Assembly (NCBI RefSeq): GCF_014202635.1
Contig: NZ_JACHHD010000005.1
Span: 1-64,000 of the forward strand
Direction: 5' to 3'
Source of the DNA: Faecalicoccus acidiformans
Lineage (GTDB): Bacteria; Bacillota_I; Bacilli_A; Erysipelotrichales; Erysipelotrichaceae
Length of the DNA: 64,000 nucleotides
This document shows, one piece after another, positions 1 through 64,000 of this stretch. Both the position numbers and the translations under genes were made by a program. Within the stretch, counting starts at the first letter, position 1, and each line of letters begins with the position of its first letter. The notes beneath the pieces are model-generated. The model was not told the origin of the DNA and did no database searches. It was given only the letters and a program-made list of their open reading frames with translations.

Positions 1-94
1 AGGCATATCCAATTACCTCCTTCGGTGGTACTGTTTCTTACTATTGTTATACGCTATTTCTCGTCAAAAATCAACCATTTGTTGTGACAGAGCC
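1..94 (-). mobile_element. Probable terminus of an insertion sequence with the start of its transposase gene
   Basis: On the minus strand the sequence beginning at base 94 (GGCTCTGTCACAACAAATGG) looks like an IS terminal repeat and sits exactly where a kinase gene is cut (see 94-225). Further in, GGAGG (20-16) lies 9 nt before an ATG at 6-4, so a gene starts here and leaves the window after two codons. The GGCTCTG-type end recalls ISL3-like elements, but the family is a guess because only the end is visible. Confidence 0.45.
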
Positions 95-225
95 TAATGA
101 AAAAAGTCGTCTGTGTGCATATGCACAGATTTATCCATGTTCGATTCTTTTGCGACAATCGACGCAGTTGTTGTCTTTCCTGTTCCCGGCGAACCTGTAA
201 TCACAATAATTCTTCCTTGATTCAT
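94..225 (-). pseudogene. 5' fragment of a small P-loop kinase/ATPase, truncated by IS insertion
   Basis: An ATG at 225-223, preceded by a GGGAGA Shine-Dalgarno, opens a 43-codon frame. It begins MNQGRIIVITGSPGTGKTTT, with a Walker A P-loop (GSPGTGKT), and continues to a VHMHTDDFFH motif typical of small AAA/zeta-like kinases that phosphorylate small molecules. The frame stops at a TAG whose last base is the first base of the presumed IS end; the interrupted codon is TA-, consistent with the Tyr that would be expected next. The catalytic C-terminal part is missing, so this is a dead gene. It lies downstream of the broken ANT(9) gene on the same strand and probably belonged to the same resistance cargo. 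Substrate unknown. Confidence 0.7.
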
Positions 226-301
226 CTACATTCTCCCTCGCAATTCAGATTTACCGCTCTCTTTCTGATTTTGGAGCGTTTCTTCTCTCAAGATTGAAAT
301 G

Positions 302-331
302 GGCGGGAAGCCATTTTAGGGCTTTCCCGCC
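302..331. other. Hairpin downstream of ANT(9), possible terminator
   Basis: GGCGGGAA-GCC pairs with GGCTTTCCCGCC across a short loop with one bulged base. It lies between the ANT(9) stop (425) and the kinase fragment. There is no clear T run on either side, so termination is only inferred. Confidence 0.4.
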
Positions 332-364
332 TTGATTGCCCATCAGCAAAGACGGGCGGGACTG

Positions 365-406
365 TCAACGGCGGCGCATTTATGCGCCGTTCATCTTGAC
401 CGTTGA
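365..406. repeat. Nested inverted repeat (cruciform-like)
   Basis: An outer pair TCAACGG (365-371) and CCGTTGA (400-406) encloses an inner perfect 8-bp hairpin CGGCGCAT-TT-ATGCGCCG (372-389). It lies immediately past the ANT(9) stop codon. Role unknown; it may be part of the terminator region or a cassette boundary. Confidence 0.5.
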
Positions 407-424
407 TTGGCCCCGCTAACTTTG

Positions 425-1202
425 CTACTCTGTTCTAAGTAATTCCTCAATTTGTTTTTTCATATATTCTACAAGTGCCATCGCTTCCTTTTCTACTGTC
501 TCCCATTCATCAGACAAATTTCCCAAATAAGCTTCCTTTGCCGTTGTTAGCAGGGGGGGGAAATCTCTCCGGCAATTTTAAAATTACCCATTTTGCGGCA
601 ACATCTTTTGTCGTGATTTCTTCTGTTACTAAAGTAAACCACATTCGTGATAAGGTTAATAACACATTTCTTTCATCACCCTTAAAGCTGGAAATCAAAC
701 CAGGTAAAGAAAACCGAATTGCTTTTTTAATTTCGTGAAATGGGATAGCGGGAATAAGCTCTTTGCTTTCCGCCCCCTTCAAAGTTATGCTATTTTTTCT
801 TGCTTGCCATAATAAAATCATTATATCTGGGTCATTGCAGGCTTGCGGATATTCTCTTGCTTCCATCTCTCCCCTTAGCCATTCACCATACATATACTGA
901 CATTTTGGCGGAAATTGCAACGGAACAATATCAGATTGATTGATAATAGTTACCTCTAAAGGTCTTTTTTCAATACAGCCTACGGAGCCAGAAATTTTCA
1001 ATAATTGCTTTGTTAGATCTGCTCTGATTGAATTACTCAATTCTTGTTTAGTAATTATCAGTATATCTATATCACTATCTGGACGCAGCCCATTCATTGT
1101 TGCTGAACCATATAAATATATCCCCAATATTTGACCTTGTAATATGGTTTCTGCTATTGAAATAACTTGATTTACTTGTTGTGGAAATTCATTTATATTC
1201 AT
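425..1202 (-). pseudogene. ant(9): ANT(9)-family spectinomycin nucleotidyltransferase, frameshifted in a homopolymer
   Basis: The reading frame from ATG 1202 (TAGGAG Shine-Dalgarno 5 nt upstream) carries the nucleotidyltransferase core: GIYLYGSATMNGLRPDSDID (the GS-x(n)-DxD metal/ATP site), RPLEVTIIN, and the spectinomycin-enzyme signature ERNVLLTLSRMW...TTKDVAAKW. Enzymes of this family adenylylate the 9-OH of spectinomycin. The frame leaves the family at a run of eight G (553-560; C8 on the coding strand) and stops at about 510. Removing one C restores a typical tail (LTTAKEAYLGNLSDEWETVE and on) ending at TAG 427-425, about 258 residues, the usual family length. So the gene is intact but for one base. 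It could be a real mutation, slippage/phase variation, or a sequencing error. Its AT-rich composition differs from the mobile core to the right. Confidence 0.85.
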
Positions 1203-1226
1203 TGTAACTCCTATATGTATTTATTT

Positions 1227-1997
1227 TTACTCCTCAACAACTGATAAAACAGCGTCTAAGGCTAATTCTAAGGCTATGGATATACTTGTTTTTCCCCATT
1301 CTCTTTCTTGGTATTTATGAGGGTCTGCAAGAGTATCGGCTGAAAAAAGCAGCATAGCCCATGTAACTTTTCTAAATTTTGCACACGCCGCCAATGCGGA
1401 ACATTCCATTTCTACTACTTGACATCCCTCTTCTTTCCGATACTGAACCATTTCTACTGTTTCTCGATAAAAACCGTCTGTTGTCCATGTTTTAACTTCC
1501 CAATATGGTATATTCTTTTGGCTTAAAGCAGATTCAATCGCATTTATACCAGCCTTTGAAATCTCTACTTCTCGGGAGGGAGGAAGATAATGGTAAGATG
1601 TTCCCTCATCTCTCAATGCAGAAACAGGTATCAAAAATCTATTTTCCGGGATGTCTTCCAATACGCCGCAGGAGCCGACGGAAATAATCTTTGTTACACC
1701 CCCTGCAATTAAATATTCTAAAACTTGGACGGCAGCAGCACTTCCCACAGGAGCCGGACATAGACATATTTTCTCCTGATTATAAAGACATTCATAAATA
1801 GGATATCGTCTTGTTGCACTTTCAAATTCATCTATCTGTATTCCATCATGGGTATGTGCATAATTTTCAACCTCGTCTCCTAAAAAAGCAAACACTGCTT
1901 TTGCAGGAAAACATTTTTTCCCATTTCCCGGCTGAAAAACAGCTTTTGATGCGGTATCGTACTCTAAAACAGGGTAGTCATGCTTTACTAATGGCAT
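1227..1997 (-). CDS. Nucleoside phosphorylase (PNP/UDP family), mobile cargo
   Basis: 256 residues of the PNP_UDP_1 fold, which splits nucleosides with phosphate into base and (deoxy)ribose-1-phosphate. The phosphate/ribose region is CPAPVGSAAAVQVLEYLIAG followed by IISVGSCGVL; the late VVEMECSALAACAKF block carries the conserved Glu of the ribose site, and SADTLAD completes the base pocket. It is closest in style to uridine-phosphorylase-like proteins rather than the DeoD type, of which a clear core copy lies at 24942-25661. It lies upstream of ANT(9), in the same direction with a 24-nt gap, so the two are probably co-transcribed. The start at 1997 has no clear Shine-Dalgarno. Substrate, and why it travels with a resistance gene, are not evident. 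Confidence 0.8.
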   Translation of the reverse strand: MPLVKHDYPVLEYDTASKAVFQPGNGKKCFPAKAVFAFLGDEVENYAHTHDGIQIDEFESATRRYPIYECLYNQEKICLCPAPVGSAAAVQVLEYLIAGGVTKIISVGSCGVLEDIPENRFLIPVSALRDEGTSYHYLPPSREVEISKAGINAIESALSQKNIPYWEVKTWTTDGFYRETVEMVQYRKEEGCQVVEMECSALAACAKFRKVTWAMLLFSADTLADPHKYQEREWGKTSISIALELALDAVLSVVEE

Positions 1998-2021
1998 ATT
2001 ATTATCTCGAATAACAGGCTA

Positions 2022-2819
2022 TTATTCTATTCCTTTCATCATCTTTTTTGCCAACTGCTTGAACAGGTCGGCAGTTTCTTCATCCATCGGTGCAAGCTGT
2101 CCGATCTGTCCGGCAACCATCGCCGTTACATCGTCAATGGAAAGCGGGTTTTGCTTCTGTTCCGCCAATGCGTCCCGCATGGCTTGGAACATCGCGGCGG
2201 TCACAGCTTCTCCCGGCTGTTCCCCGTTGTCAATGTCTTTCTTAATATCCCGCAGGATAGCAAGGAACACATTTTTGATTTTCTCAATCTCCGCCTCATG
2301 TTCCCCCATCTTCTGGGCGTTCAAAAGCTGTAAATCCTGCTTTGCTTCCGCCCGGTGTTCCGGGTGTTCTTTCATCAGGTCGGACAGGGAAGCCGTTGCC
2401 ATCTCGATAAGCTGGTTTCTTGCTGTTATGCCTTTTGCCGCTGTGTCCTGAAAATAAATCCGTATCAAATCTATCAGCTTAGGAAAATTCCTATGTTCCA
2501 ACAGGCGGTTGAGGATTTGCACATCAACAGCACCCGTCACAAGCCCCCTCACGGCTCCCTCGGACAAGCCTAATTCAGAAATATCGTAGCTTTTACGAAC
2601 GCTCACGGTAGACAAGCCCAGTATGTAGTCTGTCGATACCTTAAATTCCTTTGCTACACCTATGAGAATATCACTGCTGACCGTTCTTGTTTCGCCGCTG
2701 ACAATGCGGCTCAACTGGGAAGCGGAAACGCCTATCTTCTCCGCAAGTTCCTTTTGTGTGATGTGGTTCCCGTTGCATAAATCGGAAATCCGCTGTCCGG
2801 GTGTTCCGGGTAAAGCCAT
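2022..2819 (-). CDS. XRE-family helix-turn-helix regulator of the mobile element
   Basis: Start chosen at ATG 2819 (MALPGTPGQRISDL) because GGAGGAGG lies about 8 nt upstream; the in-frame ATG 21 nt earlier overlaps that site. The N-terminal 60 residues form an XRE HTH (TQKELAEKIGVSASQLSRIV). The remaining 200 residues are a charged helical region without a named enzyme motif. Such a regulator is usual at one end of Tn4451/IME-type elements of gut Firmicutes and is read divergently from the mobilization genes. Its promoter (TATAAT 2852-2847 on the minus strand, -35 TTGCAT inside an ATTGCA repeat) lies within the repeat cluster at 2860-2934, so autoregulation is likely by inference. Confidence 0.85.
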   Translation of the reverse strand: MALPGTPGQRISDLCNGNHITQKELAEKIGVSASQLSRIVSGETRTVSSDILIGVAKEFKVSTDYILGLSTVSVRKSYDISELGLSEGAVRGLVTGAVDVQILNRLLEHRNFPKLIDLIRIYFQDTAAKGITARNQLIEMATASLSDLMKEHPEHRAEAKQDLQLLNAQKMGEHEAEIEKIKNVFLAILRDIKKDIDNGEQPGEAVTAAMFQAMRDALAEQKQNPLSIDDVTAMVAGQIGQLAPMDEETADLFKQLAKKMMKGIE

Positions 2820-2846
2820 AGATACGCACCTCCTCCGCATACTTCC

Positions 2847-2934
2847 ATTATACAGAATGATTGCAAAAATGCAATTTCCAAAGTGTAAACTTCATCAAAA
2901 TGCAATTCTCGCAATATTCCGGGAATTGCATTTT
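2847..2934. promoter_or_regulatory. Divergent promoter/operator region with ATTGCA repeats
   Basis: The region holds TATAAT for the minus-strand XRE gene (2852-2847), the inverted pair TTGCA-AAAA-TGCAA (2861-2874), and a perfect 12-bp inverted repeat AAAATGCAATTC / GAATTGCATTTT (2897-2908 / 2923-2934). All carry the ATTGCA/TGCAAT half-site, as expected of an XRE operator cluster. The last repeat is followed by a T run, so it could also act as a terminator on the plus strand. Confidence 0.55.
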
Positions 2935-3157
2935 TTTCGTGTAGACTTAGGGTAGTTCATCGATGGACGGCACCTTGAAAACAGAATGACCGTCCGAAAA
3001 GGAATACCCAGGCTGGGGAAGCACCGCAAGGAGTCGGACTTCGGGACAAAATGTCCCGAAGTTGCGGGGAGCGTGCCAACGCCGGAACACGCCGCAGGAA
3101 TGGGGCAGGAAACCTTTTCGGGGAGAACGGCAACGGAAAGCAAAATGGAGGGAACGC
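2935..3157. other. Structured leader upstream of the cysteine-rich VLP gene
   Basis: No convincing gene is seen here. The stretch holds a GGACGG...CCGTCC stem (about 2966-2993) whose loop contains ACCTTGAAAAC, and a perfect 11-bp hairpin ACTTCGGGACA-AAA-TGTCCCGAAGT (3038-3062) with no T run. Long open frames on the minus strand here are GC-driven and carry no recognisable protein. Confidence 0.5.
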
Positions 3158-3571
3158 ATGAGAGATAACCCCTATAAAGACTTGCCGCCGCTGGAACGCA
3201 GGCCGGACGGTTCCCTTTACCGCATGACCCCGGCGCAGAGAAAACAGGCGGCCAGCCTGATACGCCGGGAGTGCTGTTGCTGTGAGGACGGCAACTGCAT
3301 TGTCCTTGACGATGGGGACACCTGCACCTGTCCGCAGACGATTTCTTTCTCGGTCTGCTGTAAGTGGTTCCGCTGGGCGGTCTTGCCGCTGGACGGGACG
3401 CTGGAAGCGGAGATTTTCCGGGATAAGGACTTGAAACGCTGTGAGGTCTGCGGCGGTGTGTTCGTCCCCAAATCCAACCGGGCAAAATACTGCCCCGGCT
3501 GTGCCGCCAGAGTTCACAGGCGGCAGAAAACAGAAAGTGAACGGAAAAGGAGGTCTGCTGTGGACAGTTAG
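3158..3571 (+). CDS. Cysteine-rich VLP domain protein of the IME
   Basis: About 137 residues from ATG 3158 (GGAGGG just upstream; the frame is open earlier but without a start signal). The middle carries RRECCCCEDGNCIVLDD...CTCPQTISFSVCCKWF, and the end carries a zinc-ribbon-like CEVCGGVFVPKSNRAKYCPGC. This matches the Cys_rich_VLP family found almost only in Tn4451-like and related mobile elements. Metal binding is implied by the CxxC pairs; the molecular function is unknown. It is the first gene of the rightward mobilization block, followed by repA-like, mob, tnpW and recombinase genes. Confidence 0.75.
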   Translation: MRDNPYKDLPPLERRPDGSLYRMTPAQRKQAASLIRRECCCCEDGNCIVLDDGDTCTCPQTISFSVCCKWFRWAVLPLDGTLEAEIFRDKDLKRCEVCGGVFVPKSNRAKYCPGCAARVHRRQKTESERKRRSAVDS

Positions 3572-3682
3572 GAGCGAAAAAAGCCTTGATTTATCAGGCT
3601 TCGCAAGCCCCAAACCGGGGCAGGTGGTATAAAGTATCGCCCGCCCCGGAAAACGGGCTTCTAACCGTCCACAAAACGCACT

Positions 3683-4078
3683 ATGACAAATACCATCTAT
3701 ATCCATCAGCCGGAAAGGGCGTTCAGCTTCACCCGGCTCCCGAATTTCCTCTTTGAAGCCCCCACGTTCAAGCTCCTGTCCAACGAGGCAAAGGTTCTGT
3801 ATGCCTTTATTCTGCGCCGGACAGAGTTATCCCGCAAAAATGGGTGGGCGGATGACTGCGGACGGATTTTCCTGTATTTCCCTATCTGTGAAGTGGTCAC
3901 ATTGCTCCATTGTGGGCGGCAAAAAGCGGTGAACACCCTGCGGGAACTGCAATACGCCGGACTGGTGGAAATCCAGAAGCAGGGCTGTGGAAAACCCAAC
4001 CGCATTTTCCCAAAATCCTATGAAGCGGTTCCAAACACCGACTTCAAGAAATCCCGTTCTGGTACGCCGGAGGACTGA
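3683..4078 (+). CDS. RepA_N-type replication initiator-like protein, short form
   Basis: 131 residues matching the N-terminal DNA-binding domain of RepA_N initiators: FSFTRLPNFLFEAPTFKLLS, NEAKVLYAFILRRTELSRKN, then a winged-helix stretch with GRQKAVNTLRELQYAGLVEI. Full RepA_N proteins of plasmids are about twice as long. After the TGA at 4076 the sequence still holds repeated GAAGTACG-AAA segments (about 4094 and 4115) resembling the repetitive tail seen in longer relatives, so the C-terminus may have been lost by frameshift. No clear Shine-Dalgarno precedes ATG 3683. It may support limited replication of the excised circle or be vestigial. Confidence 0.7.
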   Translation: MTNTIYIHQPERAFSFTRLPNFLFEAPTFKLLSNEAKVLYAFILRRTELSRKNGWADDCGRIFLYFPICEVVTLLHCGRQKAVNTLRELQYAGLVEIQKQGCGKPNRIFPKSYEAVPNTDFKKSRSGTPED

Positions 4079-4171
4079 AAACCGTACCCTTGAAGTACGG
4101 AAATCAATCTTGAGAAGTACGAAAACCAGACGGTATATAGAAATACAAAGATTAAAATGATTTATTTATAT

Positions 4172-4248
4172 CCATTCCATTCCTATCGTATCAGAGATAA
4201 TTCTGGCGGGATTTTCCCTGTGGAAAACCCTGGATAGGAAAGGAATGG
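4172..4248. other. Candidate oriT: large inverted repeat upstream of the MobV relaxase gene
   Basis: CCATTCCATTCCTATC (4172-4187) and GATAGGAAAGGAATGG (4233-4248) are complementary at 15 of 16 positions. They enclose a second hairpin, GGGATTTTCC / GGAAAACCC (4208-4217 / 4222-4230). It ends 13 nt before the relaxase start codon. MobV origins of transfer are hairpins just upstream of the mob gene, which makes this the best candidate; the nick site was not identified. Confidence 0.5.
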
Positions 4249-4261
4249 GGAAAGGAGCAGA

Positions 4262-5206
4262 ATGGCACAACACGCAATTTTGCGGTTTGAGAAGCACAAG
4301 GGCAACCCGGCAAGGCCGCTGGAAGCCCATCACGAAAGACAGAAAGAACAATATGCCAGCAATCCCGACATTGACACAAGCCGGAGTAAATACAACTTCC
4401 ATATCGTCAAGCCGGAGGGACGCTATTACCACTTCATTCAGAGCCGTATCGAGCAGGCCGGATGCCGGACGAGGAAAGACAGCACACGGTTTGTCGATAC
4501 ACTGGTAACTGCCAGCCCGGAGTTTTTCAAGGGGAAATCCCCAAAGGAGATACAGGCGTTTTTCCAGAGGGCGGCGGCTTTCCTCATTGGCCGGGTAGGA
4601 CGGGAAAATATCGTGTCGGCGGTGGTACACATGGACGAGAAAACGCCCCACCTGCATTTGACCTTTGTTCCGCTGACAAAGGACAACCGCCTGTGTGCAA
4701 AGGAGATTATCGGCAACCGGGCAAACCTGACGAAGTGGCAGGACGATTTTCACGCCTATATGGTGGAGAAATATCCTGACTTGGAGCGTGGGGAAAGCGC
4801 CAGCAAGACAGGCCGGAAGCATATCCCCACCCGGCTTTTCAAACAGGCGGTTTCCCTCTCCAAACAGGCCAGAGCCATTGAAGCCGCCCTTGACGGCATT
4901 AACCCGCTGAACGCCGGAAAGAAAAAAGAGGAAGCCCTTTCCATGCTGAAAAAGTGGTTCCCGCAGATGGAAAACTTCTCCGGGCAGTTGAAAAAGTACA
5001 AGGTCACAATCAATGACCTGTTGGCGGAGAATGAGAAGTTGGAAGCAAGAGCAAAGGCCAGTGAAAAAGGCAAGATGAAAGATACGATGGAACGGGCAAA
5101 GCTGAAAAGCGAACTGGACAATTTACAGAGGCTGGTTGACCGTATCCCGCCGGATATACTGGCGGAACTGAAACGGCAGCAGCGGCACACGGCAAAGGAA
5201 AGGTGA
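4262..5206 (+). CDS. MobV-family (Pre/Mob) relaxase, TnpZ-like
   Basis: 314 residues. The N-terminal domain starts MAQHAILRFEKHKG and carries the MobV motif III HMDEKTPHLHL (about residues 122-132) with the two metal-binding histidines, preceded by NIVSAVVHMD. The C-terminal half (about 200-314) is a charged helical, coiled-coil-like region. MobV enzymes nick oriT and pilot the strand through a conjugation channel supplied by another element; no transfer genes are present here, so the element is mobilizable rather than self-transmissible. AAAGGAG lies 6 nt upstream of the ATG. The gene sits between the repA-like gene and tnpW, as in Tn4451-related elements, where the homologue is TnpZ. Confidence 0.88.
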   Translation: MAQHAILRFEKHKGNPARPLEAHHERQKEQYASNPDIDTSRSKYNFHIVKPEGRYYHFIQSRIEQAGCRTRKDSTRFVDTLVTASPEFFKGKSPKEIQAFFQRAAAFLIGRVGRENIVSAVVHMDEKTPHLHLTFVPLTKDNRLCAKEIIGNRANLTKWQDDFHAYMVEKYPDLERGESASKTGRKHIPTRLFKQAVSLSKQARAIEAALDGINPLNAGKKKEEALSMLKKWFPQMENFSGQLKKYKVTINDLLAENEKLEARAKASEKGKMKDTMERAKLKSELDNLQRLVDRIPPDILAELKRQQRHTAKER

Positions 5207-5278
5207 TAGATATAAGCAGAAATTTTCGCCGCCCCTGTGCGGCATTGTACCTTGAAAACTGAATATGGAGGACACTGG

Positions 5279-5473
5279 ATGGCAAAAAGCGAAAGCGATA
5301 TTTTTACACCCCGGACAGGGCAGGTCATACGAACAGAGAACGGGACGCAGTATTTTGTATGTGGGAACAACCGTATAAAAATCTCCGAACACTTCGCCGC
5401 AGTCGGGAAGCCCCTCGGTGATCTGATTGTAGATGTGGTGCGGCATACCGCAGAAAAAGCCGCTTCAACCTGA
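5279..5473 (+). CDS. tnpW: TnpW-family small transposon protein
   Basis: 64 residues from ATG 5279 (GGAGG 7 nt upstream), opening MAKSESDIFTPRTGQVIRTE and containing NGTQYFVCGNNRIKISEHFA. This resembles the small TnpW family always found beside the recombinase of Tn4451-type elements. Its function is not known; an accessory role in excision or in element control has been assumed. The leader contains ACCTTGAAAACTGAAT (5249-5264), a motif repeated at 2972-2986. The recombinase starts 100 nt downstream. Confidence 0.7.
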   Translation: MAKSESDIFTPRTGQVIRTENGTQYFVCGNNRIKISEHFAAVGKPLGDLIVDVVRHTAEKAAST

Positions 5474-5573
5474 TAGCCCATCATTGATAACACGCCCACG
5501 CTTATGATATAATTGCCATAGAGCAAAAGTATTGTAAGCGTGGGTTGTTTCTTTAGAAGGAGGATTTTTAACG

Positions 5574-7196
5574 GTGAAACAACCTTACAATACTACGATT
5601 TACAACACGGCGCTTTATATGAGATTGAGCCGGGACGATGAAAACTATGGTGACAGCGTAAGCATTGAAACACAGCGGACAATCCTGCAACAGTACGCAA
5701 AGGAACAGGGGCTTCATGTAGTCGGTGAGTATGTGGACGATGGCTGGTCGGGGACGAACTTTGAACGCCCGGATTTTCAGCGCATGATGGACGATATGGA
5801 AGCCGGAAAAGTAAACTGCATTGTCACGAAAGACCTTTCCCGTTTCGGGCGGGAACATGTGATGATGGACTACTATCTGGAATTTCTGTTCCCGGAAAAA
5901 CGGGTGCGCTACATCGCCGTTGCGGAGAATGAGGACACAGAAAAAGGGCTTTCCGATTTTGTCCCGTTCAAAAACCTGTTCAATGAGTGGTTTGCGAAAG
6001 ATACGAGCCGCAAGGTAAAGGCCGCTTTCAAAGCGAAGTTTGCCACAGGACAGCGTATCGGCGCCTATGCTCCCATCGGGTACAGGAAACACCCGGAAAT
6101 CAAAAACAAGCTGATAATCGACGAGGAAACCCGCTGGATAGTGGAGAAGATTTTTGACCTTGCCATTCATGGCAGAGGGGCGGCCAGTATCACAAGAATA
6201 CTGATTGCGGAAAAGGTTCCCACGCCGGGATTTATCAACTTCCAGCGTGACGGGACTTTCGCAAACATCTATGCGGGTGCACCGGAGGAAAAAAGCTACG
6301 CATGGACGATAGCGCAGGTCAAGAGCATTATGAAAGATGAAACCTATATCGGCCATACCATCCACTACCGGGAAACAAATATTTCCTTTAAGAACAAGCG
6401 GAGGGTACGCAAGCCCCAAAGTGAATGGGTGCGGGTGGAGAACACGCAGGAGCCGATTATCAGCGAGCAGGTTTTCCGGCAGGTACAGGAGCAGATAGCA
6501 AACCGCCGCAGGAAGTGCAAGGATGGTACAACGCAGATTTTTTCCGGATTGGTAAAATGTGCGGATTGCGGCTGGTCGCTGTCCTATGGGGAGAACAGGC
6601 AGAACAGCAAGCCTTACGGCCATTATCATTGTAGCAAGTACGGGCAGGGCACACGCCAATGCTCCATGCACTATATCCGTTATGATGTGCTTTATGCCTA
6701 TGTCCTCTCCCGTCTGCAATACTGGTCGGGACTGGTACAACATGATGAAGAACGGCTCTTGAAGCGGCTGTTAAATGCCACTGATAAGGGACAGGCCGCC
6801 GCAAGAAAGAAGCAGGCCGCAGAACTGAAAAAGGCAGAGAAGCGAAAAGCCGAAGTCGATACTTTGTTTGCCCGGATGTATGAGGACTGGGCGGCGGGGC
6901 GTATCACGGAATACAACTTCTCTATGCTGTCCGGGAAGTACCAAAGCGAACAGGCTGAACTGGACGAAAAGATTGAGCGGCTTCAATCCGCTATCACCAC
7001 TGAAAGCCAGAACGCCGCAGACGCAGAAAAATGGATTGCCTTGATGAAAGAGTGCGTCAATCCAACGGAACTGACCGCCGAACTTTTGAATACGCTGATT
7101 GAAAAAATCGTTGTCCATGAAGCGGTCAAAGGTGAGGACGGAAGCAGGGAACAGGAGGTAGAAATCTTCTACCGCTTTATCGGCAAGATTGATTGA
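5574..7196 (+). CDS. Large serine recombinase (TnpX-like) with C-terminal DUF4368
   Basis: 540 residues from GTG 5574 (AGAAGGAGG 10 nt upstream). The catalytic resolvase domain (about 10-160) has YMRLSRDDE with the nucleophilic Ser, the GDSVSIETQR helix and KDLSRFGREH. The recombinase DNA-binding domain (about 170-290) ends near the DETYIGHTIHYRE block. A zinc ribbon follows (CADCGW, later CSKYGQGTRQC), then a long coiled coil (about 395-475) and a DUF4368 tail. It should excise and integrate the element through short identical core sequences; TnpX of Tn4451 uses GA dinucleotides. It is the last gene of the element, and the right end must lie between its stop and about 7224, where a disrupted chromosomal gene begins. 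Confidence 0.92.
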   Translation: MKQPYNTTIYNTALYMRLSRDDENYGDSVSIETQRTILQQYAKEQGLHVVGEYVDDGWSGTNFERPDFQRMMDDMEAGKVNCIVTKDLSRFGREHVMMDYYLEFLFPEKRVRYIAVAENEDTEKGLSDFVPFKNLFNEWFAKDTSRKVKAAFKAKFATGQRIGAYAPIGYRKHPEIKNKLIIDEETRWIVEKIFDLAIHGRGAASITRILIAEKVPTPGFINFQRDGTFANIYAGAPEEKSYAWTIAQVKSIMKDETYIGHTIHYRETNISFKNKRRVRKPQSEWVRVENTQEPIISEQVFRQVQEQIANRRRKCKDGTTQIFSGLVKCADCGWSLSYGENRQNSKPYGHYHCSKYGQGTRQCSMHYIRYDVLYAYVLSRLQYWSGLVQHDEERLLKRLLNATDKGQAAARKKQAAELKKAEKRKAEVDTLFARMYEDWAAGRITEYNFSMLSGKYQSEQAELDEKIERLQSAITTESQNAADAEKWIALMKECVNPTELTAELLNTLIEKIVVHEAVKGEDGSREQEVEIFYRFIGKID

Positions 7197-7221
7197 ATGA
7201 CACCAATATCTTTAACTATGT

Positions 7222-7854
7222 GATACCGGGAACAGTTTGCCTAATGTTACATTGCTCGTTCCTATCGCTGATGTGTTTGGGATAACCGTAACAGAACTTT
7301 TGAAGGGTGAAAAAATAAGCGGAAATAAATCACTGAGCACGGATGAAGTAGAAGATCTCATTATAAATTCTTTAGATTTGTCAGTGCGTAATACTATTTG
7401 TCAACGAAAGAAGAACTTGATTTTTGCATTTCTTATTTCAATCGGCGTGGTGATTGCGGAAGCTGTTTTAATGACTGTTTCTGGAATCACCATAGAACAA
7501 ATGGGAGATAGTATATATATTTCTTTTTTGATGCTCATATTTGCGATTTGCTGCATTTTCGTAAAAGAAGTGTTGCCAACCTATTATGATAAAGACAAGA
7601 TCAATTTTGTTTCACAGGGAGTATTCAGAATACATATGCCAGGATTAGCGTTTAATAACGGAAATTGGATATATGTATTGACCATATTCCGATTGTTTAC
7701 ATTGGGTGTTGCTGTTCTTGCTCCTATTCTTTGTTGGCTTTGCATTTCAATCGGTGGAGTTGATTTATGGAAAAGCATACAATATCCTTCCATACTTATT
7801 GTACTTGCCGGGCTTATAGTCGCAACGTATATTGTTGGAAAAAAATATGAATAA
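7222..7854 (+). pseudogene. 3' part of an XRE-type membrane regulator gene cut by the mobile element
   Basis: The frame open at about 7222 reads DTGNSLPNVTLLVPIADVFG, then ITVTELLKGEKI. This is the second half of an XRE DNA-binding domain, where WExGxSLP normally follows the recognition helix. It continues with four hydrophobic segments (about residues 62-85, 93-110, 142-168 and 185-202 of the frame). So the gene encoded a cytoplasmic HTH plus a membrane domain, and its first roughly 45 codons are missing. The break coincides with the end of the recombinase region, next to a GA dinucleotide (7222-7223). The start codon TTG 7237 has no Shine-Dalgarno, so the remnant is probably not expressed. 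The missing half should lie beyond the left edge of the window. Confidence 0.75.
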
Positions 7855-8127
7855 GGTTATTTTTGAAATACTAATCGTTGAATATACCGACAACGAGGTG
7901 CGATTTTTTTAACTTTATTTTCTGTTTTCTCACAGAGGATGGCAGTGTAATTTAATCGTTCGGCAACTATCCTCTAACTTTAAAATGTAAATTGATTTCC
8001 GCTCTATTGGGGCGGAAATTCGTCTCTTTGAAGATATAGACCATGAAATTAAGCTGCGGCTAGTCAAAGGCTAATCTTATAATGGAATGCCAGATCTAAT
8101 CTATGTAAAGAGTAAAAGAGATATTCT
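7855..8127. other. Intergenic region between the XRE remnant and the acylphosphatase gene
   Basis: No complete gene is seen. It holds one hairpin, ATTTCCGC / GCGGAAAT (7995-8002 / 8012-8019), without a T run, and a short open stretch ending at TAA near 8072 that could be a gene remnant but is too short to identify. Confidence 0.4.
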
Positions 8128-8445
8128 TTAATATCGTACTCGAAATCCGGTTTCCATTTGAATGGGGATCGTTTCTTGTTTCATTTCGTCGATTTGAATA
8201 TAATGGTCTTCATATAGTTTTTCGATCAGTTTGTTGATAGCGTCCGGTTCCCCTTGAAGTTGAGCGATGACGCTGCCGTCCCATTGGTTTTGAACCCAGC
8301 CGCTAATGTGATATTGATTTGCCAATTGTTGGACCAGGAAACGAAATCCTACACCTTGTACGATCCCGGTAAATCGTATCTGTTTTCGAATACTAGAGGA
8401 TGAAGTTGATTTCATATTTTGGGAATGGTGGTTAAAAAAATGCAT
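8128..8445 (-). CDS. acyP: Acylphosphatase
   Basis: 105 residues. The signature FTGIVQGVGFRFLVQQLA contains the phosphate-binding VQGVGFR loop with the catalytic Arg, and VQNQWDGSVIAQLQG holds the catalytic Asn. Acylphosphatases hydrolyse acyl phosphates such as acetyl phosphate or 1,3-bisphosphoglycerate. The start at 8445 (MHFFNHH) is supported by AAGGAGA 5 nt upstream; the family core begins at about residue 20, so the N-terminal extension is somewhat long. Single-gene unit, convergent with the region to its left. Confidence 0.9.
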   Translation of the reverse strand: MHFFNHHSQNMKSTSSSSIRKQIRFTGIVQGVGFRFLVQQLANQYHISGWVQNQWDGSVIAQLQGEPDAINKLIEKLYEDHYIQIDEMKQETIPIQMETGFRVRY

Positions 8446-8588
8446 ATGATCTCCTTTTTATTCATTATAGCATTCTAAAATAAGTAAAATCTTTATGAAA
8501 TCTTAATATTATGTCTCCTTTTTCTTGATTCCTTTCTATAAGGTGTCTACAATAAAATCTGTTCAAATTGAAGAAATGGGAGATCGAT

Positions 8589-9947
8589 ATGAAGATTGCG
8601 ATTGTCGGAAATGGAAAAGTTGGATTTGCGATAGCGAAACAGCTGGACCAGGAAGGCCATGATGTGACGATCATTGAAAACAAGTCCAAAGTTTTGGAAG
8701 ACACGATGAATCGTTTAGATATTATTGGCGTTTTTGGCAACGGAGCTAATGTAGAAGTGTTAAAAGAAGCACAAGTCAAAGATTGTGAGCTCTTGATTGC
8801 GGCAACTAGTCAAGATGAAGTCAATATCTTGAGTTGTATGCTTGCCAAAAAACTAGGGACAAAAAATACGATTGCACGTATTCGAAACCCGGAATATGTC
8901 AGTGGGCTAAACTTGATGAAAGAAGAGTTGGGCCTATCGATGCAGATCAATCCAGAAATGGCGGCGGCTTTGGAAATCGTACGTTCTTTGCGGTTCTCCT
9001 CCAATATTAAAGCGACCTCTTTTGCCAAGGGAAGAATGGAATTGACAGAGATCAAGATCAAAGAGGGAAGTCCGCTGATTGGACAAAGTTTGAGTGAGAT
9101 CAGCAGCCGCTATAAATCAACGGTCTTGTTTTGTGTGATTCAGCGTGGAAGCCAGGTCATTATTCCCGATGGACAAACGATCATTTTGGAAGGGGATAAA
9201 GTTTCTTTGACGGGATCCATGCAGGATCTGGAGAATTTTTATCAGGAAATCAAGATCTTAAAAAATCATAAGATCCAGGAAATCATGATCGTTGGCGGCG
9301 GGCGCATTACTTTTTATCTGGTTCGTTTGTTATTGCGTTTAGGCATGGAAGTTAAAGTGATTGAAAAAAATAAAGAAGTTTGTCTGGATCTTGTTGAAAG
9401 GTTTCCGTCAGTAACGGTGATCCATGGCGACGGAACCGACCATGAGCTTTTGCGTTCGGAAAATTTGGAAGATATGGATGGATTTGTGGCATTGACTGAC
9501 AATGACGAAGAAAATGTCATTATTTCGATGTTCGCATCCAATCTGGGAGTACAAAACGTGTTGCCGAAAGTCAATCGCGTTTCTCTAGGATTCTTGTTGG
9601 AGAAGCTTGGATTGGAAAATGCGATCACGCCAAAAAATATTACGGCCAATCAAATTTGTCAGTATGTCCGTGCCATGCAGAATACGGTAGGCTCAAACAT
9701 CGAGTCTTTGATCAAAATCATAGATGACCAGGTAGAGGTGCTGGAATTCCGCGTTCGTGACAACTGTAAGTTTATTGGTGTTCCTTTGAAAGATCTGACA
9801 TTTAAAAATGAAATGTTAGTGGCCTATATTACTCATCGGGGAAAGCCGCAGGTCGCTCAAGGAGATACTCGTGTCAGTTTGGGAGACAGTATGATCTTGA
9901 TTAGTAAGATTGCAGGATTGAGGGATATCAACGATGTATTGGCTTAA
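8589..9947 (+). CDS. trkA: Trk potassium uptake system regulatory protein TrkA
   Basis: 452 residues from ATG 8589 (MKIAIVGNGKVGFAIAKQL; GGGAG upstream). Two tandem RCK units are visible. The first Rossmann fold has the GNGKVG dinucleotide loop and the second begins IMIVGGGRITFYLVRLLLRLG at about 240; each is followed by an RCK_C domain. TrkA binds NAD(H)/ATP and gates the TrkH channel at the membrane. A promoter with TACAAT lies about 35 nt upstream. It overlaps trkH by 14 nt, so the two subunits are translationally coupled. Confidence 0.95.
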   Translation: MKIAIVGNGKVGFAIAKQLDQEGHDVTIIENKSKVLEDTMNRLDIIGVFGNGANVEVLKEAQVKDCELLIAATSQDEVNILSCMLAKKLGTKNTIARIRNPEYVSGLNLMKEELGLSMQINPEMAAALEIVRSLRFSSNIKATSFAKGRMELTEIKIKEGSPLIGQSLSEISSRYKSTVLFCVIQRGSQVIIPDGQTIILEGDKVSLTGSMQDLENFYQEIKILKNHKIQEIMIVGGGRITFYLVRLLLRLGMEVKVIEKNKEVCLDLVERFPSVTVIHGDGTDHELLRSENLEDMDGFVALTDNDEENVIISMFASNLGVQNVLPKVNRVSLGFLLEKLGLENAITPKNITANQICQYVRAMQNTVGSNIESLIKIIDDQVEVLEFRVRDNCKFIGVPLKDLTFKNEMLVAYITHRGKPQVAQGDTRVSLGDSMILISKIAGLRDINDVLA

Positions 9948-11442
9948 ACGAAAATTGCGCAAGATCAACTGGAGCTTGATTGCCAATTTAAATGGATATG
10001 TCTTGATTTGTTTAGGGCTTTTGATGGTTTTGCCGACAATTTGTTCTTTGATCTATAAAGAAGATGTTGTCTATGATTTCTTGATCACGATTGCGATCTG
10101 TTTAGTCGTTGGTTTTGGATTGTCTAAGATCAAGCGTTCCAGAAGAGACTTTTTTGCCCGGGATGGAATGATTGCCGTCGGATTATGCTGGATCACAGCC
10201 AGTCTTTTTGGGGGCCTTCCTTATTTTATTTCCCAGGAGATTCCCAGTTATGTGGATTGTTTCTTTGAAGCTGTCTCTGGATTTACTACGACCGGATCCT
10301 CAATCGTTCCGGATGTTACAGCGTTATCAAAAGGGATCTTATTTTGGCGAAGCTTCACTCACTGGATCGGAGGCATGGGGATCTTAGTCTTTATCCAAGC
10401 CTTTATTCCTAAAGCCAACGAGCGTTCCATGCATATCATTCGAGCCGAGTCGCCAGGGCCCATTATTGGAAAACTAGTTCCTCGTATTCAGCAGACGGCC
10501 GCCATTTTATACAGTATGTATATGGGGTTGACGATTTTGTGCATCGTATTCTTATTGGTTGGCGGCATGCCTCTTTTTGATACACTGTGTTATACATTCG
10601 GAACTGCCGGAACAGGGGGCTTCAGCATTTCTCCTTTGAGTGTCGGAGAATATAATAATTTATATTATGAAATCGTCATCACCGTGTTCATGCTCTTGTT
10701 TGGAATCAATTTCAACTTATATTATTTCTTATTGTTGAAAAAATTTAAATCGGTCTTTAAAAGCGAAGAGTTACGAACTTATCTGTTTATCGTTTTTGCT
10801 TCCATGATTTTGATTGCCTTGAACATCTCTAAGATGTATGGCGGATTCTTTGAAGGCCTTCGATATTCATCTTTCCAGGTTGCGACCATTATTTCGACGA
10901 CTGGATATGCGACTACAGATTTCAATTTGTGGCCGATGCTTTCCAAGTCGATCTTATTATGTTTAATGGTTGTGGGAGCTTGTGCCGGTTCTACGGCAGG
11001 CGGAATCAAAGTTTCCAGGTTTTTGATTATCTTAAAGAAAATCAAGCTGGATATTCAGCGCTTGATCCATCCGCAAAAAGTTTCGGCGATCACGATGGAT
11101 GGAAAAATCGTTGATGAAGTGACCGTGCAGCAGATTTTAACTTTCTTTGGATGTTTTATCTTGATTTTATTGAGCTGTATTTTATTGGTTTCGTTAGATA
11201 ATTTGGATTTTGAGACAACGATCAGTTCTGTTTTTACTTGTATCGGAAATGTCGGTCCGGCTTTTGGATTGGCAGGGCCTATGGGTAATTTTGCCATGTA
11301 TTCGGATCTTTCAAAGATTGTATTGAGTGTTGCGATGTTAGTGGGAAGATTGGAAATTTATCCAATTTTGATCTTCCTGTTTCCTTTGTTTAAAATACCA
11401 GATCTGGTCAATCCAAAAAAGTTTTATAAACATTCAAATTGA
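9934..11442 (+). CDS. trkH: Trk/Ktr potassium channel subunit TrkH
   Basis: 502 residues with about ten membrane segments. Selectivity-filter loops of the four-fold pore are visible, e.g. VSGFTTTGSSI (about 111-121), TFGTAGTGGFSISP and STTGYATTDFN, together with TIWIGGMG-type motifs (THWIGGMGILVF). It forms the K+ pore in the cytoplasmic membrane; TrkA is the cytosolic gating ring. Its start lies within the 3' end of trkA. The unit ends with a strong terminator at 11441-11463. Confidence 0.95.
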   Translation: MYWLKRKLRKINWSLIANLNGYVLICLGLLMVLPTICSLIYKEDVVYDFLITIAICLVVGFGLSKIKRSRRDFFARDGMIAVGLCWITASLFGGLPYFISQEIPSYVDCFFEAVSGFTTTGSSIVPDVTALSKGILFWRSFTHWIGGMGILVFIQAFIPKANERSMHIIRAESPGPIIGKLVPRIQQTAAILYSMYMGLTILCIVFLLVGGMPLFDTLCYTFGTAGTGGFSISPLSVGEYNNLYYEIVITVFMLLFGINFNLYYFLLLKKFKSVFKSEELRTYLFIVFASMILIALNISKMYGGFFEGLRYSSFQVATIISTTGYATTDFNLWPMLSKSILLCLMVVGACAGSTAGGIKVSRFLIILKKIKLDIQRLIHPQKVSAITMDGKIVDEVTVQQILTFFGCFILILLSCILLVSLDNLDFETTISSVFTCIGNVGPAFGLAGPMGNFAMYSDLSKIVLSVAMLVGRLEIYPILIFLFPLFKIPDLVNPKKFYKHSN

Positions 11443-11463
11443 CGGGTAAATCCCGTCTTTTTT
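11441..11463 (+). terminator. Intrinsic terminator after trkAH
   Basis: GACGGG-TAAAT-CCCGTC followed by TTTTTT, starting at the trkH stop codon. Confidence 0.85.
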
Positions 11464-11501
11464 GATATATAATAGAAGCACAAAAAAAGGGGGATTTTGT
11501 C

Positions 11502-12203
11502 ATGGCAACTTATGTATGCAGTGACATTCATGGGCTCAGTCAAAAATATTATTCACTTTTGGATAAGATCGACTGTGAACATGGAGATACATTGATCATA
11601 TTGGGGGATGTGATCGATCGTGGGCCAGATGGATTTGAAATCTTGATGGATGCGTTGAAAAGAGAAAATGTTCATCTTCTGATGGGAAATCATGAATATA
11701 TGATGTGGGAAGTCTTGGAAATCAATAAGGGAGAGATTCCGAATGACATCTCGGTTTTAAACTGGCTGTTGAATGGAGGGGCCACTACTATTGCCGCCTA
11801 TAACAAGGCTAGTTTGGAAGATCAATTCTTTATTTGTCAGTCATTAAGGTCATTGCCTTATGCATTTACCGACATCGTAGTGAATGATCGACATTTTTAT
11901 TTATGTCACACGGCACCAGGAAAGGCAAAAGACAAAAAAGTTTTATATTGGAAGGACATCAAAGATCCGATGAATTTTGTCTGGGAACGTATGGATCCAA
12001 ACGGTCCTTTTCTAGAAAACAAAACCATCATTGCCGGCCATACGATCGTATTGAACTATCATCCGGAATTAACGGTATTCAGTGATACAAACGATCTGAA
12101 AACCGCAAATTATATTGATATCGACTGTGGCTGTGCCATGAATGATGAATCCAGCAAGTTAGCTTGTCTTTGTCTGGATACAATGGAAGTGGAATATTTT
12201 TAG
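11502..12203 (+). CDS. Calcineurin-like serine/threonine phosphatase (PrpA/PP1-type)
   Basis: 233 residues. Metal-site motifs of the phosphoprotein phosphatase family appear in order: CSDIHG (about 6-11), LGDVIDRGPDG (34-44), LLMGNHEYMMW (59-69) and IAGHTIV (about 174). This is the small bacterial/phage PP1-like form with the metals bound by D, H, D, N and H residues. It may dephosphorylate proteins or diadenosine polyphosphates; the sequence does not decide. It has its own promoter (TATAAT about 30 nt upstream) and a GGGGG-type Shine-Dalgarno. Confidence 0.85.
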   Translation: MATYVCSDIHGLSQKYYSLLDKIDCEHGDTLIILGDVIDRGPDGFEILMDALKRENVHLLMGNHEYMMWEVLEINKGEIPNDISVLNWLLNGGATTIAAYNKASLEDQFFICQSLRSLPYAFTDIVVNDRHFYLCHTAPGKAKDKKVLYWKDIKDPMNFVWERMDPNGPFLENKTIIAGHTIVLNYHPELTVFSDTNDLKTANYIDIDCGCAMNDESSKLACLCLDTMEVEYF

Positions 12204-12264
12204 TAGCGCTCTTAATGATTGTGAATGTGCTATTTTATCAGATTGAAATTAAAATCAAGCTGAA

Positions 12265-12304
12265 AAGAAAAAAGCCTATTTCTATGTAGGATATAGAAAT
12301 AGGC
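12265..12304 (-). terminator. Terminator hairpin read from the ung side
   Basis: GCCTATTTCTAT / ATAGAAATAGGC (12274-12304) is followed on the minus strand by TTTTTTC. It lies 125 nt beyond the ung stop codon. Confidence 0.65.
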
Positions 12305-12429
12305 AACACATCAACAGTTAGAGTATATCACTGTTTCAAGGCCTTTTCAAGAATGGAGATAAGCTTGAAAAGGGGTGTGAAAGCCACAATAAATTCAGGT
12401 TTAACTTCTTATTTCGGCGCTGAGGACTT
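12305..12429. other. Structured 3' region of ung
   Basis: It contains a 10-bp hairpin CCTTTTCAAG / CTTGAAAAGG (about 12342-12374). No gene is recognised. It may be a long 3' untranslated region or the remnant of an inserted element. Confidence 0.35.
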
Positions 12430-13089
12430 CTAGAACCATTTGATTGGTGTTTTGCCATGCGCTACCAGGAATTCATTACATTTCTTAAAATGTCCATTGC
12501 CAAAGAAGCCCCGATAAGCACTCAGAGGACTGGGGTGCGGACTGGTCAAGACCAAGTGATTCGGGTTATTGAGATAGCGTTTGGTCTGGATTGCTTTTGA
12601 TCCCCACAACAAGAAGACGACAGCGTCTTCTTTTTCATTGATGCGCTTAATAGCTTCATCCGTAAATCTCTGCCATCCGATATTTTGGTGTGCCAGAGGA
12701 TGTGAATCTACGACTGTTAAAATAGGGTTTAATAATAATACCCCTTGTTTGGCCCAGTCGGTCAAATCTCCGTTGCGGTGCAGTTTGACATGATATTCTT
12801 CTTCGATTTCTTTATAAATATTGACTAGGCTAGGCGGGATTTTGATATCTGGTGCCACACTGAACGCAAAACCTTGTGCCTGTCCGGGTTGATGATATGG
12901 GTCTTGTCCTAAGATCACCACTTTTGTATCGTGCAAAGAAGTAGTTAAAAATGCATTGAATATTTTCTCTTTGGGAGGATACACTTTTTTTGTTTTATAT
13001 TCGCGCGCAAGAAAATAGTTGATCTTGTTGAGATAATCCTTTTGAATCTCTGTATCAAAGAGCTCTTGCCAATCGTTATTAAATTTCAT
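12430..13089 (-). CDS. ung: Uracil-DNA glycosylase, family 1
   Basis: 219 residues with all family-1 motifs: VVILGQDPYHQPGQAQGFAFSV (about 61-82; catalytic Asp in GQDPYH), LLLNPILTVV (about 118) and the DNA-minor-groove loop HPSPLSAYRGF (about 186). It removes uracil from DNA at the first step of base excision repair. Shine-Dalgarno GGAGG lies about 7 nt before the ATG. It is divergent from folC, and the two promoters share a palindromic -10 (13122-13131). Confidence 0.97.
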   Translation of the reverse strand: MKFNNDWQELFDTEIQKDYLNKINYFLAREYKTKKVYPPKEKIFNAFLTTSLHDTKVVILGQDPYHQPGQAQGFAFSVAPDIKIPPSLVNIYKEIEEEYHVKLHRNGDLTDWAKQGVLLLNPILTVVDSHPLAHQNIGWQRFTDEAIKRINEKEDAVVFLLWGSKAIQTKRYLNNPNHLVLTSPHPSPLSAYRGFFGNGHFKKCNEFLVAHGKTPIKWF

Positions 13090-13121
13090 TGCGGACCTCC
13101 ATGGAAGTTTTTCTTGATTTC

Positions 13122-13131
13122 TATTATAATA
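13122..13131. promoter_or_regulatory. Palindromic -10 box shared by ung and folC
   Basis: TATTATAATA is its own reverse complement, so it supplies TATAAT on both strands. For folC the ATG follows 7 nt after the box. Confidence 0.6.
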
Positions 13132-13137
13132 CGAATC

Positions 13138-14310
13138 ATGAACTTACAAGAAATAATTCAAGAAATGGAGTCAAAAAAAAGCCGAAATATGGATTTAGAC
13201 AGCTTTCGAAAGATTTTGGATCATGAGCTTCCGAATCATCGAAAACTATCAAAGATCCAAGTTGCCGGAACCAACGGCAAAGGAAGCACCAGTACATGGC
13301 TGTCTTTATTGTTGGAAAAAAGCGGACTGAAAGTCGGTCTATTTACGTCTCCGCATTTGATTGTCCACAATGAAAGAATTCAGATCCAGAAAAAAATGAT
13401 ATCCGATTCAGATCTGGAACGGTTGTATGATCGGTATCGTTCTTTATTCCTGGAAAAAGGATTTACGATGTTTGAGATGGATCTGTTTCTGGCTCTGGCC
13501 TATTTTTTAGAGAACCGGGTGGATATTGCGATCATTGAAGTTGGACTGGGAGGCAGATTGGATGCCTCCACAGCCTTAGATTATAAAGCTACAGTACTGA
13601 CCAATATAGGGCTAGAACACACGGAGATCTTAGGGGACACGTTAGAACAGATTGCTTATGAAAAAAGCGGGATCTTTAAAACCGGAGTTTTAGCGGTATG
13701 TGGTGTCGAACAACCGGAATGTCAAAAAGTAATCGACCAGACAGCAAGAGAAAGACGAGTGCCGCTTTATTATTCCTATATGCCTGAAGTAGTTCAGAAA
13801 GGGAAAAAATATTTTGTATATTATCTGGATGGGGTCCTGGTATTTGACAAGCCCTATTATCAGTTGAAAAACTTCATTTTAGCTTGCGATACGTTGTATC
13901 ATCTGAATTTCCGCTTACATTATCCTCTATTACAGGAAACCATCGATGATTTTCATTTTTCCGGCCGGTGCATGCCTTTAAGAAAACGGCCTTTGGTCCT
14001 AGTGGACGGTGCCCATAATGTACACGGGATCCAAGCTTTGGTTTCTTCCTTAAAGACATGGAGAGGGCAAATCTATTTTTCCGTTTTGAAGGAAAAAGAT
14101 GCCCCTCATATGATTGAGCTGCTGAAGACATTAAAAGCACCGATCACTTTAGTGGATTTTGAAAGCGACCGGCTTTACCCTTTAAAAAACCTGGGCTTGC
14201 CGATCCTTTCCATGGACGCATTAAAAAAACGGCTTCAAGAAACACATGAGCCGTCTTTAGTTTGCGGATCTTTATATTTTGTCGCAGAAGTTATGAAGTA
14301 CTTTTCTTGA
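13138..14310 (+). CDS. folC: Folylpolyglutamate/dihydrofolate synthase FolC
   Basis: About 390 residues from ATG 13138 (MNLQEIIQEMESKKS). The Mur-ligase P-loop VAGTNGKGSTSTW (about 43-55) is followed by FTSPHLIVHNERI, VGLGGRLDAS and the NIGLEHTEILG metal/Lys region; the C-terminal domain has DGAHNVHG. FolC adds glutamates to folate so that it is retained and used. This start was chosen over longer ones because it matches the family N-terminus and lies 7 nt after TATAAT, with no Shine-Dalgarno: a likely leaderless mRNA. Its 3' end overlaps the convergent metallophosphoesterase gene by 20 nt. Confidence 0.93.
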   Translation: MNLQEIIQEMESKKSRNMDLDSFRKILDHELPNHRKLSKIQVAGTNGKGSTSTWLSLLLEKSGLKVGLFTSPHLIVHNERIQIQKKMISDSDLERLYDRYRSLFLEKGFTMFEMDLFLALAYFLENRVDIAIIEVGLGGRLDASTALDYKATVLTNIGLEHTEILGDTLEQIAYEKSGIFKTGVLAVCGVEQPECQKVIDQTARERRVPLYYSYMPEVVQKGKKYFVYYLDGVLVFDKPYYQLKNFILACDTLYHLNFRLHYPLLQETIDDFHFSGRCMPLRKRPLVLVDGAHNVHGIQALVSSLKTWRGQIYFSVLKEKDAPHMIELLKTLKAPITLVDFESDRLYPLKNLGLPILSMDALKKRLQETHEPSLVCGSLYFVAEVMKYFS

Positions 14311-15337
14311 TATGGATCACGACATATTCGCTTTTCCCTTCGGTGCGCAAAGGGAATCCCCATCCGTTGACTCCGGAACTGGTGATCTGGGTGAATCCTT
14401 GTTCTTGTTGGATGCCGTAGTCATGTTCATTGACATGGAGCAGGCTGGATAAAAATCCCAAAGGGAAGATCTGCCCGCGATGGGTATGTCCCGAGATCTG
14501 CAAGTCTATATCGTTTTGAACACAGTTATCTAATTCAACAGGCTGATGATCTAACACAATCTTATAATTGCCATCTGCAGGGCCGATCAGCTCTTTTAAG
14601 CTTTTTCGGTCCTTTTCTTCTGCATCTTCTCGCCCGATCAAAGTAAGATTTTCTTTTTCAACCACAGTATCTTGAAGCAATTGGATCTGATTTTGATGGA
14701 GCACTTTCTTGATATCTTCTTTTGAAAAATCTGGATGCGATGAATAATGTTGATTATCGTGATTTCCATAAACATAATACACCGGGGCTGTCTGGCTGAG
14801 TTTTCCCAATTCAGCAAAGACGGTTTCCATTTCTTCTTTTGTAGTGAATTCATCCACGATATCGCCGCCCAATGCATAAAAATCCGGATTCTCCTTCTCT
14901 AGATGAGAGACCAGTTTCGTTAAAGAATAAGGAGTCATACCGGTCGGATAATGCAGATCCGCTAAAAAGACGATCTTTGTTGGTTCAATGTCTTTGTCTG
15001 TAAAAAGTGTATAGCTTGTCGGTTTTATATGGTGAAGGTTGTAGATGCCATATCCCAAAATGCTGCTTGTCAATAATAGCGGAATCAAGAAAAGTAAAAG
15101 ATTTACAGGTTTATGAAACAAAAAATAAACCAGCTGCATGATCAACAATAAGCAGAAAAAGTGAAAGTAAAATGCCGGGAAAAGCGTATTGAACGTAATA
15201 CAGGGAAGTAAAAACAATATCACAACGCCTATTAAGATCTTCAAATCGATCTGCGGCATCCATTTATGGATCAAAAAGACAAGATTTGCCCCCAAAGCTA
15301 GACATACAAGTCCTAAACCAATTTTTAGATAAATCAT
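14291..15337 (-). CDS. Membrane metallophosphoesterase (YkuE/YaeI-like)
   Basis: About 348 residues. Four hydrophobic segments fill the first 120 residues. A calcineurin-type phosphoesterase domain follows with FLADLHYP, ALGGDIVDEF, VYGNHDNQHY, LDHQPVEL and SGHTHRGQ, all metal ligands present. Family members (YkuE, UshA-like) act on lipid- or nucleotide-linked phosphates; LpxH-type chemistry is unlikely in a Gram-positive. The start was placed at ATG 15337 (MIYLKIG), right after the upstream gene; a start 24 nt earlier would lengthen it by eight residues. It follows mnmE and the DUF1622 gene in one unit. Confidence 0.85.
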   Translation of the reverse strand: MIYLKIGLGLVCLALGANLVFLIHKWMPQIDLKILIGVVILFLLPCITFNTLFPAFYFHFFCLLLIMQLVYFLFHKPVNLLLFLIPLLLTSSILGYGIYNLHHIKPTSYTLFTDKDIEPTKIVFLADLHYPTGMTPYSLTKLVSHLEKENPDFYALGGDIVDEFTTKEEMETVFAELGKLSQTAPVYYVYGNHDNQHYSSHPDFSKEDIKKVLHQNQIQLLQDTVVEKENLTLIGREDAEEKDRKSLKELIGPADGNYKIVLDHQPVELDNCVQNDIDLQISGHTHRGQIFPLGFLSSLLHVNEHDYGIQQEQGFTQITSSGVNGWGFPLRTEGKSEYVVIHIKKSTS

Positions 15338-15338
15338 C

Positions 15339-15689
15339 TTATTCGATATCCTCGATTTCATCTGTTAGCGCATTGGCGCTTTTCCATTCCCAATGGATCA
15401 AAAAAGTAATGGCCGCTTTGACTAAGATCAAGGCGCCGATCTGAATGATCTCATCTAAAGAACGAACGGTGATCGTACGAATGATCTCCGCAGCCAATTT
15501 AAATGTTAAGGCAATGCTGAGTCCGCGAAGAAGCGGCTTTTTTGTATTTTTGTCCTTTTGAAAAAGATTCAATATACTGCGAAAAGCACTGAAGACGATG
15601 ATGGCCAAGGCCACAGCTTCCAAAAAATACAAAGAAAGATAGGCTATGTTGCACAGTATCGTATGCACTTGTTCTAAAAAGAGTTCCAT
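15339..15689 (-). CDS. DUF1622 membrane protein
   Basis: About 116 residues with three hydrophobic stretches and the DUF1622 pattern LEAVALAIIVFSAFRSI...RGLSIALTFKLAAEIIRTI...IQIGALILVKAAITFLIHWE. The conserved (L)AAEIIRT segment is the family hallmark. Function is unknown. The ATG at 15689 lies 8 nt beyond the mnmE stop, and the stop overlaps the next gene's start region, so it sits inside an mnmE operon. Confidence 0.75.
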   Translation of the reverse strand: MELFLEQVHTILCNIAYLSLYFLEAVALAIIVFSAFRSILNLFQKDKNTKKPLLRGLSIALTFKLAAEIIRTITVRSLDEIIQIGALILVKAAITFLIHWEWKSANALTDEIEDIE

Positions 15690-15696
15690 AAGCAAC

Positions 15697-17025
15697 CTAC
15701 TTTCCTAGACAGAACTTAGAAAACAAAGTATCAAGAAGATCTTCTCGATGCACTTCGCCCAAGATCTCTTTGAGATCCTCATAAGCTTCCTGGATGTCGA
15801 TTTCTACTAAATCCGGTTCTGTGTGATTTTCCAAAGCAATTTGGGCTCTTTTCATAGCAGATTTCGCCTGTTGAAGCAAGCCGATTTGTCTTTCATTGGA
15901 TAAAATGGGCTCTTCTTTCAACAAGTCGTTTTGATAAAGCGATTCCAAGGCGTCGATCAGAGGCTGGATCTGATGATTTTTGGCAGAGATGCAGATTCCT
16001 TCTTGTGAGGTGTCGCTTAGATCTTGTTTGTTCCAGATGATCAAGCGCAGTTTATCTTTTGTCTGTTCTAACAGATCTTTGTCTTCTTTTGTCAGAGGAC
16101 GACTGCCATCCAAAACCAGCAGCACGAGTTTGGCTTGTTGGAGCTTTTCCTGACTTTTTTCGATACCGATCTGTTCGATTTTATCACTGGCATGGCGGAT
16201 ACCGGCAGTATCGATCAAATTAAGCTGTACCGATCCGATATGGATCTGCCCTTCGACGATATCTCGGGTTGTTCCCGCAATATCAGTGACGATTGCTTTG
16301 TCTTCCTCAAGCAAAGCATTAAGAAGGGAACTTTTACCAACGTTGGGACGCCCGATGATCACTGTATCGATCCCGTTTTTGATGAGCTGTCCGGTATTGG
16401 CTTTTTTTAAGATCGCATCGATCCGGTCAAGCCATTCTTTGACCTTTGGTAAGAGATCTTGTTGCGTAAGTTGTTCGATGTCTTCATATTCCGGATAGTC
16501 GATATTGACTTCGATCTGAGCGATGATGTCCAGAAGATCCTCAATCAAAGGCTGTAATAATTGATGAACGCTGCCGCGGATCCCTCTGATTGCCATTTTG
16601 GCTGCCGAATCGTTGGTCGCTTCGATCATGTCTTCGACGGCTTCCGCCTGTGAAAGATCGATCCTGCCATGATAAAAAGCCCGCTGGGTAAATTCGCCCG
16701 GTTTGGCGAGTTTCGCACCATGACTTAAGACAATAGACAAAATTTTACGAGTGATAAAAATGCCGCCATGACAGTTGATTTCTACGATATCTTCCCGGGT
16801 ATATGTCTTAGGGGCACGGAAGACAGAAACCAAAACTTCGTCTACCGGCTCTTTATGATCATCAAGGATGTGACCATAGTGGATCGTATGCGAAGGAACA
16901 TGAGACAAATCTTTGGTGAAGATCTGATTGACAATGGGTATGGCATCTTCTCCACTCAAACGGACAATCGAGATGGCTCCTTCTTTTAAGGCGGTCGATA
17001 TGGCACAGATCGTATGATCAAACAT
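15697..17025 (-). CDS. mnmE: tRNA uridine-5-carboxymethylaminomethyl modification GTPase MnmE
   Basis: About 442 residues from ATG 17025 (MFDHTICAISTALKEGAISI; GAAAGGATG upstream). The N-terminal folate-binding domain is followed by a helical domain, an inserted G domain with GRPNVGKSSLLNALL (P-loop), DIAGTTRD and DTAGIR, and the C-terminal CLGK box that carries the conserved catalytic Cys. With MnmG it installs the cmnm5 group at U34 of several tRNAs. It heads a leftward unit with DUF1622 and the metallophosphoesterase and is divergent from tsaC. Confidence 0.96.
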   Translation of the reverse strand: MFDHTICAISTALKEGAISIVRLSGEDAIPIVNQIFTKDLSHVPSHTIHYGHILDDHKEPVDEVLVSVFRAPKTYTREDIVEINCHGGIFITRKILSIVLSHGAKLAKPGEFTQRAFYHGRIDLSQAEAVEDMIEATNDSAAKMAIRGIRGSVHQLLQPLIEDLLDIIAQIEVNIDYPEYEDIEQLTQQDLLPKVKEWLDRIDAILKKANTGQLIKNGIDTVIIGRPNVGKSSLLNALLEEDKAIVTDIAGTTRDIVEGQIHIGSVQLNLIDTAGIRHASDKIEQIGIEKSQEKLQQAKLVLLVLDGSRPLTKEDKDLLEQTKDKLRLIIWNKQDLSDTSQEGICISAKNHQIQPLIDALESLYQNDLLKEEPILSNERQIGLLQQAKSAMKRAQIALENHTEPDLVEIDIQEAYEDLKEILGEVHREDLLDTLFSKFCLGK

Positions 17026-17042
17026 GAGAATCATCCTTTCAC

Positions 17043-17077
17043 TTGTATCTATTCTATCATAAACCTATAATAGGAAT
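17043..17077 (+). promoter_or_regulatory. tsaC promoter producing a probable leaderless mRNA
   Basis: TTGTAT (17043-17048), 17-bp spacer, TATAAT (17066-17071), then 6 nt to the ATG at 17078. The expected transcription start is the A of the ATG. Confidence 0.75.
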
Positions 17078-17677
17078 ATGCGTACTTATCAAAAAGAACA
17101 AATCAAAGAAGTAGTACAAGCCTTTCAAGATCATCAGATCTTGGCGGTCCCGACCGATACGGTGTATGGGGTTGGGGTATTGTATGGAGATCTAAAGGAT
17201 CTTGAACGTTTGAAACACGCCAAACATCGCCCGGAAACCAAACCCATTCCGATGATGGTGGCCAATGTGGACCAGATGAAACAAGTGGCCTATGTGGATT
17301 CACGAATCGAAAAGATCGCTGCCCGTTTTCTGCCGGGGGCTTTGACCCTGGTTTTACGTGTCAAGGAAACGGTGCCCAAAGCGTATACCAATGGCTTGGA
17401 TACGATTGCGATCCGTATCCCGGAAGAAGACTTCTTGCTGGAGGTGATCCAGGAATTGAATGCACCTTTGTTGGTGACAAGCGCCAACCAGTCAGGTGCC
17501 AAGACAGCTCTATGCAGTGAAGATGTTTTCGAACAGCTCCCTAATATCGACGGAATTGTATTAGGAAGGTGCAAAGCTTTGCAGGCCAGTACGATCGTAG
17601 ACTGTACCCGAGAAACATTAACGATTCTGCGGCCGGGTCCCATTACGCTGGAACAATTAAAAGAAGCAGCTGATTAA
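17078..17677 (+). CDS. tsaC: L-threonylcarbamoyladenylate synthase (TsaC/Sua5/YrdC family)
   Basis: 199 residues of the YrdC domain: VPTDTVYGVGV (about 26-36), KHRPETKPIPMMV, RFLPGALTLVLR, DTIAIRIPE and LLVTSANQSGAKT. It makes threonylcarbamoyl-AMP from Thr, bicarbonate and ATP for t6A37 in ANN-decoding tRNAs. At 199 residues it is the short TsaC-like form without the Sua5 C-terminal domain. No usable Shine-Dalgarno precedes the start; AGGA sits only 2 nt away. The lysine T-box promoter begins 11 nt after the stop. Confidence 0.93.
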   Translation: MRTYQKEQIKEVVQAFQDHQILAVPTDTVYGVGVLYGDLKDLERLKHAKHRPETKPIPMMVANVDQMKQVAYVDSRIEKIAARFLPGALTLVLRVKETVPKAYTNGLDTIAIRIPEEDFLLEVIQELNAPLLVTSANQSGAKTALCSEDVFEQLPNIDGIVLGRCKALQASTIVDCTRETLTILRPGPITLEQLKEAAD

Positions 17678-17687
17678 CAGTTTTTCG

Positions 17688-17716
17688 TTGACAAAGTTTT
17701 CGAGCTTTAGTACGAT
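17688..17716 (+). promoter_or_regulatory. Promoter of the lysS T-box leader
   Basis: Near-consensus TTGACA (17688-17693), 17-bp spacer, TACGAT (17711-17716). Expected start about 17723. Confidence 0.8.
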
Positions 17717-17722
17717 ACATCC

Positions 17723-17955
17723 CGTAAAGGCTATGAAGAGGACGAGTACTTTAGGAAAATGTTCAAGAGAGCTTTTGGATGGTGGAAAAAAGCACAGGAC
17801 CTGGAGGAATAAAACCTTGGAGCTGTATGTAGTTCCTGCATTAAAGGAAGCGCTGTTATTAGACAGCGACAGAGGTCTTTCAGAGTGATTTGAAAGATGA
17901 ATTAGGGTGGTAACACGAGCATTCGTCCCTTGGATGAGTGCTTTTTATTTTGAAA
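17723..17955 (+). ncRNA. Lysine T-box riboswitch
   Basis: Stem I opens with the k-turn/GA segment AAGAGGACGAGTA (about 17734-17746), then AGAGAG and GGATGGTG loop segments. The specifier region reads GGAAT-AAA-A with codon AAA (17811-17813) followed by the usual purine, i.e. lysine. A stem III-like hairpin CGCTGT...ACAGCG follows. The T-box bulge sequence AGGGTGGTAACACG precedes a terminator AGCATTCGTC / GATGAGTGCT with a T-rich tail. Uncharged tRNA-Lys should stabilise the antiterminator and allow lysS transcription. Confidence 0.92.
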
Positions 17956-17967
17956 AAGGAGAAAATC

Positions 17968-19923
17968 ATGGCACAACAAAAATTAACGGAACAAGAAAAA
18001 GTACGTCGTCAGAAAATGCAAGATCTGGCAGAAATGGGAATTGATCCCTTTGGACAAGCTTATCAGCGAACATCGACCTCAGGAAAGATCACGGCCCAAT
18101 ATGAAGACATGACCAAAGAACAGCTGCAGGAGCTGGATGTTCATGTAAAGATCGCCGGTCGTATCATGACCAAACGCCGTCAGGGAAAAGCCGGCTTTAT
18201 GCACATTCAAGATGTGGATGGACAGATCCAGATCTATGTTCGTAAAGATGAGGTGGGCGAAGAACAGTACGAAATCTTCAAGAAAAATGATATCGGCGAT
18301 ATTGTAGGAATCGAAGGAACGGTCATGAAGACCGATCACGGCCAGCTTTCAGTACGCGCCAAAGTCTATACGCATTTATCAAAAGCTTTGCGTCCTTTAC
18401 CGGAAAAGTATCATGGCCTGACTGATGTGGAAGAGCGTTTCCGTCGTCGTTATGTGGATCTGATCATGAATCCGGAAGCCAAACACATTGCCTTGACACG
18501 GCCAAGAATCATTCGCGCCGTGCAGGAATATTTGGATGGTCAAGGATTGGTGGAAGTGGAAACGCCGGTATTACAGCCTATCTTAGGAGGGGCTGCCGCT
18601 CGTCCGTTCATCACGCATCACAACACACTGAATATGCCTTTCTATTTGCGAATCGCTACAGAGCTTCCTTTGAAACGATTGATCGTTGGAGGCCTGGAAG
18701 GTGTGTATGAAATTGGACGCTTGTTTAGAAATGAAGGAATGGATGCGACCCACAATCCGGAATTTACGACCGTCGAAGCGTATGTTGCTTACAGTGATCT
18801 GCATGGCATGATGGATCTGATCGAAGGATTATTTGATTTTGTCGCCAACAAAGTTTTGGGAACGACCGAGATCACTTATCAGGGACAGGAAATTTCCTTA
18901 AAAGCTCCCTTCAAGCGCATCACAATGTGTGAAGCCGTCAAGGAAAAAACGGGCATCGACTTTAAACAAGAAATGAGTTATGAACAAGCCGTTGCCTTGG
19001 CCCAAGAACACGATATCGAAGTGGATAAGATCCATAACTCGGTGGGGCATATCATTCAGCTGTTCTTTGACAAATATGTTGAAGAAACGATTGTACAGCC
19101 TACTTTCGTTTATGAATATCCAATCGAGATCAGCCCGCTGGCCAAGAAATGTAAAGACGATCCGCGATTTACCGATCGTTACGAACTCTTTATCTGCGGT
19201 CATGAATATGCCAATGCTTTCTCGGAATTGAATGATCCCATCGATCAAAGAGAACGCTTTGAAAAACAGTTGGAACTTCGTGATCTAGGGGATGAAGAAG
19301 CCAACGAGATGGATGTTGACTATGTTGAAGCTTTGGAATACGGCATGCCTCCGACCGGTGGAGTCGGGTTGGGAATCGACCGCTTCGTGATGCTTCTGAC
19401 GGATCAAAGAACAATCCGTGAAGTCCTCTTGTTCCCGCATATGAAGCTGACCGGAGAATCCAAAGGAGCTAAAGTGGAAAAAGAAAAAGAATACACACCT
19501 TTGATCCCGGTAGAAGTTAGTGCTCTGACCAACAAGAAACCGACGATTGATTATTCCAAAGTAGAGATCGAACCATTGTTCAAAGACTTCGTGGACTTCG
19601 AGACCTTCTCAAAATCTGATTTTAGAGCCGTGAAAGTCAAAGATTGTACGGCCGTTCCAAAATCGAAGAAACTGCTACAGTTTGTATTGGATGATGGAAG
19701 TGGAGAAGACCGTATCATCTTAAGTGGCATCCACGATTACTATGAACCTGAAGAACTGATCGGCAAGACCTTGGTGGCCATCACGAATCTGCCTCCTCGT
19801 AAAATGATGGGGATCGATTCTTGCGGCATGATCATCTCGGCGGTACATAGTGAAGCCGGAGAAGAACGCTTGAACGTACTGGTTTTAGACAGTGCGATCC
19901 CAGCAGGTGCCAAATTATATTAA
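17968..19923 (+). CDS. lysS: Class II lysyl-tRNA synthetase fused to a C-terminal Trbp111-like tRNA-binding domain
   Basis: About 651 residues from ATG 17968 (AAGGAG upstream). The N-terminal OB anticodon-binding domain (about 50-140) precedes the class II catalytic core (about 160-495): motif 1 region [13 protein letters not shown], motif 2 with [14 protein letters not shown], motif 3 [12 protein letters not shown]. Ordinary LysS ends here (about 490-500 residues). This one continues through a linker into about 110 residues (from about 542) that match the EMAP-II/Trbp111 OB fold found at the end of Met[57 protein letters not shown]. The extension should add tRNA affinity by elbow binding. 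It is controlled by the lysine T-box upstream. Confidence 0.93.
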
Positions 19924-20048
19924 AACCAAGACAGCTTTCGAAAGAAGGCTGTTTTTCTTTGAGCATATGAATTGATATAGGGCAGAAGAGAGAATATACT
20001 GAAATTAAAGAAATCATTTCAGCGAAAAGCTGATAGAAAGAGGTCAAC

Positions 20049-20192
20049 ATGAAGTATATTTGTTCTGTTTGCGGCTATGTGTATGATGAAAGTCAAGAAG
20101 CTGTACCGTTCAATGAATTGCCAGACGATTGGAAATGCCCTTTATGCGGTGCACCTAAAAAGGTGTTCAAACCCGAAGAAGCGGCTCAGTAA
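20049..20192 (+). CDS. Compact rubredoxin
   Basis: 47 residues, MKYICSVCGYVYDESQEAVP onward, with both iron-binding knuckles CSVCGY and CPLCGAP. It is a one-electron carrier with an Fe(Cys)4 site, typical of anaerobes, often serving oxygen- and peroxide-reducing systems. It is shorter than the usual 52-54 residues because the loop between the knuckles (normally containing a GDP...GT stretch) is reduced. GAAAGAGG precedes the start. Single-gene unit with its own terminator. Confidence 0.9.
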   Translation: MKYICSVCGYVYDESQEAVPFNELPDDWKCPLCGAPKKVFKPEEAAQ

Positions 20193-20201
20193 ATTGTGCT
20201 T

Positions 20202-20237
20202 AAAAAAGACTCTAAGGGATGACTTAGGGTCTTTTTT
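20202..20237 (+). terminator. Terminator after rubredoxin
   Basis: GACTCTAAG / CTTAGGGTC stem flanked by A6 and followed by a T run; it may work in both directions for the convergent gene. Confidence 0.8.
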
Positions 20238-20256
20238 GTTGAAAAAAGAGCTGTCT

Positions 20257-21477
20257 CTAGAAGTTTGACAGCTCTAATAAGTATTGATAAACACAATCAC
20301 TGATCTCCTGGCAGAAGCTTTGATAAGAAGAGTCGGAGAAAGTCACGAGCAAATAATCGCCAAATGATGCGTAAACGATTCCGCCATCTAAATAATTAGC
20401 CAGCGCCCAGCCAGATTTGTGAGCACATTCGACATCCTCCGGCAAGGAAGAAACGATGCCGGTATCATCGGCGCATTGTTTTAAGAGGTCCATCATTTCT
20501 TCGCAAGCGTCGGAAGTCAAGATCTCTTCATTGTAGATCATCTCTAATAGATTGGCTACATCCGCAGGTGTGGTCGTATTTTCGTGAGCTCCTTCAAAAT
20601 ATCCTTCACCAGGAACGAGACCATGATAGATAGCGGTATCTTCCAAGCCTAAGGAAGCACAATACTGATTGACGACGGTCGTACCGACATGGGGGTCGCC
20701 ATTTCCCAGCATAGAAACCAGGACATTGTAAGAAGTATTGTCGCTATCGATGATCATATTTTCTAAATACGTTTCGCAATCACTCTTTTCCAAATTGCCT
20801 TCCTGAATCTGGGAATAAACGGTCGCCATCACAAAGATCTTGATGATCGAACAAGGGTACATGGAAACGTTTCCGGTTTGAATCGTTGTACCGCTGTTCA
20901 GATCTTTGAAATACACTTCAGCCAAACCGCTATAGTTTGATTGAATCGCCTCGATTTGTTTCTCCAGTTCTGTTGAACTGATTTGAATTTGTCCGTTTTC
21001 ATCGAATTGATAGAAAGTTCCTTCTATTTCCACTTCACCTTTGGCCATTGTTCCGTTTTCCAGGAAATAGGCCGTATAGGCCTGGTCCCCATCCTTGATC
21101 TCATAAAAAGTATTCTGAGCCATCGTTCCATCTTTTTGAAAGAAGTAGGTTTCGCCTTCGATCGTTTGTACGCCATAGGCTTGTTTTCCATCCTCCAAAA
21201 AGTAATAAGTTCCCTCTTCGGTTTCTAATAAGCCGGTATACATATAGCCGGAATCGGGGTCAAAGTAGTACCAGTCTCTATCAATTTCAGTCATGCCAGA
21301 AGCTTGAGAACCGTCTTCATGAATATAGATCTTGTGATGATCAAACAAAGAAGCATTATGAAATCCGGAACGATTGATCAATAACAGGGAACACAACATG
21401 AAGAACAAACAAACGATCAAAATCAGAAAGATGCGATATTGTCGAAGAAATGCGTTGATTTGTTGACGTGAGGGCAT
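20257..21477 (-). CDS. Membrane-anchored beta-lactamase-like serine hydrolase with cell-wall-binding repeats
   Basis: 406 residues. An N-terminal signal anchor (about 15-35) is followed by about five aromatic/Gly repeats of the CW_binding type (about 55-170; e.g. RDWYYFDPDSGYMYTGL, GETYFFQKDGTMAQ). A class A beta-lactamase/DD-peptidase-like domain (about 175-406) carries CSIIK (Ser-x-x-Lys), DSDNTSYN (the SDN motif) and HKSGW (the KTG-equivalent). I do not see a clear omega-loop ExxxN, so it may not hydrolyse beta-lactams; a wall-bound peptidase or esterase role is equally possible. It is convergent with rubredoxin and divergent from rho. The start is supported by AAGGGGATG upstream. Confidence 0.8.
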   Translation of the reverse strand: MPSRQQINAFLRQYRIFLILIVCLFFMLCSLLLINRSGFHNASLFDHHKIYIHEDGSQASGMTEIDRDWYYFDPDSGYMYTGLLETEEGTYYFLEDGKQAYGVQTIEGETYFFQKDGTMAQNTFYEIKDGDQAYTAYFLENGTMAKGEVEIEGTFYQFDENGQIQISSTELEKQIEAIQSNYSGLAEVYFKDLNSGTTIQTGNVSMYPCSIIKIFVMATVYSQIQEGNLEKSDCETYLENMIIDSDNTSYNVLVSMLGNGDPHVGTTVVNQYCASLGLEDTAIYHGLVPGEGYFEGAHENTTTPADVANLLEMIYNEEILTSDACEEMMDLLKQCADDTGIVSSLPEDVECAHKSGWALANYLDGGIVYASFGDYLLVTFSDSSYQSFCQEISDCVYQYLLELSNF

Positions 21478-21548
21478 AGACGTTCATCCCCTTTTTAGTT
21501 ATTATAAAACAAGAAATAAATTTTTTGTCAGAGAAAGAAGGATCTGAA

Positions 21549-22685
21549 TTGGAAAACACAAAAGGAATCTTAGAAGTATTGCCGGATGGATTTGGCTTTT
21601 TAAGAGGAGAGAATTACCTTTCAACCGAAAATGATGTATATGTATCTCCTTCTCAAATCAAATCCTTGCGTCTTCGGACCGGAGATGTGATCGAAGGAGA
21701 ACCGCGCGAGAAAAAAGAGAATGAGAGATACCGTTCTTTGATGCGGGTTGACACCATCAATGGCCATACGGTCGATGAGGCATTCCGCCGAAAGAAATTC
21801 GATCATTTAACCCCTGTTTTTCCTAATAAAAAATTGAACATGGAGACTCCGGATGGAAATCTGGCGATGCGGATCATTGATTTATTGGCACCGATTGGAA
21901 AGGGGCAGCGTGGATTGATTGTTTCTCCGCCCAAGGCAGGGAAGACGACTTTACTGAAAAATGTCGCAAATTCCATCATCAAACGTACCCGAACCGTTAA
22001 GATGATCATCTTGTTGATTGATGAAAGACCGGAAGAAGTCACAGATTTTCGTGATTTTATCCGCGAACATAAGGCCCAGGATCGTGTCGATGTGATCTAT
22101 TCTACGTTTGATGAATTACCTGAACATCATACGCGGGTAGCGGAAATGGTCTTAGAAAGGGCCAAGCGATTGGTCGAACATGGGGAAGATGTTGTCGTCC
22201 TTCTGGACAGTATTACCCGTTTGGCTCGGGCCTACAATTTAACGAGCCAGACTAGCGGCCGTACGCTTTCAGGGGGATTGGACCCTGCGTCTTTACACTT
22301 TCCGAAAAAGTTTTTTGGGGCTGCCCGGAACACTCGCGAAAAAGAAGGCGGATCTTTGACGATTCTGGCAACAGCTCTGGTTGACACCGGCAGTAAAATG
22401 GATGATGTGATCTATGAAGAGTTCAAGGGAACCGGAAATATGGAACTCGTCTTGAATCGCTCTATTTCAGAACGCAGGATCTTTCCGGCCATTGATATCT
22501 TGAAATCAGGGACGCGCCGGGAAGATTTGTTGTTGACAAAGTCTGAACAAGAAGCCGTATCGCGCATTCGTAAATCAATCAGCCGTTTAGGCAGTGAAGA
22601 TGCGACCGAAAGCATTCTTGGCCTATTTTCAACTTATAAGACCAATGAGGTCCTGGTTCAACAAATTTTGGCCTCTCACAAATAA
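21549..22685 (+). CDS. rho: Transcription termination factor Rho
   Basis: About 378 residues from TTG 21549 (AGAAGGAT 7 nt upstream; a TTG 24 nt earlier is also possible). The RNA-binding CSD domain contains [13 protein letters not shown]. The ATPase core has [20 protein letters not shown] (Walker A), [16 protein letters not shown] (Walker B), the Q-loop/R-loop [12 protein letters not shown] and the arginine region [14 protein letters not shown]. It lacks the long insertions of some actinobacterial Rho proteins. It loads on untranslated RNA and terminates transcription. Followed by a bidirectional terminator. Confidence 0.96.
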
Positions 22686-22712
22686 AAAGGCAACCGATGA
22701 GTTGCCTTTTTA
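22686..22712. terminator. Bidirectional terminator between rho and the DUF349 gene
   Basis: AAAGGCAAC / GTTGCCTTT stem, A-rich on the left and T-rich on the right, between convergent genes. Confidence 0.85.
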
Positions 22713-22718
22713 AATGCT

Positions 22719-23870
22719 CTATTTGTTGATTTTTTCATCGATATCTTCGATCTGTGTCTCTAATTCTTGAATGAACTCCTCTTTTTGAGCGATTTGTTTC
22801 TCGATATCTTTCATCTCTTGTTCGGAGACAAGACCATACATAGATTCCTGAAGCCGGCTGATCTGCTTTTTCTGGTTGTTGATCAGGTCGGCCTTGCGCT
22901 GACGAGCTTCTTTCATACGATCTTGGCGCTGTTGGATGCGCTGTGCATTGGCTTTGCCCAAACCGTCAAAGTAAATATCGTTGATCTCGCGGAATTCGGC
23001 CCAGATCTTGTCGTCTTTGTTCTTTCCGCAAGAACCGATGTTTTTCCATTTCACGGCCAATTCTTTCATGGTTGCCGTGTTTTCACGACAATAATCTTCG
23101 CTGTCTTTGATGGCGCGAGCTTGCTCGATCAGGGCTTGTTTTTCTTTTAAGTTGGCATTCTGCTGCTCGTGAAGAGAATCATAAAATTCATTGCGGCGAG
23201 AATAGAATTTTTGACGGGAAGCGTTGAATTCTTCCCATAGAGAATCATTTTCTTCTTTTCCCGCAAAACCAGCTTCACGCCATTCTGTCATCAGAGTGCG
23301 GAATTTTTCGGAAGTCTTTTTCCATTCTGAAGATTCTTCCAATGCTCTTGCCTTTTGAATCAATTCTTTTTTGATTTCTTTGGCTCTTTCAAAGTTTTCA
23401 TGCATTGCTTCCCACGCTTCTTGTTTGCGGTCGTAGAAAGCTTGGCGAGCAGCTTGGAATTCTTCCCATAACGCATCATCTCGTTCTTTTCCGGCGCTGG
23501 CAATCTTTTTCCATTCTTCTAAAAGGTCTTGCTGCTCTTTGGTTGCTTGTTTCAAGTCCTCAGATTTCACCAAGGCTTTAGCTTTTTCGATCAATTCGCG
23601 CTTCGCTGCTTCACTCTCTTTTTCAGCTTCTCTATACTTTGCATAGAATACATCTAAAGCAGCCTCAAAACGATTTTTGAGGTCTTCCTCGTATTCGCTT
23701 TCCCAGTAATGGATCTGGCGCCATTTTTTACGCAATTGGTTGATATGACGATTTGCTTCCTGTGGACTGTCGAATTCCTGGCTCGATTCCGCTTCGGCTA
23801 CAAGGGCTTCTTTCTTTTTGATGTCCTCATCCATATCATCGTACTTTTCTTCGAAGTAATTTTCGTTCAT
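22719..23870 (-). CDS. DUF349-repeat coiled-coil protein
   Basis: About 383 residues from ATG 23870 (MNENYFEEKYDDMDEDI). Almost entirely charged helix, with at least three DUF349 repeats of about 70 residues: each has a W...I/AS.GKE.DD.LWEEF.A.R..FY.R segment (at about 110, 185 and 255, plus NIGSCGKNKDDKIWAEF at about 290). The C-terminus is a coiled coil. Family members are cytosolic and of unclear function; E. coli DUF349 proteins have been linked to growth and RNA phenotypes. Highly soluble and lacking Cys clusters or an enzyme motif. Single-gene unit. Confidence 0.8.
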   Translation of the reverse strand: MNENYFEEKYDDMDEDIKKKEALVAEAESSQEFDSPQEANRHINQLRKKWRQIHYWESEYEEDLKNRFEAALDVFYAKYREAEKESEAAKRELIEKAKALVKSEDLKQATKEQQDLLEEWKKIASAGKERDDALWEEFQAARQAFYDRKQEAWEAMHENFERAKEIKKELIQKARALEESSEWKKTSEKFRTLMTEWREAGFAGKEENDSLWEEFNASRQKFYSRRNEFYDSLHEQQNANLKEKQALIEQARAIKDSEDYCRENTATMKELAVKWKNIGSCGKNKDDKIWAEFREINDIYFDGLGKANAQRIQQRQDRMKEARQRKADLINNQKKQISRLQESMYGLVSEQEMKDIEKQIAQKEEFIQELETQIEDIDEKINK

Positions 23871-24046
23871 ACTAGCACCCCCTGCTTTTTGATACATATA
23901 TGAAGTATAACACAAAAAATCTCATCATCTATAGAAAACGTGTATTTTTTTATGTGTTTTTGTGGGAAGAATTTACCTATATTTTTGCCGAAATATGGTA
24001 TTTTTTTGGGAAGGGTGATTCAATAGAATCATAAGGGTGATACGTT

Positions 24047-24961
24047 ATGGAAGAAATGGAATTCAAGCTTTTGATCAATGGGCAAAGCTTAGATATTTAT
24101 CAAATCAACCCGTCCCATGATCCCAAAGGAATCGTTGTGATCGTTCATGGAATGGCGGAACATAAAGAGCGATATGCCAATATGATGCATGCCTTGGCAG
24201 ATGATGGATGGATTGCTCTGATCTATGATCAAAGAGGGCACGGAAGAAGCGTGAAACGCTTTGAAGATCTGGGATATATGGATGATCATCATGCGCAAAA
24301 GTTAGTACAGGACCTGTCAGAGATCGTTGCCTATGCCAAAGAACAAGCTCCCAATAAACCGGTTGTCTTGTTCGGACATTCGATGGGGACTTTGGTTGCC
24401 CGTCTCTATTTGAAAAAATATGATGATACAATTGACCGGCTAGTATTGAGCGGAGCTGTTGCCGCTAATCTTTTGGCCTTGATGGGCAGCTTATTGGCAA
24501 GCCTTTTAGAAAAAATCTATGGATCTAGATACCGCAGTGCTCTGATTCAAAAAATGGCTTTAGGAGCATACGATTCAAAGTGCCCGGGGCATGGTAAAAA
24601 TCATTGGCTTTCTGTGAATGCAGAAAATGTAGAGGCCTATAATAAAGAACCGTTAGACGGATTTACGTTTACCCTGAATGGCTTTTTGAATCTGTTCTGG
24701 ATGATTCAACATACCTATGATCGAAAGGGCTGGCAAGTCCATAACCCGGATTTAAAGATTTATTTTTTAGCAGGAGAAGAAGATCCTGTCATCGGCTCAA
24801 TCAAAAAATGGCAAAAGGCCCAAAAAGCCCTTTGCCAAAGGGGGTATCGATTTGTTTCAGGAAAATTGTATCCCCATATGCGCCATGAGATTTTTCAGGA
24901 AAAAGAGGCGCAAAAAGTCATTGAAGATCTTTTGACATTTATCAATGATCAAAACGAGTAG
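24047..24961 (+). CDS. Alpha/beta hydrolase, monoacylglycerol-lipase/S33-like
   Basis: 304 residues. VIVHGMAEHKERY (oxyanion region), YDQRGHGRS, the nucleophile elbow VLFGHSMGTLVAR (Ser about 110), the acid in LAGEEDPVI and the final His in YPHMRHEIF complete a catalytic triad of the Hydrolase_4 family. Such enzymes cleave monoacylglycerols or lysophospholipids; the exact substrate cannot be read from sequence. No signal peptide, so cytosolic. The last 20 nt overlap the convergent deoD gene. Confidence 0.85.
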   Translation: MEEMEFKLLINGQSLDIYQINPSHDPKGIVVIVHGMAEHKERYANMMHALADDGWIALIYDQRGHGRSVKRFEDLGYMDDHHAQKLVQDLSEIVAYAKEQAPNKPVVLFGHSMGTLVARLYLKKYDDTIDRLVLSGAVAANLLALMGSLLASLLEKIYGSRYRSALIQKMALGAYDSKCPGHGKNHWLSVNAENVEAYNKEPLDGFTFTLNGFLNLFWMIQHTYDRKGWQVHNPDLKIYFLAGEEDPVIGSIKKWQKAQKALCQRGYRFVSGKLYPHMRHEIFQEKEAQKVIEDLLTFINDQNE

Positions 24962-25661
24962 CGCTTTCAAGCCCCAGACAGATCATCGTATCCAGATCCT
25001 GCTGACGCTCCTGGCTGGTGAGTTCTTCGTCAGTATAGACAAAAGAATCGCTGACCGTGCATAAGCAAGCGGCTTTTTTGCCAAGGATAGCCGCGTTATG
25101 AAATAACGCAAAGCTTTCCATCTCCACGGCAGCACAGCCGTTTTGTTTGGCAAGATCGGCCGCTTTGTCATCTTCATGATAAAATACGTCGCTGGAATGG
25201 ATCCGAATCGGTTTTAACGGGATCTCTAGATGTTGTGCTGTCTGGACTAGGATCTGATTGATGCCGCTATCGGGTAACTGTATGGATCTTGGATCGTCAG
25301 ATTGACTTCTGGCATAGGTCGATTCGGACCATGCGGAATCCACAAGCACAACATCACGCAAGTGCAGGTCAGGGCTGTAAGCCCCGCAGGAACCAACGCG
25401 TAAAATGGTCTCAACGTTATAAAAGCGATAGAGTTCATAAGAATAGATGCCGATACTTGGCATTCCCATGCCGGAACCCATAACGGAAATTTTTTGACCC
25501 TTGTAGGTGCCGGTATAACCAAGCATATTACGAACGCTGTTGAAACAGATCGGATCTTTTAGATATTTTTCGGCGATGGCTTTGGCTCTTAACGGGTCCC
25601 CGGGCATCAATACGATCGGGGCGATTTGATCAGGATGGGCAGAATTATGTGGTGTACTCAT
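24942..25661 (-). CDS. deoD: Purine-nucleoside phosphorylase, DeoD type
   Basis: About 239 residues from ATG 25661 (MSTPHNSAHPDQIAP; AAAGGAA 9 nt upstream). Hexameric PNP motifs: VLMPGDPLRAKAIAEKYL, MGSGMGMPSIGIYSYELY, ILRVGSCGAY, AVEMESFALF and the catalytic Asp in TVSDSFV. It phosphorolyses purine (deoxy)nucleosides for salvage, working with hpt at 32027. The closely packed ends with the hydrolase gene suggest that transcription of the two interferes. Confidence 0.95.
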   Translation of the reverse strand: MSTPHNSAHPDQIAPIVLMPGDPLRAKAIAEKYLKDPICFNSVRNMLGYTGTYKGQKISVMGSGMGMPSIGIYSYELYRFYNVETILRVGSCGAYSPDLHLRDVVLVDSAWSESTYARSQSDDPRSIQLPDSGINQILVQTAQHLEIPLKPIRIHSSDVFYHEDDKAADLAKQNGCAAVEMESFALFHNAAILGKKAACLCTVSDSFVYTDEELTSQERQQDLDTMICLGLESATRFDH

Positions 25662-25703
25662 GCGATTCATTTCCTTTCTGTTTAGACTGAGATCAAGGCA
25701 GGG

Positions 25704-25731
25704 TTGCGTTATAGGGTAATCGTGCTATAAT
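25704..25731 (+). promoter_or_regulatory. Extended -10 promoter in the deoD-rnmV gap
   Basis: TTGCGT (25704-25709), 16-bp spacer, TGC-TATAAT (25723-25731). It reads into the structured element at 25738-25822. Confidence 0.65.
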
Positions 25732-25737
25732 GTTTCC

Positions 25738-25822
25738 GATTAAGGGGGTAAACAAAAGAGAACCGGCCGTCACTGTTTTTCAAAAACAGAAACCCCACTT
25801 TTGACGCTGCCTTCTCTTTTTT
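25738..25822 (+). ncRNA. Candidate small structured RNA with possible pseudoknot
   Basis: Downstream of a good promoter the transcript would fold into a long helix: 25757-25772 pairs with 25802-25817 (AGAGAA/TTCTCT, GGC/GCC and CGTCA/TGACG, separated by bulges). It is capped by CTGTTT/AAACAG (25773-25789) and ends in T6 (25817-25822). GGGGT (25745-25749) can also pair with ACCCC (25792-25796) in the loop, forming a pseudoknot. It lies between divergent genes where no terminator is needed. I do not recognise a known RNA family. Confidence 0.55.
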
Positions 25823-25839
25823 ATTATACTTAATTTACC

Positions 25840-26364
25840 ATGAAAGAAAAAATCAAAGAGATCCTTGTTGTGGAAGGAAAAAACGATACAAATACGCTTC
25901 AATCTTATTTTGAATGTGATACGATCGAAACTGGCGGAGACCAAGTCAGTCAAGAAACGATCGAACGAATCAAAGAAGCGCAAGCCAGGCGCGGAGTGAT
26001 TGTTTTTACTGACCCAGATACACCTGGGGAACACATTCGCCGATTGATCAAAGAAGCGGTGCCGGGATGTAAACACGCATTTATTGAAAAAGAAAAAGCC
26101 AGGACGATTCGCAAAGTCGGTGTGGAGCATGCCAGCAAAGAAGACTTGTGGGAAGCATTGTCTCACTGTGTGACGTTTTCAGAAGAGACGGGATCTTTGC
26201 GTTGGGAAGATTTTGTGGATCTGGGATTGACCGGATCGAGCGACAGTGCCTTGCGGCGCGATCGGATCTGCCGTCAGTTTCATATTGGTAAATGCAATGC
26301 GAAGACTTGTTTCAAGCGTTTAAATCAGATGCAGATCACCCGGAAAGAATTGGAGAAAGAATAA
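25840..26364 (+). CDS. rnmV: Ribonuclease M5
   Basis: 174 residues. Toprim domain: ILVVEGKNDTNTLQSYF with the catalytic Glu, and IVFTDPDTPGEHIRR with the DxD motif, followed by the M5 C-terminal region ending CNAKTCFKRLNQMQITRKEL. It matures 5S rRNA in Firmicutes. TTGACG-N18-TATACT ends 9 nt before the ATG and there is no Shine-Dalgarno, so the mRNA is probably leaderless. ksgA follows 2 nt after the stop, the same order as in Bacillus. Confidence 0.93.
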   Translation: MKEKIKEILVVEGKNDTNTLQSYFECDTIETGGDQVSQETIERIKEAQARRGVIVFTDPDTPGEHIRRLIKEAVPGCKHAFIEKEKARTIRKVGVEHASKEDLWEALSHCVTFSEETGSLRWEDFVDLGLTGSSDSALRRDRICRQFHIGKCNAKTCFKRLNQMQITRKELEKE

Positions 26365-26366
26365 TT

Positions 26367-27269
26367 ATGCAGCCTATCGCAACGATCAAGCGAACCAAAG
26401 AGATCCAAGATAAATACCAAATCTTTACGAAAAAAAACTATGGGCAAAACTTTATCATTGAACCCAAGATTGTGGAAAAGATTGCTGATTATGCGATCCA
26501 AGATCCTGACGAACTGGTTTTTGAAATCGGTCCGGGAATTGGAGCTTTGACAGAATTTCTTTGTCAAAAAGCCAAACGAGTCATCGCTCTCGAAATCGAT
26601 TCTCGGCTCCCGTCCATTTTACAGGCAGAGGTCAAGGGAGATTTAACAGTGCTTCTGCAAGATGTCTTGGAAACCGATATCGATCAATTGATCCGGTCGT
26701 ATCGCAAACCGAATCAGAAAGTCGTTTTTGCCAGCAATCTTCCTTATTATATTACGACCCCGATTTTGTTTCGGCTTTTTGAAGCGAAAGAGCCGATTGA
26801 AAGAATTACGGTCATGATGCAAAAGGAAGTCGGACAGCGGTTTTTGGCGGATTCGAAAGATAAAGAATACAATGCTCTTAGTGTGATCACGCAGTATCGC
26901 TGTGATATCAAGAAGGTCATGGATGTCTCCAGACATGTCTTTTGGCCGAAGCCCAATGTCGATTCGATGGTGCTGTCTTTTTCTTTTCATCATCGTTACG
27001 CTCTAGAACAGGAAGAGCTGTTTTTTGAGATGGTCAAAGCTTGTTTTCAACAGCGTCGTAAAACCATCGCAAACAACATGGGCAAATGGATCAAAGATAA
27101 AATGCAGGCAGAACAGATTTTAAAAGCGGCTGGCATTGATCCTGAAACTCGTGCTCAACAACTGGGGCTGGAAGAATTTATAAAACTATTTGATGAGGTG
27201 AAATTCTATGAAGGTGCAAGCACAGGCAAAAGTGAATCTGGCATTGGATGTCATCGGGAAACGAAATGA
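26367..27269 (+). CDS. ksgA: 16S rRNA dimethyladenosine transferase KsgA/RsmA
   Basis: 300 residues from ATG 26367 (MQPIATIKRTKEIQDKYQIF). NYGQNFIIEPKIVEKI, SAM motif I FEIGPGIGALTEFL, acidic EIDSRL, the catalytic NLPYYITTPI and the QRRKTIANNM C-terminal helix are all present. It dimethylates A1518 and A1519 of 16S rRNA late in 30S assembly. The reading frame runs about 20 residues past the normal family end and overlaps ispE by 62 nt, an unusually long overlap. Confidence 0.96.
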   Translation: MQPIATIKRTKEIQDKYQIFTKKNYGQNFIIEPKIVEKIADYAIQDPDELVFEIGPGIGALTEFLCQKAKRVIALEIDSRLPSILQAEVKGDLTVLLQDVLETDIDQLIRSYRKPNQKVVFASNLPYYITTPILFRLFEAKEPIERITVMMQKEVGQRFLADSKDKEYNALSVITQYRCDIKKVMDVSRHVFWPKPNVDSMVLSFSFHHRYALEQEELFFEMVKACFQQRRKTIANNMGKWIKDKMQAEQILKAAGIDPETRAQQLGLEEFIKLFDEVKFYEGASTGKSESGIGCHRETK

Positions 27270-28038
27270 TGGGTATCATGAATTAGATATGATCATGGCT
27301 CCAATCTCTTTATATAATGATATAGAGATCGATATTCATCCTGTTGATCAGATCACCTGTGATGGAGGAAAGATCCCGGATCATTCGACGATTCATAAAA
27401 CATTGGCTTTACTGCGAAAAGAGATCGGTTTACGCAATCATTATGCGATCCATGTGTTAAAGCGGATCCCCGATCAAGCAGGCTTGGCCGGCAGCAGTGC
27501 GGATGCCGCCGCTGTTTTTCGGGCCGTGATGGCGATAGAGGGAATCGATCTAGAGTTGGTCAAACAGCTGGAATTCGCCAAACAAATCGGTGCAGACGTG
27601 CCATTTTGTCTTGTGAACCGCCTGTCTAGAGTCCAGGGAATCGGTGAAAAGATTCGAGTTTTGCCTCAAGGATGGAAACTGTCTTGCCTGATCGTCAAGC
27701 CTAGCTATGGAATATCAACGCCAGAGGCTTTTGAACGATGGCATGCGCAAGCGCCGGTCCATGTGGATGTGGATGCGGTCGAAGATGCGATCCAGAATCA
27801 GGATTTCGTCTCTCTTTGCGAGCGGATGGGAAACGCTTTGGAGAAACCTGCTTTTCAAATGCGCCCAGAATTACGAGAACTAAAGCAGAAAATGGAAGCG
27901 CTGGGTTTTGATCGAGTTATGATGTCGGGGTCGGGATCCAGTCTGATGGGATTTTTTCACGATCTGAGTCATCTCAAGCGTGCCAAAGAACTTTGTGTCG
28001 GCATGGACTGTTTTGTTGAAATCGTTACGATAGGATAG
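27208..28038 (+). CDS. ispE: 4-diphosphocytidyl-2-C-methyl-D-erythritol kinase IspE
   Basis: 276 residues of the GHMP kinase fold: KVNLALDVIGKRNDGYHELD, the ATP loop IPDQAGLAGSSADAAA (about 92-107), the catalytic Asp in QIGADVPFCL, and SGSGSSLMGFF near the C-terminus. It performs the ATP-dependent step of the MEP isoprenoid pathway, so this organism makes IPP by MEP. The start is preceded by TGAGGTG, inside ksgA. Operon with rnmV, ksgA, DUF1146 and the MreB-like gene. Confidence 0.95.
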   Translation: MKVQAQAKVNLALDVIGKRNDGYHELDMIMAPISLYNDIEIDIHPVDQITCDGGKIPDHSTIHKTLALLRKEIGLRNHYAIHVLKRIPDQAGLAGSSADAAAVFRAVMAIEGIDLELVKQLEFAKQIGADVPFCLVNRLSRVQGIGEKIRVLPQGWKLSCLIVKPSYGISTPEAFERWHAQAPVHVDVDAVEDAIQNQDFVSLCERMGNALEKPAFQMRPELRELKQKMEALGFDRVMMSGSGSSLMGFFHDLSHLKRAKELCVGMDCFVEIVTIG

Positions 28039-28048
28039 GAGGAAAGAC

Positions 28049-28258
28049 ATGGCCAATTCGATCATAGAAATTATTCTGTTTGTGGTTTGTTTTATCTTAA
28101 GCTTTTATGCTTTGAGTGCCGTCCGTTTTGAAGCGTTTTGTCGAGTGAAACAGCCTTCAAAAGTGACTTTGCTGATGTTTTTATGCGCTTTGGCCTTGGC
28201 TTATTTATGTACACAGGCTATCTTGCAGCTGACGATCTATAATGGATTGGGAGTTTAG
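28049..28258 (+). CDS. DUF1146 (YwzB-like) small membrane protein
   Basis: 69 residues with two membrane segments (about 5-24 and 40-62) and the family core SFYALSAVRFEAFCRVKQPSK between them. AGGAGG is well placed 8 nt upstream. In Bacillus, ywzB lies beside mbl, and here an MreB-like gene follows 2 nt downstream, which supports the call. Function unknown. Confidence 0.75.
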   Translation: MANSIIEIILFVVCFILSFYALSAVRFEAFCRVKQPSKVTLLMFLCALALAYLCTQAILQLTIYNGLGV

Positions 28259-28260
28259 GC

Positions 28261-29187
28261 ATGTTTGAACGTTGGTTGGCTTTAGATGTTGGCGCCTATG
28301 AAGTGCGCCTTCACGATTATGGCCATCAAAGCGATGCCAAGACGCGGACAGTGATGGCATTTCGCCATCATGAACCGATTGCGTATGGACAGGACGCTTT
28401 GACATATATCTATAAAGATCCAAGCGTGCAGATCCGTTATCCGATCCAGGAAGGCGATGTGGATCATTCAATCAGTGATTTGATTGCCCATTGCTTAGAT
28501 GTTTTAAAAAGCTCGCAGACACTCCTCAAACCTTGTGTTTGGATGGCCGTTCCTTCCGGATCATCCGAAGAGGCCTTGATGCGTTGGCAACATCTTTTAT
28601 TGGATGCGGGGATCAAAAAGACAAAATTTATCACCAATGAAGAACTTCTGCAGACTAAAGAAGCTTGCTTTTTGATCCATGCCGGACATTCATATACGGA
28701 AATGGGGATCTTTGTCAACGGAACCAGGCGCGCATATAAGAAGATCTCTTTTGCGGGCAGCCGCATGGATGATCAGATCAAACGAGTGGTGGCGACCAAA
28801 ACCAATTGTCTTATCTCAAACGAAGACGCTTCTGCTCTTAAACACGCAGCCAGCGATGCGTTTTGGAAAAATAAAAATGCCCGTCTTGTCTGTATGGCGA
28901 TGGATCGTTATCAGCGCCTTGGCCAGATCGAAATCAGCGCTGCCGATCTGTGGCCGGCACTGGAGATGATCGAACAGCAGATCGTTCTTTGGGCTAAGCA
29001 GTGTTTTAAAGAACAGCCTTTTGAGATGAAGCAGGCTCTTTTGAAAAAAGGAATTTTTCTAGATGGGGGACTGGCCCGCTGTTTCGGGTTGCGACAATTG
29101 TTGGAACAAGCCTTCTCGTGCCCGGTGATCGCAGCAGAATTTCCGGAGTATGAGATCATAAATACTATGAAGGAGTTACGCCCATGA
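28261..29187 (+). CDS. Divergent MreB/actin-like protein
   Basis: 308 residues, weakly but collinearly similar to MreB/Mbl: WLALDVGAYEVRLHDYG at phosphate-1, IQEGDVDHSISDLIAHCLDV matching the rP(l/i)kdGVIaDf region, LIHAGHSYTEMGIF at phosphate-2, and FLDGGLARCFGLRQLLEQAF at the adenosine motif. The usual DLGTxNTLV, DIGGGTTD and LTGGGA consensus is lost at most key positions, and the protein is about 25 residues shorter than MreB. It may have lost ATP-driven polymerisation and act as a scaffold or a regulator of wall growth. It overlaps tagO by 4 nt and follows a YwzB homologue. Confidence 0.65.
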   Translation: MFERWLALDVGAYEVRLHDYGHQSDAKTRTVMAFRHHEPIAYGQDALTYIYKDPSVQIRYPIQEGDVDHSISDLIAHCLDVLKSSQTLLKPCVWMAVPSGSSEEALMRWQHLLLDAGIKKTKFITNEELLQTKEACFLIHAGHSYTEMGIFVNGTRRAYKKISFAGSRMDDQIKRVVATKTNCLISNEDASALKHAASDAFWKNKNARLVCMAMDRYQRLGQIEISAADLWPALEMIEQQIVLWAKQCFKEQPFEMKQALLKKGIFLDGGLARCFGLRQLLEQAFSCPVIAAEFPEYEIINTMKELRP

Positions 29188-30245
29188 TCGATTTACAGTG
29201 GATATGTCTGGCTTTTTTGGGAAGTTTAGTATTGACTCCCATCATAAAAAAAATATCAGAAATCGCCAAAGCATACGCTAAAGAAAACAAGCGGACAGTT
29301 CATCATGGCAAGATCTCACGCATCGGCGGAGTTGCGATCTATTTGACTTTTATTATCGTGAGCTCTTTGTTTTTGGAAGTCGATCGTGCGATCAATGGGG
29401 TGATCTTAGGCGGAAGTATTATGTTTTTTGCGGGACTGGTCGATGATTTGATCGATTTGAAACCGCGTATGAAACTGCTTTTGGAATGTATAGCGGCTGG
29501 CGTTGCGATTTATTTCGGCGTCAGTGTGGATGTGATTCGTTTACCGTTTGGCATCAGCATTGATATAGGTGTCTTTTCGGTTTTGTTTACTTTGATATGG
29601 ATCGTCGGCATTACCAATGCGGTGAATCTGATCGATGGCCTCGATGGTTTGGCCGGCGGACTTTGCGTAATTGTCCTGATGATCATTGGCAGCATGGGAA
29701 TCATTGAGCGTCGTTTTGATATCATGAACCTGGCTTTTGTGCTGGGGGCCAGCATTCTTGGCTTTTTGGTTTACAATGCGCATCCTGCCAGTATCTTTAT
29801 GGGAGATTGCGGCTCCTTGTTTTTGGGATTCATGGTTTCTACGATCTCGATCATGGGATTTAAATCCAGTACGATCATGACATTAGCGTTGCCGGTTTTG
29901 ATCCTGATGGTGCCCATTATTGATACCTTGTCTGCTATCTTGCGGCGAACCTTAAAAGGACAGCGATTTATGGAAGCGGATAAGAGTCACCTGCATCATT
30001 TGCTGATGCGCCAGTTTGGACATCGAAATACGGTGATCATCATGTGCGGCTTGACGGCTTTGTTTGGATTGAGCGCTTTTGTTTATATGCTCAATCGCAA
30101 TATCGGATTTATCGTCATGCTTGTAATGTTGTTTGCGGTCGAGCTGTTTATTGAGAAATCCGGAATGATTTCCAATCATTATCATCCTTTGCTGAGTCTG
30201 GAAAGAGGCGTTCGGGCAAAGTTCAAGAAGCAAAAGACAAAATAA
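29184..30245 (+). CDS. tagO: Undecaprenyl-phosphate GlcNAc-1-phosphate transferase, TagO/WecA family
   Basis: 353 residues with about ten or eleven membrane segments. The catalytic cytosolic loops of the MraY/WecA superfamily are present: HHGKISRIGG, the FAGLVDDLIDL DD motif, GITNAVNLIDGLDGLAGG, FMGDCGSLFLGF and the C-terminal HLHHLLMRQFGHR (HxHH) motif. It attaches GlcNAc-1-phosphate to undecaprenyl phosphate, the first step of wall teichoic acid or related polymers. Translationally coupled to the MreB-like gene, which fits a wall-growth module. Confidence 0.93.
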   Translation: MIDLQWICLAFLGSLVLTPIIKKISEIAKAYAKENKRTVHHGKISRIGGVAIYLTFIIVSSLFLEVDRAINGVILGGSIMFFAGLVDDLIDLKPRMKLLLECIAAGVAIYFGVSVDVIRLPFGISIDIGVFSVLFTLIWIVGITNAVNLIDGLDGLAGGLCVIVLMIIGSMGIIERRFDIMNLAFVLGASILGFLVYNAHPASIFMGDCGSLFLGFMVSTISIMGFKSSTIMTLALPVLILMVPIIDTLSAILRRTLKGQRFMEADKSHLHHLLMRQFGHRNTVIIMCGLTALFGLSAFVYMLNRNIGFIVMLVMLFAVELFIEKSGMISNHYHPLLSLERGVRAKFKKQKTK

Positions 30246-30275
30246 AGATGTGTCATGTTTTGGTCACATCTTTTT
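30244..30275 (+). terminator. Terminator after tagO
   Basis: AAAGATGTG / CACATCTTT stem followed by T5, starting at the tagO stop codon. Confidence 0.8.
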
Positions 30276-30289
30276 GTTTGAATGAGGAT

Positions 30290-30811
30290 ATGGAACCCCA
30301 GGACTGGATCAAAAGAAAAAATCAGCGAACTTCCGTGCAGGCCTTGGTTTGTGAAGCTGAAAAGCAAGAAAAAAAGATGCTGCAAACAATGGAGAGCCGG
30401 GAAGTCTTCGATTATATGATTTCCAAGCTGAATTTCTGCAAACGCAGACTGGCCTTTTCTTATAAAGAGGTGCAAGGCCATTATACACTCCGCAAAGGCG
30501 ATATTTGTTATATCGATTTTGGACAGGCTTATGTAATGGAGATTGGATATCTGCATTTTGGCCTGATTCTTGCTTTTTGTCATCAAAAGGTTTTTGTTGT
30601 TCCTATGACAGGGAAATGTCGCGAAGACAAAGAGTATATTTTCCCGCTTGGTCAGATTCCGGGCCTTTATAAAGAATCGTATCTTTTTTTGAATGATGCC
30701 AAGTGGATCAATACAGCTCGTATTATCGATATCAAGGGGCATTTGGATCCGGAAGCCGGCCTATTTCAAACGATACAAAAAAGTGTAGTCAGATGCATTG
30801 GAGTAAAATAG
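30290..30811 (+). CDS. PemK/MazF-like protein without an adjacent antitoxin
   Basis: About 173 residues from ATG 30290 (MEPQDWIKRKN; GAGG upstream). The first 65 residues are charged and helical. The rest fits the MazF/PemK beta-barrel: LRKGDICYIDFGQAYVMEIG, HFGLILAFCHQKVFVVPMTG and FLNDAKWINTARIIDIKGHL. Real MazF toxins have RGD(I/V)..adl at the start and a PlT motif, both recognisable here, but the usual Gln/Arg catalytic set is not clear. No antitoxin gene is adjacent; the N-terminal helix might serve in cis. It sits between tagO and tilS. Endonuclease activity is uncertain. Confidence 0.6.
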   Translation: MEPQDWIKRKNQRTSVQALVCEAEKQEKKMLQTMESREVFDYMISKLNFCKRRLAFSYKEVQGHYTLRKGDICYIDFGQAYVMEIGYLHFGLILAFCHQKVFVVPMTGKCREDKEYIFPLGQIPGLYKESYLFLNDAKWINTARIIDIKGHLDPEAGLFQTIQKSVVRCIGVK

Positions 30812-30832
30812 CAAGAGTGATAAAATAGACCC

Positions 30833-31999
30833 ATGGAAAAACCCAGTATTATCGGATGCTCCGGCGGTCCCGACAGCATGGCTTTATTGGATTGGATGGT
30901 TTCAAAAGGTTTCTATGTGATCGTGGCTCATGTCAATTATCAAAAACGCGAAAGCGCCTTGCGCGACGAAAAGCTGGTCAGAGCATATTGCCAAAACAAA
31001 GGTATTCCATGTTTTGTGGAGTATCCTCAGTTTTCAAAAGGACAAAACTTTCAAGCCTGGGCTCGTCAAGTGCGCTATGATTTTTTCGTGAAGCTGGCTT
31101 GCCGCTTTGAGGCTCAAGGAATCTATGTCGCCCATCAAAGAGAAGATCATTTGGAAACGTATCTTTTTCAAAAACAACGAAAGATGCTTTGTGAATACTA
31201 TGGCCTCAAGCCTGTATCGTCTTATCGGGGGATCCCGTTGTATCGTCCTTTGTTGGATTGGTCAAAAAAGGATTGCGTGGCGTATTGTCAAAGAAGGAAT
31301 ATTGAATTTGGAATCGATGAATCGAATCAAACCGATCAATATGTTCGTAACCGGATCCGCCATCATTGTGTGGATCAGATGAGCGAAAAACAAAAAACAG
31401 ATTTGCTTCATCAGATCGATACTGTCAATCGGGAATGGAAAGAGAAACAAGAAAGCGCAAGACTTTTCTTGAAAAACTGGGATCAGAAGATCGCTTCGTT
31501 AACCGACTGGTATTTCCTGGAAGAGCATCTTTATCAGCAGACGGGAGAGCGCCATGGCAAAAAAGAATGTCAGAATCTGCTTGATCAGATTCAAACGGAT
31601 TGTTTGATCGATTTAAAAGATTATGAGATGGAAAGCTTTCAAGGAAAACTTTGGATCGTAAAAAAACAAGCGCCGGTCAAGATCGTTTTGCCGAAAATTC
31701 AATATGGAACTTATCCTGGATTTACCTTGGCCAATGCGGGCAGGACCATTGAAGGGGTGTCTGTGTCCTGTGATGATTTTCCTTTGACGATTCGGACAGT
31801 TCAAAAAGGAGATCGAATCGAATTGCGTTATGGAACAAAAAGGCTGAATCGCTTTTTTATTGACCGTAAGATTCCCAGGGTGATGCGAAAAAACTGGCTG
31901 GTGATGGAAAACGCTTCGGGAAGAATCATTTTTGTGCCTCAAATTGGTTGTGATGTCCAACATTTTAGTGCACAACTGAATTTATTTATGTTACAATGA
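30833..31999 (+). CDS. tilS: tRNA(Ile) lysidine synthase TilS
   Basis: 388 residues. The PP-loop SGGPDSMALLDWM (about 10-22), then VAHVNYQKRESALRDE, the second motif VAHQREDHLETYL, and IDESNQTDQYVRNRIRH complete the N-type ATP pyrophosphatase core; the C-terminal domain (about 300-388) has LTIRTVQKGDRIEL and NRFFIDRKIPRVMR. It converts C34 to lysidine so that one tRNA-Ile reads AUA. TTGGAG-N17-TAAAAT lies 6 nt before the ATG with no Shine-Dalgarno: probable leaderless mRNA. hpt and ftsH follow, the same order as in Bacillus. Confidence 0.94.
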   Translation: MEKPSIIGCSGGPDSMALLDWMVSKGFYVIVAHVNYQKRESALRDEKLVRAYCQNKGIPCFVEYPQFSKGQNFQAWARQVRYDFFVKLACRFEAQGIYVAHQREDHLETYLFQKQRKMLCEYYGLKPVSSYRGIPLYRPLLDWSKKDCVAYCQRRNIEFGIDESNQTDQYVRNRIRHHCVDQMSEKQKTDLLHQIDTVNREWKEKQESARLFLKNWDQKIASLTDWYFLEEHLYQQTGERHGKKECQNLLDQIQTDCLIDLKDYEMESFQGKLWIVKKQAPVKIVLPKIQYGTYPGFTLANAGRTIEGVSVSCDDFPLTIRTVQKGDRIELRYGTKRLNRFFIDRKIPRVMRKNWLVMENASGRIIFVPQIGCDVQHFSAQLNLFMLQ

Positions 32000-32026
32000 A
32001 TTTCGTATCTCAAGGAGGGCTTTTGG

Positions 32027-32569
32027 ATGATTAGTCAGGATATTCAAAAGGTTTTGATCGAAGAAACCCAGATCAATGAACGCTGTAAAGAGTTGGCTGC
32101 TCAAATTGAAGCAGATTACCAGAAACGCGGACAAGTACCGGTAATCGTCGGCTTGTTGAAGGGAAGCGTGCCGTTTATGGCAGAGCTGATCAAACGATTT
32201 ACTTTTCCTTGTGAGATCGACTTTATGTCAGTGAGTTCCTATGATGGCACCGAATCCATCGGTGATGTGCGCATTGATAAAGATATGGATCTTTCTTGTA
32301 AGGGACGGGAGGTCTTGATTGTAGAAGATATCGTCGATACAGGAAGAACGCTTCGTGAAGTGAAGAAGCTTTTAAAAAGAAAAGGAGCTGCCGATGTCAA
32401 AGTTGTCAGCTTGTTGGATAAACCAGAACGCCGCGTTGTAGAGATCGAAGCCGACTATATTGGCTTTCGGGTCCCAGACGAATTCGTGGTCGGGTATGGT
32501 TTGGACTATAATCAGAAATATCGAAATTTGCCGTATATAGGAGTGCTGAAACCTGAAGTCTACCGTTAG
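32027..32569 (+). CDS. hpt: Hypoxanthine phosphoribosyltransferase
   Basis: 180 residues. VIVGLLKGSVPFMAEL, DFMSVSSYDG and the PRPP motif VLIVEDIVDTGRTL (about 98-111), followed by LLDKPERR and VPDEFVVGYGLDYNQKYRNLPYIG. It salvages hypoxanthine and guanine to IMP and GMP, complementing deoD. AAGGAGG lies 7-8 nt upstream. Conserved tilS-hpt-ftsH context. Confidence 0.96.
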   Translation: MISQDIQKVLIEETQINERCKELAAQIEADYQKRGQVPVIVGLLKGSVPFMAELIKRFTFPCEIDFMSVSSYDGTESIGDVRIDKDMDLSCKGREVLIVEDIVDTGRTLREVKKLLKRKGAADVKVVSLLDKPERRVVEIEADYIGFRVPDEFVVGYGLDYNQKYRNLPYIGVLKPEVYR

Positions 32570-32583
32570 ATAGGAGGATGCCT

Positions 32584-34536
32584 ATGAAAAAATGGATCAA
32601 TTATTTGCCCACTTTGTTTGTGGTTTTGATCGTCCTGTCTCTGTTTTTCTACAGTTCTCAGGGATCGACACGAACGATGAACTATACACAATTTAAAGAG
32701 ATGGCAGAAGATGCCCGGTTTGGAGATACCAATGTATCAATTTCGACATCGATCATTCATGTTGATGGTGTGCTTCAAGACGGAGATTCGAATATACAGT
32801 ACAGTGTGATCATTCCAAATTCAGAAGCAAATCTGGAATGGCTGGAAGATACCTTGACGGAAAACGGTGGCGAGATCACTGTGCAAGATCCAAATCAATC
32901 CAGTATTTGGATTACGCTGTTAGGCAACATTTTGCCGCTGGTGATCATCGGAGTTTTCTTTTACATCATGTTTGCGAAGATGGGCGGCGGAAGCAGTAAT
33001 AAGGCTTTTGAGTTTGCCAAATCGAAAGCGCGTGTCGAAACCAATGTCAAGACTAGATTTCGTGATGTAGCGGGGTGCGAAGAAGAAAAAGAAGAAGTAA
33101 AAGAAATTATCGATTATTTACGAAGTCCCAAGAAATTTACAGATATGGGCGCTCATATCCCTAAAGGGATCTTGATGGTAGGTCCTCCGGGAACGGGAAA
33201 GACTTTGCTTGCCAAAGCCGTGGCCGGCGAGGCGAATGTGCCGTTTTTCTCGATTTCCGGCTCTGATTTTGTTGAGATGTTTGTGGGGACCGGAGCCAGC
33301 CGTGTTCGTGATATGTTCAAGAACGCACAAAAGAGCGCTCCTTGTATTGTCTTTATCGATGAAATCGATGCCGTCGGCCGCCAGCGTGGTGCCGGCATGG
33401 GCGGAGGCAATGATGAACGTGAACAAACCTTGAACCAGTTGTTGGTAGAAATGGATGGTATGACCGATAACATCGGAATCGTAGTGATTGCCGCTACGAA
33501 CCGTCCGGATGTTTTGGATCCGGCCTTGTTAAGAAGCGGTCGTTTTGACCGACGTGTTACAGTCAACTTGCCGGATGTCAAAGGGCGTAAAGAGATCTTG
33601 GAAGTACATGCCCGCAATAAGAAATTGGCATCCGATGTATCTTTGGAAAATCTGGCGCGCCGCACACCAGGCTTCTCAGGGGCGGATTTGGCGAATGTTT
33701 TGAATGAAGGAGCGATTTTAGCGGTCCGGAATAAAGAAACCCAGATTACGATGACAGATCTTGATGAAGCTATTGATCGTGTCATGATGGGGCCAGCGAA
33801 AAAAAGCAAGAAATATACGGAAAAAGATAAGATGCTTGTATCGTATCATGAAGCCGGCCATGCCGTGATCGGCTTGAAATTAGAAGATGCGGATATGGTG
33901 CAGAAAGTGACGATCATTCCTCGTGGCGAGGCTGGCGGTTATAACTTGATGACGCCGCGAGAAGAAAAGTATTTCCATCGCAAGAGTGAATTTATCGCCC
34001 GCATCACAGGTTTATTAGGGGGCCGGACAGCCGAAGAGATCGTCTTTGGAGAAGTCAGTGCCGGGGCGGTCAATGATATCGAACAGTTAACGAAAATTGC
34101 GAAAAACATGGTTCGCGTTTATGGAATGTCATCCTTAGGGCCTATCCAGTATGCGGATCCGCAAGGCAATGTCTTCTTAGGAAGAGATTATACACAGGGC
34201 AGTTCTTATTCCGATGGGGTTGCGGATGAGATCGATAAAGAAGTTCGTGCCATTGTCGATGCCTGTCATCAGCAGTGTCGCCAGATCTTGACGGAAAATC
34301 GTGATTTGTTGGATCTGATTGCCAAAAATCTATTCGAGCACGAAACTTTGACAAACGAAGAGATCAATAATTTGATGAATTATGGTTCTCTGGAGGACCC
34401 TCATGCACCAAAGCCAGAACCACAACCCGAAAAAACACAACCGGATGTTCCGCCGATTCCTTCTAAAAATGCTGGCGTTGAACAAAAAGATCTGGATGAT
34501 GCATTGAGTGAATTGACAAAGAAAAAAGACGTGTAA
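32584..34536 (+). CDS. ftsH: ATP-dependent zinc metalloprotease FtsH
   Basis: About 650 residues from ATG 32584 (6 nt after AGGAGG). Two membrane segments (about 5-23 and 118-138) flank an extracytoplasmic domain. AAA domain: Walker [14 protein letters not shown], Walker [38 protein letters not shown]. Protease domain: SYHEAGHAV (HEAGH zinc site) and the third ligand region. The C-terminus is acidic/Pro-rich (PKPEPQPEK). It is a membrane hexamer that degrades misfolded membrane and regulatory proteins. A small hairpin terminator or attenuator covers its stop codon (34524-34551). Confidence 0.97.
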
Positions 34537-34551
34537 AGCGTCTTTTCTTTT
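34524..34551 (+). terminator. Weak terminator/attenuator between ftsH and hslO
   Basis: AAAAGACG / CGTCTTTT stem with the ftsH stop codon in its loop, followed by CTTTT; it ends just before the hslO Shine-Dalgarno. Confidence 0.5.
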
Positions 34552-34561
34552 GGAGGAAAAA

Positions 34562-35443
34562 ATGAACGATACGATATGTAAAGCTTTGGTCTGCCAAGAC
34601 CATGTCCGTTTGTATTTGATCCGCAGTACCGATCTGGTCCAAGAGGCCAGAGATCGTTTCGATCTGTATCCTTGTGCTTGCGCAGCTTTGGGACGAACAT
34701 TATCGATAGGCTCTTTGATGGGGAGCATGTTAAAAGATGAAAAAGAGATGTTGACGATCTCGATCAATGGACATGGCCCCATTGGCTCTATCATCGTGGA
34801 TGCCTATCATGATGGCAGCGTTCGCGGTTTTTGTTCGAACCCTCATGTAGATACGGAATTCAAGGAAGCGGGAAAGCTGAATGTAGGAGCTGTTGTCGGA
34901 ACAGCGGGGACATTGACAGTGACGAAAGACTTGGGGATGCAGGAAAACTTTTCGGGCACTGTAGAATTGGTCAGCGGTGAAATTGGAGAAGATTTCGCTT
35001 ATTACTTCACAAAGAGCGAACAGACTCCGACGGCTGTCAGTGTGGGGGTGCTGGTCGATCCTAGCGGAAATGTGATCAGCGCCGGTGCTTTGATCTTGCA
35101 GGTGCTTCCGGATGCGACAGAAACAGATATTTCGATTTGTGAGCATGTAATCGAAGGCTTGAAACCGATGAGCACGATCATTGCGGAATATGATGATGTG
35201 TCTTTAGAAAGACTGGCTGAAGATCTGTTCGAAGATGCGCATATCTTGGAATCTAAGCCAGTTCGTTTCTTCTGCCCTTGTTCAAAAGAAAGAATGGCAA
35301 GAGCTTTGGCCACATTGAAAAAAGAAGATCTGCAGGCGATGATCGAAGAAGATCATGGAGCCCAGATCACTTGTAATTTCTGCAATGAACGCTATTCATT
35401 TACGGAAAAGGAGCTGCAGGAGATCTTAGATGAAAGGCTTTGA
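34562..35443 (+). CDS. hslO: Redox-regulated chaperone Hsp33
   Basis: About 293 residues from ATG 34562 ([25 protein letters not shown] upstream). Core domain followed by the linker and redox zinc switch: [10 protein letters not shown] (CxC) and [10 protein letters not shown] (CxxC). Oxidative stress releases zinc, forms disulfides and activates holdase function. The last 14 nt overlap dusB. Downstream of ftsH, so it may share its transcription. Confidence 0.95.
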
Positions 35444-36416
35444 GATTGGATCTGTCAAGATCGACAATCCTGTGATCGTCGCTCCTTTGGCCGGCGTCAG
35501 CAACATTGCGTTTCGACGTATCGCAAAAAAATTTGGAGCCGCTTTGGTATGCAATGAAATGGTCAGCGATAAAGCTCTTTATTATGCTTCACAAAAGACA
35601 TTTGAAATGTGTACCTGTGATCCGGGGGAGCATCCGGTCAGCTTTCAACTTTTTGGTCATGATGAAGAATCGGTTTTGTTCGGGGCTCGCTATTTGGATC
35701 AGAATACGGAATGCGACATCATAGACTTCAATATGGGATGCCCTGTCAATAAAGTGATCAAAGCCAAGGCAGGCAGCTATTTGATGAAGGACATTGAATA
35801 TGCCAAAGAATTGATGACAAAAGTCGTCAGAACGGTTTCAAAACCGGTGACCGTAAAGATGCGTATCGGCTTTGACAAAGATCATATCAACTGTGTTGAA
35901 CTGGCACAGGCTTTGGAAGCCGCTGGGGTGCAGGCTGTTACGGTCCATGGCAGGACTCGTTCACAAATGTATGAGGGAAATGCAGATTGGTCGTATATCA
36001 AGAAGGTAAAAGAAGCTGTTTCGATTCCTGTGATCGGCAATGGGGATGTGCGATCGGTGGAGGATTTTCATCGGATGATGAAGGAGACTGGATGTGATGC
36101 GGTTATGATTGGACGCGGAATCATCGGGAATCCTTTCCTGATCCAAGAATGTGTGGATTCCCTGACAGGTGCACGTCATGAATATTCTATAGAAGATCGA
36201 ATCGAAATCTGTTTAGAACATGCACAAGGTTTGATTCAGACAAAATCGGAAACGGTGGCGATGAAAGAGATGCGAGGGTTGGCTTCCTGGTATTTAAAAG
36301 GATTGCCGTGTGCCAAGATGTTTAAAAATCAGTGTTCATCGCTGGAAAGTTATCAAGATTTAGTCAGGATTCTTCAAGAGTATAAAAATCGATTGGATGA
36401 ATACGAAGGCCATTGA
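35430..36416 (+). CDS. dusB: tRNA-dihydrouridine synthase, DusB family
   Basis: 328 residues. TIM-barrel flavoprotein with [48 protein letters not shown] (catalytic Cys), [22 protein letters not shown] and NGDVRS...[10 protein letters not shown] for FMN phosphate. It reduces uridine to dihydrouridine in tRNA D-loops. It overlaps hslO, as in Bacillus where hslO and dus genes are neighbours. Confidence 0.94.
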
Positions 36417-36429
36417 GCCTTCTTTTTTT
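36405..36429 (+). terminator. Terminator after dusB
   Basis: GAAGGC / GCCTTC stem followed by T7. Confidence 0.8.
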
Positions 36430-36540
36430 GACTTAGACAGATATCGAAGTTTGTGTAACCGTTCACATTTTCCGAAAATGCACCTTTTCTATCCAGGTAA
36501 AGCGTTGTAAAATATAAGCATGAATTAAGGAGGTCTTAAA

Positions 36541-38373
36541 ATGGACCATAAAAAAACAAAAGCCTTTTTCGAAGGTCGAGAACTCAGAGCTTATAATATT
36601 TTTGGAGCCCATATCAAACCAAAATCTGTGGAATTCAGCGTGTGGGCCCCTCATGCACAGGCAATCAGCGTGGTAGGAACCTTTAACAATTGGGATCCGA
36701 AAAAGAATGTGATGAAAAAAGATGATCAAGGCATCTGGACATGCACCAGCCGGTCCGCCAAAGAAGGAGATTCTTATAAATTCAGAATCACACGAGCAAA
36801 TGGCGAAGTCGTTGACAAATCAGATCCTTACGCTTTCTATAGTGAACTTCGTCCAAATACCGCCAGCATCATTTCTTCTTTGAAGTTTGATACTTGGGAA
36901 GATCAAGAGTGGATGAAGAAGCGAAACAAAGGTTTTGATTCTCCTGTCAATATCTACGAGATCCATGTCGGCAGCTGGATCAAAGATGAAGACATGGTTG
37001 ATTTCGTGCACTATGACCAAATCATTCAAGAACTGATCATCCATTGTCAACAGAAGCATTATACGCATGTGGAAGTCATGCCGCTGAATGAATATCCTTT
37101 TGATGGATCTTGGGGATATCAGTGTACGGGATATTTTTCCAGCACTTCCCGATACGGAACCAATGCGCAGTTAATGCACTTTGTCAATGAACTGCATAAA
37201 GCGGGCATTGGGGTCATTATGGATTTTGTTCCTGTGCATTTTGTCCGTGATGATTATGCTTTGCGTTTATTCGATGGAACACCAACCTATGAATATGACC
37301 GCGAAGAAGACGCCAATTCTCAATGGGATACTTTGAATTTTAATTTGTGGAAAGAAGAAGTTCGGTCCTTTTTGATGAGTGCTGCCAATTTCTGGCTGGA
37401 AGTCTATCATTTTGACGGATTGCGAATGGATGCCATCAGTAATGCGATCTACTGGCATGGAAATAAAAATAATGGCGTGAACGAGGGTGCGTGTGATTTT
37501 ATGAAACGCATGAATTACATGCTCAATGAAGCTCATAATGGAAGTATTATGTTAATTGCGGAAGATTCAACCGATTTCCCGAATGTCACAAAGTCGACTT
37601 TAGATGGAGGACTGGGATTTGATTATAAATGGGATATGGGTTGGATGAACGATACATTGTCGTATTTGAAGAAGGACCCGATCTATCGTCAATGGCATCA
37701 TTATGATCTTACATTCTCCATGGCTTATTTCTACTCGGAACGCTTTATTTTGCCGTTCAGCCACGATGAAGTTGTCCATGGCAAAGCAACGATCGTCGAC
37801 AAGATGTGGGGAAGTTACGATGATAAATTCGCGCAGGCACGAGCCCTGTATGTTTATATGTTTACGCATCCTGGTAAAAAGCTGAACTTTATGGGCAATG
37901 ATATCGGGCAATTGCGTGAGTGGGATGAACAGAAGAGCTGTGACTGGTTCTTGCGCGAATATCCGATGCATGACTCTTTTGAACGATTCTTTGAAGAGTT
38001 AGGCAAGCTGTATACCGAGAACGATGCGTTCTGGAACAAGGACTATGATTGGACCAGCTTCCAGTGGATCGATGCGGACAATCAGTCCCAAAACTTATTT
38101 TCTTATATTCGGCGCGGACAAAAGAAAGACTATGTGATCGTTTTGAATTTCTCGACCAATGGATATGATCACCAGCAATTTGGTGTTCCGGATAAAGGAA
38201 TCTACAAAGAGATCATCAATACACAATGGAAACGATTCCATGGCAATTGGGAAAACGAAACTCCTCAGACTTGTCATTCGATTCGAATCCCTCGCCACAA
38301 TCAGCCGTATATGATTGAAATTAATGTACCGGCTTTAGGGGCTGCAGTATATGAAGTTGAAAAAGAGGATTGA
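36541..38373 (+). CDS. glgB: 1,4-alpha-glucan branching enzyme
   Basis: 610 residues. An N-terminal CBM48-like domain (about 25-110; VEFSVWAPHAQAISVVGTFN) precedes the GH13 barrel: MPLNEYPFDGSWGYQ, region II FDGLRMDAISNAIY (nucleophile Asp), region III IMLIAEDST (acid/base Glu) and region IV LPFSHDEVVHG. The C-terminal beta domain ends ALGAAVYEV. It introduces alpha-1,6 branches into glycogen-like glucans. AAGGAGG is well placed and TAAAAT lies about 30 nt upstream. No other glycogen gene is adjacent, which is unusual since glgB normally sits with glgCDAP. Confidence 0.94.
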   Translation: MDHKKTKAFFEGRELRAYNIFGAHIKPKSVEFSVWAPHAQAISVVGTFNNWDPKKNVMKKDDQGIWTCTSRSAKEGDSYKFRITRANGEVVDKSDPYAFYSELRPNTASIISSLKFDTWEDQEWMKKRNKGFDSPVNIYEIHVGSWIKDEDMVDFVHYDQIIQELIIHCQQKHYTHVEVMPLNEYPFDGSWGYQCTGYFSSTSRYGTNAQLMHFVNELHKAGIGVIMDFVPVHFVRDDYALRLFDGTPTYEYDREEDANSQWDTLNFNLWKEEVRSFLMSAANFWLEVYHFDGLRMDAISNAIYWHGNKNNGVNEGACDFMKRMNYMLNEAHNGSIMLIAEDSTDFPNVTKSTLDGGLGFDYKWDMGWMNDTLSYLKKDPIYRQWHHYDLTFSMAYFYSERFILPFSHDEVVHGKATIVDKMWGSYDDKFAQARALYVYMFTHPGKKLNFMGNDIGQLREWDEQKSCDWFLREYPMHDSFERFFEELGKLYTENDAFWNKDYDWTSFQWIDADNQSQNLFSYIRRGQKKDYVIVLNFSTNGYDHQQFGVPDKGIYKEIINTQWKRFHGNWENETPQTCHSIRIPRHNQPYMIEINVPALGAAVYEVEKED

Positions 38374-38387
38374 TTTCCTCTTTTTTT
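38361..38387 (+). terminator. Terminator after glgB
   Basis: AAAAGAGGA / TCCTCTTTT stem followed by a T run; its tail merges with the next promoter. Confidence 0.8.
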
Positions 38388-38406
38388 ATATTCTATAATG
38401 GGGCTT

Positions 38407-39015
38407 ATGAGTCACTATTTTGAAAATGATATGGATTTAAAGCACGATCCTCATGAATTGCGATTTGAAATCAATCAAAAAGAGTATTGCCTGAAGACCG
38501 ATGCCGGAGTTTTTAGTAAGGATCGTTTAGATACGGGGACAAGACTCTTGTTAGAGACACTATTGGAGAAAGAAAAGGATCCGGTTACTACTTTGGATCT
38601 GGGATGCGGTATCGGACCGGTGGGAATTGTTTTGAAAGATCAATGGAATACACAGATGACAATGATCGATATTAATCAAAGAGCAGTGGATCTGGCGAGT
38701 GCGAACTTGAAACGATATGCGTTTTATGCAGATCTTTTTTGTCAAGATGGTATACAGGAAGGACAATATGCCTGCATCGTATTCAATCCGCCGATTCGGG
38801 CAGGCAAAAAAGTGATCTATCGCCTTTTTCAGGAAGCTGTTGACCACTTGAGCCGGGAAGGCCGTTTATGGGTCGTGATGCGCAAACAACATGGTGCTCA
38901 AAGTGCGATTCAGTATCTGGAAAGCCTGGGATGTTCTGTGAAAAAAGTCAATCGGGAAAAAGGATTTTGGATTTTTACAGCGCAGAAGAAAAGCACTGAG
39001 TCATCTAAGGATTAA
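38407..39015 (+). CDS. RsmC-like class I methyltransferase
   Basis: About 202 residues from ATG 38407 (MSHYFENDMDLKHDPHELRF). MTS/RsmC family: TDAGVFSKDRLDTGTRLLLE, SAM motif I TLDLGCGIGPVGIVL (about 61-75), MIDINQRAVDLASANL and the catalytic FNPPIRAGK (NPPF-like). RsmC methylates G1207 of 16S rRNA; short Firmicute forms are usually annotated this way. An ATG 9 nt earlier overlaps TATAAT (38394-38399), so it cannot be the start; from 38407 the -10 is 7 nt upstream with TTGATT 18 bp before it: likely leaderless. Confidence 0.85.
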   Translation: MSHYFENDMDLKHDPHELRFEINQKEYCLKTDAGVFSKDRLDTGTRLLLETLLEKEKDPVTTLDLGCGIGPVGIVLKDQWNTQMTMIDINQRAVDLASANLKRYAFYADLFCQDGIQEGQYACIVFNPPIRAGKKVIYRLFQEAVDHLSREGRLWVVMRKQHGAQSAIQYLESLGCSVKKVNREKGFWIFTAQKKSTESSKD

Positions 39016-39034
39016 GATGGCTGAGTGCTTTTTT
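38991..39034. terminator. Bidirectional terminator between convergent genes
   Basis: A 16-bp imperfect stem AAGCACTGAGTCATCT / AGATGGCTGAGTGCTT, A-rich before and T-rich after; it overlaps both stop codons. Confidence 0.85.
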
Positions 39035-41503
39035 ATTGACCGATAAAACTTGTGATTCCAATTCGGTATTAGACATTCGTCGGGCTCCGTTTGCCAAGAT
39101 GGCATTTTGGATCAGGCCATCTCCGGTGGCAACTGTGATTCGGTATTTCCCTTTGAGTTCATGGACCTTTCGCTCTATATACTGATCTGCGCTCTGGCCG
39201 GTTCTTGTATAGACGATATCCAAACCTCCCTGACGAAAAGAAGATCCGATGTTATGTGGCAGACGCCAGCCGTCAAAGACCAAAAGAATTTTGATTTGAC
39301 GATATCCTTGAAAATTGGAAATCTGATCGATCAAGGCGTCGCGTGCCAAATCGATTTTTGAATTCCCAAAAGTGCGCAAAGAATTCCAGCTGAAAATCAT
39401 ATTATAGCCATCAATGATCAGACATTCTTCCTTTTTGGGTTCAGAGTTTACTTTTTGTTCGTTCAGATCGATCTTACGTTTGATTTTTTTTGGCTTTTTT
39501 TCTTCTCGTTTGTTCTTTCCGCCTAAAGTATTAAAGACATTTTTCAGCTCTTCTTCATTGACAGTGTGTCTCACTCTTTGATAACTGTGTTCGTTTTGGG
39601 ATTTGGGCTGGATGTGCATATATTCGGCAACTTCGTCATAAGGAATATACGTTCCCGATCCATGGAAACAAAAGATCGAACCGGTTGGATTTTTTAAATC
39701 AGCTTCACTGTCGTAGCCGATTTCCTTTACGATCTTTTCTTGTTCAGCGCATGGATAATATCCGTCTAAAACACAGCTGTAACGCCCGGCTCCTCTGGTA
39801 TAGGCCATGACCTCATTTTGATAATTCATCAGTGTGCGGACTGGCCCCTTCCCGCTGATTTCCATGGTTTCGTTTCCAAGATCCTCAATCTTGACTTCTG
39901 CTTGTCTGGATTCCAGATCGAATAGAGCTTTGCTTAGACGAGAAGAAGGAACTTGCAGAGTAAAGCGATAATACGGCTCCAGCAAGATCGATTCTGCCAT
40001 CTTTAACCCTTGACGAACGGCTCGGTAAGTGGCTTGGCGAAAATCTCCGCCTTCTGTATGTTTGAGATGACTTTTTCCGGCAATCAAAGTGATTTTCATA
40101 TCCGTGATCGGTGAACCGGTCAATACGCCGCGATGTCTTTTTTCTTTCAAGTGTGTCAAGATCAGTCTTTGCCAGTTCAAAGCCAGGTCGTCGCTGGATA
40201 GGTCGGCTTCAAACTGCAGTCCTTTGCCTCTGGCTAAAGGTTCAAGCCGAAGATGGACCTCGGCATAGTGGCGCAAAGGTTCAAAATGCCCCATGCCAAT
40301 CACAGGTACCTTAATGGTTTCTTTATATAAAACTCGATCCAATCCAAAACCGACTGAGATTCCAGAGAGAGTCTCGATGCGTTTTTGAAGAACTTCCATT
40401 TGAATGTCACCCATCAGGCGCAAGCTGATTTGATGAGTGTTTTCGTTCATCTCGATCTGTAAAGAAGGATCTTCATTAGCCAGCTGATCCAGAATATCTT
40501 TTATTTCTAAGGGATCCACTCCTTGAGGAAGAAGAAGCCGATAGTTCAAATAAGCGTTGAGCATCGGGGGCGGAGAATCTTTTTCAAATCCTAGGCCTTG
40601 TCCTATTTCCGCATGCTCGATACCCTTTAGGGCAACTACCATGCCAGCCTGTGCTTGCGAAAGAAGCTGATACGAAGGGCCGTTATAAAGGCGGATCTGA
40701 TCCACTTTTTCGGTTTCTGAAATTTTTTGTTTTGGTTTCAAAGAGCCGCCTGTGATCTTGATGTGCGTCAAGCGGTTGCCTTGTCCATCTTTTGTGATCT
40801 TAAAGATACGGGCCCCAAACTCGGGCGGATAAAGGGGGGACTCGAAAAGCTGGATCATTTGATCCATCAATTCTTTCACTCCGTTATTCTTTAGAGCAGA
40901 CCCGAAAAAAACAGGAAAGAATTTTCGCTGTAAAAAAGCTTCCTGGATCATCTCTTGCGCTAAAGAGCCGTTTTCCATATAGGCATCCAATAAGGTATCA
41001 TCGCACAAGGAAACTTGTTCTTCAAAATCATCAGCAGAAGGAACTGCCATATGAGGAGAACATCGATCTTCCAGATCTTGAAGCAACTCTTCGGGCGAAT
41101 GATACGAGATATCCATCTTATTGATGAATACAATGACAGGGATATGATAGGACTCTAAGCATTTCCAAATGGTCTCGGTATGGGATTGTACACCATCCTG
41201 GCCATTGATGATCAAAACGGCTAAGTCCAAGATTCCTAAGGTGCGCTCCATTTCACTGGAAAAATCGATATGCCCGGGGGTGTCGATCAAAAAAATCTGA
41301 GCATCCTTATAGTTGAATGAAGCCTCTTTGGAGTATATCGTGATTCCGCGGTCGCGCTCTTGTGCATCGTAATCTAAAAATGCATCTTGATGATCGACGC
41401 GTCCCGCTTTTTTTAATAAGCCTGCATTGACAAGCATGCTTTCGATCGTGGTGGTTTTGCCGGCATCGACATGGGCAAGAATGCCTACAGTGATATATTT
41501 CAT
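39005..41503 (-). CDS. TetM/EF-G-like translational GTPase fused to a YacP/Rae1-type NYN nuclease domain
   Basis: About 832 residues from ATG 41503. Residues 1 to about 640 follow the ribosomal-protection/EF-G layout: ILAHVDAGKTTT (G1), RDRGITIYS (G2), DTPGHIDF (G3), FINKMD (G4), GSALKNNG (G5), then domains II-V. In domain IV the position of the TetM drug-displacing loop (YSPVS in TetM) reads SHLKHTEGGDFR, so tetracycline resistance is not implied. A basic linker (about 655-690) leads to an NYN/PIN-like domain (about 692-832) with all four expected acidic positions: IIDGYNMIF, LLVFDGW, SADQYIERK and VATGDGLIQ. That domain resembles B. subtilis YacP/Rae1, a ribosome-associated A-site mRNA endonuclease. 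TTGTTT-N18-TAGAAT lies 7 nt before the ATG with no Shine-Dalgarno. Confidence 0.88.
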   Translation of the reverse strand: MKYITVGILAHVDAGKTTTIESMLVNAGLLKKAGRVDHQDAFLDYDAQERDRGITIYSKEASFNYKDAQIFLIDTPGHIDFSSEMERTLGILDLAVLIINGQDGVQSHTETIWKCLESYHIPVIVFINKMDISYHSPEELLQDLEDRCSPHMAVPSADDFEEQVSLCDDTLLDAYMENGSLAQEMIQEAFLQRKFFPVFFGSALKNNGVKELMDQMIQLFESPLYPPEFGARIFKITKDGQGNRLTHIKITGGSLKPKQKISETEKVDQIRLYNGPSYQLLSQAQAGMVVALKGIEHAEIGQGLGFEKDSPPPMLNAYLNYRLLLPQGVDPLEIKDILDQLANEDPSLQIEMNENTHQISLRLMGDIQMEVLQKRIETLSGISVGFGLDRVLYKETIKVPVIGMGHFEPLRHYAEVHLRLEPLARGKGLQFEADLSSDDLALNWQRLILTHLKEKRHRGVLTGSPITDMKITLIAGKSHLKHTEGGDFRQATYRAVRQGLKMAESILLEPYYRFTLQVPSSRLSKALFDLESRQAEVKIEDLGNETMEISGKGPVRTLMNYQNEVMAYTRGAGRYSCVLDGYYPCAEQEKIVKEIGYDSEADLKNPTGSIFCFHGSGTYIPYDEVAEYMHIQPKSQNEHSYQRVRHTVNEEELKNVFNTLGGKNKREEKKPKKIKRKIDLNEQKVNSEPKKEECLIIDGYNMIFSWNSLRTFGNSKIDLARDALIDQISNFQGYRQIKILLVFDGWRLPHNIGSSFRQGGLDIVYTRTGQSADQYIERKVHELKGKYRITVATGDGLIQNAILANGARRMSNTELESQVLSVNKKALSHLNP

Positions 41504-41538
41504 GTTTTCTATTCTATCACGCTTTGAAAAAATCAAAC

Positions 41539-41563
41539 AAAAAAACGCCTAAAAAGGCGTTTT
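41539..41563 (-). terminator. Terminator after tRNA-Ser
   Basis: On the minus strand AACGCC-TTTTTA-GGCGTT followed by a T run, directly after the tRNA 3' end. Its tail overlaps the -35 of the downstream GTPase-NYN gene. Confidence 0.75.
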
Positions 41564-41570
41564 GGACAAA

Positions 41571-41659
41571 TGGCGGAGACGGTGGGATTCGAACCCACGT
41601 GCCCGTGAAGGCAACTCGATTTCGAGTCGAGCTCGTTATGACCACTTCGATACGTCTCC
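41571..41659 (-). tRNA. tRNA-Ser, anticodon CGA
   Basis: Reverse strand: acceptor GGAGACG pairs with CGTCTCC, discriminator G, and CCA encoded (41573-41571). The anticodon arm is CTCGA-CTCGAAA-TCGAG, giving anticodon CGA for codon TCG. The long variable arm and the T loop GGTTCGAATCC are class II features expected of serine. Confidence 0.97.
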
Positions 41660-41708
41660 GTGCTCAAGTATTGTATCATAAAAGTAAGCGGATAGTAACT
41701 AAATTTCA

Positions 41709-41743
41709 TTGAATCAAAGATTTTGATTTGATATACTCGCGGT
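41709..41743 (+). promoter_or_regulatory. CDF transporter promoter, probable leaderless mRNA
   Basis: TTGAAT (41709-41714), 17-bp spacer, TATACT (41732-41737), 6 nt to ATG 41744. Confidence 0.7.
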
Positions 41744-42907
41744 ATGGTTGATTATTTAGTACGTCGATGGATCCCAAATTATGAAAACACAAAAGATTCT
41801 GCGGTGCGCAGTGCGGTTGGCCGGCTGTGCGGAGTGATCGGGATCTTTGCGAATATCTTTTTATTTGGGATCAAGTATGCGATTGGAGTTATTGTGAACA
41901 GCGTTTCGATTCGAGCCGATGCGATCAACAATCTGTCGGATGCCTGCAGCAATATTATTTCCATCGTCTCTTTTCATGTATCGAATAAACCGGCAGATGA
42001 ACATCATCCTTTTGGGCATGAGAGAACAGAAACGATCGCATCCATGTTTGTCGGACTGATCGTAGGTTATATCGGAATCGAGATGGCACGAGAAAGTCTG
42101 GACAAGATCCTGCATCCTGCCGCTTTGGATTTCCGTTATGGGACATTGGTGATTTTGGCAATATCGATCCTCGTGAAATTTTGGATGTATTTTTATAATA
42201 AGCGATTAGCCAAGATTTATGATTCCAGTCTTTTAGAAGCTACGGCTCTGGATTCAATCAGTGACGTGATGGGGACAGGTGCCGTGTTGTTGTCGACGAT
42301 CTTGTCTCCGCTGATCGGCTTTAACCTGGATGGGTTTATGGGAATCATTGTTTCGGTGATCATTTTGTTCAATGCGTATAAATTGATTAAAGAGGTCATC
42401 AATTCTTTACTGGGAGAAGCTCCTGATTCGGGTATTGTCAACAAGCTCTTGCAGCGGGTTATGGAAAATTCCGAGGTCTTGGGTGTACACGATCTGATGA
42501 TTCACAATTATGGACCTAATCGGTTGTTTGCCAGCGCTCATGTTGAAGTGGATTCTTCGCACGATATCTTCTTGGTCCATGATCAAATTGATAATATCGA
42601 ACGCCAAATCAAAAATGAGATGGGGATCGAGTTAGTGCTCCATATGGATCCGGTGCGAGTGAATGATCCGGAAACGGAACATTATAAAAGACTGGTTGCT
42701 CAAGCAATCCAGTCCTTGCGTGTAAAATGGAGTTTTCATGATTTCCGAATCGTTACAGGGCCGACACATGTGAATTTGGTCTTTGATCTGGTGGTCCCTT
42801 TTTCGGATCCTTATACAGAAGAACAGATACATTCGATGCTCAGCGAACGAATCAAATCGGATAAACCTTTATATTTTGTGATTACGATCGATCATCCAAT
42901 GACTTAG
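41744..42907 (+). CDS. Cation diffusion facilitator family transporter
   Basis: 387 residues. Six membrane segments in the first 220 residues, with SVSIRADAINNLSDACSNII in segment II (metal-site Asp residues), the HHPFGHERTE loop and LEATALDSISDVMGT in segment V. The cytosolic C-terminal domain is longer than usual (about 230-387) and carries VHDLMIHNYGPNRLFASAHVE. CDF proteins export Zn, Mn, Fe or Co by proton exchange. The N-DxxxD pattern in place of HxxxD argues against a strict zinc transporter, so Mn or Fe is possible. Overlaps the convergent DeoR gene by 4 nt. Confidence 0.9.
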   Translation: MVDYLVRRWIPNYENTKDSAVRSAVGRLCGVIGIFANIFLFGIKYAIGVIVNSVSIRADAINNLSDACSNIISIVSFHVSNKPADEHHPFGHERTETIASMFVGLIVGYIGIEMARESLDKILHPAALDFRYGTLVILAISILVKFWMYFYNKRLAKIYDSSLLEATALDSISDVMGTGAVLLSTILSPLIGFNLDGFMGIIVSVIILFNAYKLIKEVINSLLGEAPDSGIVNKLLQRVMENSEVLGVHDLMIHNYGPNRLFASAHVEVDSSHDIFLVHDQIDNIERQIKNEMGIELVLHMDPVRVNDPETEHYKRLVAQAIQSLRVKWSFHDFRIVTGPTHVNLVFDLVVPFSDPYTEEQIHSMLSERIKSDKPLYFVITIDHPMT

Positions 42908-43659
42908 ACTTGGATGATCTTTTTTATATCTCTGAGAGGTTTTAATTTTTCTTTTGGCACAGGGTTTGTGACCAGCACATCGAATTCCCGGAATTTACAA
43001 AAAGAAAAAGGGGCAGCATCTTCAAATTTGCTCGCATCTGTGACCATGATCATTTTGGAAGACTGATTCATGACGTGTCGTTTGAAACCTAATTCGTTGA
43101 TGTTGGTCGATGTAAACCCGTCACAGTTTTTAAATCCATCGGTGCCCATGATGGCGGTGTCGATATGCACGTGATCGACAACTTCGATCGCAAAATGACC
43201 ATATGCCCGTAAGCCTGCATTATAGATCATGCCGCCGGCAAAGAGAATATCAAAATGGTAAGCGGCACATTGTTGGGCTAGGGGCAGTGAATTGGTCACG
43301 ATAGTTAAACTTTTCTTCATCTGCAAGGCAGGAAGTCCTAACAAAACGGTGCTTCCGGAATCCAAAAAGACGACTTGACCATCTTTGATTTCATTAAAGG
43401 CTTGAATAGCTACTCGTTTTTTGGCTTCGGCATTTTCCTGGTTTCGAAAAAACAAGGGAGTTTCCTGCATAGGGTTGTGGATCCTGGCATACCCATGTTC
43501 ACGAATCAATAAAGAATGGGCTTCCATTTCGTTGAGGTCGCTTCGTAGTGTTTCTGGGGTGACTTCCAAACGTTTTGCCAGGTCGGTGATTCGAATGCGG
43601 CTTTCTTCTAACAGGATCTGACGGATCCGGGCTTGACGAAGATCTTTTTTCTTTGACAT
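42904..43659 (-). CDS. DeoR-family transcriptional regulator
   Basis: 251 residues. N-terminal winged HTH of the DeoR type (RQILLEESRIRITDLAKRLE, then VTPETLRSDLNEME) and a C-terminal sugar-phosphate sensor domain with the isomerase-like motifs FLDSGSTVLLGL, IVTNSLPLAQQ, FAGGMIYNAGLRAYG and MGTDGF...TSTNINE. Such repressors respond to phosphorylated sugars. No sugar operon is adjacent, so its target cannot be inferred here. AGGAGG is well placed 5-6 nt before the ATG. Confidence 0.9.
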   Translation of the reverse strand: MSKKKDLRQARIRQILLEESRIRITDLAKRLEVTPETLRSDLNEMEAHSLLIREHGYARIHNPMQETPLFFRNQENAEAKKRVAIQAFNEIKDGQVVFLDSGSTVLLGLPALQMKKSLTIVTNSLPLAQQCAAYHFDILFAGGMIYNAGLRAYGHFAIEVVDHVHIDTAIMGTDGFKNCDGFTSTNINELGFKRHVMNQSSKMIMVTDASKFEDAAPFSFCKFREFDVLVTNPVPKEKLKPLRDIKKIIQV

Positions 43660-43801
43660 GCAAACCTCCTATACGATAATAGTATATTAATTTTTTTAAA
43701 ACATAAACTATTTCATTTAAAAACTTTTTGAATGAAGAAAATTGTTTTTTGATTAAAAAAAAGATGATTCCAAAATTGTGATTTTTGATGATTTCGATAC
43801 A
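43660..43801. promoter_or_regulatory. AT-rich intergenic region with a plus-strand promoter
   Basis: The first 100 nt upstream of the DeoR gene are very AT-rich. TTGTGA-N16-TACAAT (about 43774-43801) on the plus strand points into the candidate sRNA at 43808-43923. No coding sequence seen. Confidence 0.5.
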
Positions 43802-43807
43802 ATAAAT

Positions 43808-43923
43808 CTGTCTGAAAAGACAAAACTAATCATATCTGTATCCTTCCTTAGATAAGTGATACGAAGATCCTTTATTGCCTTTTAGGCGAAAAGCCTCATG
43901 ATTTATTCATTGAGGCTTTTTTT
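43808..43923 (+). ncRNA. Candidate small RNA antisense to the 3' end of pgeF
   Basis: A plus-strand promoter precedes a run of hairpins: TGTCT/AGACA (near 43810), GTATC...GATAC (about 43839-43862), GCCTTTTAGGC, and a 10-bp terminator AAAAGCCTCA / TGAGGCTTTT (43889-43920) ending in T7. No protein is encoded and the neighbours point toward or away from it on the other strand, so a separate transcript is likely. Its last 20 nt are antisense to the pgeF stop region. I cannot assign a family. Confidence 0.5.
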
Positions 43924-44694
43924 GTCGATATAACCATAAATAAAGTGTTCTCCGCATTTTGGAAATTCTTTTAAACGATTGTTCATGCGATAACTGAATG
44001 TGTCTTGGATATCTTTTAAGGTATCGTATGAACTGGGATGAATGTTCTCTGAAGGAATACCTAAATCACGCAACATCTGGATGTTGAGCCCTTGATTATC
44101 AAACAAAGCTTTTTGCTCAGAAATCGGCTTCAGAAATGGCACTGTATTCATATCCATGGCTTGAATCTGAGTGATGACATCCTGTCCGATCTCCAGAGAG
44201 TCAAATTGTAATGAGGGGCCAAAAAAAACTTGTGTAGTTTGGGGGTGAAGCAGCTGTTTTTGGATCAGATGGGCAATCGTTTTATAGGTTATTTTTTGAA
44301 CGGTTCCTTTCCAGCCGGAATGGATCGTGCATACGCAAGGGGTGGTCGAATCAAAAACCAGGATCCCTAGGCAATCGGCCGTGAAAACTCCAATCAAGAT
44401 TTCGGGTTCCGTTGTATAAAGAGCATCTACATTCAGAATGCTTGTGTCTTTATCATAGGCTCCTTTTCCTATGTCTTTGCGGGTGACGCGATAAAACTGA
44501 TCGGTGTGTTTTTGCCATGCCAAAGCCCATCGGTTTAAAGGAATCGTTTCTTTTTCCAATTGATGACGATTTTCTAATACTCCCTGCGGATCGTTGCAGA
44601 CATGAAGGGCCATGTTGTTTTGGTCAGGTCTTGAGCGATCTTTCATTGTGACGCCGCCGCAGATCGTTTCTTGGCAAAAAGTAATTTTTTTCAT
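43903..44694 (-). CDS. pgeF: YfiH/PgeF-family multicopper-oxidase-like enzyme
   Basis: 263 residues of the Cu-oxidase_4/laccase-like fold: ALAWQKHTDQF, the metal-site motif VFTADCLGILVFD (Asp-Cys), CTIHSGWKGTV (His) and FFGPSLQFDSLEIG. Family members act as purine nucleoside phosphorylases/adenosine deaminases (human LACC1) and, in E. coli, as a peptidoglycan-editing factor. TTGCCT-N16-TGA-TATGAT lies 6 nt before the ATG with no Shine-Dalgarno: probably leaderless. The terminator hairpin at 43889-43920 encloses its stop codon. Confidence 0.88.
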   Translation of the reverse strand: MKKITFCQETICGGVTMKDRSRPDQNNMALHVCNDPQGVLENRHQLEKETIPLNRWALAWQKHTDQFYRVTRKDIGKGAYDKDTSILNVDALYTTEPEILIGVFTADCLGILVFDSTTPCVCTIHSGWKGTVQKITYKTIAHLIQKQLLHPQTTQVFFGPSLQFDSLEIGQDVITQIQAMDMNTVPFLKPISEQKALFDNQGLNIQMLRDLGIPSENIHPSSYDTLKDIQDTFSYRMNNRLKEFPKCGEHFIYGYIDKKSLNE

Positions 44695-44747
44695 AGATTC
44701 ATCATATCAAACCTGCAAAAAGAGGCAAGGGCAAGTTTTCTGAGTTT

Positions 44748-44774
44748 TTAGCACTATTTACTTGCGTTTGCTAA
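44748..44774 (+). promoter_or_regulatory. CIRCE operator 1
   Basis: TTAGCACTA-N9-GTTTGCTAA, 15 of 18 arm positions match the CIRCE consensus TTAGCACTC-N9-GAGTGCTAA. It covers the -35 region (TTGCGT 44763-44768). Confidence 0.75.
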
Positions 44775-44790
44775 AGAATGTGCTATACTG

Positions 44791-44817
44791 TTAGCAGACA
44801 AAGAACAAGAGTGCTAG
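44791..44817 (+). promoter_or_regulatory. CIRCE operator 2
   Basis: TTAGCAGAC-N9-GAGTGCTAG, right after the TGC-TATACT -10 (44781-44789), so it includes the transcription start. The consensus right arm is intact but for its last base. Confidence 0.85.
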
Positions 44818-44832
44818 AAAGGAGTCTTGGCC

Positions 44833-45859
44833 ATGGAATTAACACAACGACAGAAAATCATCTTTAAAACAATTGTGGATGAATTCACTCGCTGTGCTGA
44901 ACCGGTTGGGTCCAAGACGTTGATGCAGCTTTTGGATTTTCCTGTTTCGTCCGCAACGATTCGCAATGAAATGGTTACGTTAGAAAAAGCAGGACTTCTC
45001 GAAAAGACGCATACTTCCAGCGGTCGTGTTCCCAGTCAAAAAGGCTATCGGTATTATGTCGAACATTTGATGGAAACCAATTTGGATGTCCAGGTCAAGG
45101 ATGCTTTGCAGGAAGTGTTCGCTCAACGGCATTATTCACTGGATGAAGTCGTGGATAAAAGCTGTGAGATCTTGAGCCATATGACGAATTTGACCAGCAT
45201 CGTTTTAGGACCGGACAGCCGTTCCCAGAAATTGGCGCATGTACAACTGATTCCTATCAGTGAACGAAGCGCGGTCGGTATTATCGTGACCGATCAGGGG
45301 CATACCGAAAACAAGGTCTTTGATTTTGGCACGGAAGTTTCCGCGCAAGATATCAAAACGTGTATGGAACTGATGAATGATCAGCTCATTGGCACGCCGA
45401 TCAGCGAAGTGGTTGAAAAGATGAAAGAAATCGAGCCTCTGATGGCTGCCAAAGTTGTCCGTCACGAAGTTCTTTTTGAAGCCTTTGTCACAGCCTTTAT
45501 GCGATTTGCGACCGAGAAGGTCAAAGTTTCCGGCCGCAGCAATATGCTTTATCAGCCAGAATTCAGCGACTTAAATAAATTGAAGGAGCTGATGAAGGTG
45601 TTGGAAAGCTCGAGCCTGTTTCATCAGTGGACGGATCAGGAAGACAATGTGGCCATCCAGATTGATAATCGGAACGAACTGATTCAAATCGGGGACTGTT
45701 CGGTTTTGACTACAAAATTCCACTATACCAATGATGAAGAAGGCCAGTTGATGGTCGTAGGACCCAATCGTATGCAGTATTCCAAGGTCATTGCTTTAAT
45801 GGATTATATGTCCAGTGTGATCGAGGATGTCTTTACGAATAAAGGAGGCCAAAAGAAGA

Positions 45860-45867
<8 letters not shown>
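44833..45867 (+). CDS. hrcA: Heat-inducible transcription repressor HrcA
   Basis: About 344 residues from ATG 44833 (MELTQRQKIIFKTIVDEF; AAAGGAG 8 nt upstream). Winged HTH with VGSKTLMQLLDFPVSSATIRNEM and the LLEKTHTSSGRVPSQKGYRYYV wing, then the GAF-like dimer domain and the C-terminal YNDEEGQLMVVGPNRMQYSKV-type end. It binds CIRCE and represses chaperone genes, with folding assisted by GroE. It heads its own regulated operon. grpE starts inside its last codons. Confidence 0.95.
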
Positions 45868-48224
<2,357 letters not shown>

Positions 48225-48229
48225 GAGTC

Positions 48230-48258
48230 AAAGTTCTAGCAGACGCTAGAACTTTCGT
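48230..48258 (+). other. Hairpin between dnaK and dnaJ
   Basis: Perfect 11-bp stem AAAGTTCTAGC-AGAC-GCTAGAACTTT with little T run. It may set dnaK/dnaJ stoichiometry by partial termination or by protecting the processed 3' end. Confidence 0.55.
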
Positions 48259-48278
48259 TTGAGATAGGAGGGACGATC

Positions 48279-49394
48279 ATGGCTGAAAAAAGAGACTATT
48301 ATGATGTTTTGGGCGTTAGTAAAAGCGCCACCGAAGATGAAATCAAAAAAGCCTATCGTAAACTGGCCATGAAGTATCACCCCGATGTGAATCATGATCC
48401 GGGTGCTGAAGATAAGTTCAAAGAAATCAACGAGGCGTATGAAGTCTTGAGCGATCAGGAAAAACGCGCTCGTTATGATCAGTTTGGTCATGCCGGCGTG
48501 GACGGCTCCTTTGGTCAAGGCGGATTTCAGGGTGGATTTTCTGATTTTGGAGACCTCAACGATATTTTCGGGTCCTTTTTTGGCGGATCTGGTTTTGGGT
48601 TTGGAGGATCTTCTCGCCGCAGTTCCAATCAACCTCGCCAAGGGCAAGACCGATATATGCAGATGCGCATCAGCTTCATGGATGCCATTTTCGGCAAGAC
48701 AGAGACCATCTCTTTAGAAGTGGATGAACAATGTCCGCATTGTCACGGCAGCGGGGCGGAAACACCTGGCGATGTGCAGACGTGTCCGACTTGTCATGGC
48801 TCTGGGTATGTCATGACGCAGCAGCGAAGCATGTTTGGTGTCATCCAACAGCAGTCTGTCTGTCCTGATTGTCATGGAACGGGTAAGAAAGTATCTCGTG
48901 CATGTCATCAATGTCATGGAAAAGGCTATGAACATAAGCGGGTTAAGCTGGATATTAAAATTCCTGCAGGGATCTCGACCGGACAACAGATCCGAATTGC
49001 CGGAAAAGGGGAGCGAGGATCTAACGGAGGACCGAATGGCGATCTGTATATCGAGATCATCGTTCAAGCGCATTCTACTTTTAAACGGGAAGGCAATGAT
49101 ATTTATATCCAGATTCCGATCAGCGCTTTGGATGCGACCATTGGCACAAGTGTGCAGGTTCCGACGGTATACGGGGATGTAGAGTTAAAGATTCCGGAGG
49201 GCACGCAACCCAATACGAAGTTCCGTTTAAAAGGCAAAGGGGTTAAGACATCACGAGCGACAGGAGATGAATTTGTCGAAGTGCAGATCGAGATCCCGAG
49301 AAAATTGACAAGAAAAGAACGTGAACTCTATGAACAGCTTCGTCACGGACAAAAAGAAAGTCCGTTTGAGCGTTTTAAAAGATCATTTAAATAG
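48279..49394 (+). CDS. dnaJ: Chaperone DnaJ (Hsp40, type I)
   Basis: 371 residues. J domain with [18 protein letters not shown] (HPD), a Gly/Phe-rich region (about 75-120), four CxxCxGxG zinc repeats ([32 protein letters not shown]) and the substrate-binding beta domains. It delivers clients to DnaK and stimulates its ATPase. AGGAGG precedes the ATG. Last gene of the operon; terminator at 49396-49424. Confidence 0.97.
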
Positions 49395-49395
49395 T

Positions 49396-49424
49396 AAAAG
49401 TGAACCATCGAGTTCACTTTTTTT
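49396..49424. terminator. Terminator after dnaJ
   Basis: AAAAGTGAAC / GTTCACTTTT stem followed by a T run; the convergent regulator gene ends 6 nt further on. Confidence 0.85.
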
Positions 49425-49429
49425 GTGTT

Positions 49430-49840
49430 TCAGTCCAGAATTTTCAGTCCATGAGCATCTAATAACTCATTGGTTTTCATTAGATCGTAATGATGGTGGA
49501 TGGCATAGATCAAGATGGCATCTTCTTTGACTTTGGCATATAAAGATCCATTGTTGCTGAGGGCGAGAAGATTGTTAGTTTGGTGCAGGTCTAAACGCAT
49601 GGCAATTGCGATCTGCAATACTTTATCGCGTCCGGGATGTTTAGATCCATCAAAGATCTGGTACGCATAGTTTCTTTGAATGTTCGTTTTGGCAATGATT
49701 TCATTTTTTTTCAAATCATGTAGCTCCATCAACGACTGCAAGTAACCAGGAAAATCCAAATCAGGGATTTGTTGGAGGATCTCGGGAAGCGAAGCGGAGC
49801 CTTTCAGCAGCTCTAAAAGTTGTTGTGTAGGGATCATCAC
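49430..49840 (-). CDS. Small XRE-like helix-turn-helix protein paired with a kinase gene
   Basis: 136 residues. The middle matches an XRE-type HTH: LKKNEIIAKTNIQRNYAYQIFDGSKHPGRDKVLQIAIAM. The C-terminal YAKVKEDAILIYAIHHHYDLMKTNELL is a helical extension. It is divergent from a membrane kinase gene with only about 55 nt between starts; a regulator/kinase pairing of this kind is seen in other Firmicutes, but the partner role here is inference. AAAGGAG is placed about 9 nt before the ATG. Confidence 0.7.
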   Translation of the reverse strand: MMIPTQQLLELLKGSASLPEILQQIPDLDFPGYLQSLMELHDLKKNEIIAKTNIQRNYAYQIFDGSKHPGRDKVLQIAIAMRLDLHQTNNLLALSNNGSLYAKVKEDAILIYAIHHHYDLMKTNELLDAHGLKILD

Positions 49841-49895
49841 GGTAAACTCCTTTTAAAATATGGTAAAATACCTAAGAAAGATAGGCAAGATAAAA

Positions 49896-50894
49896 ATGAT
49901 ACCTCCTCTGTTTCAAACGATACGAGTATTAAAAGAAACTCCTTCTAAGAAGATTTCTTTAGTTTTGCGCAAGCGCGACCAAACCCTATGGATCCAAAGA
50001 GAATTGGAACATGGGGATTTTTTCGTGTTTGAAAGTTTGAAAAAGAGCCAGATCTCAGGGATCCCTGCAATTGAGCAAGTCACGATTCAAGAAGGCCGTC
50101 TGGTCGTGTTAGAAGAATATATCCAGGCTCCGACTTTAGATACTCTCTATCCTGTATCGGAACGGCAGGCGGCGGATATTCTTTGTCAGCTATGCGACAT
50201 TTTGGATGCTCTGCATCATTTGGATCCGCCGATCATTCATCGCGATATCAAACCGGAAAATATTTTTTATCGCGCCGGAAAAGTCATCTTGTTTGATTTT
50301 GATATTGCCCGACAGTATGACCCGCAAAAACATCGGGATACGACTTTGTTGGGAAGTGCGGGGTATGCTTCTCCGGAACAGTTCGGCTTTGATCAATCGG
50401 GACCGCAAAGTGATATTTATTCATGCGGCAAATTATTTTTGATGTTGTTGACGGGAAAAATTGAAGGCAAAGCGAATGGAAAGTATGCATCCGTCATTGA
50501 AAAGGCCATTCAATTGGATCCCCATCATCGATATGAAACGGCACGCCAGTTCAAAGCGGCCATCCAAGGAAAACAGTTTGTGATCCCGGGCTGGAACAAT
50601 GCGACAACCAAAGGAAAAGTGCTTTCCTGGGTGGGATACATTTTGAATCTTTTGATGGTCATTTCCATTGATACGTCTCATAATACATCGCTTCATTTTG
50701 ATTTTTTGTATTTAGTGGGGTGTTCTAGTGTCTTTGGGTGGTTAGAGCTTCTTTACTGCAATCGTCAAAGATTGCTTCGCTATTCATCAAAAGGCGTTCG
50801 GATCTTAGCTTTTTTGGGTATCTATTTTGCTCTTTTGATTGCCGGGATCACGATTTTGATGATCTTGGATTATGCTCTGAGCATACCATTTTGA
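49896..50894 (+). CDS. Membrane-anchored Ser/Thr protein kinase-like protein
   Basis: About 332 residues from ATG 49896 (MIPPLFQTIRVLKET); an ATG at 49860 abuts a TAAAAT and is less likely. Kinase domain about 15-235: the catalytic loop IIHRDIKPENIFY is intact, the metal loop reads LFDFDIAR (DFD for DFG), and the activation segment has LLGSAGYASPEQFG and QSDIYSCGKLFLMLLTG. The Gly-rich loop is not recognisable and the VAIK lysine position appears to be Arg (LWIQREL), so ATP binding may be altered. Two or three hydrophobic segments at the C-terminus (about 245-330) anchor it. A DUF4352 lipoprotein gene follows in the same direction. Confidence 0.8.
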   Translation: MIPPLFQTIRVLKETPSKKISLVLRKRDQTLWIQRELEHGDFFVFESLKKSQISGIPAIEQVTIQEGRLVVLEEYIQAPTLDTLYPVSERQAADILCQLCDILDALHHLDPPIIHRDIKPENIFYRAGKVILFDFDIARQYDPQKHRDTTLLGSAGYASPEQFGFDQSGPQSDIYSCGKLFLMLLTGKIEGKANGKYASVIEKAIQLDPHHRYETARQFKAAIQGKQFVIPGWNNATTKGKVLSWVGYILNLLMVISIDTSHNTSLHFDFLYLVGCSSVFGWLELLYCNRQRLLRYSSKGVRILAFLGIYFALLIAGITILMILDYALSIPF

Positions 50895-50954
50895 TCTTGA
50901 TTTTCTGTATACTCCAAAAGTGAAAACAGAGTTTTTATGAAGGAGGATCAGAAG

Positions 50955-51461
50955 ATGAAAAAAATACTGTCGGGTTTTCTTGTATTGACGTGCTTATTGG
51001 GGATGAGCGCATGCTCGTCAGATGAAGAACCATCCACAGAAGGCGGAGAAGTCAAACAGGAAGAACAAAAAAGCGAATACGCTCTAAATGAGACGGCTGA
51101 TATTGACGGAGTGAAGTATACTTTGACCGCGGTTGAAAGAAATAGTGGCTTTAGCTATAATACGCCAGAATCGGGAAAAGAATATGTGATCGTTACTGTG
51201 TCCATTGAAAATGGCTCAGAAGATAAAGTGGATTACAATCCCTATAATTTTAAGATGTTGAATTCCCAAGGACAGGAGATCGATAATGCGTTCGTTGTGG
51301 ATTTAGACAATCAGTTGGATTCGGGAGAATTGACGCCGGGCGGAAGCATTACCGGGCGGATGTGTTTTGAAGAACCAGCTGGAGATACCGGGTTAAAACT
51401 CAATTTTTATGACAATATCTTTAACGAGGAACCAAGCTGCTCTTTTGTATTAGGGGCATAA
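50955..51461 (+). CDS. DUF4352-type lipoprotein
   Basis: About 168 residues from ATG 50955 (AAGGAGG 8 nt upstream). A lipoprotein signal MKKILSGFLVLTCLLGMSAC with the lipobox Cys at residue 20 is followed by an acidic linker and an immunoglobulin-like DUF4352 domain: GVKYTLTAVERNSGF, GKEYVIVTVSIENGSEDKVDYNPYNFKM and the GELTPGGSITGRMCFEEP strand. Such proteins sit on the outer face of the membrane. It may be the sensor or target of the adjacent kinase, but that is inference from position only. Confidence 0.8.
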   Translation: MKKILSGFLVLTCLLGMSACSSDEEPSTEGGEVKQEEQKSEYALNETADIDGVKYTLTAVERNSGFSYNTPESGKEYVIVTVSIENGSEDKVDYNPYNFKMLNSQGQEIDNAFVVDLDNQLDSGELTPGGSITGRMCFEEPAGDTGLKLNFYDNIFNEEPSCSFVLGA

Positions 51462-51465
51462 AAAT

Positions 51466-51495
51466 AGAACGAGGGGTTCCTCGTTCTTTATTTTG
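51466..51495. terminator. Bidirectional terminator
   Basis: AGAACGAGG-GGTT-CCTCGTTCT with T-rich tails on both strands, between convergent genes. Confidence 0.85.
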
Positions 51496-51931
51496 ATTCT
51501 TGTTGTTTTTTGGCTTTGATCCGGTCGGAATCTAAGAAAAACATCGTAAAGGTTGCCCGCGAAAGCAAGGTGTTGCGATCGTTGAAGATAAAAACTTCAT
51601 AGACTCCGGTGGTTCTGCCGCGTGAGATCTCTTGCGCAATTCCAATCAGTTTGCCGCCTTTTCCAGGTTTGATATAATTGATCGTTCCGGTCAAGGTGAC
51701 GCTGTCGCGCCCCGTCGCAAAGCTGGCGGCACCGGCTACCGTGTCGGCTAATGAAAACAAGGCGCCGCCATGGACAAATCCATGAATATTTAAGATCTGT
51801 TCATCAATGATCATTTCAACTTTGGCATAGCCTTGCCGGACTTCCGTGACGCGCATATCGTTGCTTTGAAGAAACATGGAAGAGCTGTTGAGGCGTTCCA
51901 TGAGTTGTTCGTTGTTTTTTTCGATTTCCAT
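51488..51931 (-). CDS. PaaI-type hotdog thioesterase
   Basis: About 147 residues from ATG 51931 (AGAGGA about 8 nt upstream; longer frames lack a ribosome site). The hotdog-fold signature NIHGFVHGGALFSLADTVAG carries the HGG catalytic loop and the Asp, followed by SVTLTGTINYIKPGKGG and GRTTGVYEVFIFND. It hydrolyses acyl- or aryl-CoA thioesters, often as a housekeeping function; the substrate cannot be told. Confidence 0.88.
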   Translation of the reverse strand: MEIEKNNEQLMERLNSSSMFLQSNDMRVTEVRQGYAKVEMIIDEQILNIHGFVHGGALFSLADTVAGAASFATGRDSVTLTGTINYIKPGKGGKLIGIAQEISRGRTTGVYEVFIFNDRNTLLSRATFTMFFLDSDRIKAKKQQESK

Positions 51932-52011
51932 GTGCATTCCTCTTTCATCTACCCCATTGTAGCATATTCCTTTCTTCTGGTATAATACCTTGCGTGTAAG
52001 GAGGAATGGAT

Positions 52012-52533
52012 ATGGAAACAACAGGCATGATGGTTTGGGTGCTCAATGGGATTTTTATCTTATTGGGGGTCTATGTTGTATGGACGACGATTGCCCGTTT
52101 GTTGCGATATAAAAAGGAAGCTAAGCATTTTGAACAAGGACATTCGGATTTGGAAGTTTTGCGAATGGATAAAGGGCCTTCATCCGGTATGTTTGCCTTG
52201 GGGGTTCTGGTGCTCTATTTGACATTTATGGGCTTTTCCGATGGCTATGAAGCAGCTTATTTGCTGATCTATGTTTGTGTAGGCATATTATTCTTTGCTT
52301 TGGGAATTGATTATACGATGCGTTATCGGGTTTTGTTTGGAGCGGATTCTTTTTTCTTTGAGGGACAGTGCATTCGCTTTCGAATGATCAAAAAGATCAC
52401 GTATCAGGACGGACTGTTTAAAAAAGGAATGCTGCAGCTTTCCAAAGGAGAAGAGATCACATGCCCTTATAAGATTGCTAAAGCGATTGAAGATAAATTA
52501 GGGGTTTGGAAAAAACAGCGCAAACATAAATAA
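52012..52533 (+). CDS. Membrane protein of unknown function
   Basis: About 173 residues from ATG 52012 (AAGGAGG 9 nt upstream). Three hydrophobic segments (about 6-28, 65-80 and 85-103) are followed by a soluble tail with YTMRYRVLFGADSFFFEGQ and IRFRMIKKITYQDG, a PH-like beta arrangement as in some small bacterial membrane proteins. I do not recognise the family. It stands alone between a divergent thioesterase gene and an untranslated stretch. Confidence 0.7.
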   Translation: METTGMMVWVLNGIFILLGVYVVWTTIARLLRYKKEAKHFEQGHSDLEVLRMDKGPSSGMFALGVLVLYLTFMGFSDGYEAAYLLIYVCVGILFFALGIDYTMRYRVLFGADSFFFEGQCIRFRMIKKITYQDGLFKKGMLQLSKGEEITCPYKIAKAIEDKLGVWKKQRKHK

Positions 52534-52699
52534 TCATTTTCACAAACTCTCACATATTCTCTCCGTAACAATCTCAAACTTTTTTTGTAAACTAACATCG
52601 AGCCAAGGATAAAGGCTCACTTCATAATCAAATTCCCTTTCTTAAAAACTTTCCGGAAAAAGTGCCTGGCTCCTTAAAGGAATCAGGCACTTTTCCTTT
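52534..52699 (+). terminator. Intergenic region with terminator hairpin
   Basis: Contains GAGCC/GGCTC (about 52600-52618) and a strong 11-bp hairpin AAAAGTGCCTG / CAGGCACTTTT (52658-52694) with a T-rich tail. The next promoter (TATAAT 52714-52719) lies just after it. No gene seen. Confidence 0.7.
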
Positions 52700-52744
52700 A
52701 TTCGGGATATTGATATAATGAATTTAAACGAAAGAGAGGTTGCT

Positions 52745-53851
52745 GTGAAAAGTACCCGATTAAAACTGATCATGTATTCCAGTGCAGATAAGGTCGATGG
52801 CCAAGGCGTTGGAAGTGCCTATGAAGAACAGGTGGCTTTGATCCGAGAAGGAGCGAGCGATTTATTTGACGTAAAAATCAATGATTGGACATCGAAACCA
52901 GATATCCAGCATTTTCATACAATTGACCCTACTTTTTTTGTAAAGATGCAGGATAAAAAGGCGGTCAATATTGCGTATTGTCACTTTTTACCTGAAACAG
53001 TGGATGAAAGTTTAAAGATTCCCAGTCCTTTTTTTAAGGTTTTTGCGAATTATTTGATCACATTTTATAAAACTGCGGACCGTTTGGTCGTTGTGAATCC
53101 TTGTTTTATTGATCCCTTGGTCGAATTAGGGATTCCTCGGGAAAATGTCTATTATATTCCTAACTATGTCTCCAAAGAGACTTTCTATCCAAAACCGGAA
53201 GCAGAAAACAGAGCGTATCGCGAAAAGCTGGGAATCGATCCTGATACCTTTGTCGTATTGGGGGCCGGACAAGTACAGACACGAAAAGGTGTTTTAGACT
53301 TTGTGAAAGTCGCAGAAGCTATGCCGGATGTTACTTTTGTATGGGCCGGAGGCTTTTCTTTTGGGGTCATTACGGAAGGGTATGATGAGTTATCAAAGAT
53401 CCAGAAAAACCCTCCAAAAAATGTCCATTTTTTAGGCATTGTTCCCCGGGAAGAAATGGTCAATCTTTATAATGCCGCAAATGTCCTTTTCGTGCCAAGT
53501 TACAATGAACTGTTTCCCATGACGATTTTGGAAGCCGTCAATGTGCATGTACCCTTGGTGCTTCGCGATTTAGATCTATATAAAGATATTTTATTCGGGC
53601 ATCACATGAGTGCCGGTGATAATGAAGGATTTGTCGCCTGTATTCAAAGCCTTAGGGAAAATCCGGATATTTATGAAAAATATCAGAGGGAATCGCTGAT
53701 TCTCAGTGAGTTCTATTCAAAGGAACATGTGCTGCAAATGTGGCGCGAATTTTACTTGAGTGCTTACGGAGAAAAACAATATGAGCTTAGAAAGGATAAG
53801 AATACTTCTAAGAAAAAGAAGCCGAAAAAACATAAGACAAAACGATCATGA
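52745..53851 (+). CDS. Family 4 glycosyltransferase, probable second glycolipid sugar transferase (CpoA/alDGS-like)
   Basis: About 368 residues from GTG 52745 (AGAGAGG upstream, TATAAT 26 nt before). GT-B fold: the first half contains KLIMYSSADKVDGQGVGSAY, IQHFHTIDPTFF and the YIPNYVSKETFYP linker; the second has VLGAGQVQTRKGVLDFVK, VHFLGIVPREEMVNLYNAA and the EX7E-type nucleotide-sugar site YNELFPMTILEAVNVHVPLV. The tail is very Lys-rich (KKKKPKKHKTKR), suiting a peripheral membrane enzyme. With the downstream flippase-like and Mgs-like genes it probably makes diglycosyl-diacylglycerol, a lipoteichoic acid anchor and membrane glycolipid. Overlaps the next gene by 4 nt. Confidence 0.85.
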   Translation: MKSTRLKLIMYSSADKVDGQGVGSAYEEQVALIREGASDLFDVKINDWTSKPDIQHFHTIDPTFFVKMQDKKAVNIAYCHFLPETVDESLKIPSPFFKVFANYLITFYKTADRLVVVNPCFIDPLVELGIPRENVYYIPNYVSKETFYPKPEAENRAYREKLGIDPDTFVVLGAGQVQTRKGVLDFVKVAEAMPDVTFVWAGGFSFGVITEGYDELSKIQKNPPKNVHFLGIVPREEMVNLYNAANVLFVPSYNELFPMTILEAVNVHVPLVLRDLDLYKDILFGHHMSAGDNEGFVACIQSLRENPDIYEKYQRESLILSEFYSKEHVLQMWREFYLSAYGEKQYELRKDKNTSKKKKPKKHKTKRS

Positions 53852-54897
53852 AAAAGAGTAAATATATATTGAATATAGCGGTCATCTTTTTGTTGACGGT
53901 CGGCGTACTTTGGTTCGCCTTAAAAGATAATTATAAAGAGGTCCTTTCAGCGATTGCCCAGATTCGGCCGTTTTCTTTGATTCTGATTCTGTGCTGGGGT
54001 GTTCTATATACGGTTGTCTGGGGCTTTGTCTATTTTATTTTAGGGCGAAAATATGTTCCGAAGTATTCTATCGGCCAAGGAGTCCTTGTTGCGTTTGTCG
54101 GCACCTTTTTTGCGGGGATAACACCAAGCAGCACAGGAGGTCAATTTGCTCAAGCGTATATCATGAAAAAACAAGGCATGCGTGTAAGCGATGCAGCCAG
54201 CTTGTTGTGGGCGGATTTTATTATCTATCAGACTACGATGATGATCTATGTCACAATTTTGTTTGTTTTGCGTTTTGGTTACTATCAGGCTCAGTCAGGA
54301 TGGTTCAATATCATCTTGTTGGGCTATGTAGTCAATGCGGTCGTGATCTTGGCTTTGTATACGATGGCATTGTTTCCAAAAATCTATATTCGATTGGCTG
54401 GCTTTTTGGCAAAAATCTTAGGAAAACTTCACATATTAAAAAATCCGGAGAAAACCAAAGATTCCTGGAATCTGCAGATGACTTCTTTCACAAAAGAGAT
54501 CAAGAATCTTTCTACAGATATCAAACGGATCATTTTATGTGCTCTGGTCAACACGGTGCGTTTGACATTACTTTTTTCCTTGCCGTTCTTAGTGGGATTG
54601 GCTTTGCATATTCCGTTAGAGTGGCCGCAGATGCTGGATGTCATCGCATTGAGCAGCTTTGTGACCATGGCGAACAGCTTTATTCCTATTCCAGGGGCCA
54701 GCGGCGGAACAGAAGTTGTATTTAACTTATTGTTTAGTTCAATGATGGGAACTTTAACCAGTGCCGTGATGATCTTGTGGCGGTTTTCGACCTATCATAT
54801 CGTATTGCTGATTGGCGGGATCTGTTTTATGGTTGCCAAAAATCTTTATGAACGCAGGGATACCATGGCGAAAGAAGATTCGATCCAAGTGGAATAG
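53848..54897 (+). CDS. UPF0104/YbhN-like (LPG synthase transmembrane type) membrane protein
   Basis: 349 residues with about eight membrane segments of the lysylphosphatidylglycerol-synthase TM family: FVGTFFAGITPSSTGGQFAQAY (the conserved PsstGGq motif), LLWADFIIYQTTMM, and near the C-terminus FVTMANSFIPIPGASGGTEV. The soluble aminoacyl-transferase domain of MprF is missing, so this is the flippase-type stand-alone half. Between two glycolipid glycosyltransferase genes it may flip or organise the glycolipid product. Confidence 0.88.
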   Translation: MKKSKYILNIAVIFLLTVGVLWFALKDNYKEVLSAIAQIRPFSLILILCWGVLYTVVWGFVYFILGRKYVPKYSIGQGVLVAFVGTFFAGITPSSTGGQFAQAYIMKKQGMRVSDAASLLWADFIIYQTTMMIYVTILFVLRFGYYQAQSGWFNIILLGYVVNAVVILALYTMALFPKIYIRLAGFLAKILGKLHILKNPEKTKDSWNLQMTSFTKEIKNLSTDIKRIILCALVNTVRLTLLFSLPFLVGLALHIPLEWPQMLDVIALSSFVTMANSFIPIPGASGGTEVVFNLLFSSMMGTLTSAVMILWRFSTYHIVLLIGGICFMVAKNLYERRDTMAKEDSIQVE

Positions 54898-54909
54898 GGA
54901 GGAGATTCT

Positions 54910-56871
54910 ATGCGTATAGGTTTATTTACAGATGCATACTTACCAGATATCAATGGGGTCGTCAGCAGTGTGGCGACCCTAAAAGGGGCTTTAGAGGAAC
55001 AAGGACATACAGTTTATGTGATTTCTAACCATAAAGGCTCTAATATTGAAATGAAAGACAATATCTTACGGTTAGGTGGTCTGGAATTAAAAAAGTTTTA
55101 TGGGTATAAAATGTCCAGTCCTATTCAGATTCGTGCCGAAAAGATCGTGCGCGAGATGAACTTGGATGTGATCCATGTACAGACGGAAGCCGGGGTCGGA
55201 ATCTTTGCCCGCCAAATGGCCAGACAATTACACATTCCTTTAGTGTATACTTACCATACGATGTATGAAGATTATACGCATTATGTTAATCCTCTGGATT
55301 TTGAAACCGTAGAAAGAATGGGGCGTCTGGCGATTCGCTCTTTGTCCAAGATTTTGGGGAACCACGCGCAAGCAGTGATTGCTCCCAGCGAAAAAACAAA
55401 ACAAGCCTTGCTCCAATATGGAGTTACAACACCCATTTATATCGTGCCAACCGGCTTGGATCTTTCTTTGTTTGATAAAAATCATCTGGATCCTGAAAAA
55501 ATTGCACAAATTCGTTCTTCGCTCAATCTTTCCGATCAGGATCATGTCATTGTTTTTGTCGGACGTATTGCGAAAGAAAAGACGATCGATATGCCCATTC
55601 GAGCTGTTTCGAAAAGCCAGGACCCGCATCTCCATTTAGTGATCGTAGGAGGCGGAACCGATGAAGCTTATTATCAGATGGTGGCTAAAGAATACCATGT
55701 CGAAGACCGCGTCCATTTTTTAGGACGTCGTCCGAAAGAAGACATTCCCTATTATTATGCCGCTTTTGATGCGTTTGTTTCCGCTTCTTTGAGCGAGACC
55801 CAAGGGATGACCTATCTCGAGGCATTGGCGACGGGGCTTCCTATTTTTGGGCGTCGAGATGAAGTTTTAGAGGGCTTGTTAGAGGAAGGACAAAGCGGCT
55901 TTTATTTTGATGATGAAGAGGAGCTGGTCAAAAAATGGGAGCTTTTTTTCTCGCTTTCAGATTCGAAACGAGAAGAAATGCGGGAAATATGCATATCGAA
56001 GACCAAACCGTATTCAACAAAAATGTTTGCTTCCAAAGCTTTGGCAGTCTATGCGCAAGCTATCGATGATTATCATCAAAGTTTCACAGTCGAAAAAGTC
56101 AAGATCCTGGGCGACTTTGTGAAGCTGGTCTTAAAACGGGATTGCGATGAAGAACCTGTCAATTTACAGATCCCGATGGATGATTATTTTGATTTGCGGA
56201 TCGGGCTCAAAACCAATCTGGATGCCTATGTCGTAGAAGATTACTTGGCGATGCAGAATTATTATCAAGCTTATATACAGATCAAAAAGAAAGTGTTAAG
56301 CAAAGATCATACGGCATATCAAGTTCGTGAGATGGCGCATAAGAAATATGATTTGTCTTTGGAGGAAGCAAGCACGCTTGTTGAAGAATTTCAGGAACGA
56401 GGATGGATCAATGACCGTCAGTATGCCTTAGATAAAGCCTTGATATGGGCGGATTACGGATATGGCAAGCGTAAGATCGAAGCTAAACTTAGAGAAGATG
56501 GCATTGCGTCAGAGTGGATCGAACAAGCTTGCGACCAATTGGACAGCGAAGAAGAATTGCATGCTGCAATAAAGAGCGCGCAGCATTTCAAAGCTACCTT
56601 AAAAGAACAAAGTGAGCGATTGAAACGTCAGACGATCATCAAAAAATTGATATCCAAAGGTTTTTCGGTCGAAGTTGCTAAAGAGGCCGGGAATACGGTT
56701 GAACTGGAAGAAGACGATGAACAAGCTCTGCAGCGTAGTCTTAAAAAAGCACACCGCCTTTACGCTTCTTTAGAAGAGCCCAAACGGACTGAAAAGATTC
56801 GTATGTATTGTTTAAGAAAAGGATTTTCCATATCGGAAATTGATGAAGTATTAGAAAGAGAGTCAATATGA
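54910..56871 (+). CDS. Mgs-like diacylglycerol glucosyltransferase fused to a RecX domain
   Basis: 653 residues in one uninterrupted frame; AGGGAGGAG precedes the ATG. Residues 1 to about 385 are a GT-B glycosyltransferase close to 1,2-diacylglycerol 3-alpha-glucosyltransferase: MRIGLFTDAYLPDINGVVSS, YTYHTMYEDYTHYV, VFVGRIAKEKTI and the EX7E motif SETQGMTYLEALATGLP (Glu 296 and 304). From about 395 to the end it is RecX-like: a beta region with LKRDCDEEPVNLQIPMDDY, then three-helix repeats with FQERGWINDRQYALDKALIW, GYGKRKIEAKLREDGI, KKLISKGFS and IRMYCLRKGFSISEIDEV. RecX normally modulates RecA filaments and is a separate gene. A functional link is not obvious. The last 4 nt overlap yhaM. 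Confidence 0.88.
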   Translation: MRIGLFTDAYLPDINGVVSSVATLKGALEEQGHTVYVISNHKGSNIEMKDNILRLGGLELKKFYGYKMSSPIQIRAEKIVREMNLDVIHVQTEAGVGIFARQMARQLHIPLVYTYHTMYEDYTHYVNPLDFETVERMGRLAIRSLSKILGNHAQAVIAPSEKTKQALLQYGVTTPIYIVPTGLDLSLFDKNHLDPEKIAQIRSSLNLSDQDHVIVFVGRIAKEKTIDMPIRAVSKSQDPHLHLVIVGGGTDEAYYQMVAKEYHVEDRVHFLGRRPKEDIPYYYAAFDAFVSASLSETQGMTYLEALATGLPIFGRRDEVLEGLLEEGQSGFYFDDEEELVKKWELFFSLSDSKREEMREICISKTKPYSTKMFASKALAVYAQAIDDYHQSFTVEKVKILGDFVKLVLKRDCDEEPVNLQIPMDDYFDLRIGLKTNLDAYVVEDYLAMQNYYQAYIQIKKKVLSKDHTAYQVREMAHKKYDLSLEEASTLVEEFQERGWINDRQYALDKALIWADYGYGKRKIEAKLREDGIASEWIEQACDQLDSEEELHAAIKSAQHFKATLKEQSERLKRQTIIKKLISKGFSVEVAKEAGNTVELEEDDEQALQRSLKKAHRLYASLEEPKRTEKIRMYCLRKGFSISEIDEVLERESI

Positions 56872-57797
56872 TCAAAGATATCGTACAGGAAGGACCTGTT
56901 ACAATCGAATGTTTGATTTCTCGCTGTGAGCGGGGAAAAACAGTAAAGAATACTCCGTATCTATCGTTAGCGTTAGAAGATGCTTCCGGGATATTGGATG
57001 CCAAGTTTTGGAATTTAACAGATCAAATGATTGCTCAATACCATACCGGCATGATCGTAGAAGCGCAGGGAGATATTTTATTTCATAAAAATGCGATGCA
57101 ACTGCGGGTGCGTAAACTGACACCGTTGGAAGGAAAGGATGTCAGTCAATATGTACAAAATGCTCCTATGACCAAAGCGCAAATGGAAGAAGAGATCATG
57201 GCGGCCATCTTGGAAATGAAAGATGGTGTGATTCAAAGAGTGGTCTTGAAAGTTTTGGAAGAAGTACAAGAAGATTTTTATACCTATCCGGCAGCAACGA
57301 GAAATCATCATAATTTTGTGGGTGGTTTGGCTTATCACACGTTGACCATGTTACGGATGGCTAAACATGTGCTTTGTGAATATCCATGGCTGGATGCTGA
57401 TTTGTTGATGGGAGGCGTAATCTTGCATGATATTGGTAAGATCAAGGAACTTTCTTCGATGATCTTGCCGGAATATACGACAGAGGGAAATTTGATCGGA
57501 CATATTTCAATCGGTACCCATGAAATTGAAAAAGCAGCCTGTGAATTGAAATGTGAAAAGACTGAAGAAGTGATGTTGTTGAAACATATGGTCCTTAGTC
57601 ATCATGGAAAGCAGGAATTTGGTTCGCCCGTATTGCCGATGATCCCGGAAGCGGAAGTTTTGTCGTTATTGGATAACTTGGATGCTCGTTTGGATATGAT
57701 GAAAAAGACGATCGAAACTACGCAGCCAGGACATTTTGGTCCCCGTGTTTTTGCTTTAGAGAATCGAATGATCTATCGAAAGAAGGATGCAGAATGA
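56868..57797 (+). CDS. yhaM: 3'-5' exoribonuclease YhaM
   Basis: 309 residues. An N-terminal OB-fold (about 10-90; CLISRCERGKTVKNTPYLSL, VEAQGDIL) is followed by an HD domain with NHHNFVGGLAYHTLTMLRMA (His), GGVILHDIGKIKEL (HD) and MVLSHHGKQEFGSP. It degrades RNA and DNA from the 3' end in Firmicutes. Tightly packed with the genes on both sides (4-nt overlaps). Confidence 0.93.
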   Translation: MIKDIVQEGPVTIECLISRCERGKTVKNTPYLSLALEDASGILDAKFWNLTDQMIAQYHTGMIVEAQGDILFHKNAMQLRVRKLTPLEGKDVSQYVQNAPMTKAQMEEEIMAAILEMKDGVIQRVVLKVLEEVQEDFYTYPAATRNHHNFVGGLAYHTLTMLRMAKHVLCEYPWLDADLLMGGVILHDIGKIKELSSMILPEYTTEGNLIGHISIGTHEIEKAACELKCEKTEEVMLLKHMVLSHHGKQEFGSPVLPMIPEAEVLSLLDNLDARLDMMKKTIETTQPGHFGPRVFALENRMIYRKKDAE

Positions 57798-59098
57798 AAA
57801 TTGGGTTTGTTTCGCTAGGATGTTGTAAAAATCTGGTCGATTCAGAAGAAATCATGGGGATGTTGCAAGCCAATGGTCATCAGATCGTCGCTGAGCCATC
57901 CCAAGCAGATGCGATCATCATCAATACATGCGGCTTTATAGAGCCGGCAAAAGAAGAGTCGATTGCCACGATTTTTGAAATGGCACAGTATAAGAAAAAG
58001 CATCTGAAAAAATTGATTGTTTGCGGATGCTTGGCTCAGCGGTATACGGATGCCCTGACGACTGAGATTCCTGAAATTGATGCGGTGATCCCGATTCGCG
58101 ACTATGGACAGTTTGCAAAGCGCCTCCAAAGTCTTTTAGGGGAAGGATTCACAAAAGAAATGGATCCCGATCAACGAGTCCTGTCTTCCATGCCCTATCG
58201 AGCTTATTTGAAAATCAGCGATGGATGCTCCAACCATTGTACCTATTGTGCGATTCCTTTGATTCGCGGAGATCAAGTCTCGAAAACGATGGAAGAAGTG
58301 CTTGTCGAAGCTAGACACCTGGTACAACTGGGAGTCAAAGAACTGACTTTGATTGCGCAAGATACGACTAAGTATGGCCTGGACAATTATGGATCTTTAA
58401 AATTAGCCGATCTGATCCGAAAAGTGGATCAAATCGAAGGCTTGCATTGGGTCCGTATCTTATATATGTATCCGGATGAGATCGATGATGAGCTGTTGAC
58501 AGCGATGAAAGAATCATCGAAGGTTTTACCTTACTTTGATATTCCGATGCAGCATGCCAATGCCAGAATGTTAAGAGCCATGAATCGCCGTTCTACGAAA
58601 GAAGAGGTTCAAAAACTGGTTTCTAAAATTCGGAATATGTTTGAAGAACCGACCTTAAGAACGACGATGATCGTGGGATTTCCTTCTGAGACAGAAGAAG
58701 AATTTGAAGAGTTAGTAGATTTTATACAAGAGATTCAATGGGATCGCATGGGTGCCTTCACGTATTCAAAAGAAGAAGATACTCCTGCTTATGATCTGCC
58801 GGATTCGATCGAACCGCAGGTTGCGCAAAGACGTCTGGAACGTCTGATGCAGATTCAGGAAGAAATCTCTTCGCAAAAAAACAAACAGAAAATCGGCCAG
58901 GTCTTGGAAGTGCTGGTGGAAGAAAAAGAAGCGTTGCGCAATCGCTATCGCGGAAGATCCAAAGCGGACGCTCCAGATGAAGTGGATGGTCAGGTCATTT
59001 TTACGAGTGAAAAAGATTTAGAAATCGGTTCGTTTGTCTTAGTTCAGATCACAGAAGCAAAGACTTTTGATTTGATGGGAATATGTCTAGAATCATAG
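57794..59098 (+). CDS. rimO: Ribosomal protein S12 methylthiotransferase RimO
   Basis: 434 residues. UPF0004 domain with SLGCCKNLVDSE, INTCGFIEPA and VCGCLAQRY providing three Cys for the auxiliary Fe-S cluster; radical-SAM loop SDGCSNHCTYCAIPLIRG (CxxxCxxC); C-terminal TRAM domain (about 370-434). It methylthiolates Asp88/89 of ribosomal protein S12. The MPYRAYLKISDGC context separates it from MiaB. Confidence 0.94.
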   Translation: MKIGFVSLGCCKNLVDSEEIMGMLQANGHQIVAEPSQADAIIINTCGFIEPAKEESIATIFEMAQYKKKHLKKLIVCGCLAQRYTDALTTEIPEIDAVIPIRDYGQFAKRLQSLLGEGFTKEMDPDQRVLSSMPYRAYLKISDGCSNHCTYCAIPLIRGDQVSKTMEEVLVEARHLVQLGVKELTLIAQDTTKYGLDNYGSLKLADLIRKVDQIEGLHWVRILYMYPDEIDDELLTAMKESSKVLPYFDIPMQHANARMLRAMNRRSTKEEVQKLVSKIRNMFEEPTLRTTMIVGFPSETEEEFEELVDFIQEIQWDRMGAFTYSKEEDTPAYDLPDSIEPQVAQRRLERLMQIQEEISSQKNKQKIGQVLEVLVEEKEALRNRYRGRSKADAPDEVDGQVIFTSEKDLEIGSFVLVQITEAKTFDLMGICLES

Positions 59099-59562
59099 GC
59101 TTTGATCCTATCGTCCATGGCAATGACCGAATCTTGATCTTAGGTTCTATGCCTAGTGTAGAAAGCTTGCATCAGGATTTTTACTATGCGAATAAAACGA
59201 ATCGGTTTTGGCCGATGTTGTCAAAAATCTATGGGGTTGAGACGGATACCCGAATGCAGCGATTGGCTTTGTTGAAAAAAGAGAAAATTGCGTTGTGGGA
59301 TGTTTGTCATTCTTGTGTTCGGCCAGGCAGTGCAGATTCGGCTATTCGGGATGTTCGCCTTAATCCTATTCAAGAGGTGCTGGAAACCAATTCCAGCATT
59401 CAAAAAATACTGTGCAACGGAAAAACAAGCGAGAGGTTGTTGAAATCATTAGATCTTTTTGTTCCTGTCGTTAGTTGCCCTTCTACTTCGGCGGCCAATG
59501 CACGATGGCGTTTAGAAGATCTGGTTGAGATCTATAGAAAGGAATTATTAGAAAATGGATAA
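59083..59562 (+). CDS. DNA-deoxyinosine glycosylase (UDG superfamily)
   Basis: 159 residues of the UDG superfamily: ILILGSMPSVESLHQDFYYA (motif A-like GSMPS), then NRFWPMLSKIYGV, IALWDVCHSCVRPGSADSAI and the motif B-like SCPSTSAANARW. This arrangement is annotated as hypoxanthine/uracil-DNA glycosylase of the small family. It would act in base excision repair beside ung and dut. Overlaps rimO by 16 nt and dut by 8 nt. Confidence 0.85.
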   Translation: MSRIIGFDPIVHGNDRILILGSMPSVESLHQDFYYANKTNRFWPMLSKIYGVETDTRMQRLALLKKEKIALWDVCHSCVRPGSADSAIRDVRLNPIQEVLETNSSIQKILCNGKTSERLLKSLDLFVPVVSCPSTSAANARWRLEDLVEIYRKELLENG

Positions 59563-60055
59563 ATTATTTTGGGCAAAAGTCAAAGAAGATGCCATTATTC
59601 CTACCAAGAGAGAGGAAGATGCAGGATATGATCTGTATCCTTGTTTTGAAGAGGACTATCTTCGAATCGATCCCTTGACAACGAAACTCGTTCCTTTGGG
59701 AGTTGCCAGCGCATTTGATTCTCGCTATGTCATGTTTTTAAAAGAAAGAGGGTCTTCTGGAACGAAAGGATTGGCGCAGCGAAGCGGAGTGATCGATTCT
59801 GGATACAGGGGAGAATATATGGCCCCAATTACAAATGTGAATGACAAACCAATCTTTATTGTGAAACAGGAAGCCTTAAAGTCATGGTCGCAACAAGAAA
59901 AAGAGAATTGTTTGATCTATCCTTATGAGAAAGCGATCTGCCAAGGAGTTTTGTTGGTGATGCCGCAGCTCGAAAGTGAAGAGATTTCTTACGAAAAATT
60001 GCAGGAAATCGCATCTTTGCGAAAGACGGGGAAGCTAGGGAGTTCAGGAAAATAG
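59555..60055 (+). CDS. dut: dUTP diphosphatase-like protein
   Basis: 166 residues. Motif 1 EDAGYDLYPCFEED, motif 2 LKERGSSGTKGLAQRSG, motif 3 GVIDSGYRGEYMAPITN, motif 4 near VLLVMPQLESEE, and a C-terminal RKTGKLGSSGK in place of the usual RGxGGFGSTG. It keeps dUTP out of DNA and supplies dUMP. The altered motif 5 (Leu for Phe) and the longer 110-130 insertion suggest the group sometimes called dUTPase-related. Located next to a DNA glycosylase gene, forming a uracil-avoidance pair. Confidence 0.85.
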   Translation: MDKLFWAKVKEDAIIPTKREEDAGYDLYPCFEEDYLRIDPLTTKLVPLGVASAFDSRYVMFLKERGSSGTKGLAQRSGVIDSGYRGEYMAPITNVNDKPIFIVKQEALKSWSQQEKENCLIYPYEKAICQGVLLVMPQLESEEISYEKLQEIASLRKTGKLGSSGK

Positions 60056-60080
60056 AAAAATGTAAAAACAGGGTTAAAAT

Positions 60081-60098
60081 TTCGTAATAAGTTCGTAA
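60081..60098 (+). promoter_or_regulatory. Candidate Pho box (11-bp direct repeat)
   Basis: TTCGTAA at 60081-60087 and again at 60092-60098, an exact 11-bp period as in PhoB/PhoP sites. It ends 9 bp before the -35 (TTGCAA 60108-60113) of the promoter TTGCAA-N17-TATTAT that reads into the phosphate transporter gene. Confidence 0.5.
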
Positions 60099-60168
60099 AA
60101 TATGTGCTTGCAATCCATAGCTCTGCCTTTTATTATGTAAGAGTAGATTGCATTAAAGGAGAAGAGTT

Positions 60169-61830
60169 ATGGATCTATCACTATTATTGGGACTATTAGG
60201 GGGCTTGGCCCTGTTTTTGTATGGCATGCAAATGATGTCTGATGGTCTGGAAAAAGCGGCTGGTGACCGGTTGAAGCAGATTTTGGAAAAATTGACATCC
60301 AATCGCTTTTTAGGTGTTGCCGTAGGGGCTATCATTACTGCGATTATTCAGTCAAGCAGTGCGACTACGGTCATGGTTGTCGGGTTTGTCAATGCTCGGT
60401 TGATGACGCTTCAGCAGGCTGTGTGGATCATCATGGGTGCCAATATCGGAACAACGATCACAGGGCAGCTGGTTGCCTTGAATGTAAGTGAAATTGCCCC
60501 GCTGATTGCTTTTGCCGGGGTAGTACTGATTGTTTTCTTAAAAAATCCAAAGTTGAATTATTTTGGATTGATCATCGCCGGTTTAGGGGTTTTGTTCATT
60601 GGTATGGATATGATGTCCACAGCCATGGAACCATTGCGTGAATCGCAGACCTTTATTTCATTGATCACAAATTTCTCCAACCCGGTGATCGGAATCTTGG
60701 TCGGAGCTGTATTTACCGCTATTATTCAGAGTTCTTCTGCGTCGGTGGGTATCTTGCAGGCGTTGGCGCGCAGCGGTTTGATTGGTTTGGATGGAGCCGT
60801 TTTTGTCTTGTTTGGACAAAATATCGGTACTTGCATCACTGCCGTTTTGGCATCGATCGGTACCAGCCGCGAAGCAAAACAAACGACAGTGATTCACTTG
60901 AGCTTTAATATCATCGGTACGATCATCTTTACAACAGTATGTCTTTTGACTCCGTTGACAGCCGTTGTTTCCGCGTGGTCGCCGGATAATGCAGCTCAGC
61001 AAATTGCCAACATGCATACGTTGTTCAATGTCGTTACAACGATTCTCTTGTTGCCGTTTGGTACATATCTGGCAGCCTTTGCCCAGAAGGTATTGCCGTC
61101 GGAACCGATGCAAGCCGATTCTGAAGGATTGATGTACTTGCAGCCTCTGCCAAAGAGCAATAAGATCATTGGTCTTTCTGCCATTAATATTCAGCAGGTC
61201 AATGATGAAGTAATGCGTATGATGAAGTTGGCTTATACCAATGTCAGTGATTCTTTTGATCAGCTGATCCACTATAAAGAAGAGCGTTCTGAACAAATTG
61301 AAAAGCGTGAAAAAACAGTCAATTTCTTGAATCGGGCAATTTCAAAATATATTTCAGATGCTTTCGGTTATGCGAGCATGAATATCGAAACTTCTCAAGC
61401 CTTGACCGCCTATTACACGATGCTGGTTGATCTGGAGAGAATCTCTGATTATGCGATCAATATGGATCGTCAGGCTGTGATCGTCAATAAAGAGAACATG
61501 AGCGATAACGAAAAACGGATCCTGAAAAAGATGAAAAAACGGACTTTCAAGATGTACGATTACATTTTCAATTTGGAAAAGGCCAATGCCTACAACAACG
61601 AGATCGATGAGAATACTCAAGAATGGAGAAATGTTCAGATCCAAGGTTTGAAGGACAAGAGCATTTCCAGTGAATTAGGAATCGCATTCTCAAGAATCTT
61701 GACAGATTATGACCGTATCAATGATCACGCTCTGAATCTGGCAGAAGAGATCGACAAGATCGATGACAGCTTACATGAAACTATGCTAGATGATGATCTT
61801 GTAGCACCTTATATCAATCAAAAAGCATGA
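60169..61830 (+). CDS. Na+/phosphate cotransporter, NptA type with PhoU-like domain
   Basis: 553 residues. Two repeated Na/Pi motifs IITAIIQSSSATTVMVVGFV and FTAIIQSSSASVGILQALA, each QSSSA within a membrane half, and about eight to nine membrane segments to residue 310. A PhoU-like cytosolic helical domain follows (about 340-545; NFLNRAISKYISDAF). It imports phosphate with sodium. AAGGAG is 5-6 nt upstream. The direct repeat at 60081 suggests phosphate-responsive control. Confidence 0.92.
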   Translation: MDLSLLLGLLGGLALFLYGMQMMSDGLEKAAGDRLKQILEKLTSNRFLGVAVGAIITAIIQSSSATTVMVVGFVNARLMTLQQAVWIIMGANIGTTITGQLVALNVSEIAPLIAFAGVVLIVFLKNPKLNYFGLIIAGLGVLFIGMDMMSTAMEPLRESQTFISLITNFSNPVIGILVGAVFTAIIQSSSASVGILQALARSGLIGLDGAVFVLFGQNIGTCITAVLASIGTSREAKQTTVIHLSFNIIGTIIFTTVCLLTPLTAVVSAWSPDNAAQQIANMHTLFNVVTTILLLPFGTYLAAFAQKVLPSEPMQADSEGLMYLQPLPKSNKIIGLSAINIQQVNDEVMRMMKLAYTNVSDSFDQLIHYKEERSEQIEKREKTVNFLNRAISKYISDAFGYASMNIETSQALTAYYTMLVDLERISDYAINMDRQAVIVNKENMSDNEKRILKKMKKRTFKMYDYIFNLEKANAYNNEIDENTQEWRNVQIQGLKDKSISSELGIAFSRILTDYDRINDHALNLAEEIDKIDDSLHETMLDDDLVAPYINQKA

Positions 61831-61856
61831 GACCGTACCCAAAACGGTCTTTTCTT
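61830..61856 (+). terminator. Terminator after the Na/Pi cotransporter
   Basis: AGACCGT / ACGGTCT stem followed by TTTCTT. Confidence 0.75.
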
Positions 61857-61914
61857 CTGTGCATTCAAAAGAGGGCTGTGGTAGAATAGACGTATTGAAA
61901 ATGAAGGTGATGTT

Positions 61915-63375
61915 ATGGAAATCGGGTTTGATAACCAAAAATATCTGGCTATGCAGTCAGAACATATCAAAGAGAGAATCAGTCAATTTGGCGATAAATT
62001 GTATTTGGAATTTGGCGGAAAGCTGTTTGATGACTATCATGCTTCCCGTGTTTTGCCGGGATTTCGTCCCGACAGCAAGCTGCAGATGTTGCTGCAGTTA
62101 AAAGATCAGGCAGAAATCGTAATCGTGATCAGTGCAAAAGATATCCAACAAAACAAAGTCCGAGCAGATTTAGGAATCACTTATGAGGAAGATGTATTGC
62201 GCTTGATCAAGGAGTTTAAAAAAGTTGACTTATTCGTTGGCAGCGTTGTGATCACACAGTATACAGGGCAGACGATGGCGGATAGTTTTAAACAAAAGCT
62301 GAAGCGCCGCAAGATCAATTGTTACTATCATTATTTTATTGACGGGTATCCAACGAATACGGAAAAAATCATCTCAAAGGATGGATTCGGCAAAAATGAA
62401 TATATCAAGACACAGCGTCCTTTAGTTGTTGTCACAGCGCCGGGTCCGGGTTCAGGGAAAATGGCAACTTGTCTGTCTCAGCTGTATCACGATCATGTTC
62501 GCGGCATTAAAGCCGGCTATGCGAAATATGAGACTTTTCCAGTTTGGAATCTGCCGCTGAATCATCCGGTCAATTTAGCATACGAAGCAGCTACGGCTGA
62601 TTTAAACGATGTGAATATGATCGATCCTTTTCATTTAGAAGCGTATGGAAAGGTAACGGTGAACTATAATCGCGATATTGAGATCTTTCCTGTATTACGA
62701 AATATATTTGAAGCAATTTATGGAAAGAGCCCTTATCAATCGCCAACGGATATGGGAGTCAATATGGCCGGGTTCTGTATCCAAGATGACAAGACTTGCC
62801 AAGAGGCTAGCCGTCAGGAGATCATTCGCCGCTATTTTGTCACCAAGACACGATTCGTAAAAGAAGAATGCGAAGAATCAGAGATCCAAAAACAAGAATT
62901 GGTCATGAAACAGGCGGATGTGACAGAACTGGATCGTCGCTGCGTGGTGGCAGCACGCCAAAAAGAAAAAGATACGCATTCCTTCAGCGGTGCTATGGAA
63001 TTGCAGGACGGAACGATCATCACTGGTCGAACCACTCACTTTATGGGGGCTTGTTCTTCCGTCTTGATGAATGCGATCAAACATTTGGCTGGAATCGATG
63101 ATGATGTTCTGCTGATAGAGCCAGAAGCATTTGGTCCCATCCAGAAACTGAAAACGAATTATCTAGGCAGTAAGAATCCTCGCCTTCATACCAACGAGAT
63201 CTTGATTGCCCTTAGTCTGAGCGCCCAAAAGAATCCGCAAGCCAAAAAGGCCATGAGCCAGTTAAAACAGCTGCGGGGAACACAAGCGCACATCACATGC
63301 GATGTAGCCCATGTGGATGCCTCTGTCTATAACAGCTTAGGGATCCAGATCACATACGAAGCAGAAAAACATTAG
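61915..63375 (+). CDS. DUF1846 conserved protein
   Basis: 486 residues matching DUF1846, a soluble P-loop-like protein widespread in anaerobes and streptococci: GFDNQKYLAMQSEHI at the start, VVVTAPGPGSGKMATCLSQL (about 165-185, Walker-like GPGSGKMA), FPVWNLPLNHPVNLAYEAAT and THFMGACSSVLMNAIKHLAG near the end. The role is unknown; a structure of the S. pneumoniae member is known but not its activity. Two small genes follow in the same direction, 11 nt and then overlapping. Confidence 0.85.
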   Translation: MEIGFDNQKYLAMQSEHIKERISQFGDKLYLEFGGKLFDDYHASRVLPGFRPDSKLQMLLQLKDQAEIVIVISAKDIQQNKVRADLGITYEEDVLRLIKEFKKVDLFVGSVVITQYTGQTMADSFKQKLKRRKINCYYHYFIDGYPTNTEKIISKDGFGKNEYIKTQRPLVVVTAPGPGSGKMATCLSQLYHDHVRGIKAGYAKYETFPVWNLPLNHPVNLAYEAATADLNDVNMIDPFHLEAYGKVTVNYNRDIEIFPVLRNIFEAIYGKSPYQSPTDMGVNMAGFCIQDDKTCQEASRQEIIRRYFVTKTRFVKEECEESEIQKQELVMKQADVTELDRRCVVAARQKEKDTHSFSGAMELQDGTIITGRTTHFMGACSSVLMNAIKHLAGIDDDVLLIEPEAFGPIQKLKTNYLGSKNPRLHTNEILIALSLSAQKNPQAKKAMSQLKQLRGTQAHITCDVAHVDASVYNSLGIQITYEAEKH

Positions 63376-63386
63376 GAGGTAAAGTT

Positions 63387-63680
63387 ATGGGAAAATCAAT
63401 TCCATCCAGCGGAGCCGGAGCGATACGTGTTTTGTTGAAGAACAAAAAAGATCTGCACTTTGAGCTGCAAAGCAAGAAAGAATCCGAAGCTCGCATCAGT
63501 TATTTATATGATATCTATTATGAAAATGTAACGGGCACATTAAATATGTCGGTAAGCGATGGAGAAGTGAAGATCGCCGCTTTAAATTTGAGTGTAGGGA
63601 AAGTTATCACGTTGGAAAATGATCAGAATCTGAAAAAATTCTGTCGTTATATCTTGGAACAGGACGGACAATGCGCATAA
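63387..63680 (+). CDS. Small protein of unknown function downstream of DUF1846
   Basis: 97 residues, AGGAGG 7 nt before the ATG. No family recognised. It is soluble, basic at the start (SIPSSGAGAIRVLLKNKKD), with a beta-rich middle (YDIYYENVTGTLNMSVSDGE) and a LENDQNLKKFCRYILEQDGQ tail. Its last 10 nt overlap the next gene, so the pair is translationally coupled. Confidence 0.75.
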   Translation: MGKSIPSSGAGAIRVLLKNKKDLHFELQSKKESEARISYLYDIYYENVTGTLNMSVSDGEVKIAALNLSVGKVITLENDQNLKKFCRYILEQDGQCA

Positions 63681-63970
63681 GACTGCATGTTGTGATCGAT
63701 CAAGAGTCTGAAACTTTGGAAGCTGAGATCAAGAAACAACTATTGGAAAAGTGCCCAACGTTATCATTTTCGCCCAGCCGACCTCAGCCATCTTTAAAGG
63801 ACTGTTTAGAGTTTTATGGAACGGCAGAATTGGATTCGAAACAAATCGATTCTTTGTTGGCAAAACTTAATAATGATTGGGACCAGGATGAGGATGATTA
63901 TGAAGCTTACGGATTCAATACTCTCATGTTTCATCCGCATGTGTATTATTTACACCTTCAGATCTTATAA
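63671..63970 (+). CDS. Small protein of unknown function, last gene of the DUF1846 unit
   Basis: 99 residues; the Shine-Dalgarno (GGACGG) lies in the previous gene. Opens MRIRLHVVIDQESETLEAEI with a beta-alpha start and ends in an acidic stretch (DWDQDEDDYEAYGFN) and MFHPHVYYLHLQIL. No family recognised. Confidence 0.7.
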   Translation: MRIRLHVVIDQESETLEAEIKKQLLEKCPTLSFSPSRPQPSLKDCLEFYGTAELDSKQIDSLLAKLNNDWDQDEDDYEAYGFNTLMFHPHVYYLHLQIL

Positions 63971-63973
63971 AAA

Positions 63974-63995
63974 AAGGGAAAATCAGTTTTCCCTT
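63974..63995. terminator. Hairpin at the right edge
   Basis: AAGGGAAAA / TTTTCCCTT, A-rich on the left, so it works best as a terminator for a leftward gene outside the window. Confidence 0.6.
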
Positions 63996-64000
63996 AATGA

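Follow-up and report, generated by a model that had tools for sequence, protein, structure and literature searches.

A translational GTPase joined to a Rae1-type nuclease appears to take the place of free Rae1 in Erysipelotrichales and Clostridia

Introduction

The contig NZ_JACHHD010000005.1 of Faecalicoccus acidiformans, whose first 64,000 nucleotides (the window) were analysed, carries a gene in which a translational GTPase akin to the tetracycline ribosomal protection proteins (Tet RPPs) runs on into a nuclease domain. The question raised by this locus is whether such a protein shields the ribosome from a drug, or whether the GTPase carries a cutter of mRNA into the ribosome. Rae1, the sole characterised homologue of the nuclease part, works within the A site of the ribosome (PMC6613710, PMC10100781, PMC12320835) and cuts mRNA in a translation-dependent manner (PMC6613710, PMC10100781). 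Tet proteins of ten Clostridiales with an acquired YacP-like NYN domain were described by Atkinson in 2015 (BMC Genomics 16:78, PMC4342817), with the suggestion, in one paragraph, that Tet-NYN may be a new resistance mechanism via RNase activity (PMC4342817). A preliminary description of the window had supposed that the architecture might exist unnoticed under tetracycline-resistance labels; the annotations bear out the labels, but the 2015 paper shows that it had been noticed. No functional or experimental work on a GTPase-NYN fusion was found in our literature search; a 2018 survey of Rae1 distribution, which may mention fusions earlier, was outside its scope. What the present analysis adds to the 2015 account is the distribution of the fusion, the replacement of Rae1, a set of natural truncations and the subfamily to which the GTPase belongs. 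As far as we have checked, the evidence that the fusion is the Rae1 of these lineages is new.

Results

The gene and its domains

The coding sequence (41503..39005 including the stop codon, 832 amino acids, ATG start) lies on the minus strand, as do all parts of it given below; the preliminary description had given no strand. It is a single uninterrupted frame with zero internal stops and, in agreement with that description, holds a full translational GTPase, with EF-G-type domains I-V in Pfam, followed by an NYN domain. Domain I (residues 1-221, 40841..41503) matches GTP_EFTU at residues 2-221 (3.5e-53) and has the motifs G1 AHVDAGKT, G2 T55, G3 DTPGH with His78, and G4 NKMD. Domain II (residues 222-309, 40577..40840) is delimited by Pfam EF-G_D2 and the AlphaFold model, and domain III (residues 310-388, 40340..40576) by EFG_III. 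Domain IV (residues 389-503, 39995..40339) matches EFG_IV at residues 390-503 (8.4e-17), and at its tip (residues 478-489, 40037..40072) the protein has SHLKHTEGGDFR where the aligned TetM has YYSPVSTPADFR. Domain V (residues 504-588, 39740..39994) matches EFG_C at residues 507-588 (2.4e-15).

The nearest PDB relatives of the GTPase part are TetM, TetO and EF-G. The AlphaFold model (mean pLDDT 87) aligns over residues 1-624 with TetM of the ribosome-bound structure 3j9y (Z 31.5, 606 residues), with an rmsd of 12.2 as would be expected if domains are rotated. Since TetM can be followed up to residue 624, the C-terminal extension (residues 589-632, 39608..39739; hairpin SIFCFHGSGTYI and helix YDEVAEYMH) appears in this model to correspond to the C-terminal part of TetM, and the linker begins there. 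This linker (residues 633-691, 39431..39607) is charged and flexible, with pLDDT below 50 at residues 636-649 and 660-687, and contains a short conserved helix, NEEELKNVF.

Structure matches stop at residue 622 to 624, and the identity of the nuclease rests on sequence. Residues 692-832 (39008..39430), on whose match to NYN/YacP the preliminary description had staked its reading, match strongly: NYN_YacP is found at residues 695-826 with E=1.2e-38 and 133.2 bits against a cut-off of 24.6, and the tail alone retrieves from the PDB only B. subtilis YacP/Rae1 (5mq8/5mq9, E=2e-15), so that the assignment to the Rae1/YacP type holds. The four catalytic acidic positions are intact, as had been claimed: in the alignment with 5mq8, D698 (39410..39412) corresponds to Rae1 D7, D744 (39272..39274) to D53, D773 (39185..39187) to D81 and D795 (39119..39121) to D104, and E777 (39173..39175) corresponds to E85.

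Around the gene, a terminator-like hairpin (41542-41563) lies directly upstream on the same strand and a tRNA-Ser (CGA) at 41571-41659 on the minus strand just beyond it; only about 40 bases are left for a promoter of the fusion gene. A convergent methyltransferase-like ORF (38398-39015) overlaps the end of the gene by 11 bases. Elsewhere in the window, a T-box leader (RF00230) is located at 17724-17933 on the plus strand.

Conservation of both active sites

The residues checked in G1, G2, G3 and G4, together with the catalytic His78, are identical in 97 of 97 fusions, and D698, D744, D773 and D795 are present in the same 97; the position of E777 holds E in 93 and Q in four. The KHT of the domain IV tip is retained in 93/97, and domain IV was the most conserved domain in all five pairwise comparisons of per-domain identity. 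One 764-aa fusion (G128, L081) has a degenerate domain IV tip and extension, with GTPase motifs and nuclease Asp residues intact.

Distribution of the fusion

NYN_YacP was found in 140 of the 196 genomes of the order to which the window belongs, nearly always in frames of 800-900 aa, and those short NYN frames that were inspected there turned out to lie at a contig edge, to belong to one split frame or to be derived truncations. Seven genomes (G038, G100, G131, G132, G156, G176, G071) had been candidates for a free nuclease and were rejected, the short frames sitting at contig ends. A GTDB genome scan gave at least 585 relatives of the fusion, and in the best 80 of these loci (Erysipelotrichaceae, Lachnospiraceae, Oscillospiraceae) the match covers all three of extension, linker and nuclease. 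The architecture is thus present in hundreds of genomes of Erysipelotrichales and Clostridia. That two separate genes were joined by a frame error or a misassembly can be rejected, given this recurrence of the same single frame across one order and one class, in hundreds of independent genomes; nothing was found that speaks for such an error, other than a split frame in one genome only (G045). There (L057:6942-9515), a GTPase of 712 aa and a nuclease of 160 aa occupy overlapping frames, with the switch in an A-rich stretch of the linker, which may reflect real fission, slippage or a sequencing error.

The fusions are annotated either as "TetM/TetW/TetO/TetS family ..." or as "translation factor GTPase family protein". 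They are mainly chromosomal and single copy, with two matches on large plasmids, and neither conserved neighbour genes nor a resistance cassette were found around the fusion loci. Taken together, the fusion is a genuine and widely distributed factor that is uncharacterised and carries the wrong label. Its nuclease function must be dispensable, since the domain is absent from a third of Clostridia and from part of the window's own family. In 17 of 19 same-order genomes that are without the nuclease, the GTPase is missing too.

Replacement of free Rae1

Among the 293 Clostridia genomes sampled, 193 have NYN_YacP, and among the matches listed 83 genomes carry it fused and 62 free. Only one of the 193 (G792) carries both, as judged from those listed matches, and it enters both the fused and the free count. 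Four Clostridia had been candidate double carriers, and in three of them the second match is partial and under the cut-off, which leaves G792. A Fisher's test of fused/free exclusivity gives about 2e-12 if genomes are treated as independent, a value that is far too strong given shared ancestry: the exclusivity is clade-structured, and species are therefore not independent trials. No second NYN_YacP domain was found in the F. acidiformans genome.

Gene order points the same way. Both genomes inspected with free rae1 (G704, G687) have the order mrnC-rlmB-rae1-sigma, where rlmB and mrnC are both rRNA-related genes. The six fusion genomes inspected, of which four belong to the window's order and two to Clostridia, all have nothing in the rae1 slot, and rlmB is directly followed by the sigma-factor gene (cysS-mrnC-rlmB; an mrnC ORF is recognisable in 5/6). 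Because the domain is fused and the slot between rlmB and sigma stands empty, the fusion is a Rae1-domain protein and not an orthologous rae1 gene. That the fusion has replaced free Rae1 in these lineages seems well supported by the genome comparison, and it is most simply explained by a transfer of the nuclease function to the GTPase and a loss of the free gene.

Some free NYN proteins deserve mention in their own right. One Clostridia genome (G728) has a free NYN protein of 190 aa (L187), with a domain nested among fused ones, together with an unlinked unfused GTPase, an arrangement that is possibly a fission. Free NYN_YacP proteins are also encoded on plasmids of ~100 kb from Clostridioides difficile and in records that are filed as phages of Listeria, Staphylococcus and Enterococcus (all within records H64-H75 and H81-H91); some of the phage-filed records may be host DNA.

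Natural truncations

In one genus (g4), five of the genomes examined have the full-length protein. In two others (G006, G099) domains I-III of the GTPase lead straight into linker and nuclease, with domains IV-V gone, and in a further two (G144, G134) the whole GTPase is gone and linker and nuclease are left, so the linker stays with the nuclease even there. The nuclease domains of all nine group in a single clade (support 100), so that loss is the simplest origin of the short forms. The I-III form retains every GTPase motif and both active sites. On the ribosome, RF3 works with a part that corresponds roughly to domains I-III. By this analogy, a ribosome-triggered GTPase that bears a nuclease where domain IV would be is a sensible machine, whereas a tetracycline-ejecting protein that lacks domain IV is not.

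The GTPase subfamily

As the preliminary description had proposed, the GTPase is not a canonical Tet RPP. Its best NCBIfam match is tet_protect (NF012153), with 394.5 bits against the curated cut-off of 775, and in our tree it falls outside the canonical Tet clade. At the domain IV tip, SHLKHTEGGDFR stands in the place of the YSPVS-type loop III. The fusions share their tip, AHxKHTxGGDFRxATYRAxRQGL, and the extension with unfused GTPases of 650 aa from Clostridia, Paenibacillus and Ligilactobacillus salivarius, and this KHT subfamily forms its own clade (support 100) beside the canonical Tet clade (support 99), as sister to the Tet RPPs. The replacement of the TetM loop is thus real, but it supports only in part the conclusion once drawn from it, that the protein is probably not a resistance protein: unfused GTPases carry the same KHT loop, which hence marks the subfamily and by itself cannot exclude drug protection.

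The fused proteins make up one branch (support 87) that takes in the unfused L. salivarius protein, and the tree is best read as one fusion event followed by at least one later loss. An earlier FastTree result with weak support, in which unfused GTPases in general lay inside the fused clade, was abandoned, since a better model puts most of them outside and only that of L. salivarius inside. Unfused KHT GTPases of ~650 aa (L208-L221, L197) were seen on megaplasmids of L. salivarius, that of UCC118 among them, and in genomes of Clostridia; they are labelled as TetM family although their loop is not that of TetM. With regard to TetB(P), no Clostridium perfringens plasmid matched the unfused subfamily at 1e-100. 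An unfused GTPase is found with no NYN protein of any kind in 3 of 14 NYN-less Clostridia, which indicates that such a GTPase can serve a function by itself; the idea that the GTPase always comes with the nuclease, suggested by the joint absence in 17/19 genomes, is refuted by the unfused subfamily. Together with free Rae1 the unfused GTPase occurs in 11/30 genomes, and the difference from 3/14 is too weak to use.

Discussion

We think it probable that the fusion is a replacement of Rae1 which its own translational GTPase takes to the ribosome, and that it cuts mRNA in the A site. What the genomes contribute to this reading are the two parts themselves with their intact active sites, the near-exclusivity with free rae1, the empty slot and the truncations. 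Both the replacement of Rae1 and the natural truncations lend weight to the idea put forward in the preliminary description, that a GTPase delivers an A-site cutter, and we regard this as the best explanation; the role in ribosome rescue that was suggested with it is plausible. Moreover, that some lineages have Rae1 solely as part of a GTPase able to enter the ribosome suggests that Rae1 depends on a factor for its access to the A site.

As to how this may work, we infer ribosome binding, A-site mRNA as the target, GTP control of the cut and the order of events. The GTPase in its GTP form would bind the factor site of a paused or stalled ribosome that has no A-site tRNA, like EF-G, TetM and RF3, and would thereby place the nuclease on the mRNA at or beside the A site. 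The nuclease would cleave the mRNA, and GTP hydrolysis would then free the factor from the ribosome. In EF-G and TetM it is domain IV that enters the A site. The nuclease would compete with it for the same space, so that cutting would take place before, after or beside domain IV entry, and the length of the linker would permit cutting before domain IV enters or after its exit. Besides this competition, the clade structure of the exclusivity, the dispensability of the nuclease function and the existence of unfused GTPases in genomes that lack any NYN protein count against our reading. It is tempting to speculate, as a possibility that falls somewhat short of probable, that one polypeptide combines GTP-dependent entry into stalled ribosomes with subsequent A-site cleavage, and that it is a chromosomal factor for stalled ribosomes in a large fraction of gut Clostridia and Erysipelotrichales, carried under resistance labels. 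The matter bears on how bacteria choose stalled messages for cutting. Hundreds of gut genomes have the gene, often under a tetracycline-resistance name, and resistome counts would be distorted if it confers no resistance.

Other readings have to be weighed. Drug protection, with a GTPase that still displaces tetracycline or a different A-site drug and a nuclease that assists, e.g. by clearing the stalled message, is the published proposal (Atkinson 2015, PMC4342817), and it is in line with the sister relation to Tet RPPs, with tet_protect as the best match (394 bits) and with the highly conserved domain IV tip. We nevertheless regard it as quite unlikely: the score is half of the curated cut-off of 775, the YSPVS loop is missing, the genes are mainly chromosomal and single copy with no cassette or conserved neighbours, and occurrence of the fusion follows the loss of free Rae1. 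In addition, two relatives have lost domain IV, the drug-displacing part, and have kept both active sites.

That the GTPase holds the nuclease at the ribosome for processing of rRNA, tRNA or assembly intermediates, and not for cutting A-site mRNA, is an unlikely alternative to which the position of free rae1 next to rlmB and mrnC lends some weight. NYN domains were also first predicted to be rRNA/tRNA processing enzymes (Anantharaman and Aravind 2006, according to the passage of PMC4342817 that cites it), yet Rae1 as the only characterised homologue cuts mRNA and does so in dependence on translation. The two halves could also act in part independently and be joined for the sake of dosage, one as an EF-G/EF4-like remodeller of stalled ribosomes and the other as a nuclease ungated by GTP. 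Unfused GTPases of the KHT subfamily, some with no NYN protein, the nuclease-only forms of G144 and G134 and the long linker predicted to be disordered would all fit such a pair, but the joint absence of the halves in 17/19 genomes and the invariance of both active sites in 97 fusions suggest coupling, and we consider it rather improbable.

The reading that we prefer, of a Rae1 delivered by its own GTPase, can finally be set beside the systems that are known. With Rae1/YacP of B. subtilis the fusion shares the NYN_YacP domain over 132 residues and the same acidic residues, whereas Rae1 is a free protein of 170-180 aa in an rlmB-rae1-sigma operon and the domain here is C-terminal to a GTPase and at another locus. 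The Tet-NYN proteins of Atkinson 2015 have the same combination of a Tet/EF-G-type GTPase with a C-terminal YacP-like NYN domain, and the protein of the window is a further member, from Erysipelotrichales. Tet RPPs (TetM, TetO; PDB 3j9y, 3j25) have domains I-V and a C-terminal extension in common with it, TetM being aligned over 606 residues, but identity is ~30%, the YSPVS loop is missing and an NYN tail is added. Closer are the unfused KHT-loop GTPases, with 40-45% identity over residues 1-632 and the same type of tip and extension, which end right behind the extension and have neither linker nor nuclease. Cleavage of A-site mRNA, here proposed for the fusion, has been shown for RelE (PMC12320835), while the RelE-family endonucleases differ in having another fold, a toxin-antitoxin context and no GTPase.
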